DNA of 64,000 bases, taken from contig NZ_CP124620.1 in assembly GCF_030128875.1 (NCBI RefSeq), positions 2,604,001 through 2,668,000 on the forward strand, in the 5' to 3' direction. The notes beneath the pieces were generated by a model. It was not told the DNA's origin, made no database searches, and saw nothing but the letters and a program-made list of their open reading frames with translations. The DNA comes from Stenotrophomonas sp. BIO128-Bstrain (GTDB lineage: Bacteria; Pseudomonadota; Gammaproteobacteria; Xanthomonadales; Xanthomonadaceae). Made by a program: the position numbers and the translations under genes. This document shows, piece after piece, positions 1 to 64,000 of this stretch; the first letter of the stretch is position 1; each line of letters begins with the position of its first letter.

Positions 1-987
1 CACTTTTTCAGCGGCTTTCTTTGCTGCGCTCAAAGACCCCTTGATGACCAGAGCTGGAGCTCGGCCATCGTGTTGGTCCTCGTTCCGGTATTCACAACCC
101 CATTGCTCAAGCAGCGCCTTAAGCTTCGACCTTTCGAGCGCCCAGCACCGCCCCTCCGATGGAGACATCAATTCGCCTGTAAAAGGCGATTGAACTGCAT
201 ACACCTGCCCCCAGTGAGTGTCCGCTCCACGCCCCGTCAGGTCACCAGGTGTCCACAACTCGGGGTCCCCGTCGGGGGAACCATAGCGCGAGTTCATTGA
301 TTCGCTGCGCTCCATCAAGGTGGTCTTGGCGCGATCAATATCCTTGGCATACACCAACACATATTCTGTGGAAGTGGACACATGGGACTTCTTGCCAACA
401 TTATTCTTTGGAGAGTAGCTCTTCTGCCAATTGATGATGCCAATGCGATTCTCCTCGTGGAAAATCTCATCCATCAGCATCCCCAGCCTGTAGAGTTCTC
501 GATGATCGATACAGATGGCGATGACGCCACCAGGCTTGAGCATTTCTCGCATCATCCAAAGACGAGGCGTCATGAATCGCAGCCACTTGCTGTGGCGCGA
601 ACCATCGTCTTTGGCCACCAAATCGCCCATATCCGGGTCGTTGGGATCTTTGTCCCACTTGTCGTTGTAACGGAAGTCCTCGCCGGTGTTGTATGGCGGG
701 TCCGTCAGCACCAGATCTACTTGGCCACGATACTTGTAAAGCGTGACCATGGTGGCGAGATTCTCGCCATCCCAGAGTTCGTTAACGCACTCCTCCTCAG
801 CGCTGCCCACGGAAGCGCGCTTGTTGAAGTCAAACATCCGAGGCTTGACCTGACGAACGATCTGCCAAGGAGCTGTGCGCCCACTGTAGTTCAAGACGAT
901 GCCATCTCTCCCTGCTTCAGCGCGTTCGGCATCGTGCTCTTGCAGCAGCTTGATGAGCGCTGCCCTGGACAGCTCTTCGTATTTCAT
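1..987 (-). CDS. Type III-like (Mod) DNA adenine methyltransferase, C-terminus cut off by window edge
   Basis: 329 codons are open from an ATG at 987 to the window edge without a stop, so the gene is partial at its 3' end. The translation has motif IV DPPY at about residues 96-99, inside LTDPPYNTGEDFRYNDKWD, followed by a methyltransferase fold. In beta-class N6-adenine methyltransferases, such as type III Mod subunits and related site-specific enzymes, DPPY comes first and the AdoMet-binding FxGxG comes later, here beyond the edge. It should methylate adenine in a short target sequence. In a complete type III system a Res helicase-nuclease gene would lie further left; that cannot be seen. 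AAGG lies about 9 nt before the ATG. Base composition is visibly less GC-rich than the pilus genes next door, suggesting separate acquisition. A solitary methyltransferase is the main alternative. Confidence 0.85.
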   Translation of the reverse strand, partial: MKYEELSRAALIKLLQEHDAERAEAGRDGIVLNYSGRTAPWQIVRQVKPRMFDFNKRASVGSAEEECVNELWDGENLATMVTLYKYRGQVDLVLTDPPYNTGEDFRYNDKWDKDPNDPDMGDLVAKDDGSRHSKWLRFMTPRLWMMREMLKPGGVIAICIDHRELYRLGMLMDEIFHEENRIGIINWQKSYSPKNNVGKKSHVSTSTEYVLVYAKDIDRAKTTLMERSESMNSRYGSPDGDPELWTPGDLTGRGADTHWGQVYAVQSPFTGELMSPSEGRCWALERSKLKALLEQWGCEYRNEDQHDGRAPALVIKGSLSAAKKAAEKV

Positions 988-1216
988 CTGATTACCTTGT
1001 GTTCTTCGATCGCGGACCAGCCGCAAAAATGGCCCCTTAGGGCCATGGGAAGCCTATGCGCTGAAAAAGCCCTAGGACGACGCTTCGGAACATACCCGAA
1101 CTCCGTCTCATGGGCTGCGCCGCCGCACAGCCGTTGCGCCTCCGAAAGGTCGCAACTCATCCCCTTCGCCATTTTCGCCTCGACCAATACAATCAGCAAG
1201 TTAGCCCCTCCGCGCA
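984..1216 (-). CDS. Possible small ORF overlapping the methyltransferase start
   Basis: A 77-codon reading frame (ATG at 1216; an internal ATG gives 62 residues) ends in a TGA that overlaps the methyltransferase ATG as ATGA, the usual arrangement for translational coupling. The product would be basic and Cys-containing, with no family I recognise. A hairpin with a T-run lies inside its 3' part, which argues against normal coding use. It could be a leader ORF, a control protein or chance. Confidence 0.25.
1025..1046 (-). terminator. Hairpin with T-run before the methyltransferase gene
   Basis: On the minus strand ATGGCCC, a TAAG loop and GGGCCAT are followed by TTTT. It is a 7-bp stem with the form of an intrinsic terminator. 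It lies about 270 bp past the usher stop and 38 bp before the methyltransferase ATG. It may end pilus-operon transcription or attenuate methyltransferase expression. Confidence 0.5.
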
Positions 1217-1312
1217 TGGATGTAGGACCCGCAAACCGTTGAGCTGCAACGAAGGCGCTAGGGGACCATCTGTGCCATCCAACTCGCACTGCGCAGACAG
1301 CGCTTTTCCCAC

Positions 1313-3508
1313 TCACCGGCAAGCCACCTCAGCCACCGTTTGCGCAGCCCCAAGGTCCGCAGGCAGCTGGGCCTTGCAGACCCCTTCCACGTCCACCGTC
1401 TGGCTGGGGCGCGGCTGCTCCAGGTAGAGCACGCCGTCGTAGCCCACCTGGGTGGTCTCGGTCGCCGTCTTGGCCACCGTGCCCGCTTCGATGGCCGGGC
1501 CCGTGAGGCGGAAGGTGCGTGCGGTCTCGGTCAGGACCGGGAAGGTGAGGTGCATGCCGGCTTGGCGGCCAGCGGTGGCGGTTTGCTCGATCTCGGCCAA
1601 CTGGGTGCCCAGTGGCAGCGCCCGATCGTCTACGCGGACCTCGGTGGGCACCATTGGTGTCACCTCGCCCACCACCAGGCGGCCCTGGGCGTTGGTCTTC
1701 CCCACCAATCGGCCGCCCACCCTCACCGGCACCCTGGCTTGGCCGGGCACGTCCACCACGGCGAAGGATTCGGCCGGACCCAGGAACGTCACGCCCTGGC
1801 GGTCCAGGTGAACGGCACCGGCCATCGAACCGGAAGTCCAGGTGCCGCTGGGCCCGTGCTCGGCGTTGATCTGAGCCCACCCTGCCCGGGTGGTCCAGTT
1901 GGCGTTGGCCCGGGCCGTCTGGCCAGCCGCTCCCTCGTCTACCGACAAGGACAAGCCCACCGGGGTTCCAAAGACCGTGGGGCGGGCGCGTCCTTGGACG
2001 GCCCAGGCCGTGGCATCCGGGGCTTGCCGGGCCCTAACGCTCACGCCCTTGCCCCGGCCGAAATCGTAGCTGTAGCCCACCTCCACCCGGGTTTCCTTGC
2101 GCTCCAGATCGCGCAAGGCGGAGACGGCCACGGTGTGCCCGTTGCCACGCCAGGTCAGCCCGGCGTCGGCGTAAGCGGTGCGAAAGCGTGGCGTGCGCAC
2201 GTCCGAATAGCTGGCCCGAAGGGACCACTGGGGCGTGGGCCGCCAGAACACCGAACCCCGGGTGCGCTGCTCCACCTCCACCGCACCGGGGGCGCGCAGG
2301 CGCCAATAGTCCTGCTGGCGCTCGTGCTCCAGGCGCACGCCAAACCTCGGGCCGCGGTAGTCGTAGGCCACGGCCTGCCGTTGGCCGCCTCGCGTGGAGG
2401 TGCCTAGTTCCATGTCCAGCGTGCCATAGGTGCCGAGCACCGTCGTGGCCCCCAACGCCACGTTGGCCTTCCCGTCCGTTGAGGTTTGGGCGGTGCCGCG
2501 CAGGGTCCACCGGTCGTTGAGGCCCCAAGCCACCGACCCGGTCGCGCCCAACGTCCCGTAATCGCTCTCCCCTTGCCGCACCCGGCCGGCCGCGACCTCC
2601 CAAGTGGTGAGCCCTTTGCGGAGCAACGTGGGGGCGACGTAGAAGCGCTGATCGCTCACCACCGTTTCGCGGCCGTAAGGGTCTCGCACGACCACTTGGG
2701 TTTGCTGTGCTCCGGTGCCCAAGGCGCTGCCATCGGCGGTGAACGGCCCTTTCCCCACCCGGCCTTGCAGCACGCGGGCGCGGTTGGCCAAGACCTCGAC
2801 CGTGGCCGGATCGAGCGCCACGCCGCCGAGCATCGGGACCGGATACGTGGGCGTCAACGGGTCCAACGCCCGCGGGTCCTTGGCCACGCGCACCCCGCCC
2901 AGGTTGACCGGCGAGGAGGACGGACCAGCGAACACATCGCCGGCTTGGTAGGTCACCAAGCGGTTGGGATCATCTTTCTGCCAGCGCGTCACGCCGCGAA
3001 CGTAGCCGGTGCCGGCCGTGTCGGTGTTGACCTGCCCGCTGGTGCTGATCACGCCCCAACGCCCCGCCTTGCGGACCTCGTGGCCCAGCGAGAACGCCTG
3101 CTGTTGCTCGGACACCATGCCGGCCACGCTGTAGTTCACCAGCACCCCAGGAGCGGGCGGCGCGATGGGTCCGCGCTCGGTGCGATCACGGGCCACGCGT
3201 TGGGCCTTGAGCCGATCGGCCGGCAGATCCAGGGCGACCGTCGCGGTGGCCTCGTCCACAACAAAGCCCACACCCAACGCTTGGGCGCTCATCGGCTCCG
3301 TTTGACCCGGGGGAAGTTGGAGCCCGACCTCGCGCCACGTGGCCGGCTCGGCGAACCACTGACCGCCTTGCTGCCAGAACGTGAGCGGTTCCGCCTTGGC
3401 CTTGCCGCCGATGACCGGCACCAGGAACGCGGGCGCCACGCCGTCGGGCACCGCTGCGCTGGCCGACGATGCAGCCAGCAACACCAAGGCCAGGGCCCGG
3501 CCACGCAT
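1313..3508 (-). CDS. Fimbrial outer-membrane usher
   Basis: 731 residues with an N-terminal signal peptide (cleavage near SASAAV). The protein is an outer-membrane beta-barrel that receives chaperone-subunit complexes and assembles the pilus. Support: an N-terminal chaperone-binding segment; a middle region with VVVRDPYGRE and YVAPTLLRKGL, typical of the usher plug/barrel boundary; a long series of alternating beta-barrel strands; and a C-terminal domain with two cysteines near the end (EGVCK and EVACR) that could form the usual disulfide. It is somewhat shorter than classical ushers of about 800-850 residues, as is common in spore-coat-U-type (Csu-like) systems. The ATG lies 3 nt after the chaperone stop, so the two are co-translated. 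No adhesin gene follows it, unlike most Csu-type clusters. Confidence 0.9.
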   Translation of the reverse strand: MRGRALALVLLAASSASAAVPDGVAPAFLVPVIGGKAKAEPLTFWQQGGQWFAEPATWREVGLQLPPGQTEPMSAQALGVGFVVDEATATVALDLPADRLKAQRVARDRTERGPIAPPAPGVLVNYSVAGMVSEQQQAFSLGHEVRKAGRWGVISTSGQVNTDTAGTGYVRGVTRWQKDDPNRLVTYQAGDVFAGPSSSPVNLGGVRVAKDPRALDPLTPTYPVPMLGGVALDPATVEVLANRARVLQGRVGKGPFTADGSALGTGAQQTQVVVRDPYGRETVVSDQRFYVAPTLLRKGLTTWEVAAGRVRQGESDYGTLGATGSVAWGLNDRWTLRGTAQTSTDGKANVALGATTVLGTYGTLDMELGTSTRGGQRQAVAYDYRGPRFGVRLEHERQQDYWRLRAPGAVEVEQRTRGSVFWRPTPQWSLRASYSDVRTPRFRTAYADAGLTWRGNGHTVAVSALRDLERKETRVEVGYSYDFGRGKGVSVRARQAPDATAWAVQGRARPTVFGTPVGLSLSVDEGAAGQTARANANWTTRAGWAQINAEHGPSGTWTSGSMAGAVHLDRQGVTFLGPAESFAVVDVPGQARVPVRVGGRLVGKTNAQGRLVVGEVTPMVPTEVRVDDRALPLGTQLAEIEQTATAGRQAGMHLTFPVLTETARTFRLTGPAIEAGTVAKTATETTQVGYDGVLYLEQPRPSQTVDVEGVCKAQLPADLGAAQTVAEVACR

Positions 3509-3511
3509 GGA

Positions 3512-4171
3512 TCACCGCCCCACAGGGACGGTGACGGGCTGGCCGTTGACGGTGATTGAAAGGTTTTCAGCGCGCTGGCCGGGTTGGGTCTCGTAGGTCA
3601 TCGAAGCCCCCGGCAGCGTCCAGCCCAATGCACCCTCGCGCCACGGCTTGCCACCGGCCGGGCCGATGGACGAAACGCGGGCGGCGGTCTGGCCGTGATT
3701 CGTCAAGCGGTATCCATTGGGCACCGCTTGGACGGTCACCTTGGGGACGGGCGCGTTGGCGGCTTCAAAGGCCACGGGCAAGTCCTGGTTGACCAGCAAC
3801 TGGACGCCCTGGGCGTTGGGGTCTTTGAGCTGCATCAGCAGCACGCGGTAGTAGCGCCGCTCGCCCAGCGCGCCCACCCGCATCAACCGAACGGTGCGCT
3901 TGGATTGGGGCGGGACGTTCACAAAGGTGGGCGCCCCCACGATCTCCGTGGTGGGTGAAAACACGTTCTGCCCTGTGGCCTGATCCCACCCCACGGCTTT
4001 CACCTGGTAACGCACCGACGCGTCGCCGCTGTTGTGCAGCGTCACGGCGACGTGCTTGGCCGAGGTATCGGCCATCAGGGTGGTGGGGCCCACGGAGATG
4101 GAACCGGCGGACACCGAAAAGGACAGCAAGGACGCAGCGACCGCGGCCAGGGAGCGTTGGGAATGGGTCAT
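3512..4171 (-). CDS. Periplasmic pilus-assembly chaperone
   Basis: 219 residues with a signal peptide (cleavage near SVSAGS). It belongs to the PapD-like family, which caps pilin subunits in the periplasm by donor-strand complementation and hands them to the usher. The first immunoglobulin-like domain covers roughly residues 25-130 and includes VPPQSKRTVRLMR, equivalent to the conserved region preceding the F1-G1 hairpin; YYRVLLMQLK and a second smaller domain follow. AAGGAG lies just before the ATG at 4171. It sits between the pilin and usher genes and runs with the usher. A hairpin separates it from the upstream pilin gene, so it probably receives less transcript than the pilin. Confidence 0.9.
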   Translation of the reverse strand: MTHSQRSLAAVAASLLSFSVSAGSISVGPTTLMADTSAKHVAVTLHNSGDASVRYQVKAVGWDQATGQNVFSPTTEIVGAPTFVNVPPQSKRTVRLMRVGALGERRYYRVLLMQLKDPNAQGVQLLVNQDLPVAFEAANAPVPKVTVQAVPNGYRLTNHGQTAARVSSIGPAGGKPWREGALGWTLPGASMTYETQPGQRAENLSITVNGQPVTVPVGR

Positions 4172-4252
4172 GGGATCTCCTTTGGGGGTCTCCTTTCAAG
4201 CTAGATCAGAATGCTATTACGTCAACCCATACCTACTCATCTTTTCGACAAC

Positions 4253-4281
4253 AAAAAGCCCCCAGCGCGAACCGGGGGCTT
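4253..4281 (-). terminator. Intrinsic terminator between pilin and chaperone genes
   Basis: On the minus strand AGCCCCC, a 10-nt loop and GGGGGCT are followed by TTTTTG. It lies 30 nt after the pilin stop and before the chaperone gene. Partial read-through would give many pilins per chaperone and usher, as expected for a pilus. Confidence 0.8.
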
Positions 4282-4309
4282 CGGGACAACCGATGGGGAT
4301 CAGTTGTAA

Positions 4310-4810
4310 TCAGTTGTAAGTGGCGGTGACGGTGACCGTATCGGTGTAGTTGCCACCCACGGCCTGCTTGAGGGCGAAGAACTTCAACGCGAATTCGTGG
4401 GTTTGCACAGCACCGTTACCCGTGCCCGCGAACGCATCGGCATCATCGCCCCATGCCTGGGTGCCGGGAATGTCCTTGAACAACCCATACGGAATGAAGG
4501 CACCCGAACCGTTGCTCACGGCGCGGTAGGTCTCGTAACCCGCCAACGCTCCGAAGTTCTGTCCCTGTCCTGGGGAAATGGAGTAAGTGGTTCCCTGGTT
4601 GCACACGATGCTCAACGCAGAGGTTCGGGTGGAGTTGTCAGAAGTGCCCGACCAATCCATGTCCGTGACCGGAGAAACGGACAAGTTGCAGGTGTTGGTC
4701 AGGGTGCCCTGAATAGTCAGGTCTGCGGTGGTGTCGGCGGCGAACGCAGGCAGGGCCAGCGAAGCCAGGGCGACGGGCAGCAGGGCGCGAAGGAAGGTCT
4801 TGCGTGTCAT
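4310..4810 (-). CDS. Spore coat U (SCPU)-domain pilin subunit
   Basis: 166 residues with a clear signal peptide ending near PAFAAD. The mature protein looks like an SCPU-domain (CsuA/B-type) pilin, the polymerising subunit of archaic chaperone-usher pili. It contains TNTCNLSV and LSIVCNQG, the two cysteines expected to form the intrasubunit disulfide, and ends in beta-strand sequence VTVTATYN, as is usual in this family. AAGGAG precedes the ATG. It is the first gene of the three-gene pilus cluster and has its own promoter-like element upstream and a terminator directly downstream. No second subunit or tip adhesin gene is visible, so the fibre may be a homopolymer or use subunits encoded elsewhere. 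Confidence 0.85.
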   Translation of the reverse strand: MTRKTFLRALLPVALASLALPAFAADTTADLTIQGTLTNTCNLSVSPVTDMDWSGTSDNSTRTSALSIVCNQGTTYSISPGQGQNFGALAGYETYRAVSNGSGAFIPYGLFKDIPGTQAWGDDADAFAGTGNGAVQTHEFALKFFALKQAVGGNYTDTVTVTATYN

Positions 4811-4873
4811 GGGTATCGTCTCCTTGAGAGGGATTGAGTGGGGATGAGTAACCCTTAATGGGCCATCCCCTTA

Positions 4874-4901
4874 CCGATACCTCGAATCTGAAAACGCGCA
4901 A
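4874..4901 (-). promoter_or_regulatory. Shared element promoter, copy A (pilin)
   Basis: On the minus strand CCCCC leads into TTGCGC, then 16 bp beginning GTTTTCAGATTC, then TATCGG. It starts right after the stop of the neighbouring gene and lies 64 bp before the pilin ATG. The same arrangement occurs at 9187-9214 and 10724-10751. I read it as a -35/-10 pair with a 16-bp spacer and a conserved upstream C-tract; a regulator may bind the conserved spacer. Confidence 0.6.
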
Positions 4902-4921
4902 GGGGGCCACCCAGCCAGCCG

Positions 4922-5377
4922 TTAGAGCCTGGGGCGCTTGCCACCGGTGGCTGACTGTTCCCATACCCGATCCAGCTCACGCGCCCGGTGCTGAGCCATT
5001 GCCTCCTGAATCATGCGCTGAAGGACGAACGCAAACGCGTCAGTCACAAAAACGCCCACGCCGATCCCATAGTTATCCGGCAGGCTGGAAATCTGCCTTA
5101 TCGATCGCTGGTAAATGGCCTCATCGAGCTCAGGAGGCAACGGATCAACGCGCGTGTCAATGAACGCGCCCACCTCGGTTTCGGCTGCTTTGCAGAGATC
5201 GGCGTCAGCGAGCAGCGCCCGCAAGTCGGCCAGCGTGGGAAGCCACACCGTATTGAACAGCGGGCCACCCACCGAGGGACTGATGAAATGGATGCCGTGA
5301 AGCACGGTTGCCCTCTCACTCTTTCCGAGCTCTCCCTCCCCCCAATGTCCGTTCATCCGGGGGATCGAGTCACCCAT
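4922..5377 (-). CDS. Hypothetical protein of the mobile element
   Basis: About 151 residues if started at the ATG at 5377. The start is uncertain: the frame stays open upstream to 5488, overlapping the previous gene, and a TTG just after that gene's stop is another option. I do not recognise the family. The protein is soluble-looking and mildly acidic, with a conserved-looking segment around GIHFISPSVGGPLFNTVW and a helical C-terminus ending in basic residues. It follows the 5422-5733 gene closely, so the two probably form an operon. Its stop is followed at once by the shared promoter of the pilin gene. Confidence 0.6.
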   Translation of the reverse strand: MGDSIPRMNGHWGEGELGKSERATVLHGIHFISPSVGGPLFNTVWLPTLADLRALLADADLCKAAETEVGAFIDTRVDPLPPELDEAIYQRSIRQISSLPDNYGIGVGVFVTDAFAFVLQRMIQEAMAQHRARELDRVWEQSATGGKRPRL

Positions 5378-5421
5378 CACAACCGGCGCATCTTTGGCCT
5401 GGGTGAGAAAAGGAGCCAAGG

Positions 5422-5733
5422 TCAGTGCCCATCCCGAGCCTCCCAATAAGGCAAGTCCGCGCGCCGCCCCTGCTCTTCTCGCCAGCACTTGAGCAAGTGC
5501 TTGTAACCGGGCTTGGCTTGGGTGACGTGGAAGGATCGGCCGTTAACGTAGACCTTCCCGCCGTTGTGGAGCTCGACGGCATGAACCGCGGTCCAAGTGG
5601 TCGCCCAGCCTAGGCTGTCCTCTTCTTCAAAGCTCACGGGCTCCAAGGAGACCGCTGCATAATCTTCAATCAAGCCGGGATTCAATCCCAACGCGATGAT
5701 CTTGGTTTCGTGGACTGTGAAGGTTCCGCTCAT
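5422..5733 (-). CDS. Hypothetical small protein
   Basis: 103 residues from an ATG at 5733, preceded by AGAGGTG. I do not recognise the family. The sequence has an acidic middle (EPVSFEEEDSLGW) followed by a beta-rich section (GGKVYVNGRSF) and a basic, Cys- and Trp-containing tail. No signal peptide or membrane segment is seen. It stands about 100 bp downstream of a strong hairpin terminator, so it probably has its own promoter in 5740-5835, and it appears to be co-transcribed with the following unknown gene. Confidence 0.6.
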   Translation of the reverse strand: MSGTFTVHETKIIALGLNPGLIEDYAAVSLEPVSFEEEDSLGWATTWTAVHAVELHNGGKVYVNGRSFHVTQAKPGYKHLLKCWREEQGRRADLPYWEARDGH

Positions 5734-5839
5734 TTGACACCTCTTGTCTTGGTCGGCGGCAGTGCCTACCACTGAATTCAAGGTAGATCGCCCTGAAAAT
5801 TTGTCCACGGCTGTAGCGGACAAAACTTTGACTAAAAGC

Positions 5840-5869
5840 AAAAACTGCGGAGCTAAGGCCGCAGTTTTT
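5840..5869 (-). terminator. Strong bidirectional hairpin terminator
   Basis: AAAAACTGCGG, an 8-nt loop and CCGCAGTTTTT form a perfect 11-bp stem whose ends supply T-runs on both strands. It lies about 125 bp after the RadC-like gene and most likely ends its transcript. One arm with its flank (TTTGACTAAA, then AAAACTGCGGA) is also found at 14463-14489. Confidence 0.8.
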
Positions 5870-5992
5870 CCTAACATCACTTATCGCGCCGAAGGCGTTG
5901 GTGCTTTTCATCCATGCGGATGCTATTTCAGATGCCGGCGCGCAGCGGCCGGCGGCGGCTTCCGGCACAGGCTTTTTCTCCCACGGGGGTGG
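5870..5992. other. Non-coding stretch between RadC-like gene and terminator
   Basis: No supported gene. A segment around 5889-5917 (minus strand CGCATG, then GCACCAACGC, then TTC) resembles one at 16623-16649 near the other end of the element, also just after a gene end. Function unknown. Confidence 0.4.
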
Positions 5993-6472
5993 TCACACCC
6001 ACCCCCGTGAGGCCATCGACACGTGCGAGGTGCCCGCGATCACCAGGTGATCCAGCACTCGGATGTCGAGAAGGGCAAGGGCCTGCTTGAGGCGGTCGGT
6101 GATGGCGCGGTCGGCCGCGCTGGGCTCGGGGTTTCCGCTGGGGTGGTTGTGAAAGAAGATGACCGCGGCGGCGCTGTGGTCCAGCGCTTTCTTGGCGACG
6201 ATGCGGGGATGGACTTCGCACCCGTCGATGGTGCCTTGAAAGAGGTGCTCGGTGGCAAGGATGCGGTGGCGGGTGTCTAGAAACACCGTGCCAAACACTT
6301 CGTGATCCAGGTGCGCGCAGCGGGCGGTGAGGTAGCTACTGGCGCTGGCAGGGTCGGTGATGGCCCCTTGGCGGTGGAGGCGACGCTCCAGGATGTGCGA
6401 GGCGGCCAGGAGGATGCCCTCTTCGTCCATGGCCAGCTGATATTGGGCCCGAATGTCGTTGGCTCGCTTCAT
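5993..6472 (-). CDS. RadC-like JAMM-domain protein
   Basis: 159 residues with a JAB/MPN+ metalloprotease-like core. A Glu in DHEVFGTVF (about residue 58) precedes FFHNHPSGNPEPSAAD (about residues 106-121), giving the H-x-H-P-S-G-x(n)-D pattern of RadC proteins. The N-terminal helix-hairpin-helix half of full-length chromosomal RadC is absent, as in the short RadC forms often carried on mobile elements, plasmids and prophages. The family's biochemical role is unsettled; despite the name, a DNA-repair function is not established. GGAG precedes the ATG at 6472. It is followed by a strong terminator. Confidence 0.85.
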   Translation of the reverse strand: MKRANDIRAQYQLAMDEEGILLAASHILERRLHRQGAITDPASASSYLTARCAHLDHEVFGTVFLDTRHRILATEHLFQGTIDGCEVHPRIVAKKALDHSAAAVIFFHNHPSGNPEPSAADRAITDRLKQALALLDIRVLDHLVIAGTSHVSMASRGWV

Positions 6473-6759
6473 TTGCTTTCTCCACCGGCGCGGGATGCGC
6501 CTCGTGGGGACCGGTGGGCGAAGCGTTGGACGAATCCGCACCCGGGAGAGAGCACTGCCAGGCGCGCAGCAAAGGGCCGGAACACCGTGGAGGAGGCCTG
6601 CCCTTGCGGCTGCGTCAGCGGAGCCAGGATCCCCGTCGAAGAGGCCACTGTCCGGTTGGGGATTGCAATCAAGGAGAGCAATCAGTGGTCAAACACGTGC
6701 CTGGATGCAAACGATCCGATACATTGAGTGATCAAGGACCGCAAACAGGGGACACAGGA
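6473..6759. other. Divergent intergenic region between RadC-like and GNAT-like genes
   Basis: About 285 bp separate two divergently read genes, so promoters for both are expected here. I see no convincing -10/-35 pair. A minus-strand frame of 70 codons (6469-6681) that overlaps the RadC-like start was not accepted as a gene. Confidence 0.4.
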
Positions 6760-7284
6760 ATGTTCGGCAAGTTCAAAAAGCAGGCAAGCAAGCCTATGAC
6801 CGGGGCGGAGCTGGCGGAAGAAGGCCTTCGGCAGGTGGCCATCGCCGCCAAGAACGGGGACATCGATTTCCAGCGCGGGCGGGTTCACGAAGACATCTTT
6901 GCGCACGCTGATCAACCTGCTGGAATGATGAGGCTGACTTACGTCATGATCAGCCCCACCGTCGAGAACGAAGTTATCGCCCGCTGCGTCATGCTGCTCG
7001 ATCGCGTCGAAGCAAACACGCCGGTGTTTCAAATGGACTGGGCGGTTCTTGAAAGCTACAGAGGGCAAGGCTTTGGCATCGCCGTGGCGTTGAAGTCATT
7101 GATGGAGTTCACCAACGGCATGCAGGGCAAGCTTAAGAGTGGATACGTCATTGAGGCGGTGGTTGACGAAGGCAACGACGCGTCGCTGAAGATCGCCCGC
7201 AAGATTTTGGGTGGAGAGAAGGTCCTACCGAATCCTGCCATTGGAAAGAACACACACAGTTTTCTTCGCGTGTTTCCTGCATAA
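6760..7284 (+). CDS. GNAT-like N-acetyltransferase-fold protein
   Basis: 174 residues from an ATG preceded by AGG. It is the only rightward gene in the mobile element part of the window. The middle of the protein has VLESYRGQGFGIAVALKSL (about residues 103-121), which matches the R/Q-x-x-G-x-G/A acetyl-CoA pyrophosphate loop followed by a helix in GNAT acetyltransferases, with beta strands (ARCVMLLDRVE) before it. The C-terminus lacks an obvious substrate signature, so the acceptor is unknown. It is less GC-rich than the genes on either side, suggesting separate acquisition. It converges with the leftward operon ending at 7339. Confidence 0.55.
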   Translation: MFGKFKKQASKPMTGAELAEEGLRQVAIAAKNGDIDFQRGRVHEDIFAHADQPAGMMRLTYVMISPTVENEVIARCVMLLDRVEANTPVFQMDWAVLESYRGQGFGIAVALKSLMEFTNGMQGKLKSGYVIEAVVDEGNDASLKIARKILGGEKVLPNPAIGKNTHSFLRVFPA

Positions 7285-7338
7285 CAAGCGCACCGCCAAA
7301 GGCTTGGGCAAGACACCGCTTCAAGCCCCATAGGGCGG

Positions 7339-7818
7339 TCATCGCATCCGCTGCCGTGGGGCGTCCTTGGGCGCCTCCACGGCAACCTCGGCAACGTCGT
7401 CTGCAGCACGCCACGCCTTCCCTTCTAGCACCAAGGAAGGGCCCCTGGAACGTGCGATGGCGACCTCTTTGGCGGTCGGCGGGTTCCATGACCGATGCTC
7501 CTCCAGGTAGCGCTCCATGGACGGCCCAAACGGCAGGCCACCGCTCGGCAATGGCAACGCCCGATCATGGCGTCCGTCTCGCTGACGGGCATAGGCGACT
7601 TGATCGGGATCCCCAAACGCCTCTCGGTGGGCGTCGAGCAAGCGATCAATCGCGTCCACGTCCCCGCGGGCATGGAGCGATTCGGTGTAAAGCGCTTGAA
7701 GCAATGAGTCACGTTCTTGATGAGCTTCTTCGCCCGTGCCTTCGCCCTGGAACAGCCCGTCGTCGCGAGGGCGGGCGTCGACGGGGTCTGGGCGCACCCG
7801 GCCATGGCTGCTTCTCAT
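7339..7818 (-). CDS. Hypothetical protein, last gene of HTH/membrane operon
   Basis: 159 residues from an ATG at 7818 that overlaps the previous stop as ATGA, so the gene is translationally coupled. It is hydrophilic, rich in Arg, Asp and Ala, with an internal helical segment (DAIDRLLDAHREAFGD) and a conserved-looking PFGPSMERYLEEHRSW. I see no signal peptide, membrane segment or known catalytic motif. I considered the C-terminal domain of Xanthomonadales type IV secretion effectors because of the DAHREAFGD segment, but the rest does not fit well enough. Confidence 0.6.
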   Translation of the reverse strand: MRSSHGRVRPDPVDARPRDDGLFQGEGTGEEAHQERDSLLQALYTESLHARGDVDAIDRLLDAHREAFGDPDQVAYARQRDGRHDRALPLPSGGLPFGPSMERYLEEHRSWNPPTAKEVAIARSRGPSLVLEGKAWRAADDVAEVAVEAPKDAPRQRMR

Positions 7819-8153
7819 GCCCGCCTCCGCGCCAGCCCGCTGCCGTGAAGCAGCCCACACGTGATCGAATAGACGACAAGAGCCAGCGAGGATGGCAGGT
7901 ATGGGTTGGAAGGATCCAACCAGACCCCGGTCACCACGTGCTGAAGTTGGTAGGCCAGCAACGCCAAGCACGCGTAGAACAGGGCCAGGCGCCACAACAA
8001 CGCAGCCACGGATGGGGCGTCCTGTCGGCCGGCTTGGAACGCCTCCCAGCCCCTGCGTGCGCTGCGGGCTTTGGAGGCGCACAGCCACGCGATTCCGAAG
8101 GTGATCGCAAACATGGCGAGCTCAAACAGCACGACCACCAGAAAAACGGTCAT
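7815..8153 (-). CDS. Small inner-membrane protein
   Basis: 112 residues with three likely membrane segments: residues about 3-26 (FLVVVLFELAMFAITFGIAW), about 50-70 (LLWRLALFYACLALLAYQL) and about 86-106 (LPSSLALVVYSITCGLLHG). A positively charged loop follows the first segment and the C-terminus is RRRA. No recognised family. Both its start and its stop overlap neighbouring genes as ATGA, placing it in the middle of a tightly coupled three-gene operon after an HTH protein. Confidence 0.7.
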   Translation of the reverse strand: MTVFLVVVLFELAMFAITFGIAWLCASKARSARRGWEAFQAGRQDAPSVAALLWRLALFYACLALLAYQLQHVVTGVWLDPSNPYLPSSLALVVYSITCGLLHGSGLARRRA

Positions 8154-8458
8154 GGGATCCTCCTCTGGGTTCGGAGCAGGCCATGGGCCTGCAGGTAAGC
8201 GTGGACTGCCTGTCGGGTCACGCCGAGGCGCTTGGCAATTGCAGGGCCGTTGCTCCCCTGCTCCAGGAGGCGCACCACCAGGGCGTGTTGGTCAGCCAGT
8301 GGGCGCCGGGGCTTCTGACGCAACCCCAGGTGGGCCAGATCGGCGCTCACCACGGGCGATGGAACGCCCAGGGCTTGGGCGATGACGGCCCGGCGGTGTC
8401 CCTCTCGGAACATCCGGGCGACCTCAGAGCGGCGGTGGGCAACGGATGGCCGCTTCAT
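8150..8458 (-). CDS. Small protein with two helix-turn-helix motifs
   Basis: 102 residues from an ATG at 8458. The sequence divides into two similar helix-turn-helix units. The first, residues about 12-46, has RAVIAQALGVPSPVVSADL; the second, residues about 60-95, has GPAIAKRLGVTRQAVHAYL, each followed by xHGL or xLGL. Such twin-HTH proteins resemble the DNA-binding halves of resolvases and transposase regulators, but no catalytic domain is present, so it is probably a transcription factor. It is the first of three coupled genes and lies downstream of the glycine-zipper gene, possibly on the same transcript. Confidence 0.7.
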   Translation of the reverse strand: MKRPSVAHRRSEVARMFREGHRRAVIAQALGVPSPVVSADLAHLGLRQKPRRPLADQHALVVRLLEQGSNGPAIAKRLGVTRQAVHAYLQAHGLLRTQRRIP

Positions 8459-8532
8459 GAGCCCAACCACAAGCCCGCAAGCCGTGCCTTCGCAATACAC
8501 GCCTCCACCAAGGTGTTCGCTTTCGTGCATCC

Positions 8533-9153
8533 TTACGGCCCCACGCGCACGCGAGCGCTGTTGTTGTCCGACCGGGCATTGATGCCAATGGCACAAGGGC
8601 TTCCGCACGAATAGTCGCCAAGGAGCACCGGCGAAGCATCAAGCGGCACCGCCCGGGAATAATCGCCAATGCGCACCGGCGAAGCATCAAGCGGCACCAC
8701 CCGGGTCTTCTTACCCTTCCCCACCAAGAAGACCCGATCACCTTCGCGCACGTCCACGTCGGCGTCTTGGACCACCGCGAGGATGCGCTGGCGGCGATCG
8801 GACAGATCGCGCACGTAGATCTCCACCGCACGCCGGCCGCTGAGGCCCTTTTGAACCGCGGTTCCGGCAACCGCACCGATGACGCCACCGGCCACCCGGG
8901 CTGCATTGCGGTAGTCCCGGTTCTTGACCTGGTTAGCAGCCCCATAACCAACGGCCGCCCCGATGGCGGAGCCGGCGTTCAGACGCTGGTCGGACTTCAG
9001 TTGAACCGTGCGGACCATCAGGACCTCGCCCAGTCGGGCGTCTTGGACGGACAGGGCTTCGGACGAGCCGTAACGGCGGGCGGAGGTGGAATCGGCGGCA
9101 GAGGCGGCCGGAGCGACCAACGCCAATGCAAGCGCCAGAACGATGGGTTTCAA
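8533..9153 (-). CDS. Exported glycine-zipper protein with C-terminal repeat
   Basis: 206 residues from a TTG at 9153. I chose this start because GGAGG lies 6 nt before it and the protein then begins with a standard signal peptide (KPIVLALALALVAPAASAAD). A GTG at 9183 is the alternative. After cleavage comes a glycine-zipper segment, residues about 60-100 (AGSAIGAAVGYGAANQV, then ARVAGGVIGAVAGTAVQ), as in SlyB and 17-kDa-antigen-like outer-membrane proteins. A beta-rich domain follows, ending in two copies of VPLDASPVxxGDYS encoded by a 45-bp tandem DNA duplication at about 8612-8704. Likely periplasmic or envelope-associated. It follows shared promoter copy B. Confidence 0.75.
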   Translation of the reverse strand: MKPIVLALALALVAPAASAADSTSARRYGSSEALSVQDARLGEVLMVRTVQLKSDQRLNAGSAIGAAVGYGAANQVKNRDYRNAARVAGGVIGAVAGTAVQKGLSGRRAVEIYVRDLSDRRQRILAVVQDADVDVREGDRVFLVGKGKKTRVVPLDASPVRIGDYSRAVPLDASPVLLGDYSCGSPCAIGINARSDNNSARVRVGP

Positions 9154-9186
9154 GGTGCACCTCCATTTCGTGAGTAGGTTCACCTA

Positions 9187-9214
9187 TGCATAGATCGATT
9201 CTGGAAATGCGCAA
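9187..9214 (-). promoter_or_regulatory. Shared element promoter, copy B (glycine-zipper operon)
   Basis: On the minus strand CCCCCC precedes TTGCGC, then a 16-bp spacer (ATTTCCAGAATCGATC), then TATGCA. The same spacing and spacer core occur in copies A and C. It lies 34 bp before the TTG start and directly after a terminator. Confidence 0.65.
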
Positions 9215-9223
9215 GGGGGGCGG

Positions 9224-9254
9224 AAAAAGGAAAGGCGGTTTTAGCTGCCTTTCC
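9224..9254 (-). terminator. Intrinsic terminator after ankyrin gene
   Basis: On the minus strand GGAAAGGC, a 10-nt loop and GCCTTTCC are followed by TTTTT. It begins just after the ankyrin stop and immediately precedes promoter copy B, so the two units are transcriptionally separate. Confidence 0.8.
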
Positions 9255-9260
9255 ATAGGT

Positions 9261-10694
9261 TCAGAGCCGGGCCCGCATGCGCGGTGCCTCTTGAACTTGG
9301 GTGTCCTGCCCATTTGCCCTCAAGGCGGCAGTCGCTTGCCGCTGAGCCTCGGCGGCAAAGCCTCCTGCAGGTGGCTTCCAGGAGTCGGCGGAGGGATAAA
9401 TCTCCTCCAATCGCTTGGAAAGGTTATGAGCACGCAATTCATGCGCCGCATTTTCCAGGAAGGTGCGCGTTTCCTTGTTCCCCGCAAAGTCGACGGGCTT
9501 CAGGCCCTCGTCTCGAAAGCCGTTGACGTAGTCATCGAAGCCCGATTCGCCTACCAAATAGCACTTCTTGTTCCAATCGGCCCCAGCGAAAACTAACTCG
9601 CGGCACAGCTGGGCATTCCCAACGCTCGCAGCCTCATGAAGGACGCTGTAGCCGGCATACTCGTTGTAGGCCCATCCTTCGTCACCATCGATGTTGTAAG
9701 AACGGCTCCTACTGACCAGCGCTGTGTCGGGGTCCTCCACCAGCTCAAGAAGCGCCTTCGAGTCGCCGGCCTCAATGAGAGCAACGACCTTAAATACGAA
9801 GGCTTGTTCACTCCTATCGCTCTCCGCTCGTTTCGCTGCCTCCTCTTCTTCCAACTGCTCGTAGTAGGCCTGCTCACGGCGACGCCCCTCAAAGTAGTCT
9901 CGGGTATCCCATGCGCACTCGCCACGGTTGTTTTTAACGCCTTCTTGGATGATGCTCCTACCCACACCCGCGATCAGCTCCTCCATCGCATCATCGTGCG
10001 CGGTGTGAGCAGGAATGTTCCCTTCCAGATCCCTTGCTTCAAGATCGGCCCCTGCCTCCACCAATGCCCGCACCACCTCCCCATTTCTAGCATGGTGAAG
10101 AGCAGTGCGGCCTTGCTCATCGGTGTCGCTTACACTCTCGCCTCGCGCCAGTGCTGCGGCAACCGCCTCGGACGTCGCGGCATGAAATAGCGTGACCGGC
10201 TCCGCTACGACCCGCTCATGCAGCGGAACAGCAGCTTGAAGGTCTACAATGCTCTCGCGATTTGGGACCTGGTCTGGGTCCGCAATTCCCATTGCTTCTT
10301 GGTCCGAATCAACCGCGCCGGCATGAAGTAGCGCGACAGGCGCCGCTTCCATCCGCTCACGCGGCGGAACAGCACCTTGAAGGTCACGAGTGCTCTCACG
10401 GTTTGGCGCCGGGTCCGGGTCTGCAATGCCCATCGCGTCCTGGCCCGAATTGAACGTATCGGCATGAAGTCGCACGACAGGCACCGCTTCGACCTGATCA
10501 TGCAGCGGAACGCCATGTTGGAGATCACGTGTGCCCTCACGATTTGGCACCGGGCCAAGGTCCGCAATGCCCATCGCTTCCTGGTCCGAATTGGCCGTAT
10601 CGGCTGACCTCCCTATGAGCTGCGCGAGGCCTGAGAGGACTGGCCCCTCTTGGGTCAGTCGCACGAATTCTTTCAATCTTTGCGCAATGTTCAT
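9261..10694 (-). CDS. Ankyrin-repeat protein with three 47-residue N-terminal repeats
   Basis: 477 residues from an ATG at 10694, chosen because GGAGG lies 4 nt before it; the frame is open a little further upstream. After a 34-residue head come three tandem 47-residue units (residues about 35-175), each with xSxQxAMGIAD, PNRE, DLQ and a closing VxLxHA. The end of the third unit runs into ankyrin-type repeats (TDEQGRTALHHARNGEVVRA, then GADLEARDLEGN; later GYSVLHEAASVGNAQLCREL, then FAGADW). Between them is a Glu-rich coiled stretch. Ankyrin repeats mediate protein binding; no enzyme domain or signal peptide is seen. It could be an intracellular partner-binding or effector-like protein. It has its own promoter and terminator. 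Confidence 0.75.
   Translation of the reverse strand: MNIAQRLKEFVRLTQEGPVLSGLAQLIGRSADTANSDQEAMGIADLGPVPNREGTRDLQHGVPLHDQVEAVPVVRLHADTFNSGQDAMGIADPDPAPNRESTRDLQGAVPPRERMEAAPVALLHAGAVDSDQEAMGIADPDQVPNRESIVDLQAAVPLHERVVAEPVTLFHAATSEAVAAALARGESVSDTDEQGRTALHHARNGEVVRALVEAGADLEARDLEGNIPAHTAHDDAMEELIAGVGRSIIQEGVKNNRGECAWDTRDYFEGRRREQAYYEQLEEEEAAKRAESDRSEQAFVFKVVALIEAGDSKALLELVEDPDTALVSRSRSYNIDGDEGWAYNEYAGYSVLHEAASVGNAQLCRELVFAGADWNKKCYLVGESGFDDYVNGFRDEGLKPVDFAGNKETRTFLENAAHELRAHNLSKRLEEIYPSADSWKPPAGGFAAEAQRQATAALRANGQDTQVQEAPRMRARL
10170..10592 (-). repeat. Three tandem 141-bp coding repeats
   Basis: Three in-frame 141-bp units within the ankyrin gene. For example GCAATGCCCATCGC recurs exactly 141 bp apart near 10423 and 10564, with a diverged third copy near 10282. 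The divergence of about 20-30% between units shows the expansion is not very recent. Confidence 0.85.
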
Positions 10695-10723
10695 GTCACC
10701 TCCAGTACGAGTTGTTCTATCCA

Positions 10724-10751
10724 CTCATAGCGCAGATTCGCAAACGCGCAA
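10724..10751 (-). promoter_or_regulatory. Shared element promoter, copy C (ankyrin gene)
   Basis: On the minus strand CCCA leads into TTGCGC, then a 16-bp spacer (GTTTGCGAATCTGCGC), then TATGAG. It lies 30 bp before the ankyrin ATG and directly after the stop of the ArdC-like gene. Spacing is identical to copies A and B. Confidence 0.6.
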
Positions 10752-10757
10752 TGGGTA

Positions 10758-11786
10758 TCAGGCCACCATCACGTGGCTCCTCTGCCTGGCCTTCTCACGC
10801 GCTTTCGTGCGGGCCTTCGTGCCCTTAGGTTTTTCAAGCTCCTGCTGATTGGCCGCCACAGGCTGCCGCTCCTGCTCAACCTTCGGGAGCGGCTCGCGAA
10901 CCAACTCGGGCACCTTCAGGAACTCCACCACCCGCTCGGCCGCCGCAGCGGCTCGAAAGAGCTCCCGGGGATCGTCCCGGAGAATTTGGATCCAGGACTT
11001 CACGTAAGCCGCGTGCTGGGTGGGATCGTGGCCAATGCCCAGGCGTTCGCCCATCAGCATGGATGACACCTCCGCGACCAGTTCCTCTTTGGCGTAGTCG
11101 ATGCTCCCAAAAGCCCCCTTCTGATCGCGGTTGAGGCGGGTGGGAAAGCCCGTCCAGTGGCCCAGTTCGTGCAACGCGGTGGCGTAGTAGCCGCTGGCCG
11201 AGTGGAAGCTGTTGCGCTGGGGCAAGTGGATGCTGTCCGTCATCGGCCGGTAGAACGCCTGGTTGCCCCCGTCGTGGTGGATCTCGGCCCCGCTCTCCTT
11301 GAGCACCGCTTCGCAGGCCTGATGGACGTCGGGCTCTGGGCGCGGGGCTGGCAGCATCAGTGCCGGCAACCCATCGATCTGCATCGCGTTGAACACCCGG
11401 GGGAAGAAGACCTTGGGGTGGGCCTTGGCGATGAGCTCGGGGTCCCCGCTCTTCTTGGCCTCCTCCACCGGTGACCAATCCCAGTATTCGATGACGCTGG
11501 CTTTCTCGCCTTTGCGAACCTGAGCGCCCACGGCCGCAGCTTGCTTGTAAGTCATCCACCGGTTGTCCTGGCAGTCCCAAGCGCTCTGCAGGGCCCACAG
11601 GTGGAGAAGGTTTCCGCCCCGGTAGCTCTTGCCCGTCGTGGGGTTCATGGGCAACCCGAGGTCCACGCGGGCGTCCCAGCGTTTGAGGAAGGGACCGGTG
11701 CCCTCCTCCATTTGGCGGATCAGGCGTTCGACGACGTCGCGGGAATGGCGCTGAAGGAAGCTTTCGTTGGGGGTGGCATCGGACAC
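10758..11786 (-). CDS. ardC: ArdC-family antirestriction protein
   Basis: 342 residues from a GTG at 11786 with AGGAG upstream. The N-terminal domain (residues about 10-110; LNPTTGKSYRGGNLLHLW-like, then WMTYKQA, then VRKGEKAS) is the ArdC-type single-stranded-DNA-binding domain. The C-terminal zincin-like domain has HELGHWTGFPTRLNRD (HExxH at about 206-210) and EELVAEVSS downstream for the third zinc ligand. ArdC proteins of plasmids and integrative elements protect incoming DNA from host restriction. The C-terminal 60 residues are Lys/Glu/Arg-rich. It fits a mobile element that also carries its own methyltransferases. It ends right before promoter copy C, downstream of the helicase gene. 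Confidence 0.85.
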   Translation of the reverse strand: MSDATPNESFLQRHSRDVVERLIRQMEEGTGPFLKRWDARVDLGLPMNPTTGKSYRGGNLLHLWALQSAWDCQDNRWMTYKQAAAVGAQVRKGEKASVIEYWDWSPVEEAKKSGDPELIAKAHPKVFFPRVFNAMQIDGLPALMLPAPRPEPDVHQACEAVLKESGAEIHHDGGNQAFYRPMTDSIHLPQRNSFHSASGYYATALHELGHWTGFPTRLNRDQKGAFGSIDYAKEELVAEVSSMLMGERLGIGHDPTQHAAYVKSWIQILRDDPRELFRAAAAAERVVEFLKVPELVREPLPKVEQERQPVAANQQELEKPKGTKARTKAREKARQRSHVMVA

Positions 11787-11854
11787 GGGCAGGCTCTCCT
11801 GGAAGGCAAGGAAAGGCGCCTGTCGGCAACGCCAAGGGGGTTAGGCTGGAAACT

Positions 11855-12211
11855 TCAATCGCGAATGGTGACGGCGCGTCCCTGCTCCAATAGGTTCTCC
11901 AGCAACGCCAAGGCCCGGTCGATGGTCAAACCGGCGCCAGGTTCTCCGTCGCCCTCCTGGAGCTGCACACGGACGCCATCCGGCGTTCGTTGCACGGTGA
12001 AACGGGGGGAGGCCGCCAAAGCGTCTTGGCGGCCCATGCTGTCGTCTACGAAGGCGTCGGAAGGAGTCATGGCTTCAGCATGCGACGGGATAAGGATTTG
12101 GCAAGCCCGGGCTGGACCGTTAGCGTCACCGACCAATCCATTGGCTCGAGCTGATACGGAAGATGGGAACGCGGATTTGGCCCCGCCTTTACGACCGCCG
12201 TTGGCGCGCAT
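11855..12211 (-). CDS. Hypothetical protein overlapping the helicase end
   Basis: 118 residues from an ATG at 12211, overlapping the helicase stop by 23 nt; an internal ATG at 12070 would give 71 residues and no overlap. The N-terminal part is low in recognisable structure. The C-terminal 50 residues look like a small folded domain (SPRFTVQRTPDGVRVQLQE, then LTIDRALALLENLLEQG). No known family. It probably lies in the helicase operon. Confidence 0.5.
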   Translation of the reverse strand: MRANGGRKGGAKSAFPSSVSARANGLVGDANGPARACQILIPSHAEAMTPSDAFVDDSMGRQDALAASPRFTVQRTPDGVRVQLQEGDGEPGAGLTIDRALALLENLLEQGRAVTIRD

Positions 12212-14120
12212 CCCCATCTCCCACCTTTCCACCACCTTGGGTTTCGCTGCTTTCTCGGCCCGCCAACGGCTCACCGAACAGCGCACGAATCTCCAGTTCA
12301 TTGATACGTTCCTGCAGCTGGAGTTGGATTGCCTGGGCTCTGGCGCGCCCTGCCTCCTCCCTCAACGCATCGGCATGGAGAGCTCCCATCTCAGCCGCCT
12401 GCTGCTGAGCGCTCAAGCGGTCGAATCGACGCTCCATCTCTTCCTGCCGAGCCCCTTGCTGTTCGAGGGAGGGCGCTACATCGGTTTCCCAAGGCTCCAA
12501 AGACTGAGAGCGCTCCTGCGCCACGGGCAGTGCTGTCACGGTCGCCGATGACCTCAACGGCACATCGCTACAGGCCTCGCCTACGGTGGCTGCTCCATTG
12601 ATTCGCAGGCGCACGCATTCTTCCTGTTTGCCGTTGATGCGGCGGTTCGAGCGAGCGCCGTCGTCCAGGCCCATCTCTTTCAAGCCTCGCCAGAACTGGC
12701 GACCGGTGAGGAGATCGATGTCCGCCAGCCCTTGTCGGTAGCCCCAGTTTTTGTAGTTCTCGTAGACCTGCCGCATGGAAAGCGTGCACTCATCCGTCTC
12801 AACACGCACCACGCGCTCGGCCTGAGCCCAAGCCATGACCTGGTCGCTGCCATGGCGGGCGGCCAGCTTCGCCGCGCGCACGGCTTCGGGCATGTCGGCG
12901 TCTGCGTCGGACAACGCCCTACCACGGGCCACGATGCGTCGGGCGCCTTCGAGCATCCAGTCCAGCACAAGCTGGCCTTCCTCTCCCAGGATGTTCTTGA
13001 CCAGATCAGGGTCGTGCTGGTTCACCGGCACTGCTTTCTTCCAATGCACGACGGTGAGGCGGCGCCACACCCCGTTGCTCTTGTCGCGGATGAAGGGCGC
13101 CGAGTTGGACGTGATGATCCACTTGGCCGTGGAATGGTAGCTCGCCAGCTGCTTCTGGTTCTTGCGGTCGATGCCAATGCCATTGCCGGAGACCATCGTC
13201 TTGAACCGACCTTCGGCCCACTTCTCGCACTCCACTTCGTCCACCAGGATCAGGCTGGCGCCGATCATGGGTTCCAAGCTGAAGCGGTCGCCCAAGGTTT
13301 CAAGGTTGCAGCGGGCCACCTGGCGGTGCATGGCTTCCACGATTTCCGCCAAGGTGGATTTGCCGGAGCCTGCGACGCCGTGCCACCAGGCGGCCTGGCT
13401 GTAAACGCCCGGCAACAGGGTCATGCCGCACTGCTCCTGGAGCAGGTCGATGACGCGCGGGTCGTCGTGGGCTTGGCGGAGGAACTTGGCGAAGCGCGAG
13501 TCCGCCGGCAAGGGCTGGGGCTTGTATGCGTGGCCCTGCCTGCCACCACAGGCCACCCTGACCGCGTGGGTCATGCCCAAGGCGGGATCAGGGGCTAGCA
13601 CATGGAAACCGGTGGGAAGGATTTCCACGTAGCCGTCTGCCACCGGCACGATGGCCCGCTTGGCTTGGGTCGGCATGGGGTTTTTCTGGCGCAGCCGAAG
13701 GGAAGCCATGTCCCAGCAGTCCTTAGCGAGCTTGGGGCTGCCCGCGAAGTCGGCGTTGCGGTCGATCCAATCGGATGCCACACCCACACCTTCCGCGTCG
13801 CTGATCGCTTGCCAATAGGTACCGTTCCAATGGTGTACGATCTCGCCGGTGCCGCTGGTGGCTTGGCACGCCCACAAGCGGTCGACGCATTCGGTGGTGC
13901 GGCGGGCAAACAGGATGGGGAGCGAGGGCGGCTTGCGCTGGCCCTCTCGATCAACCGAGTGGCGGTAGATTTGCTTGTGCTCCTCTGCCTCCAGGTTGAT
14001 CTTGCGCGCGGAGGCTTCCGCACCCAGGAAACGCGACGCTTCGAATGGCACGATGTTGCTCGGCTCTTCCGTCGTCGGGTTGACAGCCTTCCCTTTTGGG
14101 GACACATTTGTTGTAGACAT
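12189..14120 (-). CDS. SF3 (D5/P4-type) replicative helicase
   Basis: 643 residues. An SF3 AAA+ helicase core covers about residues 215-400: Walker A GVAGSGKST (248-256), Walker B ILVDEVE (291-297), sensor WIITSNSAPF (334-343) and arginine finger VWRRLT (351-356). This is the phage/plasmid primase-helicase C-terminal type found in phage P4 alpha and poxvirus D5. The N-terminal 215 residues look like the D5 N-terminal region, and I see no primase zinc finger. The C-terminal quarter is a Gln/Glu/Arg-rich coiled coil. It should unwind the element's origin. GAGGAG precedes the ATG. The iteron origin lies about 400 bp upstream, with an RHH gene between, which supports an autonomous replication module. 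Confidence 0.85.
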   Translation of the reverse strand: MSTTNVSPKGKAVNPTTEEPSNIVPFEASRFLGAEASARKINLEAEEHKQIYRHSVDREGQRKPPSLPILFARRTTECVDRLWACQATSGTGEIVHHWNGTYWQAISDAEGVGVASDWIDRNADFAGSPKLAKDCWDMASLRLRQKNPMPTQAKRAIVPVADGYVEILPTGFHVLAPDPALGMTHAVRVACGGRQGHAYKPQPLPADSRFAKFLRQAHDDPRVIDLLQEQCGMTLLPGVYSQAAWWHGVAGSGKSTLAEIVEAMHRQVARCNLETLGDRFSLEPMIGASLILVDEVECEKWAEGRFKTMVSGNGIGIDRKNQKQLASYHSTAKWIITSNSAPFIRDKSNGVWRRLTVVHWKKAVPVNQHDPDLVKNILGEEGQLVLDWMLEGARRIVARGRALSDADADMPEAVRAAKLAARHGSDQVMAWAQAERVVRVETDECTLSMRQVYENYKNWGYRQGLADIDLLTGRQFWRGLKEMGLDDGARSNRRINGKQEECVRLRINGAATVGEACSDVPLRSSATVTALPVAQERSQSLEPWETDVAPSLEQQGARQEEMERRFDRLSAQQQAAEMGALHADALREEAGRARAQAIQLQLQERINELEIRALFGEPLAGRESSETQGGGKVGDGDARQRRS

Positions 14121-14189
14121 TGTTGTTGGCTCCTCTCAAACCCTCGCCCTGGCCGGTGGGGGTTTGTCGTTGTGGGGGGACAGGCTTGC

Positions 14190-14372
14190 TCAGGCAGCGC
14201 GTGGGAGAGCGGTTTCCAAGGCGCGGCGAATGAACTCGCTCTCTGTCATCTCGTTTTCGGCCGCGGCGAGACGAAGGCGTTCCGCCAAGGGGCGTTTGAT
14301 CCGAACGTGCTTTTTCACGCTGGCGCGGATGCTGTAAGTCGGCGGCGATGAGGGATGGGTGGCGGCGTTCAC
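14190..14372 (-). CDS. Ribbon-helix-helix (CopG/Arc-like) DNA-binding protein
   Basis: 60 residues from a GTG at 14372 with GGAG 8 nt upstream. The sequence VKKHVRIKRPLAERLRLAAA followed by ENEMTESEFIRRALETAL has the beta strand, helix and helix layout of ribbon-helix-helix repressors, with the typical ExxMTESEFIRRAL helix. Such proteins often control plasmid copy number. Its position between the iteron region and the helicase gene suggests it represses the replication operon, perhaps through the palindrome at 14403-14422 directly upstream. Confidence 0.75.
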   Translation of the reverse strand: MNAATHPSSPPTYSIRASVKKHVRIKRPLAERLRLAAAENEMTESEFIRRALETALPRAA

Positions 14373-14402
14373 GGTGGCAACTCCGAAGGTGAAAGGTTTG
14401 GT

Positions 14403-14422
14403 GTGTCCCACATGGGGGACAC
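14403..14422. promoter_or_regulatory. Palindrome upstream of RHH gene
   Basis: GTGTCCC, 6 bp, GGGACAC: a perfect 7-bp inverted repeat 31 bp before the GTG of the RHH gene. Its half-site GTCCC/GGGAC is shared with the palindrome at 16595-16612. A likely operator; the protein is unknown. Confidence 0.6.
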
Positions 14423-14518
14423 TTCCACTCAACCACTCCAGGAGCTTTCCGCAACCCACGGTTTTTGACTAAACACGAAAACTGCGGAATCTCTCGCACT
14501 TTTTCCGGAAGCCCTGTT

Positions 14519-14853
14519 CTGCTGGCTTTCCCTTCCCTGCTGGTCTTCCATTAGCCAGCAGAAAGAGAAGACCAGCAGGAAGACCAGCAGCTACAAACCC
14601 TTGATTCCAAAAGCTTTGCATTCATAGAAAACCGTTCCACTGGTCTGCTGGGTCAAAAAAGAATCGGTTTTGAAATTTGAGATACCAACGCTTTCCGTGC
14701 TCTTTGGACGCATTTGCACAGGGGAGTTGAATCGAAAGCCAGCAAGCCAGCAGCGCACTTTTTAGTCGCAGAAATCCCTTGGGATTCAACGACCTTGCAC
14801 TGCTGGTCTTCCTGCTGGCCTTCGATCGCTGCTGGCTAATGGAAGACCAGCAG
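14519..14853. other. Putative iteron replication origin of the element
   Basis: A gene-free stretch packed with the 13-mer CTGCTGGTCTTCC or close variants in both orientations. Copies lie at 14519-14531 (variant), 14537-14549, 14566-14578 and 14578-14590 (inverted), 14800-14812, a variant at 14812-14824, and 14841-14853 (inverted). The two clusters form a long inverted repeat. Arms 14537-14590 and 14800-14853 match at 49 of 54 positions, with the outer 25 bp perfect. The 209 bp between them is much less GC-rich than the surroundings and holds further GCTGGCTT copies near 14740-14755. Clustered iterons beside an SF3 helicase gene are typical of P4-like and plasmid origins. Confidence 0.75.
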
Positions 14854-14863
14854 CCGGAAGTTC

Positions 14864-15127
14864 CTAATCATCTTCGGCCAAGCACTCCAGTTGCTCGCGC
14901 TTGCAATCGGTCAAGAACGGATGCTGAAACTCCCTCCCGGTTTCCACCTCCGTCACCACCACCTCTTCATCAATCGTAAGGGCGCCATGGTGCCAATCGA
15001 TGGCATCCAACTCCGCCAAGGACAGTCGCGCGAATGCCTCCATTGCCTCGGACTGGGTCTGGGCGGAGACCTCAATCACCTTGCTCACCAAGTAGTCACC
15101 CCGGACGACGAATTCGTAAGTTCCCAT
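14864..15127 (-). CDS. Small acidic protein, family member 1
   Basis: 87 residues, strongly acidic at both ends. The core YLVSKVIEVSAQTQSEAMEA is a beta strand followed by a helix beginning SEAMEAFARL. The same layout (hydrophobic strand, V-x-A-x-S-E/D-x-E-A, helix) recurs in the proteins at 15137-15388 and 16273-16506. It is loosely reminiscent of DpnD/PcfM-type small proteins, but I would not name it so. It lies next to the putative origin, so a role in replication control is possible. Confidence 0.65.
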   Translation of the reverse strand: MGTYEFVVRGDYLVSKVIEVSAQTQSEAMEAFARLSLAELDAIDWHHGALTIDEEVVVTEVETGREFQHPFLTDCKREQLECLAEDD

Positions 15128-15136
15128 CGGCTTCTC

Positions 15137-15388
15137 CTAATAGTTGAGGTGGTGGCGCATGGGTGGACACGGCCAGTTGAGATCTTCGCGATCGGAACCA
15201 TCGGGGCTGATGACCTCCACAAATCCGTAGACCTCCTCCAACTCGGTACGCCAACCACCGGCATGAATGTCAGCCACTCCCATCGAGTTCAGAATCTCCA
15301 AGGCTGCCGCCTCTGAGTCCGCGTCGATTCGGATTTCCAATTCGGCCGTCGCGCGGCCCAAGACAACAACGCTCCAGTGATCAGCCAT
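15137..15388 (-). CDS. Small acidic protein, family member 2
   Basis: 83 residues from an ATG at 15388 that overlaps the end of the methyltransferase gene by 8 bp. It has the same layout as its neighbour at 14864-15127: AELEIRIDADSEAAALEILN is a strand, then D-S-E-A-A, then a helix; the rest is acidic, with a Trp- and Pro-rich tail (LNWPCPPMRHH). No known function. Part of one leftward operon with the methyltransferase upstream and member 1 downstream. Confidence 0.65.
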   Translation of the reverse strand: MADHWSVVVLGRATAELEIRIDADSEAAALEILNSMGVADIHAGGWRTELEEVYGFVEVISPDGSDREDLNWPCPPMRHHLNY

Positions 15389-16037
15389 TGGAGCTCCCCT
15401 GGTTCGCAGTGGCCACCTGCGCCACGCGCTGGATGGCAAAGAACTTCCCGCGCAGCACACCGCTTGCCTGCGCTTGCTGAAGGTGACCGGCCGCGCGCTT
15501 GCCGTAAGCCACCACCAACGATCCCGACGGCGCTGCCGCGCCGGTGGTTCCGTCGGGACGCACAAACCTCAGCCTCCCACGGGTGAACAGGATCGCCGTC
15601 GCGTTGGGGTGGGAAAGCACGCAGTCGTGCATCCATCCCGTCTCCATGTTGACCGGCACCAGGGCGATACCGCCGCCGGGGTGGTTTGCCAGCTTGCTCA
15701 GCCACTTCTCCATCCCCTTGCCGTAGGGCGGGTTCGTCCACACGAACGCTTGCGGGGGCCAAGGCGTGAGCAGGCCGTCCTGGCTCGGCGGGATCATTCG
15801 GCGGGCCGTGGGCGCCGGCAGCCGCGACGGGTCTTCGGGCGTGCAAGGATCGAGGTCAAAGCCCCGCCTTCCCCCCAGCGCCCTGACGATGGCAGGCGGG
15901 GTATACCAATCGACGCTCGTGTGGGCCTTGTCGCTGGCCTTGTAGCAAACGGAGGTGAGCCGAGTGGGTTTAGCCGCTGCGAGGCGGTTGGGGCGGTTGG
16001 CAGTCTTGAACGGCACAACATTGGTTTTGGGTTGCAT
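15381..16037 (-). CDS. Phage-type DNA N6-adenine methyltransferase
   Basis: 218 residues. Motif IV is TNPPYGKGMEKWLSKL (NPPY at about 102-105). The upstream DWYTPPAIVRALGG and FDLDPCTPED segments are typical of the phage N-6-adenine-methyltransferase family (phage Dam). VPVNMETGWMHD and ILFTRGRLRFVRPDG follow in the usual places. The enzyme should methylate adenine, often at GATC in this family, and may shield the element from host restriction or regulate origin firing. GGAG precedes the ATG. It stands between small acidic proteins and upstream of the origin. Confidence 0.9.
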   Translation of the reverse strand: MQPKTNVVPFKTANRPNRLAAAKPTRLTSVCYKASDKAHTSVDWYTPPAIVRALGGRRGFDLDPCTPEDPSRLPAPTARRMIPPSQDGLLTPWPPQAFVWTNPPYGKGMEKWLSKLANHPGGGIALVPVNMETGWMHDCVLSHPNATAILFTRGRLRFVRPDGTTGAAAPSGSLVVAYGKRAAGHLQQAQASGVLRGKFFAIQRVAQVATANQGSSNG

Positions 16038-16272
16038 GAGAAATCTCCAGGCAAAGCTCCGCCAACACGGCCGGATGGCCGCGTCGAAGGATTGGGTTTT
16101 GGGAGTTGGGCTCGAACGGCCCCGAGAAGAGGGATGCCCCGTGGTCTGCTATTGCGACGTGCTCACGCGCGCCTCCTCGCGTCGATGCACATCACGCGTG
16201 CAGGGCTCAAACGCTTTTTTGAGCCATGGCCAGATTGCTGAAGCTTCTGCGGACGAGTGTTGGCCGTCGCGC
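16038..16272. other. Gap between methyltransferase and small acidic protein 3
   Basis: No well-supported gene. It holds a GGCTCAAA/TTTGAGCC inverted repeat (about 16205-16226) without a T-run. A 37-codon frame (16163-16276) that overlaps the upstream stop as ATGA was not accepted. Confidence 0.4.
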
Positions 16273-16506
16273 TCATGCGACCCCCTCCCCATCCACCATC
16301 TCTTCCATGCGCAGCAGTTCGAGGTCGTCTTCATCAAGATCACCCACGAAATGCATGCCGGGTCCGAAGTCCCAAAACACCTTATTTTCCCAATCCGACT
16401 CAAGAACGAGATCCTTCGCACCAGCTTCGTCTTCGGACTCGACACTGATCTCGCCAATCATCAAGACTTCTGCAGCCTTGACCACCTCGAAAGTGAATTT
16501 CTTCAT
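16273..16506 (-). CDS. Small acidic protein, family member 3
   Basis: 77 residues, very acidic. MKKFTFEVVKAAEV and GEISVESEDEAGAKDLVL repeat the layout of the proteins at 14864 and 15137: a strand, then V-x-S-E-D-E-A, then a helix. A Trp/Phe-rich segment (WENKVFWDFGPGMHFVGD) follows. Weak ribosome-binding site. Two palindromes lie upstream, suggesting a regulated promoter of its own. Confidence 0.65.
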   Translation of the reverse strand: MKKFTFEVVKAAEVLMIGEISVESEDEAGAKDLVLESDWENKVFWDFGPGMHFVGDLDEDDLELLRMEEMVDGEGVA

Positions 16507-16522
16507 TGCTGTATTCGCATAT

Positions 16523-16539
16523 CGTTCCCAATCGGAACG
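16523..16539. promoter_or_regulatory. Palindrome CGTTCC-N5-GGAACG
   Basis: A perfect 6-bp inverted repeat 17 bp upstream of the small acidic protein gene at 16273-16506. Position and symmetry suggest a repressor site close to the start codon. Confidence 0.45.
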
Positions 16540-16594
16540 GACACGAGATTGCAGTTCTGGCCCTGTAGGCCACCCATGCGAAAACGCCGCTTTA

Positions 16595-16612
16595 TCGGGA
16601 CAACTGTCCCGA
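16595..16612. promoter_or_regulatory. Perfect 18-bp palindrome TCGGGACAACTGTCCCGA
   Basis: An 18-bp perfect palindrome about 90 bp upstream of the 16506 start. Its half-site shares GGGACA/TGTCCC with the palindrome before the RHH gene at 14403-14422. Likely an operator for a dimeric regulator encoded by the element. Confidence 0.55.
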
Positions 16613-16650
16613 CAACGGCCTAGAAGCGTTGGTGCGCCTTACTCATGCGT

Positions 16651-16671
16651 TTCCCGACAAAAAGTCGGGAA
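16651..16671. repeat. Inverted repeat TTCCCGAC-AAAAA-GTCGGGAA
   Basis: A perfect 8-bp stem with a 5-nt A/T loop, 7 bp after the stop of the downstream HTH gene. It lacks a T-run after the stem, so it is a poor intrinsic terminator; the CCCGAC/GTCGGG core resembles the operator at 16595-16612. Confidence 0.5.
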
Positions 16672-16677
16672 TGGGGT

Positions 16678-17316
16678 TTAGTCGGCGGCTTTCGCGGCGC
16701 TCTCGGCGGCGGAGTGGAGCACGCCCATGGCCCAGTCGTGGAAGGGCTGACGCGCTTCGCTGCTCACCCACGGGGCGTCCAGCGCTTCAAGCAGCGTGAG
16801 CGCACGCGCGGGCAGTTGTGGATGAAGCGAAGCAAACCCCACCAGGCGATCGGCGTCGTTGTAAGCCCAGGCAAGGTCCTTTTTCAGGCCTTCAACGCCG
16901 AGCTTCTTCAGCAAGGCCACGACGTCGTCGAGGCGTTGCGCCAAGACGTTGGGCGGAATGCATTCGGCACCGGCGTAAGGCTCCACGGCTTGAACCAGCG
17001 GCAACGTGGACCGGGTCATGCGTTCGGCACCGCCGCAACGCTCCACCGATGACCACCGGTATTGCGCCCCTTGGCGGTTGCTTTTGACGGGCCTGTATTC
17101 CGGGATCAGCCCTTCGTTTCGTTGCCGGCGCTTCTTCAGCGCGTCCTTCGAGATGCCCAGCATGTAGGCAGCCACGCCAGGGCCGACCCATTCCAGCTTG
17201 CCCGACTTTGCCTTGGACAACTCTTTATCTTCAGCCGCTGTCAACGCCAAGGACTTGGGATCCTTCGGTGGCCGGCCAGGACGCCCGCCCAGAATGTCCG
17301 GATCGCGCGGGCTCAA
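16678..17316 (-). CDS. HTH protein, tandem paralogue 2
   Basis: 212 residues from a TTG at 17316, chosen because AAGGGGG lies just before it and TTGA overlaps the previous stop; an ATG at 17379 is also in frame. A Lys/Arg/Pro-rich head (GGRPGRPPKDPKS) precedes a helix-turn-helix (VGPGVAAYMLGISKDALKKR). The C-terminal half, with LEALDAPWVSSEARQPFHDW, matches LEEALAQPWASTEARQAYQD of the upstream protein, so the two are diverged duplicates. Probably DNA-binding regulators or accessory factors of the integrase or origin. No named family recognised. Confidence 0.65.
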   Translation of the reverse strand: MSPRDPDILGGRPGRPPKDPKSLALTAAEDKELSKAKSGKLEWVGPGVAAYMLGISKDALKKRRQRNEGLIPEYRPVKSNRQGAQYRWSSVERCGGAERMTRSTLPLVQAVEPYAGAECIPPNVLAQRLDDVVALLKKLGVEGLKKDLAWAYNDADRLVGFASLHPQLPARALTLLEALDAPWVSSEARQPFHDWAMGVLHSAAESAAKAAD

Positions 17317-18089
17317 AGCCGCCCCCTTGTTTTTTCGAACGGCCGCACGGGCTTTGGCTCGTGGTTCGCGCTGTCCCACCGCTCTTCCAGATCATTGGCA
17401 AGCTGCCGCGACCGTGCGGCCTCGATCAGGTGCTGTGTGCTGGTGAGCACGGCCACAAACGCATCCTGGTAAGCCTGACGTGCCTCCGTGCTTGCCCAAG
17501 GCTGGGCCAACGCTTCTTCCAAGGTTCCTTCCCACTGGTCCTCATCGGCGGCGTTGAACGTGGTGTCGTCCACCGCCCATGCGTGGCCTGCGATGCGCCC
17601 ACCCAGGGTGACCCAAGGCTGGATCTCCAGCACGTCGGCCAGCGAGGCGTAAGCCACCACGCCCAACCGCCGCGCCCGGGCCCGGGCCTTGGCCAACCGG
17701 TCCTCAGCCTCTTTCAGCGCGATCAAGGCTTCGATGCGTTCGGCTTTGCGGACCACGTCGTCCGCGTCGGTGCGTTTGCCGCGCGTGATGGGTTCACCGC
17801 TGCGGCTGGCCAAGAACGCGTCCAGCGCGTCCAAGCTGAAACCCAGGTGCTGGTTTCGAGCCATCGTGCCGGCCTTTGCCGGGTTCTGCATGGGCTGGGG
17901 CCCTTGGCCTTCGCGCACCCACTCCCTCAAGGTTGTGTGGTGCACGCCGACGTAGTGCGCAGCCGCTTTGGTGCTGATCTTGGCTCGCAACCCTTGTTTG
18001 GCCTCGGCAATCTCCTGGCGCCATTTATTGGCGTCGGTGACCGGCGAGGCGAGATCGGGATCACGTTGTAAGGGGAAAGAGCCATCCAT
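17313..18089 (-). CDS. HTH protein, tandem paralogue 1
   Basis: 258 residues. Residues about 35-65 (AKISTKAAAHYVGVHHTTLREWVREG) form an excisionase/MerR-like helix-turn-helix. A coiled, Arg/Ala-rich middle follows (VRKAERIEALIALKEAEDRLAKARARARR). The C-terminal half shares PWxSxEARQxxxD with the next protein. It starts 20 bp after the integrase stop and overlaps the following gene by 4 bp, so integrase and both HTH genes appear to form one operon. It may set the direction of integration or excision; that is inferred only from position. Confidence 0.65.
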   Translation of the reverse strand: MDGSFPLQRDPDLASPVTDANKWRQEIAEAKQGLRAKISTKAAAHYVGVHHTTLREWVREGQGPQPMQNPAKAGTMARNQHLGFSLDALDAFLASRSGEPITRGKRTDADDVVRKAERIEALIALKEAEDRLAKARARARRLGVVAYASLADVLEIQPWVTLGGRIAGHAWAVDDTTFNAADEDQWEGTLEEALAQPWASTEARQAYQDAFVAVLTSTQHLIEAARSRQLANDLEERWDSANHEPKPVRPFEKTRGRL

Positions 18090-18108
18090 GGCCCCATTCT
18101 ATCGGTGG

Positions 18109-19836
18109 CTATTGTTGCGGAGTAGCCGTGTCGTTGCGCGGAGGGAGCAGCGGCCAGTCCACCGGTTTGAGCATGTTGTAGAACGCGGGCGAACTCGACG
18201 CCATCAACTGCTCCACCCGCTGCAGTGCATCCTGGAGTTCAAACCATTCCGGTTCCTGGTAGCGCACCGAGGACTTGGAACCCTCGTCCTCGCCGTCCTT
18301 CTTTTGCGGAAGGTGATTGAACAGCCGGCTGGTGATGCGGTTGGAGATCCCAACGCGCGTTGCATAGCGCCCCAAGGTCCGCCGCAGGTCGTGCGGGGTG
18401 GGCCCAAATTCCACCGACAGCTTTTCCCCCAAGCCTTTCATGATGGCCTTGCTGTCTTTGTAGTGCCCTTCTGCCGCCCGCGAGCTGCGCGCCGGATACA
18501 CCCACCGCCCCCGAGGTTCGTCGACCGGCAGGCGTTGATCAAACCGACGCTTGATGAGCTGGAGCGAGAACGGGCCCAACGGCATGCTGTGGTCGCGCTT
18601 GTTCTTCGTTTTTGCAAAATAAACCTGCGGGCCAGGTTTCTTGGTGAGCGGGTTCACCGACACGCGCCCCTCTCGCCGGGCCTTGGGGTCCATCTCATCC
18701 AGCCACACCCAGGACTGGGTTTCCCGTTCGACCGGGGTGAGCCGGTCGAACCACGCCAGCTTCGCCGTCTCGTTGCGCCGCGCGCCCAGGAACAAGGTGG
18801 TGAGCAGGTAGTAAACCCCGCTTTCGTTCTGCCCCCGCTGGGCTTCTCGCCGGCTCCACAGGTAGTCGATGGCCCGACCCAGCGTGTTGTCTTCGCTCCC
18901 GAGCGGGTTTCGGACGCGGGCCTTCTCGTAGTAGACGTGAAGGCCCGCGGCGTCGCGCATCCGCCCCTCCTCCCACAGCACGCCAAAGTCGTTTCCGAAC
19001 AGCACCGCCTTGCGCTCGGCCTTCTTGGCAGCGCGGGCCTCTTTGTCCACCGCGTAGTTGATCGCCCGAAACGCGGTGGAGAAGGTCTGTTCGGCCGCCG
19101 ACACCCCCGCCGCCCGGATGCGGGTGCGCATGGCCTCACTGTCAACGCCCACCCTGGCCAGCTCTTCGTCGGTGAGCTCCACCCGCCCGGTCCGCGCCAT
19201 GACGTCCTTGATGGCCTGGGACAACCGGTTGGAATGCAAGGCGGCCGACAGGCGGGTGGCCTCGAAGGCTTTGCTGACCTTGTCTTCGTCCAGTTCCATG
19301 ATCGGGGTGTGGCCGATGCCCACCTCCGGCCGCTCCAAACGGGCCATGGAATTGGTCAACGTCTTGAGGGTGCCCGCGGTCGCCGGACGGGTCCGGCGGG
19401 CCAGCATGTCGTGGTAGAGCTGGATCGCTTGGTTAACGGTCAGCGCCTTGGTGGCTTGGATCGACAGTTCCTTCTCCGCCAGTGCCTTGGGGTGCTGCCC
19501 CTCCTTCTTGGCCCCGGCCACCTTCACCCCGGCCAGGTCGTGGGCGTCCTTGAGGGCCAGTTCGCTGGTGTCCCCCACGCTGATTCGCATGACCTTGCCA
19601 CCGATCTTGCGCTGAACTTCATAAGTGGATTTGAGCTTGCCCACGAACACCCCAAACCCAATGGGCGCGCCTGGGGATCCATCGAGGAACCGCCATTGCT
19701 TGCCGTCGGGGTTGGGCTCGAGCACCGCATACCCCTTGGCGTTGGTGACGACCGCACCGCTCTTGTCTAGCTTCGGGCGCAGGGTGCTGCGAAGCTGTCT
19801 CAGCTGTTCAGGGGTGAGCTTCAGTCGGAATGCCAT
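18109..19836 (-). CDS. int: Large tyrosine recombinase (integrase)
   Basis: 575 residues from an ATG at 19836 (AAGGA 11 nt upstream; a GTG 9 nt earlier is too close to it). The N-terminal section resembles the arm-binding domain of P4-type integrases (TYEVQRKIGGKVMRISVGDT). Catalytic residues: Arg in LGARRNETAKL (353/354), HDLRRT (H482, R485), the second His in FNHLP (508) and Tyr in VRYQEPEWF (526). It is longer than the usual 400 or so residues, with a long insert between core-binding and catalytic parts. It lies at the element's right edge next to mutS, where an integrase beside its attachment site is expected. All catalytic residues are present, so it should be active. Confidence 0.9.
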   Translation of the reverse strand: MAFRLKLTPEQLRQLRSTLRPKLDKSGAVVTNAKGYAVLEPNPDGKQWRFLDGSPGAPIGFGVFVGKLKSTYEVQRKIGGKVMRISVGDTSELALKDAHDLAGVKVAGAKKEGQHPKALAEKELSIQATKALTVNQAIQLYHDMLARRTRPATAGTLKTLTNSMARLERPEVGIGHTPIMELDEDKVSKAFEATRLSAALHSNRLSQAIKDVMARTGRVELTDEELARVGVDSEAMRTRIRAAGVSAAEQTFSTAFRAINYAVDKEARAAKKAERKAVLFGNDFGVLWEEGRMRDAAGLHVYYEKARVRNPLGSEDNTLGRAIDYLWSRREAQRGQNESGVYYLLTTLFLGARRNETAKLAWFDRLTPVERETQSWVWLDEMDPKARREGRVSVNPLTKKPGPQVYFAKTKNKRDHSMPLGPFSLQLIKRRFDQRLPVDEPRGRWVYPARSSRAAEGHYKDSKAIMKGLGEKLSVEFGPTPHDLRRTLGRYATRVGISNRITSRLFNHLPQKKDGEDEGSKSSVRYQEPEWFELQDALQRVEQLMASSSPAFYNMLKPVDWPLLPPRNDTATPQQ

Positions 19837-19885
19837 GGCGACCACTGTCCTTTGGGTGAATGTCGCGGCACGCTGCCCGGTGCCG

Positions 19886-19942
19886 GGTAGCCAAATTCTG
19901 GCATGAATCGGCCCCTGCAGGGATTTGGCTACCTTTGGCTAC
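19886..19942. repeat. Candidate attachment-site/integrase-binding repeats
   Basis: GGTAGCCAAAT (19886-19896) and ATTTGGCTACC (19923-19933) form a perfect 11-bp inverted repeat, and a third TTTGGCTAC follows in direct orientation (19934-19942). CCCTGCAGGG (19913-19922) sits between. The array lies between the integrase start and mutS, where the right attachment site should be. Operator use for int is the alternative. Confidence 0.6.
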
Positions 19943-20013
19943 TACAATAGCCTCCAAACCCTTCCACTAGCACCTACTCACCACCACTTCCGTCTCGTGC
20001 GAATACGCTCTAA

Positions 20014-22629
20014 ATGACTGATAAAAAAGAACAATCCAAAAAATCAACGGTCTCGTCAGAGCATACGCCACTCATGAAGCAGTTCTTCGCCGCCAAGTCC
20101 GATTACCCGGACCTGCTGCTCTTCTTCCGGATGGGCGACTTCTATGAGCTGTTCTACGACGACGCCCGCAAGGCGGCGCGGCTGCTGGACATCACCCTGA
20201 CCCAGCGCGGCAGCTCCGGGGGCGCGCCGATCCCGATGGCCGGCGTCCCGGTCCACGCCTACGAAGGCTATCTGGCGCGTCTGGTCGCCCTGGGCGAGTC
20301 GGTGGCGATCTGCGAGCAGATCGGCGACCCGGCGCTGGCCAAGGGCCTGGTGGAACGCAAGGTGGTGCGCATCGTCACCCCCGGCACCGTGACCGATGAA
20401 GCGCTGCTGGACGAGCGCCGCGATACGCTGCTGATGGCGCTGTCGCGCGGCAAGCACGGCTACGGCCTGGCCTGGGCCGATCTGGCCGGCGGCCGCTTTT
20501 TGGTCAACGAAGTCGATTCGGACGATGCGCTGGAAGCCGAGCTCGCGCGTTTGGAACCGGCCGAGCTGCTGGTGCCCGATGAAGAAAACTGGCCGGCCTT
20601 CCTGCAGTACCGCAGCGGCATCCGGCGCCGTGCGCCCTGGTTGTTCGATGCCGACAGCGGCCGCCGCCAGCTGCTGAATTTCTTCAAGCTGCACGACCTG
20701 ACCGGGTTCGGCATCGACGACAAGCCGCGCGCCACCGCCGCCGCCGGTGCCCTGCTCGGCTATGTCGAAGAAACCCAGAAACAGCGCCTGCCGCACCTGA
20801 CTGCGATCGCCACCGAAACCGCGAGCGAAGCCATCGCCATGAACGCGGCCACGCGCCGCCATCTGGAGCTGGATACGCGCGTCGATGGCGATACCCGCAA
20901 CACCCTGCTCGGTGTCCTTGACACCACGGTGACACCGATGGGCGGTCGCCTGCTGCGGCGCTGGCTGCACCGCCCGTTGCGCATGCGCGAGGTGCTGGTG
21001 CATCGCCACGATGCGGTCGCCACGCTGATCGACCGCGGCGCCGACAGCGACGTACGCGATGCCTTCCGCGCCCTGGGCGATCTGGAACGCATTCTTACCC
21101 GCGTGGCCCTGCGCTCGGCGCGCCCGCGCGATTTCTCCACGTTGCGTGATGGCCTGGGCCTGCTGCCGGACGTGCGCGCGGTGCTCGCCCCGCTGGACTC
21201 GCCGCGCCTGATCGCCCTGCACGATGCGCTGGGCTCGCATGACGAATGCGCGCACCTGCTGGCCAGCGCGATCGCCCCGACCCCGCCGCTGAAGCTCAGC
21301 GATGGCGGCGTCATCGCCGAAGGCTACGACGCCGAGCTCGATGAGCTGCGCCGCCTCTCCACGCATGCGGACCAGTTCCTGATCGACCTGGAACAGCGCG
21401 AGCGCATCAGCAGCGGCATCGCCACGCTCAAGGTCGGCTACAACCGCGTGCACGGCTACTACATCGAAATCAGCAAGGGCCAGTCGGAGAAGGCACCGGT
21501 GCATTACACGCGCCGCCAGACGCTGACCAATGCCGAGCGTTACATCACCGAGGAACTGAAGTCCTTCGAGGACAAGGTGCTGTCCGCGCGCGAGCGCTCG
21601 CTGAGCCGCGAGAAGTTCCTGTACGAGCAGTTGCTGGACATCCTCGCCAGCGGGCTGGAGCCGCTCAAGCAGTGCGCGGCGGCATTGAGCGAACTGGACG
21701 TGCTGGCCGGTTTCGCCGAGCGTGCGCAGGCGCTGGACTGGGCGCGCCCGGAACTGGAGACCGCGCCCTGCCTGAAGATCGAGCGCGGGCGCCATCCGGT
21801 GGTCGAAGCAGTACGCGAGCAGCCGTTTGAACCGAACGACCTGGACCTGCATCCGGACCGCCGCATGCTGGTGATCACCGGCCCGAACATGGGCGGTAAA
21901 TCCACCTACATGCGCCAGAACGCACTGATCGTGCTGCTGGCCCACATCGGCAGCTTCGTGCCGGCCAGCCGCGCGGTGATCGGCCCGATCGACCGCATCC
22001 TGACCCGCATCGGCGCCGGCGACGATCTGGCCCGCGGGCAATCGACCTTCATGGTCGAGATGGCCGAGACCAGCTACATCCTGCACCACGCCAGCGCACA
22101 GTCGCTGGTGCTGATGGACGAGATCGGCCGCGGCACGTCCACGTACGACGGCCTGGCGCTGGCTGATGCGGTCGCACGCCATCTGGCTTACCAGAACCGC
22201 TGCTACACGCTGTTCGCCACGCACTATTTCGAACTGACCGCCCTGGCCGACGAACAGCACCAAGGCGGCGCCAGCAGCATCGCCAACGTGCACCTGGATG
22301 CGGTGGAGCACGGCGACGCGCTGGTGTTCATGCACGCCGTGAAGGATGGCCCGGCCAACCGCAGCTTCGGCCTGCAGGTGGCCGCACTGGCTGGCCTGCC
22401 GAAATCGACCGTCGCCCAGGCGCGACGTCGCTTGGCCGAGCTGGAGCAGCGCAGCCACGAGACGCAGTCCGCCGTGGTGGACGCGCAGGCGCTGGATGCA
22501 CCGCAGCAGTTCGGGCTGTTCAACGCGCCCAACACCGCTGCCCAGGACGCGCTGGCCGCGATCGATCCGGACGAGCTGACCCCGAAGCAGGCACTGGAAG
22601 CGCTGTACCGGTTGAAGACACTGCTCTGA
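20014..22629 (+). CDS. mutS: DNA mismatch repair protein MutS
   Basis: 871 residues, full length for the family. It binds mismatched and looped DNA and recruits MutL. The N-terminal mismatch-binding domain has [11 protein letters not shown] with the Phe-Tyr-Glu motif (about 43-45). The C-terminal ABC-type ATPase has Walker [12 protein letters not shown] (about 623) and [15 protein letters not shown]. The mobile element ends about 70 bp before its ATG, so the native promoter region may have been replaced or altered by the insertion. Confidence 0.98.
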
Positions 22630-22636
22630 CGATCCG

Positions 22637-22698
22637 GTAGTGCCGGCCGCTGGCCGGCTCCCCGCAGAGCCGGTAGCACCCGACCGTTGGTCGGGTGC
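22637..22698 (+). repeat. Two SMAG-type palindromic repeats
   Basis: GTAG heads two stem-loops in tandem: GTAGTGCCGGCC, GCT, GGCCGGC (22637-22658) and GTAGCACCCGACC, GTT, GGTCGGGTGC (22673-22698). This is the layout of Stenotrophomonas GTAG palindromes. They follow the mutS stop and may shape mRNA ends. Confidence 0.8.
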
Positions 22699-22786
22699 GC
22701 GCGCGGGCCCGCGTGAATTCTTCGCATTCCCGTAGTGAACGCGGCGCTATGCTCGGGCGGTACCCATCCCTGCCCTGGAGTCCGCC

Positions 22787-23398
22787 GTGAATACCGAATC
22801 GCTTGCCGCGTCCCTGTTCCAGCAACTGCAGCAGGGCCAAGGCCTGCAGCAGGTATCCCAGCAGTTGGGCATCGATCAGAACCAGGCCAGTGGCGCCATC
22901 GGGGCGGCGCTGCCCCTCTTGCTGGGCGCGATGGGCCGCAATGCCCAGGAACCCCAGGGCGCGCAGGCCCTGCTCGGCGCCCTGCAGCGCGACCACGCGC
23001 CGGCCAGCGGCGGCGGCTTCGATCTGGGCGGGCTGCTAGGCAGCGTGCTCGGCGGTGGCGGCGGCAATGCGACCAACGGCGCCGGCATCCTTGGCCACGT
23101 CTTCGGTGGCAATACCGACCGCGCCACCCAGGGTCTGAGCCAGGCCACCGGGCTGGACAGCAGCAAGACCAGCCAGCTGCTCGCCATCCTCGCCCCCATC
23201 GTCATGTCCTATCTGGCCCAGCGCTTCGCCAGCGGCGGCAACGCCAGCCCAGGTCAGCTCAGCCAGGCCCTCGGCCAGGAAGCGCAGAGCGCCAACAGCG
23301 GTGGCCTGCTGACCTCCGTGCTGGACCAGGACGGCGACGGCCAGCTGGGCGTCGGCGATCTGCTCAAGCTCGGTGGCGGGCTGTTCGGCAAGCGCTGA
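22787..23398 (+). CDS. DUF937 protein with C-terminal calcium-loop motif
   Basis: 203 residues from a GTG at 22787. The N-terminal 60 residues (LAASLFQQLQQGQGLQQVSQ, then GAIGAALPLLLGAMGRN) and the LLAILAPIVMSYLAQRF segment are typical of DUF937 (YidB-like) proteins. The middle is Gly-rich. The last 25 residues hold DQDGDGQLGVGD, a perfect D-x-D-x-D-G loop as in EF-hands and dockerins, followed by a hydrophobic helix. No signal peptide. Function unknown; calcium binding is inferred from the motif. Confidence 0.75.
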   Translation: MNTESLAASLFQQLQQGQGLQQVSQQLGIDQNQASGAIGAALPLLLGAMGRNAQEPQGAQALLGALQRDHAPASGGGFDLGGLLGSVLGGGGGNATNGAGILGHVFGGNTDRATQGLSQATGLDSSKTSQLLAILAPIVMSYLAQRFASGGNASPGQLSQALGQEAQSANSGGLLTSVLDQDGDGQLGVGDLLKLGGGLFGKR

Positions 23399-23412
23399 GG
23401 GCGAGACGCGAA

Positions 23413-23449
23413 ATAGCCTGCGCCTATCACATCGGTTGATTCATTCGAA
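23413..23449 (+). promoter_or_regulatory. Partial OxyR-like site upstream of katG
   Basis: ATAG-N7-CTAT (23413-23427) is an exact half of the OxyR consensus. The second half, which should continue at 7-bp intervals, reads GTTG and CGAA and is poor. A TTCATT/AATGAA inverted repeat follows. KatG is a standard OxyR target, which supports the call. Confidence 0.5.
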
Positions 23450-23596
23450 TTTACTGAATGAACGGCAGTGCCTAACGTGGACGTATGCCTTCACATCGCG
23501 CCGCCCCACGCGCCGCACGTGCAGGTGCCACGTTACCCGACGTCGCCATCGCCTCCCCCGCGCCGGTGGTCTTCACGTTCGCCAGTCCACAGGTAG

Positions 23597-25837
<2,241 letters not shown>

Positions 25838-25860
25838 TCCGCCGTCGCAGGCACACACGA

Positions 25861-25887
25861 AGACCGGGCCCACTGGCCCGGTCTTTT
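25861..25887 (+). terminator. Terminator after katG
   Basis: AGACCGGGCC, CACT, GGCCCGGTCT, then TTT. It lies between the convergent katG and hslR genes and may serve both. Confidence 0.85.
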
Positions 25888-25906
25888 CATTTCTGCAGGG
25901 TGCCCC

Positions 25907-26311
25907 TTACAGCGCGTCCAGATCGCCCAGCGCACGGATCAATCGACGCGCACGCTTGTCCGGCTTGTGCTCCGGCGGCAGGTAACCGTTCTTCGCCGCC
26001 GCACGCTGCAGGCGCACCTCCGCGCGGCGAGCCAGCGACGCTTCACTTTCGAGATACAACTGCTGCGCCACCGGTGCCGGGCCGCGCATATCGCTCAGGC
26101 CACGCACCTCGATCTCGAACACTTCATCGCCCCGGCTGATCTGCAGGGCTTCGCCCACGCGCACCGCGCGCGAGGATTTCGGACGCTGCCCGGCCACGTC
26201 CACCTTGCCGGTTTCCACCGCCTGTTTGGCCAGGCTGCGGGTCCGGAAAAACCGTGCGGCCCACAGCCACACGTCCAGCCGCACGGCGGCTACCGGTGTT
26301 GCTTCAGTCAT
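25907..26311 (-). CDS. hslR: S4-domain RNA-binding heat-shock protein (Hsp15-like)
   Basis: 134 residues. The N-terminal S4 domain reads VRLDVWLWAARFFRTRSLAKQAVETGKV, then GQRPKSSRAVRVG. In Escherichia coli, Hsp15 (HslR) binds free 50S subunits that carry nascent chains. A basic tail (PEHKPDKRARRLIR) is also typical. Its ATG overlaps the upstream lipoprotein gene by 8 bp, so the two are co-translated; the terminator of katG follows. Confidence 0.85.
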   Translation of the reverse strand: MTEATPVAAVRLDVWLWAARFFRTRSLAKQAVETGKVDVAGQRPKSSRAVRVGEALQISRGDEVFEIEVRGLSDMRGPAPVAQQLYLESEASLARRAEVRLQRAAAKNGYLPPEHKPDKRARRLIRALGDLDAL

Positions 26312-26645
26312 GCGTTCTACCCAGCTCCACGGCGTTGGCCGGTTGTCGATTTAGCGGTTGCGTCGCGTCCGGATTGCCGCGGCACCCCGTGCCACCGATC
26401 AGCGCCGGCACTCCGGCATCCAGATCACGGCGCTGACTGCCGACTTGGCATTCCGGTCGGTCCATGGGCCTTACCTGTGCGTCGCGCAGGCGGTCGTCCG
26501 TACTCGAACATGCGGCCAGCGAGGCGGCAATCAAGAGGGCCAGCGTGGTGCGGATGAACCGGTCATCCAGGAGGATCGGCAGCCGGCCAGCGGCCGGCAC
26601 TGCCGGGGGAGCGGCTGACGTGCGTTGAGACGCGGAAGTGCGCAT
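26304..26645 (-). CDS. Small predicted lipoprotein, start uncertain
   Basis: Up to 113 residues (ATG at 26645). A lipoprotein signal is clear: IRTTLALLIAASLAACSS with the lipobox Cys. But it begins about 30 residues into the longest frame, so translation probably starts further in at a non-ATG codon, or the upstream part is a recent addition. A GTAG-type palindrome lies inside that 5' part. The mature part is short, polar and not recognised. It overlaps hslR by 8 bp. Confidence 0.55.
   Translation of the reverse strand: MRTSASQRTSAAPPAVPAAGRLPILLDDRFIRTTLALLIAASLAACSSTDDRLRDAQVRPMDRPECQVGSQRRDLDAGVPALIGGTGCRGNPDATQPLNRQPANAVELGRTHD
26579..26603 (-). repeat. Decayed SMAG-type palindrome within lipoprotein 5' region
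   Basis: On the minus strand GCAGTGCCGGCC, GCT, GGCCGGCTGC. It matches the SMAG at 60413-60437 but with GCAG in place of GTAG. It is in the open reading frame upstream of the lipobox. Confidence 0.55.
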
Positions 26646-26709
26646 CGCGATATCCCCTTGATGGGCTTGGTGCTAGTGTGCCGCTCTCTGAGCATGATCT
26701 CCAGCGCAC

Positions 26710-28194
26710 ATGGCCAAAGCGCCGCTTGACCTGACCACCGGCCCGATCGGGCGCAATCTGTTCCTGTTCGCCCTGCCGATCCTGGCCGGCAACATCGCCC
26801 AGTCGCTGAACGGCTCGGTGAACGCGATCTGGGTCGGCCGCTTCCTCGGCGAAGCGGCGCTCACCGCCACCGCGAACGCCAACAACATCATGTTCTTCCT
26901 GATCGGCTCGGTGTTCGGCATCGGCATGGCCGCCTCGATCCTGATCGGCCAGTCGATGGGCGCACGCGACCTGCCGCAGGCGCGGCGCGTGATGGGCACC
27001 AGCGCGACCTTCTTCATCGGCCTGTCGGTGGTGATCGCGATTGCCGGCTGGTGGCTCTCACACCCGCTGCTGGCGGCGATGGGCACACCGGCCGAATCCC
27101 TGCCACTGGCCGAGGCCTACCTGCGCATCATCTTCCTGGCGATGCCCACGCTGTATGCCTTCGCCTTCCTGAGCTCGGCACTGCGCGGCGTGGGCGATTC
27201 ACGCACGCCGTTCCGCTTCCTGCTGCTCTCGGTGCTGCTGGATATCGGCTTCAACCCGCTGCTGATCTTCGGCATCGGCCCGTTCCCGCAGCTGGGCATC
27301 GCCGGCGCGGCCTGGGCCACGCTGATCGCGCAGACCCTCTCGCTGCTCGGCCTGCTCTGGTACATGCGCAACAAGCGCCATGTGCTCTGGCTGGGGCGCA
27401 AGGACATGGCGCTGTTCAAGATCGATGGGGAGATCCTGCGCGCCCTGGTGGTCAAGGGCGTGCCGATGGGCCTGCAGATGGTGCTGATCTCGCTGTCGAT
27501 GATCCTGATGATGACCATGGTCAACGGCTACGGCACCGATACCGCGGCCGCGTATGGCGCCTCGCTGCAGCTGTGGACCTATGTGCAGATGCCGGCGATG
27601 GCGATCGGCGCGGCGTGCTCGACCATGGCGGCACAGAACGTCGGCGCGCAGCGATGGGACCGCGTCCGTGGCACCGCCCGCAGCGGTGTGCTCTACAACT
27701 TCCTGCTGACCGGCGTGCTGATCCTGCCACTGATCCTGCTTGATCGTTACACGCTCGCGCTGTTCCTGCCCGAGGGCAGCCAGGCGCTGGAAGTGGCCCG
27801 CCACCTCAACCACATCGCGGTGTGGTCGTTCCTGTTCTTCGGCGTGAACTTCGTGATCTCCGGCGTGGTGCGCTCCACCGGCGCGGTGATCCCGCCGCTG
27901 CTGATCCTGGCCGCCTCGCTGTGGGGCATCCGCGTGCCGTTCGCCGAGCTGCTGCAGGACCGCTGGGGCGCCGACGCGGTGTGGTGGAGTTTCCCGGTCA
28001 GCTCGTTCTGCGCGATGCTGATGTCGCTGGCGTATTACCGCTGGGGCGGCTGGCGCAAGGCCCGCATGCTGCCCAGCCATCATGAAGAGCTGGCAGCCCC
28101 GGCCGAGATCCCGGCGTCGCCGCCGTCGCCCGTGGCGGACCCGAATCCCACCACGTTGCAGCCCGCCGCGGCGGGCAACGCACGTCCGGATTAG
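26710..28194 (+). CDS. MATE-family multidrug exporter
   Basis: 494 residues with about 12 hydrophobic segments. The N-terminus (LTTGPIGRNLFLFALPILAGN, NGSVNAIWVGRFLGEAAL) and the repeat of this layout in the second half (VVKGVPMGLQMVLISLS) are typical of MATE transporters, which expel cationic drugs using Na+ or H+ gradients in the inner membrane. The C-terminal tail is Pro/Ala-rich. It converges with and overlaps the next gene by 4 bp. No adjacent regulator, and the substrate cannot be told. Confidence 0.9.
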   Translation: MAKAPLDLTTGPIGRNLFLFALPILAGNIAQSLNGSVNAIWVGRFLGEAALTATANANNIMFFLIGSVFGIGMAASILIGQSMGARDLPQARRVMGTSATFFIGLSVVIAIAGWWLSHPLLAAMGTPAESLPLAEAYLRIIFLAMPTLYAFAFLSSALRGVGDSRTPFRFLLLSVLLDIGFNPLLIFGIGPFPQLGIAGAAWATLIAQTLSLLGLLWYMRNKRHVLWLGRKDMALFKIDGEILRALVVKGVPMGLQMVLISLSMILMMTMVNGYGTDTAAAYGASLQLWTYVQMPAMAIGAACSTMAAQNVGAQRWDRVRGTARSGVLYNFLLTGVLILPLILLDRYTLALFLPEGSQALEVARHLNHIAVWSFLFFGVNFVISGVVRSTGAVIPPLLILAASLWGIRVPFAELLQDRWGADAVWWSFPVSSFCAMLMSLAYYRWGGWRKARMLPSHHEELAAPAEIPASPPSPVADPNPTTLQPAAAGNARPD

Positions 28195-28580
28195 GCCACG
28201 CGACCCTGCAGCAGGGTCTTCCAGGCCGGCAGCCTGTAGCGCCGGCGCTGGTAGCGCATGAGCAGCGCCATCAGCAGGCCGAACAACAGCCCGGCCATGA
28301 CAGCACTGCCCACAGTGATGCCCAGCGTGAGCGAGCCAAGGTCAAGCACCAGCCCCATCAACAGACGCCACAGCACGCCCCACAGCACCCCGAACAGTCC
28401 GCCCATCACGAACAGGTTGCTGCTGAAGCTGGCGAGCAGCGGGGGCGGCACGCGCAGCCCCATGCGCCACAGCAGCCGATGCATCGGCGGTGCGCGCATG
28501 CCGGCGGGCACCCTGGCGTCGGCCATGGCCTGCAGGGCAAAACGTACGTCGGCGGGATAAGGGTCCATGTGCTTCTCCAT
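28191..28580 (-). CDS. DUF6404-like small membrane protein
   Basis: 129 residues from an ATG at 28580 (an ATG 12 bp later is also possible). The soluble N-terminal 35 residues (ALQAMADARVPAGMRAPPMHRLLWRMGLRVPPP) are followed by two membrane segments, about residues 58-82 and 92-110. The order of a short helix, PP-x-x-R-x-x-WRMG-x-x-V-x-PP, and two membrane helices matches what I recall of DUF6404 proteins. Function unknown. Confidence 0.6.
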   Translation of the reverse strand: MEKHMDPYPADVRFALQAMADARVPAGMRAPPMHRLLWRMGLRVPPPLLASFSSNLFVMGGLFGVLWGVLWRLLMGLVLDLGSLTLGITVGSAVMAGLLFGLLMALLMRYQRRRYRLPAWKTLLQGRVA

Positions 28581-28597
28581 CACGAGGCCACAAACGC

Positions 28598-28623
28598 AAA
28601 CGGCCACCCGAAGGTGGCCGTTT
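28598..28623 (-). terminator. Terminator after rplS
   Basis: AAACGGCCACC, 4-nt loop, GGTGGCCGTTT, a perfect 11-bp stem 30 bp past the rplS stop on the minus strand. It ends the ribosomal operon. Confidence 0.85.
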
Positions 28624-28653
28624 GAGGCGACAACCGAAGTTGCCGGCCGGGAA

Positions 28654-29061
28654 TTACTGGGCAGCCTTGGCAGCCAGGCGCGCGGCCTTGGCCTGCGCAG
28701 CAGCAGCCAGATCTTCCTTGATGCGGGCAGCCTTGCCTTCCAGGCCACGCAGGTAGTACAGCTTGCCGGCGCGGACCTTGCCACGACGCTTCACTTCGAC
28801 CGAGTCGATGATGGCGCTGTGGGTCTGGAAGACGCGCTCGACGCCGTAGCCGTGCGAGATCTTGCGGACGGTGAACGCGGAGTTCAGGCCGGCGTTCTTG
28901 GTGCCGATGACGACGCCTTCGTAAGCCTGCACGCGCTCACGGTTGCCTTCCTTCACCTTCACGTTGACGACGACGGTGTCACCCTGGCTGAACTTCGGCA
29001 GCTCGCGGGTGATCTGGGCGGATTCGAAGTCCGAGAGGATGGATTTGTTCAGCTTGCTCAT
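28654..29061 (-). CDS. rplS: 50S ribosomal protein L19
   Basis: 135 residues. [26 protein letters not shown] and [25 protein letters not shown] are the hallmark L19 sequences. L19 sits at the 30S-50S interface. The last 18 residues are an Ala/Lys-rich extension, common in Xanthomonadaceae. Fourth gene of the rpsP-rimM-trmD-rplS operon, separated from trmD by about 155 bp. Confidence 0.98.
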
Positions 29062-29215
29062 GGGTGCACCGATAGTGTTCGGGTGGTCGTGTCATTCGAC
29101 AACGTGGGCTCATGCAGTCACCGGACTGTGCTGCACGTTTTTTGTAGGGATTCATGCCACCGCGCCCAAAAGGCCGATGGCAATCCCGAATTGTAAACAA
29201 GATCCCGCCCCCGCG

Positions 29216-29974
29216 CTAGGGGGTCGGATCCTTGGCAAGGGCCTGCCGTGCCTGCTCCAGCAGGAGACGGTCGGCCTTGGGCAACTGGCTTTCATCGAGC
29301 AGATCCGGCCGCCGCAGCGCGGTACGCAGCAGCGACTGCTGCCGTCGCCAACGGGCAATGGCGGCATGGTTGCCCGAGCGCAGCACGTCCGGGACAGTGC
29401 CCCATTCATGCTGCGCGGGATGACTGTAGTGCGGGCAGTCCAGCAGCCCCTGCGGGCCTTCGAAACTGTCCTGGGCGGCCGATTCGGCATCGCCGAGGGC
29501 CCCGTCCTGCAGGCGGGTGACCGCATCGACGATCACCGCCGCGCCCAGCTCTCCGCCGGACAGGACGTAATCGCCCAGCGAGATCTCCTCGGTGACCTCG
29601 GCCTCGAGGAAACGCTCGTCGATGCCTTCATAGCGGCCGCAGAGCAGGATCATGCGCGGCAGTGCCGCCAGTTCCCGGACCTTGGCCTGGGTCAGCGGCC
29701 TGCCCTGCGGGCTGAGGTAGATCACCGGCGCAGGCGCCGGGTCCGCCGCCTTGGCCGCAGCCAGGCAGGCCCGCAGCGGCTCGATCAGCATGACCATGCC
29801 CGGGCCACCCCCGAACGGACGGTCGTCCACCCGGCGGTAGTTGCCTTCGGCATAGTCACGCGGATTCCAGCCGTGCAGGTCCAGCAGACCGCGCTCAGCG
29901 GCACGGCCGACCACGCCCAGCGCGGCCGACTGCGCCATGAACTCGGGGAACAACGTGACGACATCGATACGCAT
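29216..29974 (-). CDS. trmD: tRNA (guanine-N1-)-methyltransferase TrmD
   Basis: 252 residues. TrmD makes m1G37 in tRNAs with a G36 anticodon end, preventing frameshifts. The knotted AdoMet site is visible in [13 protein letters not shown] and [11 protein letters not shown]. The N-terminus [12 protein letters not shown] and [13 protein letters not shown] are typical. Third gene of the rpsP operon; 5 bp separate it from rimM. Confidence 0.97.
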
Positions 29975-29979
29975 CCGGC

Positions 29980-30492
29980 CTAGAACTCCGGATCCCAGTC
30001 GACCACGATCAGGTTGGCCTCGAAATCCACCGAGACCACGAATTCGGGCTGCACGAACGGAATCATCCGCTCACGGTCACCCTGCACCACGAGCACATCG
30101 TTGGAGCCGGTCGAGAACAGGTGGGATGCCCGCCCAAGTTCGACGCCATCGACGGTACGCACCTGCAGGCCCTCCAGATCCACCCAGTAATATTCATCGG
30201 GCTTCGGCGGCGGCAGTGCGCTGCGCGCGACATAGACTTCGGTCCCGTACATCGCCTCGACCACGTCGCGGTCGGTGATGCCGGGAAACACGGCAACCAG
30301 ATGCTTGCCGGACTGACGTCCGCGCGCACCGGTGAGCGTGCTCTCCTGGCCGGCGGGGGTCCGCAGGATCCAGGGCTGATAGTGGAAAATGGCGGTACGC
30401 GGCTCGGTCCAGGACTCGAGCTTGATCTCGCCTCGCACACCAAAAGCGCCGACAATCCTGCCCAGCAGGATCCGGCGCTCGGTATCTTTCAT
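29980..30492 (-). CDS. rimM: Ribosome maturation factor RimM
   Basis: 170 residues. RimM helps 16S rRNA processing and binds S19 in the 30S head. [21 protein letters not shown] is the classical RimM N-terminal signature; the PRC-barrel half has [20 protein letters not shown] and [11 protein letters not shown]. Second gene of the operon, 43 bp after rpsP. Confidence 0.97.
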
Positions 30493-30535
30493 CTGAATAG
30501 ACCGAATGGGCCGCGGCAGGCGCGGCCCTTCAGGA

Positions 30536-30796
30536 TCAGGCCGCGGAGGCCTGGGCCTTGGTCGCTTCCTTGTACAGGTTGCGGACCTTGTCGGTCATCT
30601 GGGCGCCGTTGGCGACCCACTTGTCGACCAGCGGCAGGTCCAGCACGATGCGGGACTCGGCACCCTGGGCAACCGGGTTGTAGTAACCGACGCGCTCGAT
30701 GTTGCGGCCATCACGGGCGCTGCGCGAGTCGGTCACGATGATGTGGTAGAACGGACGCTTCTTGGCGCCGCCGCGGGTCAGTCGAATCTTGACCAT
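30536..30796 (-). CDS. rpsP: 30S ribosomal protein S16
   Basis: 86 residues. [19 protein letters not shown] and RVGYYNPVA are standard for S16. First gene of the rpsP-rimM-trmD-rplS operon, transcribed from a strong promoter about 52 bp upstream. Confidence 0.98.
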
Positions 30797-30847
30797 GGTG
30801 TTGTTTCCTCAATTGCCCAGTCGCCAGGATGGCGCGGTAAGCCGGCG

Positions 30848-30876
30848 ATTATAGCGGCGGCCTCCCGCCATTCCAA
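30848..30876 (-). promoter_or_regulatory. Sigma-70 promoter of rpsP operon
   Basis: On the minus strand TTGGAA, 17 bp, TATAAT: a perfect -10 with good -35 and ideal spacing, 52 bp before the rpsP ATG. Confidence 0.85.
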
Positions 30877-30923
30877 GCCTGTGAAGGCCGTGAAAGCTGA
30901 ACAGGGCTCACTGATCGGCGCGT

Positions 30924-31712
30924 TCACGACGACAAGGGCTGCCAGGGTGTCCCGGCGAGCACCCGCCGGGCGTTGGCGCATAGGGCTTCCGAGTTCCCCA
31001 GTGCGACGTCATCGACCCTCGCGATCGGCCAGATGCCGGCGGCATTGCAGGCGATGGCGGCGTCGAACCCGGCCAGGTCCGCCAGCGCGACCGGCCGCAC
31101 CTGCTGATCGCCGCCCCACCCTGCCTGCAGCAGGCGTTCGTGGGTGCCGCGCAGCGCGCGCGCCTGCGGCCAGACCAGCGTGCCACCACTGGCGAAGGCG
31201 ATGTTCCAGGTGGTGCCTTCGCTGATATGCCCGTCGTCGCCAACGAACAGCGCGTCGTCCACGCCAGCCTGCAATGCCTCGCGACGATGCTGGAACAGTG
31301 CGAACGTACCGACATGCTTCACGTGCGGCAGCTCGCGCTGATAGCGCACCGTCCGCAGCCGCCGCGATATCGCCGGTAGATCGACCGGTGGCGCCACGGC
31401 GACCAGCACATCGACGGCCACCGGTTGCAGCGGCCGCCGGAAATCGAACTGGCGCGAGAACACAGTCACCCGCAGCGACGCATCGACCACGTCCTCGACC
31501 CGCAGCGCGCCGTGCATCCAGGCCCGCACCTGCAGCGGATCCAGTGCGCTGCCGAACAGCTCGGCCGTGCCCTGCTGCAGGCGCTGCAGATGCAGGTCCA
31601 GGCCCTGCACCGCACCACCGCGCACCTGCAACGAGGTGAAATGGCCGTAGTTGGTCAGCGCCCCGGCAAGATCATCGACCGTGGCCGGCCGGCCATTGCA
31701 GTACGGCGTCAT
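30924..31712 (-). CDS. pabC: Aminodeoxychorismate lyase
   Basis: 262 residues. A fold-type IV PLP enzyme that converts 4-amino-4-deoxychorismate to p-aminobenzoate and pyruvate in folate synthesis. [21 protein letters not shown] is the usual N-terminal region; the PLP lysine lies in [33 protein letters not shown] is the conserved phosphate-binding region. Its ATG overlaps the upstream stop as ATGA, so it is coupled to the nitronate-monooxygenase gene. Another class IV aminotransferase remains possible. Confidence 0.85.
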
Positions 31713-32839
31713 CCCAGCAACGCCTTGGCGTCGGACCACATCTGCTGCAGCACCTCGGCGGCGGGGCGTGCCGGTGCCATCCACGCGGATTGCCCGGCCC
31801 AGGCCTGCATCGCATCGAGGTTGCTGTCGCGGCCCGCCTGCGCGCGCATCGGTGCGGTCAGGCCACGCTGCACCGGATACGGGCGCGGCGGCGGCGCATC
31901 GGCAGACGCGGCGGCACGTACATACGCGGTCGCCAGGCCACGGCCGAGGCGACCACTGAAGGCGCGGGTCGGCCAGGTATCTTCGGGTTCGGCCTCGGCC
32001 AATGCCTGCGACCACGCCGGATTCAAATGACACTCGGGGGTACGCAGGAACGCGGTGCCCACCTGCACCGCACTGGCGCCCAGCGTCAGCGCCGCGGCGA
32101 TGCCACGACCATCGGCAATGCCACCGGCGGCGATGACCGGGATGTCCAGATGATCAGCCAGCCGCGGCAGCAGCGCGAACAACCCGACCAGCTGGCGCTC
32201 GGCCGCATCGGGATCGAACGCGCCCCGATGCCCGCCGGCTTCAAACCCCTGCGCAACCACCGCGTCGGCGCCGGCAGCCTGTGCGGCGCGCGCTTCGGCC
32301 AGGGTGGTCGCGCACGCGATCCAGGCGATGCCGACGTCTTTCAGGCGCTGCACCTGCGCTGCGGAGAACACGCCCATGATGGTCGAGGCCACTGCCGGGC
32401 GCGCCTCGATCAGGGCATCGAACTGCGCATCAAAATCGGCTGGCCCGGCATCGGCCGCACTGGCCGGCACCTCCGGCCCCCACTGCGCCAGGAAGCGACG
32501 TGTCGCGGCTTCCGCATCGGCATCGCGCCGCGGCAGCGGATCAGGAATCCAGACATTGACCTGCGCCGGCCCTGCGGACTGCGCGCGGAAATCGGTCATC
32601 CACGCCACAATGTCCTGCGGCTGGGACAGCACCGCGCCCATCGCGCCCATGCTGCCGGCGTTGGCCAGCGCGGCCGACAGCGGCACCGGGCAGGCGCCGG
32701 CCATCGGCGCGAGCAGGATCGGGGCCTGCAATGCAAAACGCCGACAGAAGCTGTCGGCGCGTTCGAGAAGCGGGGAACCATTCACGCGCGGCGCACCTGG
32801 GGAAGGAGACGGTGCCAGCATACGCCGCACCGCCCCCAC
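31709..32839 (-). CDS. Nitronate monooxygenase-family FMN enzyme
   Basis: 376 residues (in-frame starts also at 32821 and GTG 32785). [20 protein letters not shown] is the FMN-binding start of nitronate monooxygenases (2-nitropropane dioxygenases); [16 protein letters not shown] is the second signature, and [19 protein letters not shown] with [12 protein letters not shown] binds phosphate. It oxidises nitronates such as propionate-3-nitronate, a respiratory toxin. Coupled to pabC downstream. Confidence 0.88.
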
Positions 32840-32861
32840 CCGGAATGCATGCGCGCAGGAC

Positions 32862-34241
32862 TCAGCCGAACGGCATGCCGCCGCGGCCGCCCATGGCGCC
32901 CATCATCCCCTTCATGCTGCGCATCATGCCCTTCATGCCGCCGCCGGCCATCTTGCTCATCATCTTTTCCATCTGCTGGAACTGCTTCATGAGCTTGTTG
33001 ACGTCGGCCGGGGTCAGGCCGGAACCACGCGCGATGCGGGCGCGGCGCGAGCCGTTGAGCAGGCCCGGGTTGCGGCGCTCTTTCTTGGTCATCGAGTTGA
33101 TGATCGCGATCATGCGCGGCACTTCCTTGCCCTGGCTGACCTGCTGCTTGAGATGCTCGGGAATCTGGCCCAGGCCCGGCAGCTTGTCCATCAGGCCGCC
33201 GATGCCGCCCATGTTCTGCATCTGCTCGAGCTGGTCACGCATGTCGTTCAGATCGAACTTCTTGCCCTTGGCGACCTTCTCGGCCAGCTTCTGGGCCTTG
33301 TCCTTGTCGACCTGCTGCTCGACCTGCTCCACCAGCGACAGCACGTCGCCCATGTCCAGGATGCGGCTGGCGATACGGTCCGGGTGGAACACATCCAGGC
33401 CGTCGGGCTTTTCGCTGACACCGACGAACTTGATCGGCTTGCCGGTGATGTAGCGCACGCTCAGCGCGGCACCACCGCGGGCGTCACCGTCGGTCTTGGT
33501 CAGCACCACGCCGGTCAGCGGCAGCGCATCGCCGAAGGCCTTGGCGGTGTTGGCGGCATCCTGGCCGGTCATGGCGTCGACCACGAACAGCGTTTCGGCC
33601 GGGTTGACCGCGGCGTGCAGCGCCTTGATCTCGGCCATCATCGCTTCGTCGATGGCCAGGCGACCGGCGGTATCGACGATCAGTACATCGACGAACGACT
33701 TGCGCGCGTCATCGATCGCGGCGCGGACGATCGCTTCCGGCTTCTGGTCGGCAGTGGACGGGAAGAACAGCACGCCCACCTGGTCGGCCAGGGTCTTGAG
33801 CTGCTCGATCGCGGCCGGACGGTAGACGTCGGCCGAGACCACCATCACCTTCTTCTTGCGCTTTTCCTTCAGGTGCTTGGCCAGCTTGCCCACGGTGGTG
33901 GTCTTGCCCGCACCCTGCAGGCCGGCCATCAGGATGATCGCCGGGGCCGGCACGTTGAGGTTCAGGTCCGAGGCGGCCGAGCCCATGACCGCGGTCAACT
34001 CGTCGCGCACGACCTTGATCAGCGCCTGGCCCGGGGTCAGCGACTTGAGCACTTCCTGGCCGACCGCGCGCACCTTGATGCGCTCGACCAGCGCCTGCAC
34101 CACGGGCAGCGCGACATCGGCCTCGAGCAGCGCGATGCGGACTTCGCGGGTGGCCTCGCGGATGTTTTCCTCGGTCAGGCGACCGCGGCCGCGCAGCCGC
34201 TCGATGGTGCCGGAGAGGCGCTGGGTCAGGGACTCGAACAT
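32862..34241 (-). CDS. ffh: Signal recognition particle protein Ffh
   Basis: 459 residues from an ATG at 34241. The SRP GTPase targets membrane proteins to the translocon with 4.5S RNA and FtsY. An N domain ([20 protein letters not shown]) is followed by G domain [31 protein letters not shown] and [13 protein letters not shown], then a Met-rich M domain whose last 35 residues are almost only Met, Gly and Lys/Arg. Divergent from ypjD, a frequent pairing. Confidence 0.98.
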
Positions 34242-34280
34242 GGAAGCGACCTGTTCAGAACAAAAGACAATGAGACCGCC

Positions 34281-34286
34281 AGTATA
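34281..34286 (-). promoter_or_regulatory. -10 element of ffh promoter
   Basis: TATACT on the minus strand within GTTATACTGG, 40 bp before the ffh ATG. No good -35 is seen 17 bp upstream. Confidence 0.5.
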
Positions 34287-34372
34287 ACGGTTCCGCCCCG
34301 GCTCCCGGACCGGCCGCAAGCTGCCGCCCGCCGGGCATCGCCAGCACCCCGGGGGTATGCGAAACTGACACG

Positions 34373-35167
34373 ATGACAATCGTTCTCATCGCGACCCTGC
34401 TGTACCTGACCGCCACCGGCCTGCTGGTGCGCGCGGTCGTCCGCGATGATGCGGTGACCTCCCCGGCCTGGCTGTGGCCGGCGCTCCCGGCGATGCTGCT
34501 GCACGGCGGCTATCACGTGCTGGTGGCGATGCGCACCAGCGGCGGCCCGGACATGCACTTTTTCGCGGCCCTGTCGCTGGTCGGCCTGGGCATGGCGTGG
34601 CTGACCTCGCTGGTCGCCGCGCGCGGGCGCATGGCAGCACTTGGCGTGCTGGTGTTCCCGATGGCCGCCGCGGTGTTGTGGATCTATCACGCCTACGGCC
34701 ACGAGCCGAGCAGGCCGCTGGGCTGGCAGCTGGCCACCCACGCGTGGATGGCCCTGCTTGCCTACGCCACCCTCAGCGTGGCCGCGCTGCTGGCGATCAT
34801 GCTGTGGCTGCAGGAGCGCGCCCTGCGCCGCCGCGATTTCCGGCCGTGGCTGCGCGCCCTGCCCCCGCTGGCCGATCTGGAAGCCCTGCTGTTCCGCGTG
34901 ATCGCGGTCGGCTTTGCACTGTTGACGCTCACCCTGGTGACCGGCGTGCTGTTCGTCGATGACCTGCTGGCGCAGAAGCTGGTCCACAAGACCGTGCTCA
35001 GCATCCTGTCCTGGATCGTGTTCGGCACCCTGCTGATCGGCCGCCGCCGCTATGGCTGGCGCGGCGCGAAGGCGGTGCACTGGACCCTGACCGCGATGGC
35101 GCTGCTGCTGCTGGCGTTCTTCGGCAGCCAGTTCGTGATCGAATTGGTGTTCGGCCGCACGCGATAG
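34373..35167 (+). CDS. ypjD: CcsA/YpjD-family cytochrome c assembly-like membrane protein
   Basis: 264 residues with about eight membrane segments. It belongs to the CcsA/CcmF-like family. HAWMALLAYATLSVAALLAIMLWLQERALR and VHKTVLSILSWIVFGTLLIGRRRYGWRGAKAVHW carry the His residues typical of the haem-handling family. YpjD lies next to ffh in many gammaproteobacteria; its role is not settled. Divergent from ffh, with the starts 130 bp apart. Confidence 0.85.
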   Translation: MTIVLIATLLYLTATGLLVRAVVRDDAVTSPAWLWPALPAMLLHGGYHVLVAMRTSGGPDMHFFAALSLVGLGMAWLTSLVAARGRMAALGVLVFPMAAAVLWIYHAYGHEPSRPLGWQLATHAWMALLAYATLSVAALLAIMLWLQERALRRRDFRPWLRALPPLADLEALLFRVIAVGFALLTLTLVTGVLFVDDLLAQKLVHKTVLSILSWIVFGTLLIGRRRYGWRGAKAVHWTLTAMALLLLAFFGSQFVIELVFGRTR

Positions 35168-35171
35168 AGGC

Positions 35172-35235
35172 GTGCCGACCAACGGTCGGCACCTGCCCGA
35201 ACCTCGCAAGGGGAGCTGCCGACTGTTGGCCGGCA
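35172..35235. repeat. SMAG-related palindromes after ypjD
   Basis: GTGCCGACC, AAC, GGTCGGCAC (35172-35192) is a perfect 9-bp stem and TGCCGAC, then GCCGGCA (35217-35235), a near-perfect second stem. Both resemble SMAG stems but lack the GTAG head. They lie between convergent genes. Confidence 0.6.
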
Positions 35236-35269
35236 GGCCGCTGGCGGGCACCAATCCGCTATCCGTTGA

Positions 35270-37576
35270 TCACAACCCGTACCGTTCGATCGCGTCCAGA
35301 TGCGGCTGACGGTCCTGGTCGCAGGCCTCGGCCAGGCGCAGCCAGCAGTGCGGGTGCGCCCACTCCGCCGTCACCTGCTGCAGGAAGCGATGCAGTGCCA
35401 GCGGCGCGTGATCCTGTGGCTGGGCGATAGTGAACAGCAGGCCCGGCAGCGTCCCGCCTTCCGCATCCGGATCGGTCACCGTGTAGTCCGGCCGGCTGTG
35501 CGCCCACACCTTCCAGCCCTGTGCCTCTGCCGCTGCTACCAGAGCGTTCCACGCCTCCTCGCCCGGGTGCGCGCCGTCGACCAGCCAGCTGCGTGCGAAA
35601 CCGCCCCGCTCCAGCACGTGCACCTGCGCATAGGTCGGAATGAAGTGCTCGCGCTCCGCTTCGTCCTCCGGCGCGGGGTGTACGAGGCCGGCGTCAAACA
35701 CCACCCAGTCCCCCACCTGCTGCGCGCGGTTGGCCGGTGCGTTCTCGACGATGCGCGCGGTCACCGGTCCGGTGCGGCGGCCGTAGTACTCCATCGGCTC
35801 GCCGCCCTCTTCGCTGCGGATGATCACCCAGCCCCAGGACTCTTCGACCACGCCCTGCTGACTGGACAGTTCCATGCCGATCGCCGCCGCCGAGCGGCGC
35901 ACCGCCTCCCAGTCGCGCGCCGCGCTGGCCGCACTCATGTGGTCCCAGTGCGCGGCGTTGGGCTCATCCAGCGTCTCCACCAGCTGCGCATAGCAGGCCT
36001 GGGCGTCGCTGAAGCGGCCGGTCTCCATGTACATGCGGGCAAGCGTCCCGCGTGCGCCGTTCGAGCCTGGCGACAGCGTGAGCAACGCCTGCGCGGCCTG
36101 TTCCAGCGCCGGCCAGTCGGACGCGCGCCGGGCACGCTGCACCTCGCACCAGTGCGCGAACACCGGCACGCTGTCGCGGTAGGTCGCCGCCAGCCTGCGC
36201 AGGCCGTCATCATCGCCCTGCTCGGCCAGCCAACGCATCAGCGTGTAGGCCGCTGCGCCATCTTCCTGCGCGTGGCCGCGCACGAAGTCCCACAGCAGCG
36301 CCTGCGCTTCGGTCTTCGCGCCACAGGCATGCAACGCCGAGGCGGCAACTTCGGCCAGTGCGCCGTCGTCCGGCCGCTCGGCGTGCGCCTGCAGCAGCCA
36401 CTGCGCTTCACGCTCGGGATCGCGCGACTGGTGCTGTTCGCCTTGAGCCTGCAGCCACGCCAGCAGTTCATCGGCCGGCACCGGCAAGGGTGCCATCTCC
36501 GGCAGCGCCTCGATCCGCGCCGCCAATCCACTCACCAGCGCGGCAGCGCCACGATCCTGCCGCAGCTGCGCCAGATGGGTGCGGGCCAGTCCAAGCTGGC
36601 GCTGCGCCACCCAGCGTGCACCGCGCTGCAGGGCCAGCTCCAGGCTCAACGCGGCGATCTCGATCACCAGGCGATGCGCGCCGACAGCGGCGAAGTGCTC
36701 GATGATCGTGTTGAAGCGCGTCCCCAGATCCCATGTATTGCGTGCGCCATCACGGCTGCACAGTGTCGAAGCGGTATTGGCCCACAGCCGCCAGTGATTC
36801 GGCGTCAGCTCGCTCCAGGGCACCAGCTGCTGCAGCGCCTCTTCATCGCGCCCCAGCTGGGCCAGTGCCCAGGCCTTGGACAGCCGGCGCGGCACCGTGC
36901 AGTTGGCAGGCTCGTATTCGCCCGCAGCGGCCACTTCGGCTTCGCGCGTCTCGATCAGCGCCAGCGCCTCCTGCGCACGACCGCTGGCCAGCAGGATCTT
37001 GATCTGCATTTCAGGGAAGCTGTCGAACACTTCCTTGCCGCGCGCCTGGATCGCCGCCGCCTGCACCTGCAGGTACTCCAGCGCGTCCTGGCCGCGGCCG
37101 TCGTCCAGCAGCGCGTCGGCCTTCTCGCAGCTCAGGCACTGGAAGCAGGCCCAGCTCGGGTCGATGCGGCCCAGCGTCTCGTCGCAGACCTCGATGCGTT
37201 CGGGCACCCAGCCCGGACCATCGATGTTGCCGTAGCAGGCGGCAAGATCCTGGGTGACGCAGATCGACTGCGGGCAGTCCAGGGTATCGGCGCGGTGTGC
37301 GCGCTCGAACAGCGCCACCGACTCGCCCAGCGCGCTTTCACCTTCCATGCGGTTGCCGACGCGGTTGCGCAGGGCCCAGTGGCCGACATAGACGTCGACC
37401 CAGGGGTTGTCCAATGCCTTGCCCAGCGCGCGCGCTTCGGGCAGCAGTGCATCGACGCGGTCGACCTGCAGTTCACTGACGTCATCGGCAAGGCGGGTCA
37501 GCAGGTGGGCGTTCTGTGCCTGGCCTGCCTGGCGCAGGTCTTCCTGCAGTTTTTCGACCCAGTTCCAGATATCCAT
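35270..37576 (-). CDS. Large TPR-like protein, partner of HSP90-family gene
   Basis: 768 residues without signal peptide or membrane segment. Several tetratricopeptide-like helical pairs are visible, e.g. DEALLDDGRGQDALEYL-like, KILLASGRAQEALALIETRE and ARMYMETGRFSDAQACYAQL. The N-terminal 110 residues and a C-terminal DUF695/regulator-like region (about 570-768, beta-rich, VTDPDAEGGTLPGLLF) frame them. Function unknown. It starts 51 bp after the HSP90-family gene in the same direction, so the pair is probably one operon; TPR proteins are classic HSP90 partners in eukaryotes. Confidence 0.7.
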   Translation of the reverse strand: MDIWNWVEKLQEDLRQAGQAQNAHLLTRLADDVSELQVDRVDALLPEARALGKALDNPWVDVYVGHWALRNRVGNRMEGESALGESVALFERAHRADTLDCPQSICVTQDLAACYGNIDGPGWVPERIEVCDETLGRIDPSWACFQCLSCEKADALLDDGRGQDALEYLQVQAAAIQARGKEVFDSFPEMQIKILLASGRAQEALALIETREAEVAAAGEYEPANCTVPRRLSKAWALAQLGRDEEALQQLVPWSELTPNHWRLWANTASTLCSRDGARNTWDLGTRFNTIIEHFAAVGAHRLVIEIAALSLELALQRGARWVAQRQLGLARTHLAQLRQDRGAAALVSGLAARIEALPEMAPLPVPADELLAWLQAQGEQHQSRDPEREAQWLLQAHAERPDDGALAEVAASALHACGAKTEAQALLWDFVRGHAQEDGAAAYTLMRWLAEQGDDDGLRRLAATYRDSVPVFAHWCEVQRARRASDWPALEQAAQALLTLSPGSNGARGTLARMYMETGRFSDAQACYAQLVETLDEPNAAHWDHMSAASAARDWEAVRRSAAAIGMELSSQQGVVEESWGWVIIRSEEGGEPMEYYGRRTGPVTARIVENAPANRAQQVGDWVVFDAGLVHPAPEDEAEREHFIPTYAQVHVLERGGFARSWLVDGAHPGEEAWNALVAAAEAQGWKVWAHSRPDYTVTDPDAEGGTLPGLLFTIAQPQDHAPLALHRFLQQVTAEWAHPHCWLRLAEACDQDRQPHLDAIERYGL

Positions 37577-37627
37577 GGGGGTTGAGGCTCCTGTCTAGCG
37601 AAGGCTTGATGAGAGAGGGGGCGGTAC

Positions 37628-39484
37628 TCAGCGCAGCATCTGCTGCAGGGCACCGGCAATATCGGTAAATGCACCGTTGAGATCGGGGCCTGGCGTCGCG
37701 GTGCTCCGCTGCAACGGCCGGCCCTGCGCAGACACGATGATCTTCAGTGAGCGCAGCAGGCGCGCGGCCGCCCCGGCCTGCGGGTGGCCCTCGCGTTGGG
37801 CCTGCAGCAACGCCTGCACCGCTGGATTGTCCAGGTTGAGGTACAGCCGCGACGGCGCACGTGCCTCGATGCGCGCGGTGAATTGGCGGGCCAGTCGCAA
37901 TGCGGCCATCGATACGCGCTTGTCGTTCTCGTCGTCTTCCAGGCGCTGCTTCAGTTCGGCTTCGCGGTCGGGCACCACCACCACCGGGAGTGCCTCGGGG
38001 CTGAACCGCGCCGGCAGCAGCTGCTCGCCATCGCCCAGGTGCTCGCGCAGCCAGGCCAACTGCGTATCGTCAAGACTGTCGTCGGTGCGGAACAGGGCGC
38101 GGTTGCCCTGCTCGGTACCGAGTTCGACCAGGCGCAGGCCCTTGGCCTGGGCCCAGCGCCGCAGGAACGGCACCACCGCGTAGCGATGGCCATGCGCGAC
38201 CGGCACGCCCATCGCGCGGAACAGCATTTCCTCGAAGCCACCACCGTTGTCGAGGATCACATGCACCGCACCGCGCGCCGGCAACGCGCTGGCCGGCAGG
38301 TCACCCTGCGAGGTCGGCACGCGCACGTGTTCCAGCAGCAGCTCGAACAGGCGCTCATCGCACAGCGCCGCGCCCAGCAGGGCTTCATTGTGGCGGCTGA
38401 GCACGCGGCGCCAGGCTTCCGGCTGCTGCCGCGCGACATCGGCCAGGCCATCGATCAGCGCTTCCAGCAGGGCATGCTGCACGGCGCGATAGTGGTCATC
38501 GCGCTGCAGGTCCTCGCGGCTGGCGGTCGGGGTCAGCTTCGACGATTCGATCACCCCGCCGATGAAACCGGCCCACGGCGGCAGCAGGTCGCGTGCATCG
38601 TCGTCCAGCAGCATGCCGCGCACGAACACCGACAGGTTGCGGTTGTCGCTGGTGCCATAGGTGGCACCGTCCTGCACCCAGAGCATGCCGACGGCGTCGC
38701 TGCTGCCATCGGACTGCAGCGGCATCGTCACGATGGGCTCGAAATCGTGTTCGAAACGGGCCGCGAACTGCTGCGCCTGGCGGCGTGCCTGCACCGGATG
38801 CAGGGCGACGTCACCCTGCCCGCGCCACGGCGGCGGTTCGGGATTGATCGCGGTGGTCGCCGCACCGATGAAGATCGGCTCGGACAGCAGCGCGCAGTAG
38901 CGGCCCAGCACCTCGTGCAGGCGCGCTTCGTTGGCCAGCGGCAGGAAGTCCGGATGCAGTTCCAGCTCGACCTCGGTGCCGATCGCGCGCGCCGGCACGT
39001 CGCTGACGGTGTACTGCTCGGCGTTGCTGGACACGTACAGGTGGCCCAGCTCTGGTGTCTGGTAGGAGGTGGTGCGCACGCTGACACGGCGCGCCAATAC
39101 GAAGGCCGACAGGAAACCCAGGCCGAACATGCCGATCAGGCCTTCATCGTCCTCGCCGTCCTGGCGCAGGCCCCGGGTGTAACCGACACCGACCGTGGCC
39201 AGGTAATCGTGGATTTCCTGCCGGGTCAGGCCGGCACCGGTATCGGTGATGCGCAGCACGCCGGCGGCGACATCGACCTGCACGTCGATGCGCGACACAC
39301 TCTGGCTGCCGGGCTGCTCGATACGGCGACGGATGATCGAATCGTGCGCGTTCTGCACAAGCTCGCGCAGCGCCACCATCGGCGTGGAATACAGGTGCTT
39401 GCCCAGCACCGTCATCAGTCCATTGAGATCGACCCCGGCGCGGCGGATTTCGGCGGCGGGGGCGCTGAACATCGGGTCCTGCAT
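37628..39484 (-). CDS. HSP90-family chaperone paralogue
   Basis: 618 residues. The GHKL ATPase domain is clear: ALRELVQNAHDSIIRRR (motif N1 with the Asn), ITDTGAGLTRQEI (DxGxG), GMFGLGFLSAFVLA (glycine lid) and GTEVELEL. The middle domain follows (LPVFVRGMLLDDDARDLLP-like, SREDLQRDD). It is similar in outline to HtpG but diverged, and probably coexists with a standard htpG elsewhere. Predicted cytoplasmic ATP-driven chaperone. Transcribed with the TPR gene downstream. Confidence 0.85.
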   Translation of the reverse strand: MQDPMFSAPAAEIRRAGVDLNGLMTVLGKHLYSTPMVALRELVQNAHDSIIRRRIEQPGSQSVSRIDVQVDVAAGVLRITDTGAGLTRQEIHDYLATVGVGYTRGLRQDGEDDEGLIGMFGLGFLSAFVLARRVSVRTTSYQTPELGHLYVSSNAEQYTVSDVPARAIGTEVELELHPDFLPLANEARLHEVLGRYCALLSEPIFIGAATTAINPEPPPWRGQGDVALHPVQARRQAQQFAARFEHDFEPIVTMPLQSDGSSDAVGMLWVQDGATYGTSDNRNLSVFVRGMLLDDDARDLLPPWAGFIGGVIESSKLTPTASREDLQRDDHYRAVQHALLEALIDGLADVARQQPEAWRRVLSRHNEALLGAALCDERLFELLLEHVRVPTSQGDLPASALPARGAVHVILDNGGGFEEMLFRAMGVPVAHGHRYAVVPFLRRWAQAKGLRLVELGTEQGNRALFRTDDSLDDTQLAWLREHLGDGEQLLPARFSPEALPVVVVPDREAELKQRLEDDENDKRVSMAALRLARQFTARIEARAPSRLYLNLDNPAVQALLQAQREGHPQAGAAARLLRSLKIIVSAQGRPLQRSTATPGPDLNGAFTDIAGALQQMLR

Positions 39485-39608
39485 GTAATCGGTTACTCCT
39501 TGCCACGGAAAGCGCCGGAGGGCGCCTTCGTCGAGCCGGGAAAACTAGCACAGGCCGGGTGAGCGCTGACGCACTTTCCCGTGGCACCCCGCGTCTGCCC
39601 GGCCCCGC

Positions 39609-40988
39609 TTACAGCGCGTCGATCGCCTCGGACAGCCGCTCCACTGCGATCACTTCCATCCCCTTCACGCTGCCGGTCTTCGGCGCGTTCGCCTTGGGTA
39701 CGATGGCGCGCTTGAAGCCATGCGTGGCGGCCTCGCGCAGGCGATCCTCACCGTTGGGCACCGGGCGGATCTCGCCGGACAGGCCCACCTCGCCGAAGGC
39801 GATCGTCTTCTCTGCCAATGGCCGGTCCTGCAACGAGGACAGCACCGCCAGCAGCACGGGCAGATCGGCCGCAGTCTCCTGCACGCGGATGCCGCCCACC
39901 ACGTTGACGAACACGTCCTGGTCGCCCACGAGCACGCCGCCATGACGGTGCAGCACCGCCAGCAGCATCGCCAGGCGGTTCTGCTCCAGACCCACCGCGA
40001 CGCGGCGCGGGTTGGACAGCGGCGAGGCATCCACCAGTGCCTGCACCTCCACCAGCAATGGGCGCGTGCCCTCGCGGGTGACCATCACGCAGCTGCCCGG
40101 CTGCTGGGTGCTGCCGCCGGAGAGGAAGATCGCCGAGGGATTGGAGACCTCTTTCAGGCCCTTCTCGCCCATGGCGAACACGCCCAGTTCGTTGACCGCG
40201 CCGAAGCGGTTCTTGAAGGCGCGCAGCAGGCGGAATCGGCTGCCGCTCTCGCCTTCGAAGTACAGCACCGCATCGACCATGTGCTCGAGCACGCGCGGGC
40301 CGGCGATGCCGCCTTCCTTGGTCACGTGACCGACCAGGAACACGGCGGTGCCGGTTTCCTTGGCGAAGCGCACCAGCCGTGCGGCGCTCTCGCGCACCTG
40401 GCTGACCGAGCCCGGCGCGGCGGTGAGCGATTCGGTCCAGAGCGTCTGTACCGAGTCGGCCACGATCAGCCGCGGCTTGGCCACGCTGGCATGCTGGAGG
40501 ATCGCCTCCACCTGGGTTTCGGCCAACGCGTTGACGTTGTCCAGCGGCAGGTCCAGACGCACTGCACGGCCTGCCACCTGCGACAGCGATTCCTCACCGG
40601 TGATGTACAGCACCGGCAGCGACGCGGCCATCTTCGCCACAGCCTGCAACAGCAGGGTGGACTTGCCGATGCCCGGATCGCCACCGACCAGCACCACCGC
40701 ACCTTCGACCAGGCCACCGCCGAGCACGCGGTCGAACTCACCGATGCCCGTGCTCACCCGCAGGTGTTCGGTCTGCTGCACGTCCTTGAGCGCCATGATC
40801 TTCGGCGCATCGACCTTGCCGGCCCAGCCGGAGCGCCGCGACGCCGGCGACGCCTTGGTGGGCGTGGCGCTTTCCAGCGTGATCTCGCTCAGCGTGTTCC
40901 AGACGCCGCACTCGGTGCACTGGCCCTGCCACTTGCTGAATTCGGCGCCGCATTCGCTGCAGACGTAAGCGGTGAGTCGCTTGGCCAT
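39609..40988 (-). CDS. radA: DNA repair/recombination protein RadA
   Basis: 459 residues from an ATG at 40988. RadA is a RecA-like branch-migration helicase with Lon-like C-terminus. A C4 zinc finger (CSECGAEFSKWQGQCTECG), Walker A GGDPGIGKSTL, the RadA-specific KNRFGAVNE and the Lon-like end (GGIRVQETAADLPVLLAVLS) are all present. Divergent from the c-di-GMP gene. Confidence 0.97.
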   Translation of the reverse strand: MAKRLTAYVCSECGAEFSKWQGQCTECGVWNTLSEITLESATPTKASPASRRSGWAGKVDAPKIMALKDVQQTEHLRVSTGIGEFDRVLGGGLVEGAVVLVGGDPGIGKSTLLLQAVAKMAASLPVLYITGEESLSQVAGRAVRLDLPLDNVNALAETQVEAILQHASVAKPRLIVADSVQTLWTESLTAAPGSVSQVRESAARLVRFAKETGTAVFLVGHVTKEGGIAGPRVLEHMVDAVLYFEGESGSRFRLLRAFKNRFGAVNELGVFAMGEKGLKEVSNPSAIFLSGGSTQQPGSCVMVTREGTRPLLVEVQALVDASPLSNPRRVAVGLEQNRLAMLLAVLHRHGGVLVGDQDVFVNVVGGIRVQETAADLPVLLAVLSSLQDRPLAEKTIAFGEVGLSGEIRPVPNGEDRLREAATHGFKRAIVPKANAPKTGSVKGMEVIAVERLSEAIDAL

Positions 40989-41137
40989 GTCCACTTCCAC
41001 ATCATCAATTGTCAGGCAGGATAGCCGAGCCGCGTCGCAGCAACCGAGACGCCGGGCGGGTGGGCTCAAGTTTCCGGCCCCGAGGCCGATACTCCGGCGG
41101 GCCACTGCCCCTCCTTTCCATTTTTCCAGGCTTTTCC

Positions 41138-43201
41138 ATGACCGGCACCTACAGCCAGAGTCTTGTCGTGTTCTCGCTGCTGGTTGCCATCCTCGCCTCG
41201 TACACCGCGCTGGACATGGCCGGCCGCCTGGCCACCACCCGCGGCCGGGTGGCACGCTGGTGGCTGGCCGGTGGCGCCGGTGCGATGGGGCTGGGCATCT
41301 GGTCGATGCATTTCATCGGCATGCTCGCCTTCCACCTGCCGATCCCGGTCGGCTATGACCTGGCCATTACCCTGTACTCGCTGGCCGTCTCGGTCGGGGC
41401 TTCGGCCTATGCGCTGTGGCTGGTCTCACGCGCGGAGCTGCCGTGGTCGAGGTTGTGCGCCGGCGCGGTGCTGATGGGCCTGGGGATCGCGGCCATGCAT
41501 TACCTGGGCATGGCCGCGCTGGAGATGCAGCCGGGCATCGACTACGACCCCCTGTGGTTTGCCGCCTCGGTCCTGATCGCCATCGGCGCGGCCGGTGCGG
41601 CGCTGTGGATCGCCTTCCGCCTGCGCCTGGAACAGCGCCGCCCGTTCGTGCTGCGCGGGCTGGCCTCCCTGGTGATGGGCCTGGCGATCGTCGGCATGCA
41701 CTACACCGGCATGGGCGCGGCCCACTTCCCCGAGGGCGCGATGTGTGGCGCGGCGTATGGCGAGGGCATCGAGACCAAGTGGCTGGCGGTGCTGGTGATC
41801 GTCACGACGCTGGCGACTCTGGGGATCGCACTGATCGCATCGGTGTTCGACCGCCAGATGCGCACCCGCACCGGCCTGCTCGCCGATTCGCTGGCCCAGG
41901 CCAACGAGAAGCTGATGCAGGCCGCCCTGCATGATCCGCTGACCCAGCTGCCCAACCGGATGCTGCTGCAGGACCGCATCGAGCAGGCGATCGAGAAGGC
42001 GCAGCGCCGGCAGTTCAGCTTCGCGGTGATGTTCTGCGACCTGGACGGCTTCAAGGCGATCAACGATGCCTACGGTCACCAGCTTGGTGACCAACTGCTG
42101 ATCCAGGTCAGCAAGCGGATCACCGCGCTGCTGCGTGCACAGGACACCTTCGCGCGACTGGGGGGCGATGAGTTCGTCATCGTGTTCCAGGTGGAGGATC
42201 CGGAAGATGCGGCCGTGGTCGCCGAACGGATCATCGCCAGCGTGGCCGAGCCGTTCGAGATCGATGCCTTGGAACTGCAGGTCAGTGCCAGCCTGGGCAT
42301 CGCGCTGTACCCGGCTGACGCCACTACCGAACGCGACCTGATGGCCCACGCCGATGCGGCGATGTACCACACCAAGGATTCGGGCCGGAACGGCTATACC
42401 TTCTTCACCCAGTCGCTCAACGTGAGCGCGAACCGCCAGCTGAAACTGCTGCAGGAACTGCGCAAGGCGGTCAGCCGCGGCGAGCTGGTGCTGCATTACC
42501 AGCCCAAGTTCCAGGCCAGCGGGACATCGCCGATCGGGGCCGAGGCGCTGGTGCGCTGGCAACATCCCGAGCTGGGCCTGTTGTCACCGGACGCGTTCAT
42601 TCCGATCGCCGAACGCAGCGGCCTGATCCTCTCCATCGGTGACTGGGTGCTGGACCAGGCCTGCGCGCAGCTGCGCCACTGGCACGACGCCGGCCACCCG
42701 GACTGGACCATGGCGGTGAACCTCTCACCGCTGCAGTTCGGGTCGAGCACGCTGCTGGAGACTGTGCGCCGCACGCTGGACAAACACGGGCTGGACCCGA
42801 AGCGGCTGACCCTGGAGGTCACCGAGACCACCGCGATGCGCGATGTGGAAGCCAGCCTGCTGATCCTGCACGGGCTGACCGCGATGGGCGTGAACATCTC
42901 CATCGACGACTTCGGCACCGGCTACTCCAGCCTGCTGTATCTCAAGCGCATGCCGGCCACCGAGCTGAAGATCGACCGCGCCTTCGTGCACGACCTGGAA
43001 GACAACGCCGAAGACGCGGCGATCGTTTCCTCGATCATTGCATTGGGCCGGTCCCTGCAGCTGCAGATCGTCGCCGAGGGCGTGGAAACGGCCGGTCAAC
43101 GCCAGTACCTGAGCGACATGGGCTGCGACCAGCTGCAGGGCTATCACCTCGGGCGGCCGGTCGACGCCGTGGAGTTCATGCGGCTGGCGAAAGTGGCATA
43201 A
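41138..43201 (+). CDS. MHYT-GGDEF-EAL c-di-GMP enzyme
   Basis: 687 residues from an ATG at 41138. Seven membrane segments with three MHYT-type motifs (WSMHFIGML, AAMHYLGMA, VGMHYTGMG), thought to bind copper and sense gas or redox. A GGDEF domain (DPLTQLPNRMLL, ARLGGDEFVIVF) keeps the catalytic motif and an RxxD I-site (RAQD) five residues earlier. The EAL domain (AEALVRWQHP, DDFGTGYSSL, KIDRAFV, EGVET) also looks intact, so both synthesis and breakdown of c-di-GMP are possible. Inner membrane. No partner gene. Confidence 0.93.
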   Translation: MTGTYSQSLVVFSLLVAILASYTALDMAGRLATTRGRVARWWLAGGAGAMGLGIWSMHFIGMLAFHLPIPVGYDLAITLYSLAVSVGASAYALWLVSRAELPWSRLCAGAVLMGLGIAAMHYLGMAALEMQPGIDYDPLWFAASVLIAIGAAGAALWIAFRLRLEQRRPFVLRGLASLVMGLAIVGMHYTGMGAAHFPEGAMCGAAYGEGIETKWLAVLVIVTTLATLGIALIASVFDRQMRTRTGLLADSLAQANEKLMQAALHDPLTQLPNRMLLQDRIEQAIEKAQRRQFSFAVMFCDLDGFKAINDAYGHQLGDQLLIQVSKRITALLRAQDTFARLGGDEFVIVFQVEDPEDAAVVAERIIASVAEPFEIDALELQVSASLGIALYPADATTERDLMAHADAAMYHTKDSGRNGYTFFTQSLNVSANRQLKLLQELRKAVSRGELVLHYQPKFQASGTSPIGAEALVRWQHPELGLLSPDAFIPIAERSGLILSIGDWVLDQACAQLRHWHDAGHPDWTMAVNLSPLQFGSSTLLETVRRTLDKHGLDPKRLTLEVTETTAMRDVEASLLILHGLTAMGVNISIDDFGTGYSSLLYLKRMPATELKIDRAFVHDLEDNAEDAAIVSSIIALGRSLQLQIVAEGVETAGQRQYLSDMGCDQLQGYHLGRPVDAVEFMRLAKVA

Positions 43202-43324
43202 CGCGCGGAGAGCAGCCCGTTGCCGGGCACCAGTAGTCTGGACACGCTGGGCCCTCCCCCATCGGCCGCGTGTGGAACGCCCCCCCCTGAACAACGTTTG
43301 CTGCGTCGTCATGCGCGCCAAACA

Positions 43325-43350
43325 GAAAGGCCGCCCGAGGGCGGCCTTTC
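43325..43350 (-). terminator. Terminator after cyo operon
   Basis: GAAAGGCCGCC, 4-nt loop, GGCGGCCTTTC, a perfect 11-bp stem 26 bp past the cyoD stop. Confidence 0.85.
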
Positions 43351-43375
43351 CGTGTGTGGCAACGTCGCGAAGACG

Positions 43376-43726
43376 TCAGTGCATCATGTGCACGTTCATG
43401 TTGTGCATGACCCACAGCGAACCGGCGACGATGATGCCGATCACCACGACGGTGAAGGCCGCCGCGCTGACGTTCCAGCGCTGTTCCGAGGAGCGGTCCA
43501 GGTGCAGGAAGAACACCAGGTGCACCAGGATCTGCAGCACCGCCGCAACGACGATGATGACGCCGGTGGTGAAGCGCGGCAGGTCGCCATGCATGACCGC
43601 CCAGAACGGGATGATGGTCAGCACCGCGGCCAGCAGGAAGCCGATCAGGTAGGACTTGACGCTGCCGTGGCTTTCGCCGGCGGCACCGTGGCCATGATCG
43701 TGTGCGTGATTGTCATGTGCGGCCAT
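43376..43726 (-). CDS. cyoD: Cytochrome bo ubiquinol oxidase subunit IV
   Basis: 116 residues. Three membrane segments (YLIGFLLAAVLTIIPFWAVM, GVIIVVAAVLQILVHLVFFLHL, AFTVVVIGIIVAGSLWVMHNM) match CyoD. The first 22 residues are His-rich ([14 protein letters not shown]), unlike the E. coli protein. TAATG overlap with cyoC. Confidence 0.95.
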   Translation of the reverse strand: MAAHDNHAHDHGHGAAGESHGSVKSYLIGFLLAAVLTIIPFWAVMHGDLPRFTTGVIIVVAAVLQILVHLVFFLHLDRSSEQRWNVSAAAFTVVVIGIIVAGSLWVMHNMNVHMMH

Positions 43727-44367
43727 TACAGCGCTCCATTCAGATAGACGACGGAGAACACGCCGATCCAGATCAGATCCAGGAAGTGCCAGAACAGGCT
43801 CAGGCACGCCATGCGGGTCTTGTTGGTCTGGGTCAGGCCGTTCTGCTTGATCTGGATGAACATGATCAGCAGCCACAGCAGACCCGCGCTCACGTGCAGA
43901 CCGTGGGTACCGACCAGCGCGAAGAACGCCGACAGGAACGCACTGTGGTCCGGACCATAGCCCTGATGGATCAGGTGGTTGAACTCCCACACTTCCATGC
44001 ACATGAAGCCAAAGCCCAGCAGCCAGGTCAGGGCCAGCCATGCATACATCTGGCCCACCTTCTGCTTGTGCATGGCGATCATGCCCAGGCCGAAGGTCAG
44101 CGAGGAGACCAGCAGCAGCGTGGTTTCCCAGGCGACGAAGGACAGTTCGAACAGGTCCTTCGGGCCGGGGCCACCGTCGGTGCCGCCGGACAGCACGATG
44201 TAGGTCGCAAACAGGGTGGCGAAGATGAGGCAATCGCTCATCAGGTACACCCAGAAACCGAAGACGGTATTGCCGCCGGTGTCGTGGTGCTCGTGGTCGT
44301 CAAGGCCGTGGGCCGCCGCGTGCGCGGCGTGCCCATGGTTCATGGTGTTGGGGATAGTGGTGCTCAT
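43726..44367 (-). CDS. cyoC: Cytochrome bo ubiquinol oxidase subunit III
   Basis: 213 residues with five membrane segments; [21 protein letters not shown] and [20 protein letters not shown] are typical of CyoC. The first 30 residues are His-rich ([18 protein letters not shown]). ATGA overlap with cyoB. Confidence 0.96.
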
Positions 44368-46373
44368 GCCTTCAGCTCCGATTTCACCAGGCCCTGCGCC
44401 ACGAGGTGGCGACGGTGCTCATTTTCGATCCGCTCCACTTCCGCGGCCGGCACGTAGTAATCCACGTCCTTGTCGAAGGTGCGCCAGATGAAGGTGCCGA
44501 TCATGCCGACCAGACCCACGATGGCCAGCCACCAGATGTGCCAGATCATCGCAAAGCCGAACACCAGGCTGAAGGCGCCGATCACCACACCGGTGCCGGT
44601 GTTGCGCGGCATGTGGATGTCGGTGTACTTGGCCGGGCGTTCCCACGCCTCACCACGCTGCTTGCGCTCCCAGAACTCGTCCAGTTCGGTGACGCGCGGC
44701 AGCGAGCCGAAGTTGTAGAACGACGGCGGCGAAGAGGTTTCCCACTCCAGCGTACGCGCGTCCCACGGGTCGCCGGTCAGGTCGGCGGTCTTCTTGCGGT
44801 CGCGGATCGACACGGCGATCTGGATGATCTGGCACAGGATGCCGGCACCGATGATGAAGGCACCGCACATGGCGATGATCAGCAGCGGCTGGTACTCCAT
44901 GTTCGGGTAGCTCTGCATGCGGCGGGTCATGCCCATGAAGCCCAGGATGTACAGCGGCATGAACGCGACATAGAAGCCGATGAACCAGCACCAGAACGCG
45001 CGCTTGCCCCAGGTTTCATTGAGGCGGAAGCCGAACATCTTCGGCCACCAGTAGGTGATGCCGGCGAACATGCCGAACACCACGCCGCCGATGATGACGT
45101 TGTGGAAGTGGGCGATCAGGAACAGGCTGTTGTGCAGCACGAAATCGATGGCCGGGATCGCCAGCATCACGCCGGTCATGCCGCCGATGGTGAAGGTGAC
45201 CATGAAGCCGATCGTCCACAGCACCGGGGTCGTGAACTGCACGCGACCGCGGAACATGGTGAACAGCCAGTTGAAGATCTTCACGCCGGTCGGGATCGAG
45301 ATGATCATCGTCGTGATGCCGAAGAAGGCATTGACGTTGGCACCCGAGCCCATGGTGAAGAAGTGGTGCAGCCACACGATGAACGACAGCACGCCGATGC
45401 AGGCGGTGGCGTAGACCATGCCCTTGTAGCCGAACAGCGCCTTGCGCGAGAACGTGGCGATGACCTCGGAGAACACGCCGAAGGCCGGCAGGACCAGGAT
45501 ATAGACTTCCGGGTGACCCCAGATCCAGATCAGGTTGATGTACAGCATGGCGTTGCCGCCACCATCGTTGGTGAAGAAGTGCGTGCCCAGGTAACGGTCC
45601 AGGGTCAGCAGCACCAGGGTGATGGTCAGCACCGGGAAGGCGGCGATGATCAGCACGTTGGTGACCAGCGCGGTCCAGGTGAACACCGGCATCTGCATCA
45701 GCTTCATGCCGGGGGTACGCATCTTCAGGATGGTAATGAAGAAGTTGATGCCGCTCAGCGTGGTACCCAGGCCTGCTACCTGCAGGCCCCAGATGTAGTA
45801 ATCGACACCTACCCCTGGACTGTATTCCTTGCCTGACAACGGCGGGAAGGCCAGCCAGCCGGTCTGCGCGAACTCACCGACACCCAGCGAGATCATCACC
45901 AGGCCCGCGCCCGCCACGAACAGCCAGAAGCTGAGCGAGTTGACGAACGGGAAGGCCACGTCGCGTGCGCCGATCTGCAGCGGCACGACAACGTTCATCA
46001 GGCCGGTGATCAGCGGCATCGCCACGAAGAAGATCATGATCACGCCGTGGGCGGTGAAGATCTGGTCGTAGTGATGGGGAGGCAGGACGCCCTCGTTGCC
46101 GCCAGCGGCCATGGCCTGCTGGACGCGCATCATGATCGCGTCGGCGAAGCCGCGCAGCAGCATGACGAAGGCGACGATGAGGTACATCACGCCGATCTTC
46201 TTGTGGTCTACCGAGGTGAACCACTCTTTCCAGAGATAGCCCCACAGCTTGAACTTGGTGATCAGGGCCAGCACGAGCAGGCCACCGATCCCCGCGCCGA
46301 TCAGCGTGGTGATGATGATCGGGTCGTGCGGGATGTCGGCAAAGGTCAGTTTACCCAACAGATTCATGGTCAT
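44364..46373 (-). CDS. cyoB: Cytochrome bo ubiquinol oxidase subunit I
   Basis: 669 residues, the catalytic haem-copper subunit. [14 protein letters not shown] holds the CuB His/cross-linked Tyr; HFHNVIIGG is the haem-ligand region; [12 protein letters not shown] and WAFFTIGG-like segments are as expected. It reduces oxygen to water with electrons from ubiquinol and pumps protons. ATGA overlaps on both sides. Confidence 0.98.
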
Positions 46374-47443
46374 TCTCCCGAGCCGTCGTGACCGGCGTGA
46401 CCGGCTGCGGCGTGCTCGTCTGCAGTGTGTGCGGCGTCCGCGGCAGCGGGCTGGTCGGCATGGACCGGCAGCTTCGCTTCGTCGTGGGCTCCGCTCATGG
46501 CCTGCATGTCGTGGCCTTCATGGCTTTCGCCTTCGGCGCCGTCATGCTTCATGGCCTTGTGGTCGTGCTTCATGCCGTAGTGCTGGTTGTCGCCCATGTG
46601 CTTGGCGATGACCCAGTCGAACAGGCCGGCCTCGGTGGTGCCGTAATAGGTCACCGGGTGCCAGTCGTGGTTCTTCTCGGCAACCAGCGCAGCGAAGGCG
46701 GTCTTGTCCAGGGTCGCGCTTTGGGCACGCACCTTGGTCAGCCACTGCTGGTACTCCGCCTCGGTCACCGAGTGCGCGGAGAAATGCATCTTGCTGAAGC
46801 CCGCGCCGCTGTAGTGCGAGGACATGCCCGGGAACTCACCGGTCTCGTTTGCGATCAGGTGGAGCTTGGTCTCCATGGCCGTCATCGAGTAGATCATGCT
46901 GCCCAGGTGCGGGATGAAGAACGCATTCATCACCGAATCGGACGTGATCTTGAAGTTCAGCGGGGTATCGACCGGGAAGGTGATCTCGTTGACGGTGGCG
47001 ATGTTCTCTTCGGGATAGATGAAGAGCCACTTCCAGTCCAGCGAGATGGCTTCGATCACCACCGGCTTCTTGTCCGAGTCCAGCGGACGGTACGGATCCA
47101 GCGCGTGCGAGGAACGCCAGGTCAGCACGGCCAGCACCAGCACGATCATGCACGGGATCGACCAGACCACCACTTCGATGGCCGTGGAGTGCGACCACTT
47201 CGGCTCATAACGGGCCTTGGTATTGGTCGCACGGTACTTCCACGCGAAGGTGAGGGTCATGATGATGACCGGCACGACAACCAGCAGCATCAGCACGGTC
47301 GCCGTGATGAGCAGGGTCTTCTCGTCGTGGCCGATCTGGCCCTTGGGGTTGAGGATGGCCGAGTTGCAGCCCGTCAGGAACACGGACAACGCAAACAGCA
47401 GGCCCGGACGCAGGAAGCGTCCAAGGGGTTTCAACGGAATCAT
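46370..47443 (-). CDS. cyoA: Cytochrome bo ubiquinol oxidase subunit II (lipoprotein)
   Basis: 357 residues from an ATG at 47443 (a TTG four codons earlier is possible). Lipobox VFLTGCNS; two membrane helices follow; the cupredoxin domain has [20 protein letters not shown]. The Cu ligands are absent, as is normal for quinol oxidases. The last 70 or so residues are a His/Met/Ala/Glu-rich tail ([20 protein letters not shown]), longer and more His-rich than in E. coli. First gene of cyoABCD. Confidence 0.96.
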
Positions 47444-47818
47444 CGGTCGATCCAATTGCGTAGGGAATGCCAGTTCAAGCCCGCCTCCGTCCCAGCCAAA
47501 GCCGGTGGTGCCGGTCCAAGGGGACAGGCACGGAGGACGATCATGTCAGCCTTCCAATTTTAGGCCGTCACGCATCATTTAAGAAAGGCATTGACAATGA
47601 TCCAGCGCAGGAAAGGCCTGTTTTGGGCTGCGACACGTTGTCGCAGTGCCGGGCAATGACCCGATTCGGCAACATTCCGGCCCTTGTATAGACATGAACG
47701 GGTCAGTTCCGGGGCTGGCCAGCGCGGACCCGGTTGCAGTGTCCCGGCGCGTGCTGCGCAACGGCCGGCGGGCGGCCACGGTACACGTACCGACGCCCCA
47801 CGTCACCCGCGGCGCCGC
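47444..47818. other. Intergenic region between ldhA and cyoA
   Basis: About 375 bp with no supported gene. The cyo promoter should lie here; a weak candidate -10 (TAAAAT on the minus strand, near 47560) has no good -35. A GGTACACGTACC palindrome lies near 47778-47792. I see nothing else. Confidence 0.4.
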
Positions 47819-48823
47819 TCAGACCGCCCGCACCCGATTCGCGCACGCCGCCCCACTGGCGAAGTCCGCCAGGTTGCGCAGCGTGATGTCGGAAATCTCC
47901 TGCAGCGCCTCGACCGTGAAGAAGCCCTGGTGCCCCGTCACGAGCACGTTGGGGAAGGTCATCAGGCGCTGGAACGCGTCATCGTCGATGATCTCGCCGG
48001 ACCGGTCCTGGAAGAACAGCCCACTCTCCTGCTCGTAGACATCGATGGCCAGGTGGCCGAGGCGGCGCGATTTCAGCGCGCGGATCACCGCATGGGTATC
48101 CACCAGCCCGCCGCGCGAGGTATTGACCAGCATCGCCCCGGGCTTCATTGCGGCCAGTGAGGCGTCGTCGATCAGGTGATGGGTGTCCGGCGTCAGCGGG
48201 CAGTGCAGCGAGACGATGTCTGATCGGGCCAGCAGGTCCTCCAGCGCGACCGATGCGCCAACGGCGGTGAATCCGGGCGATGGATACGGATCGTGGCCCA
48301 GCACGGTACAGCCCATGCCCTTGAAGATGCGGGCGGTGGCCAGGCCGATCTGACCGGTGCCGACGATGCCCACGGTCTTGCCGTGCAGGGTGCGGCCGAG
48401 CAACCCATCGAGCATGAAGTTGCCCTCGCGCACCCGGTTGTAGGCGCGGTGGGTCTGCCGGTTGAGCGTCATCACCATGGCCAGGGCATGCTCTGCCACG
48501 GCTTCGGGGGAGTAAGCCGGCACGCGTGCCACGAACAGGCCCAACTGCTCCGCCGCGGCCAGGTCGACATTGTTGAAGCCCGCACAGCGCAGCAGGATCG
48601 CGCGCACCCCCTGTGCATGCAGCGCCTGCAGTACCGGGGCGTCCAACCGGTCGTTCACGAACACACAGACCGCCTCGCAGTCCTGCGCCAGTGCCGCGGT
48701 ATGTACCTCCAGCGCGGCATCGAAATACAGGAACTCGAAGGACGTCCCTGCCCCGCGGCGTTGCTTGGCCTCATCGAGAAACTGCTGGTCGTACGGGCGG
48801 GCGCTGAATACTGCGATCTTCAT
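47819..48823 (-). CDS. ldhA: D-lactate dehydrogenase (2-hydroxyacid dehydrogenase)
   Basis: 334 residues, closely matching the E. coli LdhA outline: CEAVCVFVNDRLDAPVL, LLRCAGFNNVDLAAAEQLGL, VPAYSPEAVAEHA, NAD-binding GIVGTGQIGLATARIFKGMG, catalytic Arg in NTSRGGLVDT, Glu in VYEQESGLFF and His in TGHQGFFT. It reduces pyruvate to D-lactate or the reverse. Cytoplasmic. Single gene between cyo and a small membrane-protein gene on the other strand. Confidence 0.92.
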   Translation of the reverse strand: MKIAVFSARPYDQQFLDEAKQRRGAGTSFEFLYFDAALEVHTAALAQDCEAVCVFVNDRLDAPVLQALHAQGVRAILLRCAGFNNVDLAAAEQLGLFVARVPAYSPEAVAEHALAMVMTLNRQTHRAYNRVREGNFMLDGLLGRTLHGKTVGIVGTGQIGLATARIFKGMGCTVLGHDPYPSPGFTAVGASVALEDLLARSDIVSLHCPLTPDTHHLIDDASLAAMKPGAMLVNTSRGGLVDTHAVIRALKSRRLGHLAIDVYEQESGLFFQDRSGEIIDDDAFQRLMTFPNVLVTGHQGFFTVEALQEISDITLRNLADFASGAACANRVRAV

Positions 48824-48892
48824 GAGGCGATCCCCGGGAGTTCGAGCATCACGATACCGCAGTACACTCCGGCCAACTGCCTGGAGCCTGCC

Positions 48893-49237
48893 GTGTCCCT
48901 GACTGCCCGCCTTCTCCGCTGGACCGCCACGCCGATGGCCCGGCGCGGCCTGTTCGTGCTCACGTGCGCGGCCGTGATCGTGATGGCCTGCAATCCATTG
49001 CTGGCGCCCTTGCTGCCCGTGGTGGATGCGCTGGGTCTGGATGTACTGGTCCTGCTCATGGGTGCGCAGGCGATGGCACTGCTGCCATGGGTGCGGCTGC
49101 ATGCCCGTCGTATCGCGCGCATCACCCTGCGTTTGCTGCTGGGTACCCTCGCCGGTGCCATCGCCAGTTTCATCGGCGGCTATCTGCGGCAACTGGTATT
49201 CGCCATGGCCACGCGTTGGACCCACGCGCGCCCGTGA
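48893..49237 (+). CDS. Small hydrophobic protein of unknown function
   Basis: 114 residues from a GTG at 48893. Two or three hydrophobic segments (GLFVLTCAAVIVMACNPLL, ALGLDVLVLLMGAQAMALLP, LRLLLGTLAGAIASFIGGYL) and basic ends. No known family. The hydrolase gene starts 35 bp after, so co-transcription is possible. Confidence 0.6.
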   Translation: MSLTARLLRWTATPMARRGLFVLTCAAVIVMACNPLLAPLLPVVDALGLDVLVLLMGAQAMALLPWVRLHARRIARITLRLLLGTLAGAIASFIGGYLRQLVFAMATRWTHARP

Positions 49238-49272
49238 CCTAGTATTCGGCCCTTGCAAGACGCCATGGGTGG

Positions 49273-50079
49273 ATGTGCGTGGAAAGTTTCGAGCGGTTCA
49301 ACGGGCGCCGTAGTGGTGAGGGCAAGGCGGTCGCGATCCTGTCACACGGCTTTGGTACCGATCAGACCGCATGGAATGCATTGCGCCCGTGGTTTGAAGC
49401 GCGCTATGACGTGATCTCCTTCGATCTTGCCGGCTGTGGCCCGCAAGGTGCGCAGACTTACGATTTCGAACGCCATGGTTCGCTGTTCGGCTACGCCGAC
49501 GATCTGCTCGACATCCTGGATGAGCTCGACGTGCACAACTGCACCTACGTCGGCCATTCGATGAGCGGCATGATCGGCGCGGCCGCTGCGGTGGCACGGC
49601 CGGAGCTGTTCGAGCGGCTGGTCATCATCGGTGCGTCGCCGCGTTATCTCGACGATGACGGCTACACCGGCGGTTTCAAACCGCAGGACCTGGAGCAACT
49701 GTTCGAGAGCATGCGCGCCAACTACCAGGCCTGGATCGCCGGCTTCGCCCCGATGGTCGTCGGCGTGGAAGACAGCGCGGTCGTTGCCGATTTCTCCAAC
49801 ACCCTGTTCCAGATGCGCCCGGACATCGCGCTCAATACCTCGCGCACGATCTTCACCTCAGATCTGCGCAGCCTGGCTGCGCGGGTTTCCACGCCGGTCC
49901 ACCTGATCCAGACCGCGCACGACGTGGCGGTACCGGTCGCCGTCGGCCAGTGGCTGGCCAACGCGATCGATGGCGCCACCCTGGATGTGATCGATGCTTC
50001 CGGTCACATCCCGCACATGACGGCACCCGATGACGTCATGCGCATTCTCGAACAGCGTTTGGCAGGCCCCACGCGGTGA
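49273..50079 (+). CDS. RsbQ-like alpha/beta hydrolase
   Basis: 268 residues. The catalytic triad is visible: Ser96 in GHSMSGMIGA, Asp in QTAHDVAVP, His in ASGHIPHMTAP. The sequence ILSHGFGTDQTAWNALRPWF and LIIIGASPRYLDD-like strand are typical of the RsbQ/D14/KAI2 group, whose bacterial member RsbQ works with a PAS-domain partner in stress signalling. Its stop overlaps the start of a PAS/GGDEF protein as GTGA, so the two are coupled. Confidence 0.88.
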   Translation: MCVESFERFNGRRSGEGKAVAILSHGFGTDQTAWNALRPWFEARYDVISFDLAGCGPQGAQTYDFERHGSLFGYADDLLDILDELDVHNCTYVGHSMSGMIGAAAAVARPELFERLVIIGASPRYLDDDGYTGGFKPQDLEQLFESMRANYQAWIAGFAPMVVGVEDSAVVADFSNTLFQMRPDIALNTSRTIFTSDLRSLAARVSTPVHLIQTAHDVAVPVAVGQWLANAIDGATLDVIDASGHIPHMTAPDDVMRILEQRLAGPTR

Positions 50080-51410
50080 CGACCTCCGACAGTGAAGCGC
50101 TTGCCGCGCTGTGCCAGTTCGCCCGTCTCGCCTCCCACGCCGACCTGGTGATGGCAGTGGAGGTGGACGCCGGCGGGAGGGCGACCTGGGCTGTCTCGGC
50201 CCCGGCACTGCCCTCGTCGAGCTTCAACCTGGCGCGCAGCGGCATCCTCGAGGCGCGCTGGAGCGGCGAGGCCATGGACGCAGCGGACTTCCGGCTGCCG
50301 ACGGCGATCATCCATGCCCTGGAAGGCCGTCCCGCCCGCCTGCTGTACGTTCCGGCCCCCTCCCACGGCGCGCCGCTGAGTGGCCTGCTGCTGCTCTGGC
50401 GGAGCGTCCCTGCCCCTGCAACCTTGACGGCACAGGTGCCACTGCTGGCCACGAGCGTGGCCCGACTGCTGTCCGCACGGCGCGAAGCCGCGCGCGGCAC
50501 GATCGTCCGCAATCAGTTCCTGGACCTGTTTGAAAGCGTGCCGGCGGGCATCGTGCTGATCGACGGGGATGGCGTCGGCGCGGCGGTCAACGAGCACGCC
50601 GCGGAGCTGCTGGGCTGCACGGCTGGCAATCACCGGGCGGCGGATCTGGCCGGCCCGATGCGCGCCCTGCGCCAACGCTGCGACAACCACGCCGAGCTGG
50701 AACTGGCCTACAGCGCTCAGATGAACAACGATCAGTTCGCCGCCAAGCAGAACTGGACCCTGGGCGAACGCACCTTCGAAGTGGACACCCATCCGGTACG
50801 CGGCAACGGCGCACACGGGCGCATCTGGCTGTTCACCGATGTCACCGCGGACCTGCTGATGGCCGCCGAGCTGCGCCGCCTGGCGTCCTCGGACCCGTTG
50901 ACCGGCGTCCCCAACCGCCGTCATTTCGAAGAATGCTCGGCCCAGATCATCGCCGCCCGCGAAGCCAACGGCCGTGCGGTGGCGGTGCTGATGGTGGACG
51001 TGGACCACTTCAAGAAGATCAACGATACCTACGGCCATCCGGTCGGCGATGAAGTCCTCAAAGTAGTCGCCAAGCGCTGCCGCGACGCCCTGCGGGAGCG
51101 CGATCTGTTCGCCCGCTTCGGCGGCGAAGAGTTCATCGCCCTGCTGGCGGCGTCGCCCGTCGATGAGATTCCCGCCGCCGCCGAGCGACTGCGCAGTGCG
51201 GTGGCCGCTGAGCCGATCCTCGTGGGCAGCGAGCGCGTTGCCGTCTCCGTCAGCGTCGGGGGCGCGATCGGCGAGGCGTTGCCAGGTCGCGACCAGCGGC
51301 TGCTGGAGGCGCTGATCGCCCGGGCGGATGAGGCGCTGTATGACGCCAAGACCAGCGGGCGCAACCGGGTCCGGATGGCGGTCCTGGAGCCTGACCTGAT
51401 CGACCCCTGA
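50076..51410 (+). CDS. PAS-GGDEF diguanylate cyclase
   Basis: 444 residues from a GTG that overlaps the hydrolase stop. An N-terminal domain of about 140 residues is not recognised (GAF-like outline). A PAS-like domain follows (FLDLFESVPAGIVLIDGDGVGAAVNEHA, about 148-260). The C-terminal GGDEF domain has DPLTGVPNRRHFEEC, VDVDHFKKINDTYGH, RxxD I-site (RERD) and ARFGGEEFIALL, so it should make c-di-GMP. The coupled RsbQ-like hydrolase may supply or process its PAS ligand. Confidence 0.88.
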   Translation: MTTSDSEALAALCQFARLASHADLVMAVEVDAGGRATWAVSAPALPSSSFNLARSGILEARWSGEAMDAADFRLPTAIIHALEGRPARLLYVPAPSHGAPLSGLLLLWRSVPAPATLTAQVPLLATSVARLLSARREAARGTIVRNQFLDLFESVPAGIVLIDGDGVGAAVNEHAAELLGCTAGNHRAADLAGPMRALRQRCDNHAELELAYSAQMNNDQFAAKQNWTLGERTFEVDTHPVRGNGAHGRIWLFTDVTADLLMAAELRRLASSDPLTGVPNRRHFEECSAQIIAAREANGRAVAVLMVDVDHFKKINDTYGHPVGDEVLKVVAKRCRDALRERDLFARFGGEEFIALLAASPVDEIPAAAERLRSAVAAEPILVGSERVAVSVSVGGAIGEALPGRDQRLLEALIARADEALYDAKTSGRNRVRMAVLEPDLIDP

Positions 51411-51520
51411 GCCAACCGGGCGCTTGGGGCCCCGGCCCCCTCCCTGGGCGCGCCTGAACCCATCAGCCACGTCCCGCGGGCCCATTGGAGATCTGTGCAC
51501 GGGCACTTGTCGGCGCGAAC

Positions 51521-51555
51521 CTAACACTGTTAGATTCGCCCCCTAACAACGTTAG
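51521..51555. promoter_or_regulatory. Two tandem TetR-type operators over a promoter
   Basis: CTAACACTGTTAG (51521-51533) and CTAACAACGTTAG (51543-51555) are two palindromes 22 bp apart centre to centre. TTGTCG (51507) and TTAGAT (51530), 17 bp apart, make a promoter overlapped by the first operator. They sit 12 bp before the tetR start, so autoregulation is expected. Confidence 0.8.
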
Positions 51556-51566
51556 GCCAGAACACA

Positions 51567-52199
51567 GTGCGCCAACCCATCGCGCGGGAAGACATCGTCA
51601 AGGCGGCCTTCCGGATCCTCGACGAGGCCGGCCTGGAGGGCATTACCCTGCGCAAAGTGGCCTGCTCGCTGGGCATCCGGGCGCCGTCGTTGTACTGGCA
51701 CTTCAAGAGCAAACAGGCGCTGATCGACGCCATGGCCGACGCCATGATCTGCGACGTGGCTCGCGTGATTCCCGACGGACAGCCATGGCGGCAGACGCTG
51801 CTGCAGATCGGGCGTGAGTTCCGCCTGGCGTTTAAAGCGCGCCGCGATGGTGCGCGGGTGTATGCGGGCACCTTCCTGGCCACCGAGAACGTGCTGCGGG
51901 TAGGTGAGGCCAGCATCGCCGCGCTGATGGGCGCCGGCGCGCCGGCACGCTTTGCCGCGACCGCGGCGATGGACCTGGTGTACTACACGATGGGCTTCGT
52001 GATCGAGGAGCAGTCCTGGCCCGGCGACGGCAGCATGGAAGCGCTGGGTGAGGCCTTCATGGCGCTGGCCGAGGCGCGCTTCCCCCATTGCTGGCAGGCC
52101 CGTGATGCATGGAGCGAGGTCGATTTCGACGCCCGCTTCGAGCAGGGGCTGGGCCTGATGCTCGATGGCATCGAACGACGCCTGTCGCGCGAATCCTGA
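51567..52199 (+). CDS. TetR-family repressor of the RND operon
   Basis: 210 residues from a GTG. N-terminal HTH: VKAAFRILDEAGLEGITLRKVACSLGIRAPSLYWHFKSKQALIDAM. The C-terminal domain resembles the tetracycline-repressor type. It is followed by the RND genes in the same direction and preceded by two palindromes, so it probably represses its own operon until a ligand binds. Confidence 0.9.
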   Translation: MRQPIAREDIVKAAFRILDEAGLEGITLRKVACSLGIRAPSLYWHFKSKQALIDAMADAMICDVARVIPDGQPWRQTLLQIGREFRLAFKARRDGARVYAGTFLATENVLRVGEASIAALMGAGAPARFAATAAMDLVYYTMGFVIEEQSWPGDGSMEALGEAFMALAEARFPHCWQARDAWSEVDFDARFEQGLGLMLDGIERRLSRES

Positions 52200-52248
52200 T
52201 TTCCCGATGCCTTTCTTTTCCCGCTGTTCCGACCCGGAAAGCCTCTCG

Positions 52249-53349
52249 ATGCGTGCACCCTACCTCCGCAGTTTTTCCCTGATCCTGGCTGTCGCGCTGC
52301 TGTCCGCCTGCGGCGGCAAGGACGACAAGGCCGCGGCCGACGCCACGGCCGCCAGCTCCGCGCTGCCGGTCTCGCTGGCGCCCGCGCAGCAGCAGACCAT
52401 GGCCCGCACGGTGCTGGTCTCCGGGCCGGTGACCGCCTATGAAGAAATGCAGTTGGGCGTGGAGATCAGTGGCCAGCGCGTGACCGCGTTGCTGGTGGAC
52501 GTGGGGCAATGGGTCAAGCGGGGCCAGGTGCTGCTGCAGGTGGACCACCGCACCCTGGACAGCGAGCTGGCGCAGGCCGACGCCTCGTTGCGACAGGCGC
52601 AGGCCTCGCAGGAACTGGCCCGCATGAACTACGAGCGCAGCGCCAAGCTGGCCGCCCAGCAGCTGATCAGCGAAAGCAGCCTGGATGAGCTGCGCGCCTC
52701 ACGCATCAATGCCGAAGCGCAGACCTCCACCGCACGTGCCGCGCGCGACGCGGCCAAGCTGCGCCGCGATTTCGCCGACCTGCGCGCACCCGCCGACGGC
52801 CTGATTTCCAAGCGCCTGGTGCAGCCGGGCCAGGTGGTCTCCGCCGGTACCGAGCTGCTGCGCCTGATCCGCGATGGCCGCCTGGAGTGGCGTGCGGAGC
52901 TGCCGGAAAACCAGCTGGCCGATGTCGCCGTCGGCAACACGGTTGAGCTGCCGTATGCGGGCCAGGTGGTCAGTGGCCGCATCCGCGCGGTCACCCCGGG
53001 TGTCGATGGACAGACCCGCACCGGCACGATCTATGCCGACCTGCCAGCCCCCGGCCCACTCAAGCAGGGCATCTACGTGGATGGCCGCATCGTCACCGGC
53101 GACGGCCCGGTGCTGACCATCCCGACCGCGGCGATCGTGCAGCGCGACGGCCACAACTATGTGTTCACCGTGAACGACAAGCAGCAGGCCACCCGCCACC
53201 GCGTCAGCACCGGCCAGGCCGTGCAGGGCCGCACTGCGATCCTTGAAGGCCTGAAGGCCGGTGACCAGGTCGTGGTGGATGGCGCCGGCTTCCTCGGTGA
53301 GGGCGACCGCGTGCGTGTGGTCGCTGCGACCAAGGCCGCCGCACGATGA
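52249..53349 (+). CDS. RND efflux membrane-fusion lipoprotein
   Basis: 366 residues from an ATG at 52249 (ATG 52207 also possible). Lipobox LLSACGGK. The lipoyl/barrel-sandwich halves (GVEISGQRVTALLVDVGQWV, then LRAPADGLISKRLVQPGQVV) flank a coiled hairpin of about 80 residues. It bridges the RND pump to an outer-membrane channel. Overlaps the RND gene by 4 bp. Confidence 0.92.
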   Translation: MRAPYLRSFSLILAVALLSACGGKDDKAAADATAASSALPVSLAPAQQQTMARTVLVSGPVTAYEEMQLGVEISGQRVTALLVDVGQWVKRGQVLLQVDHRTLDSELAQADASLRQAQASQELARMNYERSAKLAAQQLISESSLDELRASRINAEAQTSTARAARDAAKLRRDFADLRAPADGLISKRLVQPGQVVSAGTELLRLIRDGRLEWRAELPENQLADVAVGNTVELPYAGQVVSGRIRAVTPGVDGQTRTGTIYADLPAPGPLKQGIYVDGRIVTGDGPVLTIPTAAIVQRDGHNYVFTVNDKQQATRHRVSTGQAVQGRTAILEGLKAGDQVVVDGAGFLGEGDRVRVVAATKAAAR

Positions 53350-56300
53350 ACATCTCCGCCTGGGCGATCAAACGCCCGTTGCCTGCGCTGCTGATCTTCT
53401 TCGTGCTGTGCGTGGCCGGCCTGTGGGGTTTCCATCAGTTGCCGGTGGCGCGCTTCCCGGACATCGCCTTCCCGATGACCACCGTCACCGTCACCCAGCC
53501 CGGCGCCTCGCCCAGCCAGCTGGAGGCCGAGGTGACCCGCAAGGTCGAGGACTCGGTGGCGACGGTCAACAACGTCAAGCGCGTGATGTCTTCGGTCAGC
53601 GAAGGCGTCAGCACCACCACCATCGAGTTCCAGCTGGAAGCCGATCTGGCCACCGCGCTGGACGACACCCGCGACGCGGTCACCCGCATCCGCACCGATC
53701 TGCCGCAGGACATCCAGGAGCCGGTGATCTCCAAGGTCGATATCGGCGGTTCGCTGATGACCTATGCGCTGGTCGCCCCGCACATGACCACCGATGAGGC
53801 CAGCTGGTTCGTCGACCGTGATATCTCGCGTGCGATGTACGGCGTACCCGGTGTCGCACGCGTTACCCGCGTGGGCGGCGTGCAGCGCCAGGTCCGGGTG
53901 GATCTGGATCCCAATGCGCTGATCGCGATGGGCATCACCGCCGGCGATGTTTCGCAGCAACTGGCCCGCATCCAGGTGGAGCGTGCCGGCGGCAAGACCG
54001 AGGTTGAAGGCGCGCAGCAGACCATCCGCACGCTGGGTACTGTCGGTGACGCGCAGGCGTTGCGTGACTACTCCATTGCGCTGCCGGACGGGCGCGCGGT
54101 GCGGCTCTCCACGCTGGCCACCGTGACCGACGGCGCCGCTGACCCCACCGAGGCCGCCCTGCTGGATGGCAAGGGCGTGGTGGCCTTCTCGATGTCGCGT
54201 ACGCGCGGCTCCAGCGAGGTCAAGGTGGAAGCCGGCGTGCATGACGCGCTGGACAAGATCAAGGCCGAGCATCCGGGCATCGACTTCCGCCTGGTCACCA
54301 CGGCGATCGATGAGACCCACCGCTCCTACGATTCCTCGATGACCATGCTCTGGGAAGGCGCGCTGTTGGCGCTGCTGGTGGTGTGGCTGTTCCTGCGCGA
54401 CTGGCGCGCGACGTGGGTGTCGGCGCTGGCGCTGCCGCTGTCGATCATCCCGACGTTCGCGGTGATGTACTTCTTCGGGTTCACCCTCAACATCATCACG
54501 CTGCTCGCGCTCTCCGTCGTGGTCGGCATCCTGGTGGACGATGCGATCGTGGAGATCGAGAACATCGTGCGCCACCTGCGCATGGGCAAGCCGCCGCTGG
54601 AAGCCGCGCGCGAGGCCGCCGGCGAGATCGGCAACGCGGTGATCGCCACGTCGCTGACCCTGGCTGCCGTGTTCGTGCCGGTCGCCTTCATGCCGGGCAT
54701 CGCCGGCAAGTTCTTCCGCGAATTCGGCTGGACCGCCGCCACTGCCGTGCTGTTCTCGCTGCTGGTGGCGCGCCTGCTCACCCCGATGATGGCCGCCTAC
54801 CTGCTCAAGCCACATGGCGAGGAGAAGCCAGAATCCAAGCTGATGACGTGGTACCTGGGCTGGGTGGACGCCGCACTGCGCCATCGCGGACGCACGCTGT
54901 GGATCGCCACCGGCCTGTTCGTGGCCTCGCTGGCGCTGGTGCCGTTTATCCCGGCTACCTTCATTCCACAGTCCGATCTGGGCCGCAGCAACCTCAACCT
55001 CGAACTGCCGCCGGGTACCCGCCTGCAGGAGACCGTGGCCGTCGCCGAGCATGCGCGCGGCCTGCTCAAGGACATGCCCGAACTCAAGCAGGTCTACAGC
55101 GCCGTCGGCAGCGTGCTGGACCTGGGCGACCCCGGTGCGACCGGCATCGGCGAACCGCGCAAGGCCACCCTGGTGCTGGACTGGGGCAGCGCCGACGGAC
55201 GGGACCGCGACCAGCGCGTGCTGGAGCGTGAGGCCCGCGAGCGCCTGGCCGACCTCCCCGGCGTGCGGGTCAGCTATGTCAGCTCCGAGCCCGGCAACCT
55301 GCTGCAGCTGGTGCTCTCCGGTGACGACCCGCAGCGCCTGCAGGATGCCGCCACTGCGCTGGAGCGCGACCTGCGCGGCATCCAGGGCCTGGGCAGCGTC
55401 ACCTCCACGGCCTCGCTGCTGCGCCCGGAACTCCAGATCGTGCCGAACCCCGCCCGCGCCGCCGACCTGGGCGTGGCGACGGCCGATATCGCCGAGGCCG
55501 CCCGCATCGCCACGGCTGGCGATTACGAACAGCGCCTGGCCAAGCTCAACCTGCCCGACCGGCAGGTGCCGATCCGGGTCGGCTTCGCCGAAGCCACGCT
55601 CGCCAACCCGGGCCTGATCAGCCAGCTGCGCGTGCCCGGCCGCAATGGCCCGGTCCCGCTGGCGGCCGTGGCTGACATCCAGCAAGGCAGTGGCCCTTCG
55701 CAGATCTCACGCTACCAGCGCCAGCGCAACGTGACCCTCACCGCCGAACTCAACGGCCGCCCACTGGGCGATGTGATGACCGAAGTGCAGGCCCTGCCGG
55801 GCGTCAAGCAGTTGCCGCCGGGCGTCACCTTCCTCAACACCGGCGATGCGGAAGTGTTCGTCGAGCTGTTCATCGGTTTCATGCTGGCCATGGCGGCCGG
55901 GTTGATCTGCATCTACATGGTGCTGTTGCTGCTGTTCAACCATGCGCTGATGCCGATCACCATCCTCGCCGCGGTGCCGCTCTGTGCCGGTGGCGCGTTC
56001 GGCGCGCTGCTGATCACCCAGAACATGCTCTCGCTGCCGGCGCTGATCGGGCTGCTGATGCTGATCGGCATCGCCACCAAGAACTCCATCCTGCTGGTGG
56101 ATTACGCGGTGATGGCCGAAGACGAACACGGCATGAGCCAGCACGACGCGTTGATCGATGCCTGCCGCAAGCGTGCACAGCCGATCATCATGACCACGCT
56201 GGCGATGGGCGCAGGCATGATGCCGATCGCGCTGGGCTTTGCCGGCGATTCCAGCTTCCGTGCACCGATGGCGATCGCCGTGATCGGTGGTCTGATCACC

Positions 56301-56423
56301 TCCACGCTGTTGAGCCTGATCGTGATTCCGGCGGCCTTCACCGTGGTGGATGATGCGGGGGATTGGTTGTCGCGGAAGTTCCGGCGGCGGTCGTCGCATC
56401 CGGCCGTCGGCGGTGCGGAGTGA
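53346..56423 (+). CDS. RND efflux pump, inner-membrane transporter
   Basis: 1025 residues with the RND outline: 12 membrane helices and two large periplasmic loops. N-terminus SAWAIKRPLPALLIFFVLCV; proton-relay Asp residues in GILVDDAIVEIENIVRHLRMG; AVFVPVAFMPGIAGKFFREF; second half GLLMLIGIATKNSILLVDYA. Substrate unknown. No outer-membrane factor gene follows; a terminator comes next, so a TolC-like protein encoded elsewhere is needed. Confidence 0.93.
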   Translation: MNISAWAIKRPLPALLIFFVLCVAGLWGFHQLPVARFPDIAFPMTTVTVTQPGASPSQLEAEVTRKVEDSVATVNNVKRVMSSVSEGVSTTTIEFQLEADLATALDDTRDAVTRIRTDLPQDIQEPVISKVDIGGSLMTYALVAPHMTTDEASWFVDRDISRAMYGVPGVARVTRVGGVQRQVRVDLDPNALIAMGITAGDVSQQLARIQVERAGGKTEVEGAQQTIRTLGTVGDAQALRDYSIALPDGRAVRLSTLATVTDGAADPTEAALLDGKGVVAFSMSRTRGSSEVKVEAGVHDALDKIKAEHPGIDFRLVTTAIDETHRSYDSSMTMLWEGALLALLVVWLFLRDWRATWVSALALPLSIIPTFAVMYFFGFTLNIITLLALSVVVGILVDDAIVEIENIVRHLRMGKPPLEAAREAAGEIGNAVIATSLTLAAVFVPVAFMPGIAGKFFREFGWTAATAVLFSLLVARLLTPMMAAYLLKPHGEEKPESKLMTWYLGWVDAALRHRGRTLWIATGLFVASLALVPFIPATFIPQSDLGRSNLNLELPPGTRLQETVAVAEHARGLLKDMPELKQVYSAVGSVLDLGDPGATGIGEPRKATLVLDWGSADGRDRDQRVLEREARERLADLPGVRVSYVSSEPGNLLQLVLSGDDPQRLQDAATALERDLRGIQGLGSVTSTASLLRPELQIVPNPARAADLGVATADIAEAARIATAGDYEQRLAKLNLPDRQVPIRVGFAEATLANPGLISQLRVPGRNGPVPLAAVADIQQGSGPSQISRYQRQRNVTLTAELNGRPLGDVMTEVQALPGVKQLPPGVTFLNTGDAEVFVELFIGFMLAMAAGLICIYMVLLLLFNHALMPITILAAVPLCAGGAFGALLITQNMLSLPALIGLLMLIGIATKNSILLVDYAVMAEDEHGMSQHDALIDACRKRAQPIIMTTLAMGAGMMPIALGFAGDSSFRAPMAIAVIGGLITSTLLSLIVIPAAFTVVDDAGDWLSRKFRRRSSHPAVGGAE

Positions 56424-56448
56424 GCTGACCCGCCACGCCGCCCCAAAC

Positions 56449-56478
56449 AAAAAGCCCCGACCAAGGCCGGGGCTTTTT
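56449..56478. terminator. Bidirectional terminator between RND operon and tRNA-Thr
   Basis: AAAAAGCCCCG, 8-nt loop, CGGGGCTTTTT. Works for the rightward RND operon and the leftward tRNA. Confidence 0.85.
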
Positions 56479-56486
56479 GCTGTATC

Positions 56487-56562
56487 TGGTGCCGGAAATA
56501 GGAATCGAACCTACGACCTACGCATTACGAATGCGCCGCTCTACCAACTGAGCTATTCCGGC
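56487..56562 (-). tRNA. thrT: tRNA-Thr (anticodon CGU)
   Basis: 76 nt with encoded CCA. Acceptor stem GCCGGAA/TTCCGGC, D-arm GCTCAGTTGGTAGAGC, anticodon stem GCGCA/TGCGT around loop TTCGTAA, T-arm GTAGG-TTCGAAT-CCTAT. Anticodon CGT reads ACG (Thr). No integration is seen at its 3' end. Confidence 0.95.
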
Positions 56563-56724
56563 GAGGTCGTGAATTCTAGGGGGTGTCGACCACTTTGGTC
56601 AATCAGGGAAGCGCCCCACCATGGAAGCGCCCATGCCCCAATGCCCCGGCACGACCCGCTGCCGCCGCACCAGCCCTTGACGCGCCGGCCCCTACAGTGG
56701 GCTCCCCACTTCCGGAGGTATCCC

Positions 56725-58353
56725 ATGCGCCCCTGTTCCCGCCTGGCCGGCCTGCTGCTGTCATCCCTGTTCTTGAGCGCCGCCGCGCAGGCACAAGGCA
56801 CGGTGCCGACGCCGCAGACACCGGACCAGCAGTGGCAGCCCCTGTTCCAGCAGGTCCAGGGCGCGCACCTGTTCAAGGATCAGAAGACCTTCGCCGATGC
56901 GGTCCCCCGCCAGCCGGCGGCGACCGTACTGACCGAGTGGCAGCGCGCCAGGACGCAGCCCGGGTTCGACCTGGCAGCCTTCGTAGCCGAGCACTTCGCA
57001 GTGCCTGGTGACACCCAGCCCTACGTGCCGCCAGCGGGCGAGACGCTGCGCGCGCACATCGAGGGGCTGTGGCCCGTGCTGACCCGAACCACCGACACGG
57101 TGGATCCGAACGGCTCGCTGCTGCCGCTGCCCAAGCCCTACGTCGTGCCCGGCGGGCGCTTCCGCGAGGTGTACTACTGGGACAGCTACTTCACCCTGCT
57201 CGGGCTGGCCTCCAGTGGTCGCTGGCAGCAGGTGCGCGACATGGTGGACAACTTCGCGTTCCAGCTCGACAGCTACGGCCATATCCCCAACGGCAACCGC
57301 AGCTACTACCTGAGCCGCTCGCAACCCCCCTTCTTCAGCCTGATGGTGGATCTGCTCGCCACGCATGAAGGCGTTGAGGCCTACCGCCGCTATCTGCCGC
57401 AGTTGCGCATCGAGCATGCATTCTGGATGCGCGGCGCGGAAAGCCTGGCACCTGGCGAGGCACGCGAGCGGGTGGTCAGGCTGGCCGATGGCCAGCTGCT
57501 CAACCGCTATTGGGACGACCGCGCGGTGCCGCGCACCGAATCCTGGATGGACGACCTCGCCACGGCTGCGCAGGCACCGCAGCGCACGCCCTCACAGATC
57601 TATCGCGATCTGCGCGCCGGCGCGGAGTCCGGCTGGGATTTCAGCTCGCGCTGGCTCGCCGAGCCGTCTGCATTGGCGAGCATCCACACCACCGCGATCG
57701 TGCCGGTGGATCTGAACAGCCTGCTGTTCCATCTCGAGATGACCGTGGCCCGCGCCAGCAAGGCGGCCGGTGATCGCGCCGCTGCGCGCACCTTCACCCA
57801 GCTGGCGAAGGCACGTCAGCACGCCATCAACCAGCTGCTCTGGGATGACCAGCAAGGCTGGTACGTGGATCGCGATCTGGAGCGTGGCCAGACCCGCCCT
57901 GCCCTGACCGCGGCGGCGTTGTTTCCCTTGTGGCTGGACGTCGCCGGGCGCACGCAGGCACGCCGTACTGCGGAGGCCGTCCAGGCTCAGTTGCTGCGCG
58001 ATGGCGGGCTGCTGAGCACCACCTTGGTGACCGGTCAGCAATGGGATGCCCCGAATGGCTGGGCGCCGTTGCAGTGGGTCGCGGTGGACGGGTTGCAGCG
58101 CTATGGGCAGGACGCCCTCGCCCGCCGGATCGGCACGCGCTTCCTGCGCACGGTGCAGACGGTGTATGACCGCGAGGGCAAGCTGGTGGAGAAATATGTG
58201 GTGGACGGTTCGGCCGCCGGCGGCGGTGGCGGCGAGTACCCGCTGCAGGACGGTTTCGGCTGGAGCAATGGCGTCACGCTGGCCCTGCTGGATCGGCTGT
58301 GCGCGCCGAAGCGGGTATGCAACAGTGCAGAGGAGGTGGAGACCGCAGACTGA
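56725..58353 (+). CDS. treA: Periplasmic trehalase (GH37)
   Basis: 542 residues from an ATG with GGAGG upstream. Signal peptide ends near AAAQAQG. Trehalase signatures PGGRFREVYYWDSYF and QWDAPNGWAP are intact. It splits trehalose into two glucose molecules in the periplasm. Single gene. Confidence 0.95.
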   Translation: MRPCSRLAGLLLSSLFLSAAAQAQGTVPTPQTPDQQWQPLFQQVQGAHLFKDQKTFADAVPRQPAATVLTEWQRARTQPGFDLAAFVAEHFAVPGDTQPYVPPAGETLRAHIEGLWPVLTRTTDTVDPNGSLLPLPKPYVVPGGRFREVYYWDSYFTLLGLASSGRWQQVRDMVDNFAFQLDSYGHIPNGNRSYYLSRSQPPFFSLMVDLLATHEGVEAYRRYLPQLRIEHAFWMRGAESLAPGEARERVVRLADGQLLNRYWDDRAVPRTESWMDDLATAAQAPQRTPSQIYRDLRAGAESGWDFSSRWLAEPSALASIHTTAIVPVDLNSLLFHLEMTVARASKAAGDRAAARTFTQLAKARQHAINQLLWDDQQGWYVDRDLERGQTRPALTAAALFPLWLDVAGRTQARRTAEAVQAQLLRDGGLLSTTLVTGQQWDAPNGWAPLQWVAVDGLQRYGQDALARRIGTRFLRTVQTVYDREGKLVEKYVVDGSAAGGGGGEYPLQDGFGWSNGVTLALLDRLCAPKRVCNSAEEVETAD

Positions 58354-58377
58354 TCCGGCGGCCTCCACGCAGCGCAC

Positions 58378-60258
58378 TCACCGCGCCTTCCACAACTCCG
58401 CCAGTCGATCCGGCTTGCCTGCGATGCGCTCCAGCGACGGGTACTTCAGCCCATCGTGGTAATCCAGCGTGACCGTATCGATGCGGTCGAAGCTCTTCAC
58501 CAGCAGCGTCAGCGGCGCCTTGTCGGTCTTGGCTGCGGTGATCGCCTCCTTCAACTGCTCGGCCTTGAACACCCGGCCATTGAGCGCGACCACGCTCATG
58601 CCGGGGGTCAGGCCGGCATTGAAGGCCGGGCTGTCCCACAGCACATCGCCGATGTAGCCGGATTCGCTGACCGACATTCCGATGGAGTAGAGCAGGTTGC
58701 TGTTCTTGCCGCGGGTTTCCTGTGCCTTGAACGCCTCGTTCGGTGTATCGGTGTACACCAGTTTCCAGCCAGCCGCTTCCAGGCCCCCGGTGAGCGGACC
58801 ATGCCCGTCCAGGCGCTCGCGCAGGAAGCTGGCCCAGTCGAACGGCGCCACGCCGTTGAGCGTGCTCACCACCTCGTCGAAGGTGTAGGGATTTACATTC
58901 CAGTCGCCGTCATTCATGCCGAAGAACGCCTTGGCAAAGTCGTCCAGGCCGCGCTTGTTACCCGTCAGCGCGCGCAGCTTGCCCTCCACCTCCAGCCAGA
59001 CCATCTGGCCGCCGGAGTAGTAGTCCTCGCTCATCTGGTAGTTGCGGAAGGCCAATGCGCGGCGCTGGGCGATGGTCGGGTCGTTGGTGGTGTCCTGCAG
59101 GTTGCGCCAGGCCAGGCCCGGGCGACCACGATCGTAGGTGCCCGCCACATTGGCCAGCACGTCACGGGTCTGCTGCTGGCTCCACAGCCCGGAACGCGCG
59201 GCCAGCACCTGGCCCCAGAACTGGGTCTGGCCTTCATACAACCACAGCAGGCTGTCGCCCATGGGCACGTTGAAGTTGGCGGTGGTCAGATCGGCGCCAC
59301 GACGGTACTTGCCGTTCCAGGAGTGGTTGAACTCGTGCGGCAGCAGATCACGGCCCAGCCAGGTCTTGTCCCACTCGGTGAAGTAACCCGTGTCACCGCT
59401 GTTCTCGCTGGAGCGCTGGTGCTCCAGGCCGATGCCACCGAGCTTGTCGGTCAGCGCAAGCAGGAACTCGTAGCGGTCGAAGTGGCGTGCGCCGTAGAGC
59501 TTGTACATCTGCTGCACCAGCGCGCGGTGCGCCTGGATCTGCTCGGGCTTGGCGGCCAGCGATCTGGCCTCATCGGCGAAGACGTTCAGGTGCACCGGCA
59601 CCTTCGCGCCGGGGTCCAGGTCGAAGCGCTGGAAGTGGCGCCCGGCGAACAGCGGCGAGTCGACCAGGTGGTCGTAGCTGATCGGCTTGAACACCACCGT
59701 GTCACCCTCGCGGCGCTCGGTATCCAGCGCGGTGGCATATGACCAGCCCGGCGGCAGCGTGACGGTGGCCTGCGCCTGGATGTTGCGGGTGATCACCCCG
59801 GCCGGATACAGCGAATTGGCATTCCACTGCAGATTGAGCATGTCCGGGGTCATCACCACGCGGCCCTGGTTGCCCTGCGAAGAGAGGAACTTGAACTCGG
59901 CCACCACTTCGCTGGCGCCCTGCGGCACCTCCACGGTGAAGGCATAGACGTCGTACTGATCACGCGTCCACTGCAGTGGCTTGCCGTTGGCGGTGACGAC
60001 CAGGCCGGCGAGCTTGTCGATCGGGCCACTCGGTGAATGTGCCCCGGGCAACCACTGCGGGTACAGCAGGGTCAGTGGGCCGGGTCTGGCCGGCACCGTG
60101 GCCTTGACCTTGAAGATCCGTCGGCCGATGTCACGTGCGTCCACGTCGATGCGCAGCAGGCCGGGGAAGGCCACATCCTGCGGCGGCGGTGTCTGCGCCT
60201 GTACGCCGGTGGCGGACACGGCCAGCAACACGGACAGGGCAATGGCACGCATCTTCAT
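58378..60258 (-). CDS. M61-family metallopeptidase with PDZ domain
   Basis: 626 residues with signal peptide (near GVQAQTP). HEFNHSWNGKYRRG gives the HExxH zinc motif and EGQTQFWGQVLAARSG the third ligand. A PDZ domain follows near the C-terminus (YIGDVLWDSPAFNAGLTPGM, VALNGRVF). M61 enzymes are glycyl aminopeptidases; a periplasmic role is likely. Confidence 0.92.
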   Translation of the reverse strand: MKMRAIALSVLLAVSATGVQAQTPPPQDVAFPGLLRIDVDARDIGRRIFKVKATVPARPGPLTLLYPQWLPGAHSPSGPIDKLAGLVVTANGKPLQWTRDQYDVYAFTVEVPQGASEVVAEFKFLSSQGNQGRVVMTPDMLNLQWNANSLYPAGVITRNIQAQATVTLPPGWSYATALDTERREGDTVVFKPISYDHLVDSPLFAGRHFQRFDLDPGAKVPVHLNVFADEARSLAAKPEQIQAHRALVQQMYKLYGARHFDRYEFLLALTDKLGGIGLEHQRSSENSGDTGYFTEWDKTWLGRDLLPHEFNHSWNGKYRRGADLTTANFNVPMGDSLLWLYEGQTQFWGQVLAARSGLWSQQQTRDVLANVAGTYDRGRPGLAWRNLQDTTNDPTIAQRRALAFRNYQMSEDYYSGGQMVWLEVEGKLRALTGNKRGLDDFAKAFFGMNDGDWNVNPYTFDEVVSTLNGVAPFDWASFLRERLDGHGPLTGGLEAAGWKLVYTDTPNEAFKAQETRGKNSNLLYSIGMSVSESGYIGDVLWDSPAFNAGLTPGMSVVALNGRVFKAEQLKEAITAAKTDKAPLTLLVKSFDRIDTVTLDYHDGLKYPSLERIAGKPDRLAELWKAR

Positions 60259-60412
60259 CAGGCAGGCTCCAGCGGGGGAAGCCTCGATCCTAGCCCTGCG
60301 TTACCGCCCTGCCCCATGGCCAAAGGTCATGCGTCGCGTTGCGGCCATGATTGGCACAGCCGAGTGCGGTGACGTTCTGTCTGCCGGATGGGATCAGGGC
60401 CAACCGGGGTGT

Positions 60413-60437
60413 GCTGCCGGCCAGCGGCCGGCACTAC
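60413..60437 (-). repeat. SMAG palindrome upstream of M61 gene
   Basis: On the minus strand GTAGTGCCGGCC, GCT, GGCCGGCAGC. Same sequence as the first SMAG after mutS except at the end. Confidence 0.8.
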
Positions 60438-60477
60438 CGGGGCAGCGCCACGGCATGCGTGGCGTCGCGATGCCTGG

Positions 60478-61428
60478 TCAGTCGACCAGTCGCAGGCGCA
60501 GTTCCTTCGGCAGCGCGAACACCATCGATTCCGGCTCACCGTCCAGTTCGCCGACGCCGGTGGCACCGAGTTCCTTCAGCCGCGCGATCACGCCATCCAC
60601 CAGCACCTGCGGGGCCGAGGCACCGGCGGTCAGGCCGATGTGCTTCTTGCCGGCGACCCACGCCGGATCGATCTCGTCGGCACCGTCGATCAGATAGGAC
60701 TCCACGCCATCACGGCGCGCCAGTTCACTCAGGCGGTTGGAGTTGGAGCTGTTCGGCGAGCCGACCACCAGCACCAGGTCGCACCGCTTGGCCAGGTCGC
60801 GCACGGCGTCCTGGCGGTTCTGCGTGGCGTAGCAGATGTCGTCGTTCTTCGGGCCCTGCATCGCCGGGAAGCGGGTGCGCAGGGCGTCGATGATGCCGCG
60901 GGTGTCATCTACCGACAGCGTAGTCTGGGTGGTGTAGGCGAAGTTCTCCGGCTGGTCGATGACCAGCGTGGCGACGTCCTCCACGTCTTCCACCAGGTAG
61001 ATCTGGCCGGTGCCGCGCTCGCGGCTCCACTGCCCCATCGTGCCTTCCACCTCCGGGTGCCCGGCGTGGCCGATCAGCACGACGTCGCGGCCGGCGCGGC
61101 AGTGGCGGGCCACTTCCAGGTGCACCTTGGTGACCAGCGGGCAGGTCGCGTCGAACACCTTCAGGCCACGTCGGTCGGCTTCCTGGCGCACGGCCTGGGA
61201 AACGCCGTGGGCACTGAAGATCACCGTGTTGTCGTCGGGCACTTCGTCGAGCTCCTCGACGAAGATCGCGCCGCGGGCCTTGAGGTCATCAACCACGAAC
61301 CGGTTGTGCACGACCTCGTGGCGCACGTAGATCGGCGCACCCAGGGTCTCGATCGCGCGCTTGACGATCTCGATCGCACGATCGACACCGGCACAGAAAC
61401 CACGCGGATTGGCGAGCAACACATCCAT
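60478..61428 (-). CDS. ispH: 4-hydroxy-3-methylbut-2-enyl diphosphate reductase
   Basis: 316 residues. Last step of the MEP isoprenoid pathway; needs a [4Fe-4S] cluster. Cluster cysteines lie in [20 protein letters not shown] and [11 protein letters not shown]. Downstream of lspA and ileS in the same direction, a common gammaproteobacterial order. Confidence 0.97.
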
Positions 61429-61481
61429 CGGTCAGATACTCCGGCCGGCGTGAGCCGGGTTGTTACGGATACAGGAGGGAA

Positions 61482-61987
61482 TTATCCCGCTTTTTTGGCA
61501 GCCTTGCCGTCGAACAGGCCGAACAGGGCGATACCCACCGCGCCGAGCACGATCGCCGAATCAGCGATATTGAACGAGGGCCAGTAATGGTCCCCGATAT
61601 GCCACTGGATGAAATCGACCACATGACCGTGCATGAGGCGGTCGATCACGTTGCCGATCGCCCCGCCGATCACCAGCGCGTAAGGCACGGCGCTGCGCCA
61701 GGCGCCGCGAGCGGTGCCCCACATCCAGTAGGCCATCAGGCCGCTGATGCCCACCGCCAGTGCGGTGAAGAACCACAGCTGCCAGCCACCGGCATCGCTC
61801 AGGAAGCTGAATGCCGCACCGGTGTTATAGGTGCGGAACCAGTTCCAGAAGCCCTCGATGACCACCACCGGCTCGTACTCGGGCAGGCTGGACAGCACCC
61901 AGGCCTTGCTCCACTGGTCGGCGATGATGATCGCCGCCGAGAGCAGCAGCCAGATCAGCGCGTTCGGACGCGGACGGGCGGCGGCCA

Positions 61988-61988
<1 letters not shown>
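61482..61988 (-). CDS. lspA: Lipoprotein signal peptidase
   Basis: 168 residues from an ATG at 61988 that overlaps the ileS stop by one base. Four membrane segments; catalytic Asp residues in [15 protein letters not shown] and FNIADSAI. It cleaves prolipoprotein signal peptides in the inner membrane. Confidence 0.97.

Positions 61989-64000
<2,012 letters not shown>

Follow-up and report, generated by a model that had tools for sequence, protein, structure and literature searches.

What is the function of the dense array of short repeats at 14519-14853 in the window (the whole stretch of 64,000 nucleotides analysed here)? The array is flanked by two minus-strand genes, one for an RHH protein and the other, at 14864-15127, small and without known function. 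Our analysis of this locus and of its relatives suggests that the segment is very probably the replication origin of an integrated element of the ICE/IME type of about 82 kb, at which replication would be initiated by the element's own helicase. The array is made up of the following parts, those without orientation being marked as such.

14519-14853, no strand: the proposed origin as a whole, with 13 iteron-like sites that share an [AG]CTGG core (the best copies read CTGCTGGTCTTCC) and a mirror axis at 14695
14519-14590, no strand: outer cluster on the RHH-helicase side, consisting of an extra outlying site at 14519 and then four mirrored sites
14594-14606, minus strand: match to the IHF consensus WATCARNNNNTTR, one of three in the window
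14639-14651, plus strand: inner tandem pair, 8-bp phased, first copy degenerate (CACTGG)
14652-14738, no strand: candidate for the melting region, a spacer of 87 bp at the centre that separates the inner pairs
14739-14751, minus strand: inner tandem pair, 8-bp phased
14800-14853, no strand: outer cluster on the Dam-methylase side, four mirrored sites

The original prediction had described a 13-mer and its variants occurring at least seven times in both orientations, and 13 sites with the [AG]CTGG core were counted in 14519-14853 of the window sequence. Twelve of them form six pairs around a single exact mirror axis at 14695.0, and the thirteenth, at 14519, is an outlier beyond the mirrored set. 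From the outside to the inside, each half holds four sites, a gap of about 50 bp and two sites 8 bp apart, such that the inner pairs oppose each other over 87 bp and the twelve mirrored sites with their AT core span 317 bp. Re-measurement of the arms at 14537-14590 and 14800-14853 gave the values predicted, namely reverse complementarity at 49 of 54 positions with the outer 25 bp perfect, and a further 19 perfect positions at the other end. The predicted low-GC core was found as well: the GC content is 0.459 in 14591-14799, whereas the 200-bp flanks have 0.57-0.575 and the whole window has 0.656. There are three matches to the IHF consensus in the 64 kb versus 0.64 expected (at least three in 3 of 100 shuffles), located at 14594-14606 in the proposed origin, at 20011-20023 near the mutS att site and at 1191-1203.

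The sites are confined to the array. CTGCTGGTCTTCC is present in four exact copies and CTGCTGGTCTTC in five, every one of them in the array and none in the rest of the 64-kb window. A search for repeats scattered over the chromosome, as had been suggested earlier, returned none outside the array: all four copies of the exact 13-mer in the whole 4,487,389-bp genome lie within it (reversed control pattern, 0), and BLAST of the segment against its own genome matched only the segment itself and its two self-complementary arms.

For the chance controls, a site was strictly defined as an exact 6-mer, by which 10 of 12 sites of the array are mirrored. Among 500 dinucleotide shuffles of 14481-14900 scored in this way, 263 had no mirrored sites, 234 had two and 3 had four, and the maximum in ten 12-kb control pieces was four mirrored sites (seven pieces from 94 kb left of the window, partly the same element, and three from the window beyond 22 kb). 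When 12 sites were placed randomly in 330 bp, six mirrored pairs arose once in 20,000 trials.

The surroundings of the array contain the following features.

10758-11786, minus strand: ArdC-like gene downstream of the helicase gene, a conserved neighbour
12189-14120, minus strand: DUF5906/D5-type SF3 helicase of 643 aa, the proposed initiator
14137-14166, minus strand: repeat able to form a hairpin (pairing by eye), in the gap that separates the RHH gene from the helicase gene and directly ahead of the start of the latter
14190-14372, minus strand: RHH (CopG-like) protein, start probably at a GTG near 14372 (listed open reading frame 14190-14459)
14403-14422, no strand: candidate operator for the RHH protein, a palindrome (GTGTCCC-N6-GGGACAC) that lies upstream of its gene and differs from the sites
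15381-16037, minus strand: Dam-type adenine methylase, a frequent neighbour
17313-18089, minus strand: excisionase- or regulator-like HTH protein
18109-19845, minus strand: tyrosine integrase of the element
20071-20083, plus strand: right att core, CTCATGAAGCAGT, within the 5' end of mutS, with the left copy outside the window at genome position 2542187

An SF3/D5-type helicase gene and an RHH regulator were thus found beside the array as predicted. The helicase has the D5-type AAA+ fold that defines membership of the SF3/D5 group, its nearest solved relative by sequence profile is the SaPI5 primase-helicase, and no primase domain was found in it by Pfam. D5-type structures align to it from model residue 62-65 on, and about 60 residues precede this part. 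The helicase residues that differ between two groups of sites are scattered over the protein and do not pin an iteron-binding domain; they are most numerous between residues 51 and 100, which account for 13 of the 56 columns when gap columns are counted. An apparent second winged-helix-like region after about residue 510 was seen by eye in the alignment of the helicase of locus L037 (10001 onward). The hairpin repeat at 14137-14166 is also present at the same place in L036, L037 and L095, and by eye its outer stem shows a compensatory change, from CAAACCC/GGGTTTG here to CAATCCC/GGGATTG in L037. The conserved hairpin with its compensatory change suggests that the helicase may be controlled at the RNA level.

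The helicase search covered 199 related genomes, of which 24, our own included, had a match, and a search of genome contigs gave 8 loci. We defined as the near family the 13 scorable loci with a helicase identity of at least 45%, including our own, several of which are near-identical and are not independent cases; excluded before counting were L038/L097, in which the end of the contig leaves only about 260 bp of sequence in front of the helicase, and L049, which is the same place as L039. All 13 loci share the arrangement described here, with an array of 11-14 sites (6-12 of them mirrored) about 0.25-0.75 kb upstream of the D5/SF3-type helicase gene and the RHH gene in between. The group of relatives at 47% identity has exchanged the site tail GTCTTCC for GTTAAC or similar and has kept the layout, and in the alignment the columns of the two inner pairs, with their 8-bp phasing, rank among the most conserved, next to diverged spacers. 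The central gap ranges from 87 bp in our array up to 103 bp in L039. Six sites per half are found in our array (plus one), L037, L039, L044 and L095, and five per half in L047. The outer pairs of L039, L044 and L046 are centred on one axis and the inner pairs on another, 11 bp off (about one helical turn), a shift that is 11.5 bp in L095 as calculated by hand from the positions, and one inner site is missing in L040 and L041.

The linkage between array and helicase was also seen from the side of the array. A blind pattern composed of two inner pairs with a gap of 80-110 bp was searched in 398 genomes of the order and gave four loci in three genomes (reversed control, 0), all four of which adjoin this helicase. 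One of them was previously unseen and lies in G437, which belongs to another genus of the family and has a 6+6 array. This strict, exact pattern misses mutated inner sites, as in G006, which has the array of L041 and scored 0, and it had no match in viral contigs.

Upstream arrays are associated with distant helicases as well. Four helicases of 25-33% identity have arrays whose site sequences are unrelated to ours, two of them equally symmetric, with ACCCCGGAC in L047 (10 of 10 sites mirrored) and AGCCCGTGCA in L015/L108 (10 of 11), and two loosely so, with TGAGTAGGG in L048 (4 of 10, or 8 of 10 at tolerance 4) and GGGTGTAAC in L016/L109 (4 of 7); the strict symmetry scores of L048 and L109 are not distinguishable from control. 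A further 18 loci (L110-L127), whose P4-type helicases are larger or remoter, scored at most 4, and none was above control in the 5-10 kb examined. A class-wide profile search of 369 genomes, 9 of which had a match, added only such remoter helicases, and the plasmid and phage collections gave distant helicases only, none of which covers 80% of the query.

The element carrying the array is about 82 kb long and its right end lies inside the 5' end of mutS. The left att copy, CTCATGAAGCAGT at genome position 2542187, is followed by AGCGGCGT, and G005 and G057 have the same left end with a core one base different, which gives elements of about 79 and 86 kb. The element ends are based on the att copies because the comparison with G199, of the same species, as an empty site gave no match of its mutS-upstream DNA in G000. 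A tRNA attachment site was considered and rejected, as the only tRNA of the window is at 56487-56562 and the att site is in mutS. The last part of the element, 20014-20083, provides the first mutS codons. Most genomes of the genus match mutS only from about 14-20 codons in, and the upstream sequences compared differ; mutS thus looks like a hot spot where islands may exchange its N-terminus. Left of the window, at genome positions 2511398-2542187, a second island lies in tandem with this element; it codes for a MobA/MobL relaxase and has an att-like copy of its own, with 2 mismatches. Inside the element, 1313-4810 holds usher, PapD-type chaperone and SCPU-domain genes, an apparent pilus cargo cluster, parts of which have similar DNA in L035 and L036.

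With its integrase, its att ends and the genes for a TrwC relaxase and a TrwB coupling protein near its left end, the element qualifies as an ICE or IME. A TraD/TraG-like protein of 993 aa is present alongside TrwB, and no mating-pair (T4SS) genes were identified among the scanned proteins, which cover some of the genes of the element. All 13 helicase-bearing genomes asked gave a TrwB relative, the matches in G107 and G437 being weak (24-26% identity) and on other contigs. The analogy to P4-type satellites drawn in the original prediction did not hold, given the size of about 82 kb, the TrwC and TrwB genes and the P4 ori and crr repeats, which have no mirror axis. The part of the genes scanned does not make the element a PICI either, i.e. 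a small phage satellite with packaging or interference genes.

The geometry of the array can be compared with that of a characterized origin. EcCICFT073 was recognised in the CFT073 record by its expected position and its genes. On the 3' side of its primase-helicase gene there are 11 GGTAGA sites, 10 of them in five pairs around an axis at 29123.5 of L129 (6+5 sites per half), a mirror symmetry that is a measurement of this analysis and not a published criterion. According to the published description, a plasmid that carried the rep and ori segment was maintained in E. coli, maintenance was lost or reduced once rep or ori had been deleted, and the origin has two sets of iterons on either side of an AT-rich region (PMC6092414).

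The exact layout, the uniqueness in the genome, the helicase linkage that the blind search also returned, the EcCICFT073 geometry and the SaPI5-like fold make an origin the best-supported reading of the segment, as the original prediction of an integrated element with a D5/SF3 helicase had it. Its further suggestions of an origin plus copy-control pair and of a cruciform are not needed.

Among the other explanations, the one that survives best takes the array as a multi-site operator, CopG- or omega-like, through which the RHH protein would repress the RHH-helicase operon, with no origin involved. RHH proteins are able to bind iterated sites, and the RHH gene is as conserved in position as the helicase gene, being located between the latter and the array at all 13 near-family loci, so that its product could bind the array as well. 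However, most, although not all, of the relatives examined have a separate palindrome, unlike the sites, upstream of the RHH gene: GTGTCCC-N6-GGGACAC is common to our locus, L034 and L035 and nearly the same in L036, a different palindrome is found in L039, L040, L041, L044 and L046, and none was found in L037 and L095. This palindrome, which differs in sequence from the sites, favours autoregulation by the RHH protein, and the sites would then be left for the helicase. Most likely, the RHH protein autoregulates the RHH-helicase operon. In addition, L037 has sites as in our array, yet the presumed DNA-contacting strand of its RHH protein seems to differ, an AT core and twelve mirrored sites spread over 317 bp exceed what an operator needs, and the EcCICFT073 region of like geometry is an origin. 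We regard an operator as improbable.

If the RHH protein instead bound the array as a partition centromere, in the manner of parC of R1, in which two sets of iterons flank a promoter, this would account for the adjacent RHH gene and the two site clusters, and the element does code for a ParA-like ATPase (60.6 bits, below the family's curated cut-off of 180). Centromeres usually adjoin their par genes, however, and the ParA-like gene is about 53 kb away (window -38893 to -38216), whereas the array accompanies the helicase at every one of the 13 near-family loci, so that we give this explanation very little credence. Slighter still is the chance that the array is an oriT to which an accessory protein of the RHH type, such as TrwA, binds. 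Such proteins do act at oriT, the element has the TrwC and TrwB genes and an ArdC-like gene is nearby, but oriT normally adjoins the relaxase operon, the TrwB gene is about 63 kb from the helicase gene here and 27-77 kb away in eight relative elements with both on one contig, and the geometry is that of a replication origin. A recent, functionless inverted duplication of one arm, which would explain the 49 of 54 identical arm positions, is contradicted by conservation across the relatives of 47% identity and by mirror spacing kept in relatives with diverged spacers and different site sequences, and its probability is negligible.

The segment is best read as an origin of the PICI type that is initiated by the helicase and belongs to an island that is conjugative or mobilizable. 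Here we infer that the helicase binds the sites and acts as a double hexamer, with priming by the host and the segment as replication start. After excision of the element, its D5/SF3-type helicase would bind the sites, and one hexamer might be loaded per mirror half, on the outer four sites and the inner 8-bp-phased pair, resulting in two opposed rings. The helicase would then melt the AT-rich centre and unwind in both directions, host enzymes would prime and copy the DNA bidirectionally, and the RHH protein would autoregulate the RHH-helicase operon. The origin reading predicts that the island multiplies after excision.

More tentatively, we speculate that mirror-symmetric SF3-helicase origins could form one general class common to phage satellites and conjugative islands, in which the geometry would be conserved, with each half holding some six sites on fixed helical faces (an outer group and an inner pair phased by 8-9 bp), and the site sequence freely replaced, with six sites per half serving as a one-site-per-subunit landing pad for two opposed hexamers. 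We consider this possible and would not count it as the likelier outcome. The mirror layout, found with an initiator of the same fold in a family of large islands that carry a relaxase, would connect the way conjugative elements replicate with the replication modules of phage satellites. The natural series of origins with similar geometry and different sites makes the loading of SF3 initiators on duplex DNA testable.

We found no such origin in an ICE in the literature, in a search mostly outside subscription journals. The mirror layout is otherwise described from phage-parasite islands, and here it is found in large, relaxase-carrying islands. SGI1 is likewise an integrative mobilizable element with its own rep and an iteron oriV, the latter located downstream of rep and composed of four direct repeats of 17 bp with a putative DnaA box, and no mirror array is mentioned in the available part of its description (PMC7433901). 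Phage P4 shares with our element a D5-type helicase of a mobile element and type 1 repeats in both orientations with tandem copies 9-11 bp apart. However, P4 is an 11.6-kb phage satellite, its crr consists of two direct 120-bp repeats, and the annotated type 1 repeats of ori and crr have no common axis, with at most two mirrored pairs on any axis. The P4 alpha protein carries a primase and is annotated as DNA primase, whereas our helicase lacks a primase domain.

The closest comparison is with the PICI/SaPI-type origins, of which EcCICFT073 is the only one measured here. Our element differs from these satellites in being an island of about 82 kb with TrwC and TrwB, in its helicase without primase domain and in the RHH gene between origin and helicase. 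The EcCICFT073 origin is directly 3' of rep, whereas our array is 5' of the RHH-helicase operon, its innermost sites are about 25 bp apart versus 87 bp, its site sequences are unrelated to ours, and its primase-helicase has weak similarity to our helicase (23% identity, E 2e-7, in a single comparison). On the other hand, both have two sets of iterons around an AT-rich region and a mirror layout, with tandem pairs phased by 9 bp there and 8 bp here, and both have beside the origin an element-coded D5-type helicase, ours being related to the SaPI5 primase-helicase.
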